A DNA stretch of 6,649 nucleotides. It comes from a bacterium (lineage in GTDB: Bacteria; CSSED10-310; JAJRTK01). Below, piece by piece: positions 1-6,649 of the stretch. Below the pieces are notes generated by a model that saw only the letters and a list, made by a program, of their open reading frames with translations, was not told the origin of the DNA and did no database searches. The stretch lies in NCBI GenBank assembly GCA_024278345.1, contig JAJRTK010000356.1:1-6649 (forward strand), read 5' to 3'. The number at the start of each line of letters is the position of its first letter. Positions within the stretch are counted from its first letter, which is position 1. The position numbers were made by a program, and so were the translations under genes.

Positions 1-363
1 CATGCCCTTGGGCAGCCGGGAAGGCGGCGCCTGCTGACCGGAAGGAGAATACTGCACCGGAGCTTCGCCCGGGACATCTTGCACCGGGCTTCCATCAAGC
101 TCCTCTGCCGGACAATCCGGGGATGAAGTCAAGCCGAGCTGCGGCGGCCCGACAAAGTCAACACCTGCCGAAGAAAGAACATCCTCTTCTCCACCCGACG
201 CGCAATCCGCACCGGTCGCCCGGTCCATCGCCTCCGCGAGAACCCGTGCGGAAAAAAGAACACCCTCAAGGCTCAGTAAGAGTGCCACGGTGACAAAGAA
301 ACGGCGGCGGAAGCAGACCCACCGCCGGGAATCGGTTCCTTGGCAGACGTTCAAAGCTCTCAT
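1..363 (-). CDS. Exported protein of unknown function, N-terminal part only (runs off the left edge)
   Basis: Reading the minus strand from the ATG at 363-361 gives 121 codons without a stop up to the window edge, so only the N-terminus is present. An in-frame stop at 405-403 precedes it and no ATG, GTG or TTG lies between, so this start is well defined. An AGGGAAG stretch (377-371) sits 7 nt upstream as a modest ribosome binding site. The N-terminus is a signal peptide: a basic segment with FRRR at residues 18-21, a hydrophobic core at about 22-43 (FFVTVALLLSLEGVLF), then a VLAEA cleavage region near residue 43-45. The mature part seen (46-121) is acidic and rich in Gly, Ser and Pro with two cysteines and no repeat or motif, so it looks like a flexible linker ahead of a domain outside the window. 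I do not recognise the family. That it is exported is likely; its function is unknown. Confidence 0.72.
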   Translation of the reverse strand, partial: MRALNVCQGTDSRRWVCFRRRFFVTVALLLSLEGVLFSARVLAEAMDRATGADCASGGEEDVLSSAGVDFVGPPQLGLTSSPDCPAEELDGSPVQDVPGEAPVQYSPSGQQAPPSRLPKGM

Positions 364-417
364 GTGGTATCTTCCCTGGAAAGAGTTTGGATATGGTTCT
401 TTTCATCCGCCGTTGGA

Positions 418-470
418 CTGAGTGGCCGGCGGGATGGCCAAGGCCTTCCCTGAACACCGCCGTCTCATAC
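418..470 (+). repeat. Possible decayed fourth copy of the dispersed palindromic repeat
   Basis: GAGTGGC at 420-426, followed by GGCGG, matches the left arm of the copy at 6356-6418. GAACACCGCC at 452-461 resembles that copy's right arm (GAACACAGCC) at a similar spacing (about 30 against 33 bases). The CGCGAGCGG core is not preserved, so chance similarity is a real alternative. It would place a copy in the leader of the exported-protein gene. Confidence 0.25.
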
Positions 471-544
471 GGGAAGATCCACAAGCTCCCATGGTCATGA
501 CTCAGAGCGTTGAATAGGAAATCTTTAACAGAAAGTGCCCCAAA

Positions 545-550
545 ATTATA
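545..550 (-). promoter_or_regulatory. Candidate -10 hexamer (TATAAT) for the exported-protein gene
   Basis: The minus strand reads TATAAT at 550-545 inside the most AT-rich part of the spacer. Transcription from it would start near 538 and give a leader of about 175 nt before the ATG at 363. No good TTGACA-like box lies 16-18 bases upstream (AAGGAA is there), and there is no extended -10 TG, so the call rests on the hexamer and its AT-rich setting only. Confidence 0.35.
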
Positions 551-662
551 GGATGGACAATGGAGATTTCCTTGTTTATCTGTGGACCGAAGCGATAGGC
601 GATCCCAAGATCCGAGGAGGAAGCCTTCGGGGCATGATTTCCGATAAGGAGCCCCTCAACGG

Positions 663-3600
663 CTATCGGGTGGTATTTGGATGGATAAGAAGAGGTTCAA
701 AGGGCGGGAAAAGCTCGATCCCAGCCGCCTCTACTCTTTTTCGGAAAGCCGTGACCCTCTCATCGAACAGGCGGTTGAAGTCCGTTAAGACCTTGCGGAG
801 GCTCTTCTCGGCTTCCTTGAGATAGCCGAGCTGCTCTGGTGACGGCTCTTCCCACGACGAACCGATGAACCAACCGGCAACACCGACCTTGGACAACAGA
901 TCGTCATCGGGAACGATGTCTCGAACATCCGGCGGCTGCCACAAGCGTTCTTCCATCTTCCGGAGAGATTTCTCAAGCTCCTTGGCCTGGTGGAGCAGCT
1001 CCCCATACCTCGGCTTCTCCCCGGGTTCCAAACGGCCATTTTTTCGCTCTACCTTCTTTTTGACAAGCCCTATATCGGCCCGGATTTCATCGATCCGCTC
1101 CAGTGCCTCCGCCACCACCTCCATCAGGTGGCCCACGCGGAGCATCGCCTCCCAGCGAGCCTGGCGGCCAGCCTTGGAAACTGGAGAGCGGGGATCCGGC
1201 AAGATCTTCAACGGCTGGCTCGCCTGGTGCTCCCGCCAGCGAACGACGAGCCGGTAGTCTCCCGGAGGCAGCTCCGGACCCACCGGCTTGTCGGCCCACC
1301 ACTGCGCGGTTTTTGGAGTGCGAAACGGGTCGCGGCGGAGGCCCCAGACGATGCGATTCAAACCGCGATGGACAGTAGGCTCGAAATGGCGAACTCGCCG
1401 TCCTTCGGTGTCGAAGATTTCGATTTCCGCCACGGGCGGCACGGCATCCGGTTTTTCGGGATCCTCTTCTTCGATTGAAGATGATCCAGCTTCTGGCGAT
1501 TCCGCCGGTGGAGGGGCCTTCGCCATGGCCGCCGCTCCGGAAGCCGCGCCTTCCGGATTGAGCGGGATCGCCAAAGGAGGCCCGGCCAGCGCCGCCACCC
1601 GGAGCGGTTTCGATGGGACTTCTCCATCTAGGCGCGGCCTGAAGTCCGCGATCAAGAGGAACTTTCCGGGATCGTCGCCTCTGCTCGAAGCCGCGTAGGC
1701 TCCAGAGTCAGGGCCATCCAGTCCCACCGGATCTCTTTCCGTCGCCGGGGGCACGCGGGCCGGCTCCCCACCCTTCCCCTTGTCGGGCATGGGAAGGCTC
1801 TCGTCGCCCAGCCAGAAGGTCACGAGCGCCCCGTAAGGCCGGTTTTCGCCACGGAACTCTCCATCACCTGGAAAGCGGGAGCCGCCAGTCTGCTTCACGC
1901 GGTACTGTTGCACATCGCCAATGGCGAAAAGGTAGAGCGGACTGGCCACGACCTCCGGCGTCAATTGCCGCAGCGGACGGATGTCGTCCAGCACGAAAGC
2001 GGAGCGGCCATGGGTTGCGATGACCAAATCACTCTCCCTGGGGTGGATCGCAAGGTCCATCACCGAGGTTGTGGGCAGGCCGTGGCGCCACGCCATCCAG
2101 CTCTTTCCCCGATCCATGGACCAAAAGAGCCCGAACTCCGTTCCCAGGAACAAGAGATCCCGGTTGACAGGGTCTTCGGCCACCACCAAGGCGTAGCCCC
2201 GAACCGGGTCTGAGGCCAGGCTCGTCCAGGTCTGCCCGTAGTCCTCTGTCCGGTAGAGGTAGGGAGTCCAGTTTCCGCGTCGGTGATCGTCGAAAACCGC
2301 GTAGGCCACGGCGGGATCGAAGTGGGAGGGCTCAATGTGTGGAACCCAGGTATTCTCCGGAACGTCGGGCAGATTCTCCTCGACACTGATCCAGGTTTCT
2401 CCCCCATCCCGGGTGACGTGAATCCGGCCATCATCGGAACCGGTCCAGACGACGCCTTTTCTGATGGGACTGGGAGCGATGGCCACGAGGGTCGTGAAAT
2501 TCTCAGCTCCGCTGACATCGGGAGTCAGCCCGCCGCTATCCCGCTGCTTCTGCCAGTCGGGGTTGTCGGTGGTGAGATCTGGACTCACGATCTCCCACGT
2601 CCGCCCCCGATCCCTGGACCGGTGAAGAAACTGGCTGCCTAAGTAAATGGTGGCGGGCTCGAAGGGATCCTGGGCAAAGGCGGCGTTCCAGTTGAAGCGG
2701 AGCTCGCCTTCCGTAAGCGGGGCGGGCCGAATACTCTTCCGTTCGCCCGTTTCCAGGTTCCAGCGCATCAGGAAGCCTCTCTGGCTCATGGAATAGCCCC
2801 GGAGCGGATTCTGGGGATCGGACCGGGTCTCGAATCCATCGCCGAAGCCCACCTCTTCCCAGAACTGGTTCCGGATGCCGCCATTCTCCCAAACCGCCGC
2901 GGGACCGCGCCAGGAGCCATTGTCCTGCATGCCGCCAAGAATGTGGTAAGGCCGCTCCATATCGACGGCCACGTGATAAAACTGCGCCAGTGGCAAATTT
3001 GCCGCGAACTGCCACGTGCGCCCCCGATCATGGCTCAGAGCGATCCCTCCATCGTTGCCGTCGATAAGAGATCTCCCATCCCGTGGATCGATCCAGAGCG
3101 CGTGGTGATCGGGGTGGATTTTGCTGTAGGGAATCAGCACCTCGAAGCTCTTCCCGCCGTCATTGGAGACGCTTGCCAGGGACCAGAGATTGTAGATCCG
3201 GTTGGGACGCTCCGGATCGACGCGAATGTCGGCATAATAGAAAGGCCTGGGCGCAATCCCCGGCTCGTCGTTGACGGTTTTCCAGCTCCAACCGCCATCC
3301 CGTGACCGAAGGAGAGCGCTCTTCTCCGCCTCCACCAAAGCATAGACGATCCGGGGATCCGACGGCGCAATGGCGACGCCAATCCGGCCCAAATCCCCCT
3401 TGGGCATCCCCTCTTTCTCCGTCAAGCGCCGCCAATTCTCACCGCCATCGACGCTAACATAAAGGCCCGACCCTGGACCGCCAGAGCGGAAGAACCAAGG
3501 CCAACGCCGGTGGTCCCACATCGCCGCGAACAGCTTTTGAGGGTTCCCGGGATCGATGACCAGATCCGCGCCGCCTGTGGTCTCATTGACATAGAGCACC

Positions 3601-4154
3601 TTTCGCCAGCTCTTGCCCCCGTCAACCGTCTTAAAGATCCCCCGCTCCGGGCTTTCCCCCCAAGTGGGCCCCATGGCGGCGACCCAGGCGACATCGGGAT
3701 TGGAAGGATGGAGGACGACGCGGTGGATCCGCTCGGTCTTCCGAAGACCCAAATGCCGCCAAGTCCGCCCGCCATCCAAAGACCGGTACACGCCATTTCC
3801 CACCGACACGCTATTCCGTGGATTGCCTTCACCCGTCCCCACCCAGACGATATCGGGGCTCGGTTGAAAAATCGAGACATCGCCAATGGAAGCCACAGGC
3901 TGGTCATCGAAGATGGGCGTCCAGCTCACGCCGCCACTGGTGGACTTCCATACGCCTCCGGCAGCCGTGCCCACGTAGAGAACCGCCGGATCGGACAAGA
4001 CCCGGTCAATGGACGAGATGCGACCGCTCATCCCCGCCGGCCCGATTGCCCGAGCCCTAAGCCCGGCCAGTAAAGCAGGATCGACGGGAGCTTCCTCGGC
4101 CTCCACCGAAACAACCGACAGGATCATGGCGAAGAAGAAATAACAGGGACGCAT
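663..4154 (-). CDS. Secreted multi-Asp-box (BNR/sortilin-like) beta-propeller protein, 1163 aa
   Basis: Starts at ATG 4154 with GGAGGA (4163-4158) three to four bases upstream. Residues 1-19 form a signal peptide (hydrophobic FFFAMILSVVSV, then VEA before EE). The segment GLRARAIGPAGMSGRI (31-46) is the usual opening of bacterial BNR/VPS10-like 'glycosyl hydrolase' proteins. Eleven Asp-box motifs of the S/T-x-D-x-G-x-T/S-W type are visible, starting at about residues 71, 125, 176, 234, 284, 330, 374, 513, 581, 636 and 679, so residues 30-725 should fold as one or two propellers. HPDHHALWIDP (347-357), GNDGG (366-370) and GGMQDNGSW (407-415) are further family hallmarks. After the propeller come an unusual Pro/Ala/Gly/acid-rich stretch (about 787-907), an Ig/FlgD-like beta domain (908-975, with GLNRIVWGLR) and a charged helical, possibly coiled-coil tail (1000-1145). 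The family lacks an established substrate; the 'glycosyl hydrolase' label comes from Asp-boxes, which are structural. Likely periplasmic or extracellular binding or scaffold role. Some members run about 1000-1100 residues, so this one is long. Confidence 0.95.
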   Translation of the reverse strand: MRPCYFFFAMILSVVSVEAEEAPVDPALLAGLRARAIGPAGMSGRISSIDRVLSDPAVLYVGTAAGGVWKSTSGGVSWTPIFDDQPVASIGDVSIFQPSPDIVWVGTGEGNPRNSVSVGNGVYRSLDGGRTWRHLGLRKTERIHRVVLHPSNPDVAWVAAMGPTWGESPERGIFKTVDGGKSWRKVLYVNETTGGADLVIDPGNPQKLFAAMWDHRRWPWFFRSGGPGSGLYVSVDGGENWRRLTEKEGMPKGDLGRIGVAIAPSDPRIVYALVEAEKSALLRSRDGGWSWKTVNDEPGIAPRPFYYADIRVDPERPNRIYNLWSLASVSNDGGKSFEVLIPYSKIHPDHHALWIDPRDGRSLIDGNDGGIALSHDRGRTWQFAANLPLAQFYHVAVDMERPYHILGGMQDNGSWRGPAAVWENGGIRNQFWEEVGFGDGFETRSDPQNPLRGYSMSQRGFLMRWNLETGERKSIRPAPLTEGELRFNWNAAFAQDPFEPATIYLGSQFLHRSRDRGRTWEIVSPDLTTDNPDWQKQRDSGGLTPDVSGAENFTTLVAIAPSPIRKGVVWTGSDDGRIHVTRDGGETWISVEENLPDVPENTWVPHIEPSHFDPAVAYAVFDDHRRGNWTPYLYRTEDYGQTWTSLASDPVRGYALVVAEDPVNRDLLFLGTEFGLFWSMDRGKSWMAWRHGLPTTSVMDLAIHPRESDLVIATHGRSAFVLDDIRPLRQLTPEVVASPLYLFAIGDVQQYRVKQTGGSRFPGDGEFRGENRPYGALVTFWLGDESLPMPDKGKGGEPARVPPATERDPVGLDGPDSGAYAASSRGDDPGKFLLIADFRPRLDGEVPSKPLRVAALAGPPLAIPLNPEGAASGAAAMAKAPPPAESPEAGSSSIEEEDPEKPDAVPPVAEIEIFDTEGRRVRHFEPTVHRGLNRIVWGLRRDPFRTPKTAQWWADKPVGPELPPGDYRLVVRWREHQASQPLKILPDPRSPVSKAGRQARWEAMLRVGHLMEVVAEALERIDEIRADIGLVKKKVERKNGRLEPGEKPRYGELLHQAKELEKSLRKMEERLWQPPDVRDIVPDDDLLSKVGVAGWFIGSSWEEPSPEQLGYLKEAEKSLRKVLTDFNRLFDERVTAFRKRVEAAGIELFPPFEPLLIHPNTTR

Positions 4155-4157
4155 GGC

Positions 4158-4163
4158 TCCTCC
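4158..4163 (-). promoter_or_regulatory. Strong Shine-Dalgarno site of the propeller gene
   Basis: GGAGGA on the minus strand, separated from the ATG at 4154-4152 by GCC. It is a near-perfect anti-16S match with slightly short spacing. It fixes the start, which also agrees with a signal peptide beginning at that Met. It contrasts with the weak site of the upstream phosphodiesterase gene. Confidence 0.75.
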
Positions 4164-4254
4164 AAGAAAAAGGCTCGATCAGGGCACCGAATTGCTCGTA
4201 AAGGCTCTCGGTCGTCTCACTTCATGGGGTTGGCTCCTGGTTCCCGGTTCGCGG

Positions 4255-4316
4255 AAAGGGCGACTGGCGGGTGGCGGCCGCCACCTGACGGGAGCGGACA
4301 CAACAAAAAGAAAGAG
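4255..4316 (+). repeat. Dispersed palindromic repeat, copy 1
   Basis: Left arm GGCGACTG (4259-4266); centre of 22 bases; right arm CGGGAGCGGAC (4289-4299), then CACAAC and an A-rich tail (4305-4313). The centre includes the 16-bp perfect palindrome GGTGGCGGCCGCCACC (4270-4285), which contains the octamer GCGGCCGC. The left arm differs by one base from the copies at 6356 and 6163, and the right arm by one substitution and one missing A. On the minus strand it lies in the leader of the propeller gene, 3' of the terminator-like hairpin. Confidence 0.62.
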
Positions 4317-4330
4317 GGCATTGTCCACTC

Positions 4331-4357
4331 TTGCCCCGGAGGCGCAACAGGGGGCAA
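4331..4357 (-). terminator. Terminator-like stem-loop after the phosphodiesterase gene
   Basis: On the minus strand TTGCCCC (4357-4351) pairs perfectly with GGGGCAA (4337-4331) around a 13-nt loop, starting 8 nt after the TAG stop. No U-run follows immediately; a pyrimidine-rich tract with five consecutive T (about 4317-4305) comes roughly 15-25 nt later. It could be an imperfect intrinsic terminator or a 3'-end stabilising hairpin. Confidence 0.42.
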
Positions 4358-4365
4358 AACTTATC

Positions 4366-6102
4366 CTACTCTACATAGCCCAGTGCTCGCATCCGCTCGG
4401 TCTCTTCATCCATGATCTCGGTGGCATCCAACTCTTCCTTCTCCAAAACATCGAACGGCCTTTCATACGAAGGAACGAACCGGACAGGGTGCTCCACAAG
4501 ATAGTCCGGCTCCATCGCTTCGGTAAGAACATGACCGTCCATGTCCGCGCCCATGGGAAGATCCAGAAGATAGAGCAGAGTAGGCGTGAGGTCCACCAGA
4601 TTGCTCGACGGCAAGATCCTCCGCGCAATGGGTCCGCCGCTCAGAATGATGAACCCGTTATCGGCATGGTTTCCGTGGCGCTTGGCCGGAACCTGGCCGT
4701 GATCGGTGACGATGATGGTCACGGTCTTCTCGTCAGACTGCTCAAGCAGCCGACCCAACTGTTCATCGGTGAAGCGGTAGGCATTTTCCACCAGCCTAGA
4801 CAAGGCATCAACATCGCATCCATCCGACTCGCACTCGGCCAACGCCTCCTTGTTGCTGGAAAAATGAAGGAACATGTGGCCCGTAGCATCGATGGCCCGC
4901 AGGTAGACGGTGAAGAGGTCCAGATTCGGGTGGCGCGTGCGTAGATCCAGAGCGAGCTTCATGAAATAGCGGTCTTCCCAGTAGAACTCGCGGAGCATCC
5001 GCGCCTGGCTGTCGGAGACGCAGTCGCACCGGGAAAGATCAAGAAAGCGCTCGGAAATCTCGCCATCCAGAGAGTCCATGGGCATATAGAGCTTCCGCGC
5101 CATATCCAGCTCACCGGGCGGATAGGCGAGTCCCTGAAACTTGTCGAACCATCCCCGGGCCGACCCCGTGGCTCGCGCTCCGTGAACGCCCAGAAGATAG
5201 GAATAGACAAAGCCGTTGAGAGGCTCGGCGGGCCAGGTCGTCCACCAACCCACCACGCCCACGGGCCGTCCTTCGTCCCCGGCTATCCGCCAAAAAGCGC
5301 GGGCACGCCGGTGGAAGCTCGCGGCGGGAATCCTTTCCTTGGGCCGCTCCCAAAGCCAGCCATCGCCCATTTTCGAACGGTCTTTCATGGGGTGAAAGTC
5401 GTAAAGGGCACCGCCATCACCATCAAAAAGCCGGATCATCGAAAGGTCGAGGCAAAGCGTGCGCCGGCCCATGAGCTGACCGGCGCCGGGGCAATCCAAT
5501 TGGAGCTCGGGCTCCAGCCAACCGCCTGGAGAATCGAGATCCGCCCACCGCACGGCGTCAACAGCACCAAACTCCATCTCCACCAACGGCTGGCCCTTCA
5601 GCCGAACGCGAACGGACTGTCGCTTCACGCGATCGGGAGCGCGACCCCGAAAAGCAAGGCGCAACCGGTCTCCTGGCACCGGCGGCAGACGAAGCGTCGC
5701 CGGCTTTCCCCGAACGGGCGCAAGCCAAAACCGCAGATACCGGGCCGTGGGCATGACAAAATCCTCGATGCCATGCTTGTTGGGCAGTTTTCCCGTCGCC
5801 AGCGTGCTCCAAAGAATCGGACTCCAGTAACCCCGCTGCCCCGAAAGTGATCGGGTCCAAAGAAGCGACGCCAGATGCCCGGCCGCGCCACCGTCGATAA
5901 GCCGCGAGAAATTCGGGAGCTTCCCTTGGGATCGATAGGTCTGGAGGAGGTCCCAACTGCCGCCATCCACGCCCACCAGCAAGATCTTCCACCTCGGCTC
6001 CTTTCCCACAAGAAGCGGCAGGAGAGCAAGCCCAACAACGAAAAGTCCGGCCAGCGGAAGAACAATCCATCGATTGCACCGCGGAAAAAGTCTCCACTTC
6101 AT
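4366..6102 (-). CDS. Membrane-anchored alkaline phosphatase-superfamily (type I phosphodiesterase-like) protein, 578 aa
   Basis: Starting at Met 6102, residues 12-32 form a single hydrophobic segment after a basic MKWRLFPRCNR, giving a signal anchor with the enzyme on the outside. The metal-enzyme fold follows: ILLVGVDGGSWD (metal Asp46), YWSPILWSTLATGKLPNKHG with Ser94 at the nucleophile position, RAIDATGH (Asp405, His409), VTDHG (Asp467, His468) and HGNHADNG (His479). All expected metal ligands are therefore present. NLVDLTPTLLYLLDLP (501-516) and the terminal MRALGYVE are typical of this group. Between the nucleophile and the later ligands lies a long region; about 130-230 looks beta-rich and may be an accessory insertion. 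It probably hydrolyses a phosphate (or sulfate) ester or transfers a phospho-group in the periplasm; the substrate cannot be read from sequence. The frame also has an ATG at 6177, but the extra 25 residues are polar, fall in a dispersed repeat, and would push the anchor inward. The Shine-Dalgarno match upstream of 6102 is weak (GCGAGA). Confidence 0.93.
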   Translation of the reverse strand: MKWRLFPRCNRWIVLPLAGLFVVGLALLPLLVGKEPRWKILLVGVDGGSWDLLQTYRSQGKLPNFSRLIDGGAAGHLASLLWTRSLSGQRGYWSPILWSTLATGKLPNKHGIEDFVMPTARYLRFWLAPVRGKPATLRLPPVPGDRLRLAFRGRAPDRVKRQSVRVRLKGQPLVEMEFGAVDAVRWADLDSPGGWLEPELQLDCPGAGQLMGRRTLCLDLSMIRLFDGDGGALYDFHPMKDRSKMGDGWLWERPKERIPAASFHRRARAFWRIAGDEGRPVGVVGWWTTWPAEPLNGFVYSYLLGVHGARATGSARGWFDKFQGLAYPPGELDMARKLYMPMDSLDGEISERFLDLSRCDCVSDSQARMLREFYWEDRYFMKLALDLRTRHPNLDLFTVYLRAIDATGHMFLHFSSNKEALAECESDGCDVDALSRLVENAYRFTDEQLGRLLEQSDEKTVTIIVTDHGQVPAKRHGNHADNGFIILSGGPIARRILPSSNLVDLTPTLLYLLDLPMGADMDGHVLTEAMEPDYLVEHPVRFVPSYERPFDVLEKEELDATEIMDEETERMRALGYVE

Positions 6103-6103
6103 T

Positions 6104-6163
6104 GGAATCTCGCTTCTAGTTGAGTTCCGCTCGCGCTGGTCGCGGCCGCTCCCATCACTCGCC
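6104..6163 (-). repeat. Dispersed palindromic repeat, copy 3, abutting the phosphodiesterase start codon
   Basis: On the minus strand: left arm GGCGAGTG (6163-6156), a 20-base centre containing GCGGCCGC, then right arm CGCGAGCGGAAC (6135-6124) and CAAC with a purine-rich tail that runs into the bases before ATG 6102. Both arms are identical to the copy at 6356-6418 (20 of 20 arm bases), in opposite orientation. The element forms the immediate 5' leader of the gene. Confidence 0.62.
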
Positions 6164-6180
6164 GGGAACACCGCCATTCT

Positions 6181-6196
6181 TGGCGGGCGCCCGCCA
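6181..6196. promoter_or_regulatory. Perfect 16-bp palindrome (TGGCGGGCGCCCGCCA) upstream of the phosphodiesterase gene
   Basis: TGGCGGGC is followed directly by its reverse complement GCCCGCCA, with no spacer. It sits 79 bp upstream of the preferred start codon and does not extend by further complementary bases. It could be an operator for a dimeric regulator, a transcript hairpin, or part of the neighbouring repeat (copy 1 also has TGGCGGG). No T-tract follows on either strand, which argues against an intrinsic terminator. Confidence 0.45.
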
Positions 6197-6355
6197 GATT
6201 ACCGAGTCCGGCCATCCTTCCGCGAATCTCCCCATTCATCGTTGTTTTCCATGAAATCCGAGTCTGCCACGCTCTCCCAGCCAAAGAGAAATCGGCCCGG
6301 GAATCTATTTTGGGAGGCGCTTGTCTTACGGAAATAGAAGGTGGCCCAGGGCGAA

Positions 6356-6418
6356 GAAAGGCGAGTGGCGGCGGACGGATTGCCGCCGCCGCGAGCGGAA
6401 CACAGCCAAAAGAAAAGA
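6356..6418 (+). repeat. Dispersed palindromic repeat, copy 2
   Basis: Left arm GGCGAGTG (6360-6367), 22-base centre, right arm CGCGAGCGGAAC (6390-6401), then CACAGCC and AAAAGAAAAGA. The centre forms a strong stem with GGCGGCGG (6367-6374) pairing with CCGCCGCC (6383-6390) around an 8-base loop. Its loop differs from the GCGGCCGC centre of the other two copies while self-complementarity is kept. That is the pattern expected if the structure, rather than the exact sequence, is maintained. Confidence 0.62.
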
Positions 6419-6475
6419 ATACGATTCCTGGGATTTATACGCGTTAGACGTTCCAGAACCCGAAGTCCGCCCCGG

Positions 6476-6499
6476 CGAAAGTCCCACAATGGGTTTTCG
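6476..6499. repeat. Inverted repeat / small hairpin
   Basis: On the plus strand CGAAA (6476-6480) and CCCA (6483-6486) pair with TGGG (6490-6493) and TTTCG (6495-6499) around a CAA triloop, with a small internal loop. Nine pairs in 24 bases inside non-coding sequence. No flanking T-tract, so not a terminator. Confidence 0.35.
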
Positions 6500-6621
6500 A
6501 CGCAGCGGAGTTGCAGCGGCACTTTGGCAAAAAGAAGTGTAGACGACAGGGTATCCACCTAAGCCGGGACACGCAACAAAACCCAAAAAAGACGCGGAGC
6601 GTACAAAAACGTGGGCTGGGC

Positions 6622-6647
6622 TCCCGTTGCCCTTCGTTGCAACGGGA
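6622..6647. repeat. Inverted repeat at the right edge
   Basis: TCCCGTTGC (6622-6630) and GCAACGGGA (6639-6647) form a perfect 9-bp stem with an 8-base loop. On the minus strand a run of five T (6609-6605) follows about 12 nt after the stem, so this may be the terminator of a minus-strand gene lying to the right. The nested CGTTGCAACG palindrome (6636-6645) offers an alternative fold. Its outer context is cut off by the window edge. Confidence 0.4.
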
Positions 6648-6649
6648 AG

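Follow-up and report, generated by a model that had tools for sequence, protein, structure and literature searches.

A probable MITE-like repeat family of about 800 copies in one bacterial genome, with an internal hairpin better conserved than its ends

Three short repeats with palindromic centres lie in the intergenic DNA of a 6,649-nucleotide stretch of a bacterial contig (the window), raising the question of what kind of element they represent and why centres that differ in sequence should remain self-complementary. A sequence-only reading had described them as REP-like or small MITE-like elements, mobilised or maintained as structured DNA or RNA. Examining about 1.74 Mb of the host genome (a MAG of 6.06 Mb in 550 contigs, 87.9% complete), we found that all three are members of one family of ~800 copies, each ~150 bp in length. 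The pattern GGCGASTGN{14,30}GSGAGCGG matched the host genome 172 times, compared with 15 matches for a reversed control pattern, and 0-4 times in each of 97 other genomes, which, like the control, is chance level. The family is therefore genome-specific and far beyond chance expectation.

A profile built from 23 copies and then iterated recognised 235 copies across 1.27 Mb and 326 across 1.74 Mb. Its conserved region of ~166 columns corresponds to the ~150-bp element plus its target repeats. As 30 copies were found in 225 kb (contigs C1-C20, chosen regardless of hits), we extrapolate to about 800 copies per genome (Poisson range roughly 550-1150), or ~2% of the DNA. The elements are thus short, without coding capacity and dispersed at high copy number. 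With genes called by a simple hexamer method, coding regions made up 85% of the sequence, yet 201 of 231 copy centres (87%) did not fall within a predicted gene. A genome-wide search of the kind proposed in the sequence-only reading therefore returned neither these three copies alone nor hits spread through coding sequence.

Within the window, the cores lie where that reading had placed them, at 4259-4297 (+), 6360-6398 (+) and 6163-6127 (-), but the ~60-bp unit it had recognised is too short, as both the profile and a covariance model (CM) extend the unit to ~150 bp (Table 1). The best copy is full length, although its 8-bp target-site duplication (TSD) is no longer recognisable, and the second full-length copy retains a 5' terminal inverted repeat (TIR) reading GGTCGTC near 4216. 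The third copy, first drawn as 6163-6104, is present as a diverged core without recognisable ends (22.6 bits with the CM); a sister copy sharing this centre occurs elsewhere in the genome (C252/L140). The tail of the window copy extends to the probable start codon (ATG 6102, minus strand) of a phosphodiesterase-like gene, which probably begins at this ATG, directly after a core copy, rather than at 6177.

Table 1 Family members and other features in the window and at further loci of the host genome
Feature	Location	Strand	Match
Full-length member, best copy in the window	6308..6467	+	nhmmer 99.5 bits, model 3-164 of 166; CM 121.9 bits at 6304-6471
Core hairpin of this copy: GC, tandem G.A, stem, CGGAT loop	6360..6396	+	
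GGAAC-N-CARC motif, conserved and single-stranded, with A/purine-rich tail (GGAACACAGCCAAAAGAAAAGAA in this copy)	6397..6419	+	
Second full-length, more diverged member	4208..4349	+	nhmmer 50.6 bits; CM 66.7 bits at 4201-4365
Core-only member (GGCGAGTGATGGGAGCGGCCGCGACCAGCGCGAGCGGAACTCAAC), ends decayed or lost	6110..6164	-	nhmmer 21.1 bits; CM 22.6 bits
Sortilin/BNR-repeat protein	663-4154	-	
Type I phosphodiesterase-like protein	4366-6102	-	
Beginning of a second, distinct dispersed repeat (GGGTATCCACSYAAGSCGGGACA...CGTACAAAAACGTGGG...CCCGTTGCCCTTCGTTGCAACGGGAA), running off the window end	6549-6648	+	
Subfamily GGGGAGG...CCCGACC	L107:3008, L143:9770, L122:4418, L085:3236, L082:494		
Subfamily with ~22-nt insert	L118:6153-6344, L154:5117-5308, L151:10469-10657, L108:8781-8972, L120:1425-1616, L082:494-685		
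RAYT transposase gene	L166:1012-1737, contig C390		NF047646

The ends of the elements point to how the family spread. Copies carry imperfect ~24-bp TIRs (GGTSGTG...GGGCA; the 5' end reads GGTGGTGCTCCG.TTTTAGGGCA and the other end, inverted, GGTTGTGGGACTCCT.CAGGGCA), immediately outside of which lie 8-bp direct repeats. When 8-mers of 60 copies were compared across a matrix of offsets, the maximum fell exactly at the TIR ends. At fixed positions in 110 copies, the mean match was 4.07 of 8 letters, compared with 2.59 when partners were shuffled (z = 12.2). Perfect 8/8 duplications, mutually different in sequence, flanked 12 of these 110 copies (for example, CGGTTTCA, AGGATTCC, CGAACTGG and AGATAATC), and 37 were at chance level, a third of copies that could partly reflect lost boundaries. 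The target sites resemble the palindrome SRRWWYYS. Divergence of the flanks from their nearest neighbour was 0.13 in copies with 7-8/8 matching letters and about 0.25 in the rest, indicating that the state of the TSD follows age; copies without recognisable ends lie about 35% from their nearest relatives. An outer CAGGGC/GCCCTG pairing that we had considered as an RNA helix was dropped, being the inner part of the TIRs.

The TIRs and 8-bp TSDs thus indicate spread by transposition as a MITE-like element, and the mobility of the family is well supported. Because TIRs combined with a TSD of fixed length are characteristic of a MITE on which a DDE-type transposon has acted, transposition probably proceeded through a transposase of this type. 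No autonomous element with family TIRs was found among hits to PF00872, PF12762, PF01609 and PF01610, in a MAG that is 88% complete and breaks at repeats, and the host genome sequence yielded no Mutator/IS256 partner. The IS1595 and ISL3 families make 8-bp target duplications like those seen here, and remnants of both are present in the host genome. However, the two partial IS1595 copies have ends reading GGCTCTATATG, which are not family ends, and IS1595 ends in this genome (GGCTCTATATGCGATCCAGGG) do not align with the family TIR; family ends are likewise absent beside the ISL3 remnants. The one DDE_Tnp_1 gene, truncated at a contig end, was also set aside, having no matching ends.

A scan of 1.27 Mb for TIR pairs with a TSD gave no convincing element with a transposase, and only one inverted pair. 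In that pair (L159:10984-12967), two inverted copies surround an M20 peptidase gene, with 6/8 letters matching outside; it is possibly a composite element, or else a chance arrangement. At three further loci (L083:353, L066:4118 and L166:823), the words GGGACCTATCAGATC / GGGATCTATCAGGTC appear repeatedly next to isolated family ends and are perhaps a third repeat.

The REP-like half of the original suggestion can be weighed against the same features. REP elements resemble the family in being short, GC-rich, mismatched palindromes present in hundreds of intergenic copies (PMC3733652), and the Y1 transposase gene that the sequence-only reading had advised looking for does exist, as a RAYT gene on contig C390, the single Y1 gene that the searches recovered. 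A weak family copy (21 bits) overlaps its stop codon, with none recognised on the other side; given about one copy per 3-4 intergenic regions, this overlap can be chance. REPs need a GTAG or CGTC tag (PMC3733652), which is absent from the foot of the family hairpin, where the flanks are GATGAAAG / GGAAC. Furthermore, the family consists of single copies rather than REP/iREP pairs, and its ~150-bp unit has TIRs and 8-bp TSDs, features that Y1 transposases do not generate. The coding sequence of the RAYT gene contains, in frame, two copies of a GTAG-type REP of its own (GTAGGGGCGGGTTCCGAACCCGCCC), and this repeat has only 4 genomic sites. We therefore regard mobilisation of the family by the C390 RAYT as highly improbable, whereas the MITE-like half of the suggestion agrees with the TIRs, the TSDs and the intergenic location.

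We next turn to the centre of the element. The hairpin occupies profile positions 56-92 and consists of a G-C and a C-G pair, a tandem G.A/A.G mismatch of the sheared type, a stem of ~9-10 bp and a CGGAY loop. The tandem mismatch is 98-99% conserved and is rarely replaced by ordinary pairs (GGCTCC...GGAGC); the C, G, G and A of the loop are each conserved at 96-99%, and an additional G at 98%. On the 3' side follow GGAAC-N-CAAC (GGA 98-100%, CAAC 92-96%) and an A-rich tail. An RNAalifold model (R1) kept 7 pairs only, so pair statistics were computed on core-only alignments. Across 67 distinct cores, 90.3% of cells pair, compared with 74.9% after shuffling, and 116 cells show changes in both partners, compared with 45.5 after shuffling, a level reached in none of 500 shuffles; the core sequences are related, so these double changes count copies rather than events. 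The covariation signal collapsed when partners were slid by 1-3 columns. The strongest covarying pairs were 63-86 (GC/AT) and 71-77 (AT/CG/UG), and separate stem changes included GGCGGC/GCCGCC, GACGG/CCGTC, GGGCG/CGCCC and, in the GGGGAGG...CCCGACC subfamily, a stem base in which G-C replaces C-G and the tandem G.A is retained. The earlier observation that the centres differ yet stay self-complementary therefore extends genome-wide as compensatory change, in keeping with its proposal of maintenance as structured DNA or RNA. Cells of G.T type outnumber those of A.C type by 307 to 78, favouring the strand as originally written as the one that folds.

One subfamily has a hairpin insert of ~22 nt (GGGGAACTCGCGCCGCAGGCGCGGGTCGTG) that gives a different, two-part fold. 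Similar inserts also occur as tandem partial cores at L107:5682 and L157:382.

A structured, covarying core, one copy of which (6110-6164) sits just before a start codon, might suggest a cis-regulatory, riboswitch-like leader placed ahead of the genes of a regulon. However, copies occur in both orientations and occupy all intergenic types, at 0.27 per tandem, 0.27 per convergent and 0.30 per divergent gap; relative to tandem genes, 58 have the same and 44 the opposite orientation, which is close to random. Rfam gave no match in the window at E < 1, nor any above noise at four further loci. On the basis of genomic context and Rfam we reject the leader explanation, to which we assign next to no probability. 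The observed placement is what insertion wherever harmless would give, and speaks against a leader RNA or terminator.

The distribution of conservation within the element bears on what the hairpin does. Information per column was 1.23 bits in the hairpin and 1.44 bits in GGAAC.CAAC, compared with 0.65 bits in the TIRs. We used left-flank-only and right-flank-only models (E < 0.01), so that copies were not found via the core, and a core was present in 51 of 51 left-flank and 111 of 116 right-flank hits. Sixteen fixed core positions were ~97% intact however diverged the flanks, including in copies found by their flanks alone. For independent nearest pairs of these copies with flank divergences of 0.022, 0.184 and 0.327, divergence at the 16 fixed sites was 0.037, 0.036 and 0.030, respectively (P = 0.31, 6.5e-8 and 1.6e-19). 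These values suggest constraint on the core despite decay of the TIRs, as would befit a working single-stranded RNA or DNA hairpin.

Such constraint could act solely on the lineage of master copies, with the hairpin needed in cis for transposition (as single-stranded DNA or as RNA bound by the machinery) and the resident copies neutral and simply young. This reading, which we consider a real possibility if somewhat short of an even one, is consistent with the youngest pairs (flank divergence about 2%), which show no core deficit (4/107 versus 14/642), and with the lack of a clear preference for orientation or intergenic class, as expected for inert copies. It is at odds with three observations: copies that retain 5-6/8 TSD letters, and so are clearly old insertions, keep 96-97% of fixed core sites; divergence at these sites stays flat while that of the flanks goes from 2% to 33%; and, across all copies, the TSD correlation is just 0.27, indicating that most copies are not young. 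The simplest reading, which we argue for rather than prove, is that resident copies preserve their core; by the same argument, constraint on a master lineage alone fits the youngest pairs but not the copies with decayed TSDs.

Alternatively, the core may have been exapted as an RNA element beneficial to the host, such as a transcript-end stabiliser, an RNase site or a protein-binding UTR hairpin, with transposition as merely its historical means of spread. Constraint on old copies, the excess of G.T over A.C cells, which suggests a sense RNA strand, and the survival of core-only copies without ends (for example, window 6110-6164) would all fit. Near-random orientation (58:44) and the equal use of gap types do not, and the sense strand has no T-run of an intrinsic terminator; we hold host benefit to be possible but rather unlikely. 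We are similarly tentative about a further reading, in which the TIRs serve for spread only and the hyperconserved hairpin RNA, with its tandem G.A, CGGAY loop and GGAAC-N-CAAC, works in every resident copy. Were this doubtful reading true, the genome of the cell would carry one functional RNA module some 800 times, at dispersed sites.

Taken together, we consider it likely that the repeats form a previously undescribed MITE-like family of ~150-bp non-autonomous DNA transposons with TIRs and an 8-bp TSD, whose hairpin is selected as a folded single strand; it is this role of the hairpin that we infer. Elements would insert at SRRWWYYS-like sites, duplicating 8 bp, with a DDE transposase, which our searches did not find, presumably cutting or copying them in trans. 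Given its covariation, selection would preserve the hairpin in a folded, single-stranded form, most likely as RNA of the strand reading GGCGAGTGG, as the ratio of G.U-type to A.C-type cells suggests. The core is probably needed for the persistence of the element, either for its own propagation or by making insertions tolerable, and would stay intact in resident copies after TIRs and TSDs decay. The usual hallmark of a bacterial MITE is a pair of conserved ends enclosing a dispensable interior, whereas in this family the interior resists change and the ends and TSDs fade. The long-standing question of whether repeats of this kind are functional RNA or junk can be tested directly in this case, as one genome offers hundreds of natural replicates, each with a TSD as its age mark, in a family that accounts for a few percent of the non-coding sequence in a bacterium that lacks closely related sequenced genomes.

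The second dispersed repeat in the window continues with GATGAGCGCGCTCCCTGGTGGGTGCAGGGCGAAGCCCTGC in other copies. It numbers 125 copies in 1.74 Mb, with 16 in the unbiased 225 kb, and includes a GCGGGACAC-CAAC-A-rich stretch similar to the first family's tail.

We found no match to the family in 7 other genomes of the same phylum or in plasmid, phage and IMG/VR collections. A scan of a contig collection gave 27 scattered chance hits, none of which was confirmed by the CM (best 10.4 bits). HEARO / IsrB omega RNA (RF02033) had no match in the host genome, and control genomes also gave none. A search for the core sequences in a library of papers found none.

Among known systems, the family resembles bacterial MITEs such as Correia/NEMIS, ERIC, Chunjie and QMITE, sharing with them a length below 500 bp, TIRs of 4-30 bp, direct repeats that wane with age, an intergenic location, frequent truncation and folding into stem-loops (PMC10969869). 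Its copy number is unusually high and comparable to the highest cited for a MITE, 711 for ERIC in Photorhabdus (PMC10969869). Unlike in these elements, conservation is weaker in the TIRs than in an internal hairpin, which has non-canonical pairs and a fixed loop; the family also differs from the named MITEs in being GC-rich and is unrelated in sequence to Rfam families and to the collections that we searched. bcr1, a repeat of the Bacillus cereus group, differs from the family in sequence and in the length of its target duplication. The bcr1-bcr18 repeats of that group are, like the family, high-copy chromosomal intergenic repeats, with bcr1-3 being MITE-like and bcr10 and bcr18 having conserved RNA structure (PMC3446304). 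Mobility and conserved structure are described there for separate bcr families (PMC3446304), whereas here both are found in one element.
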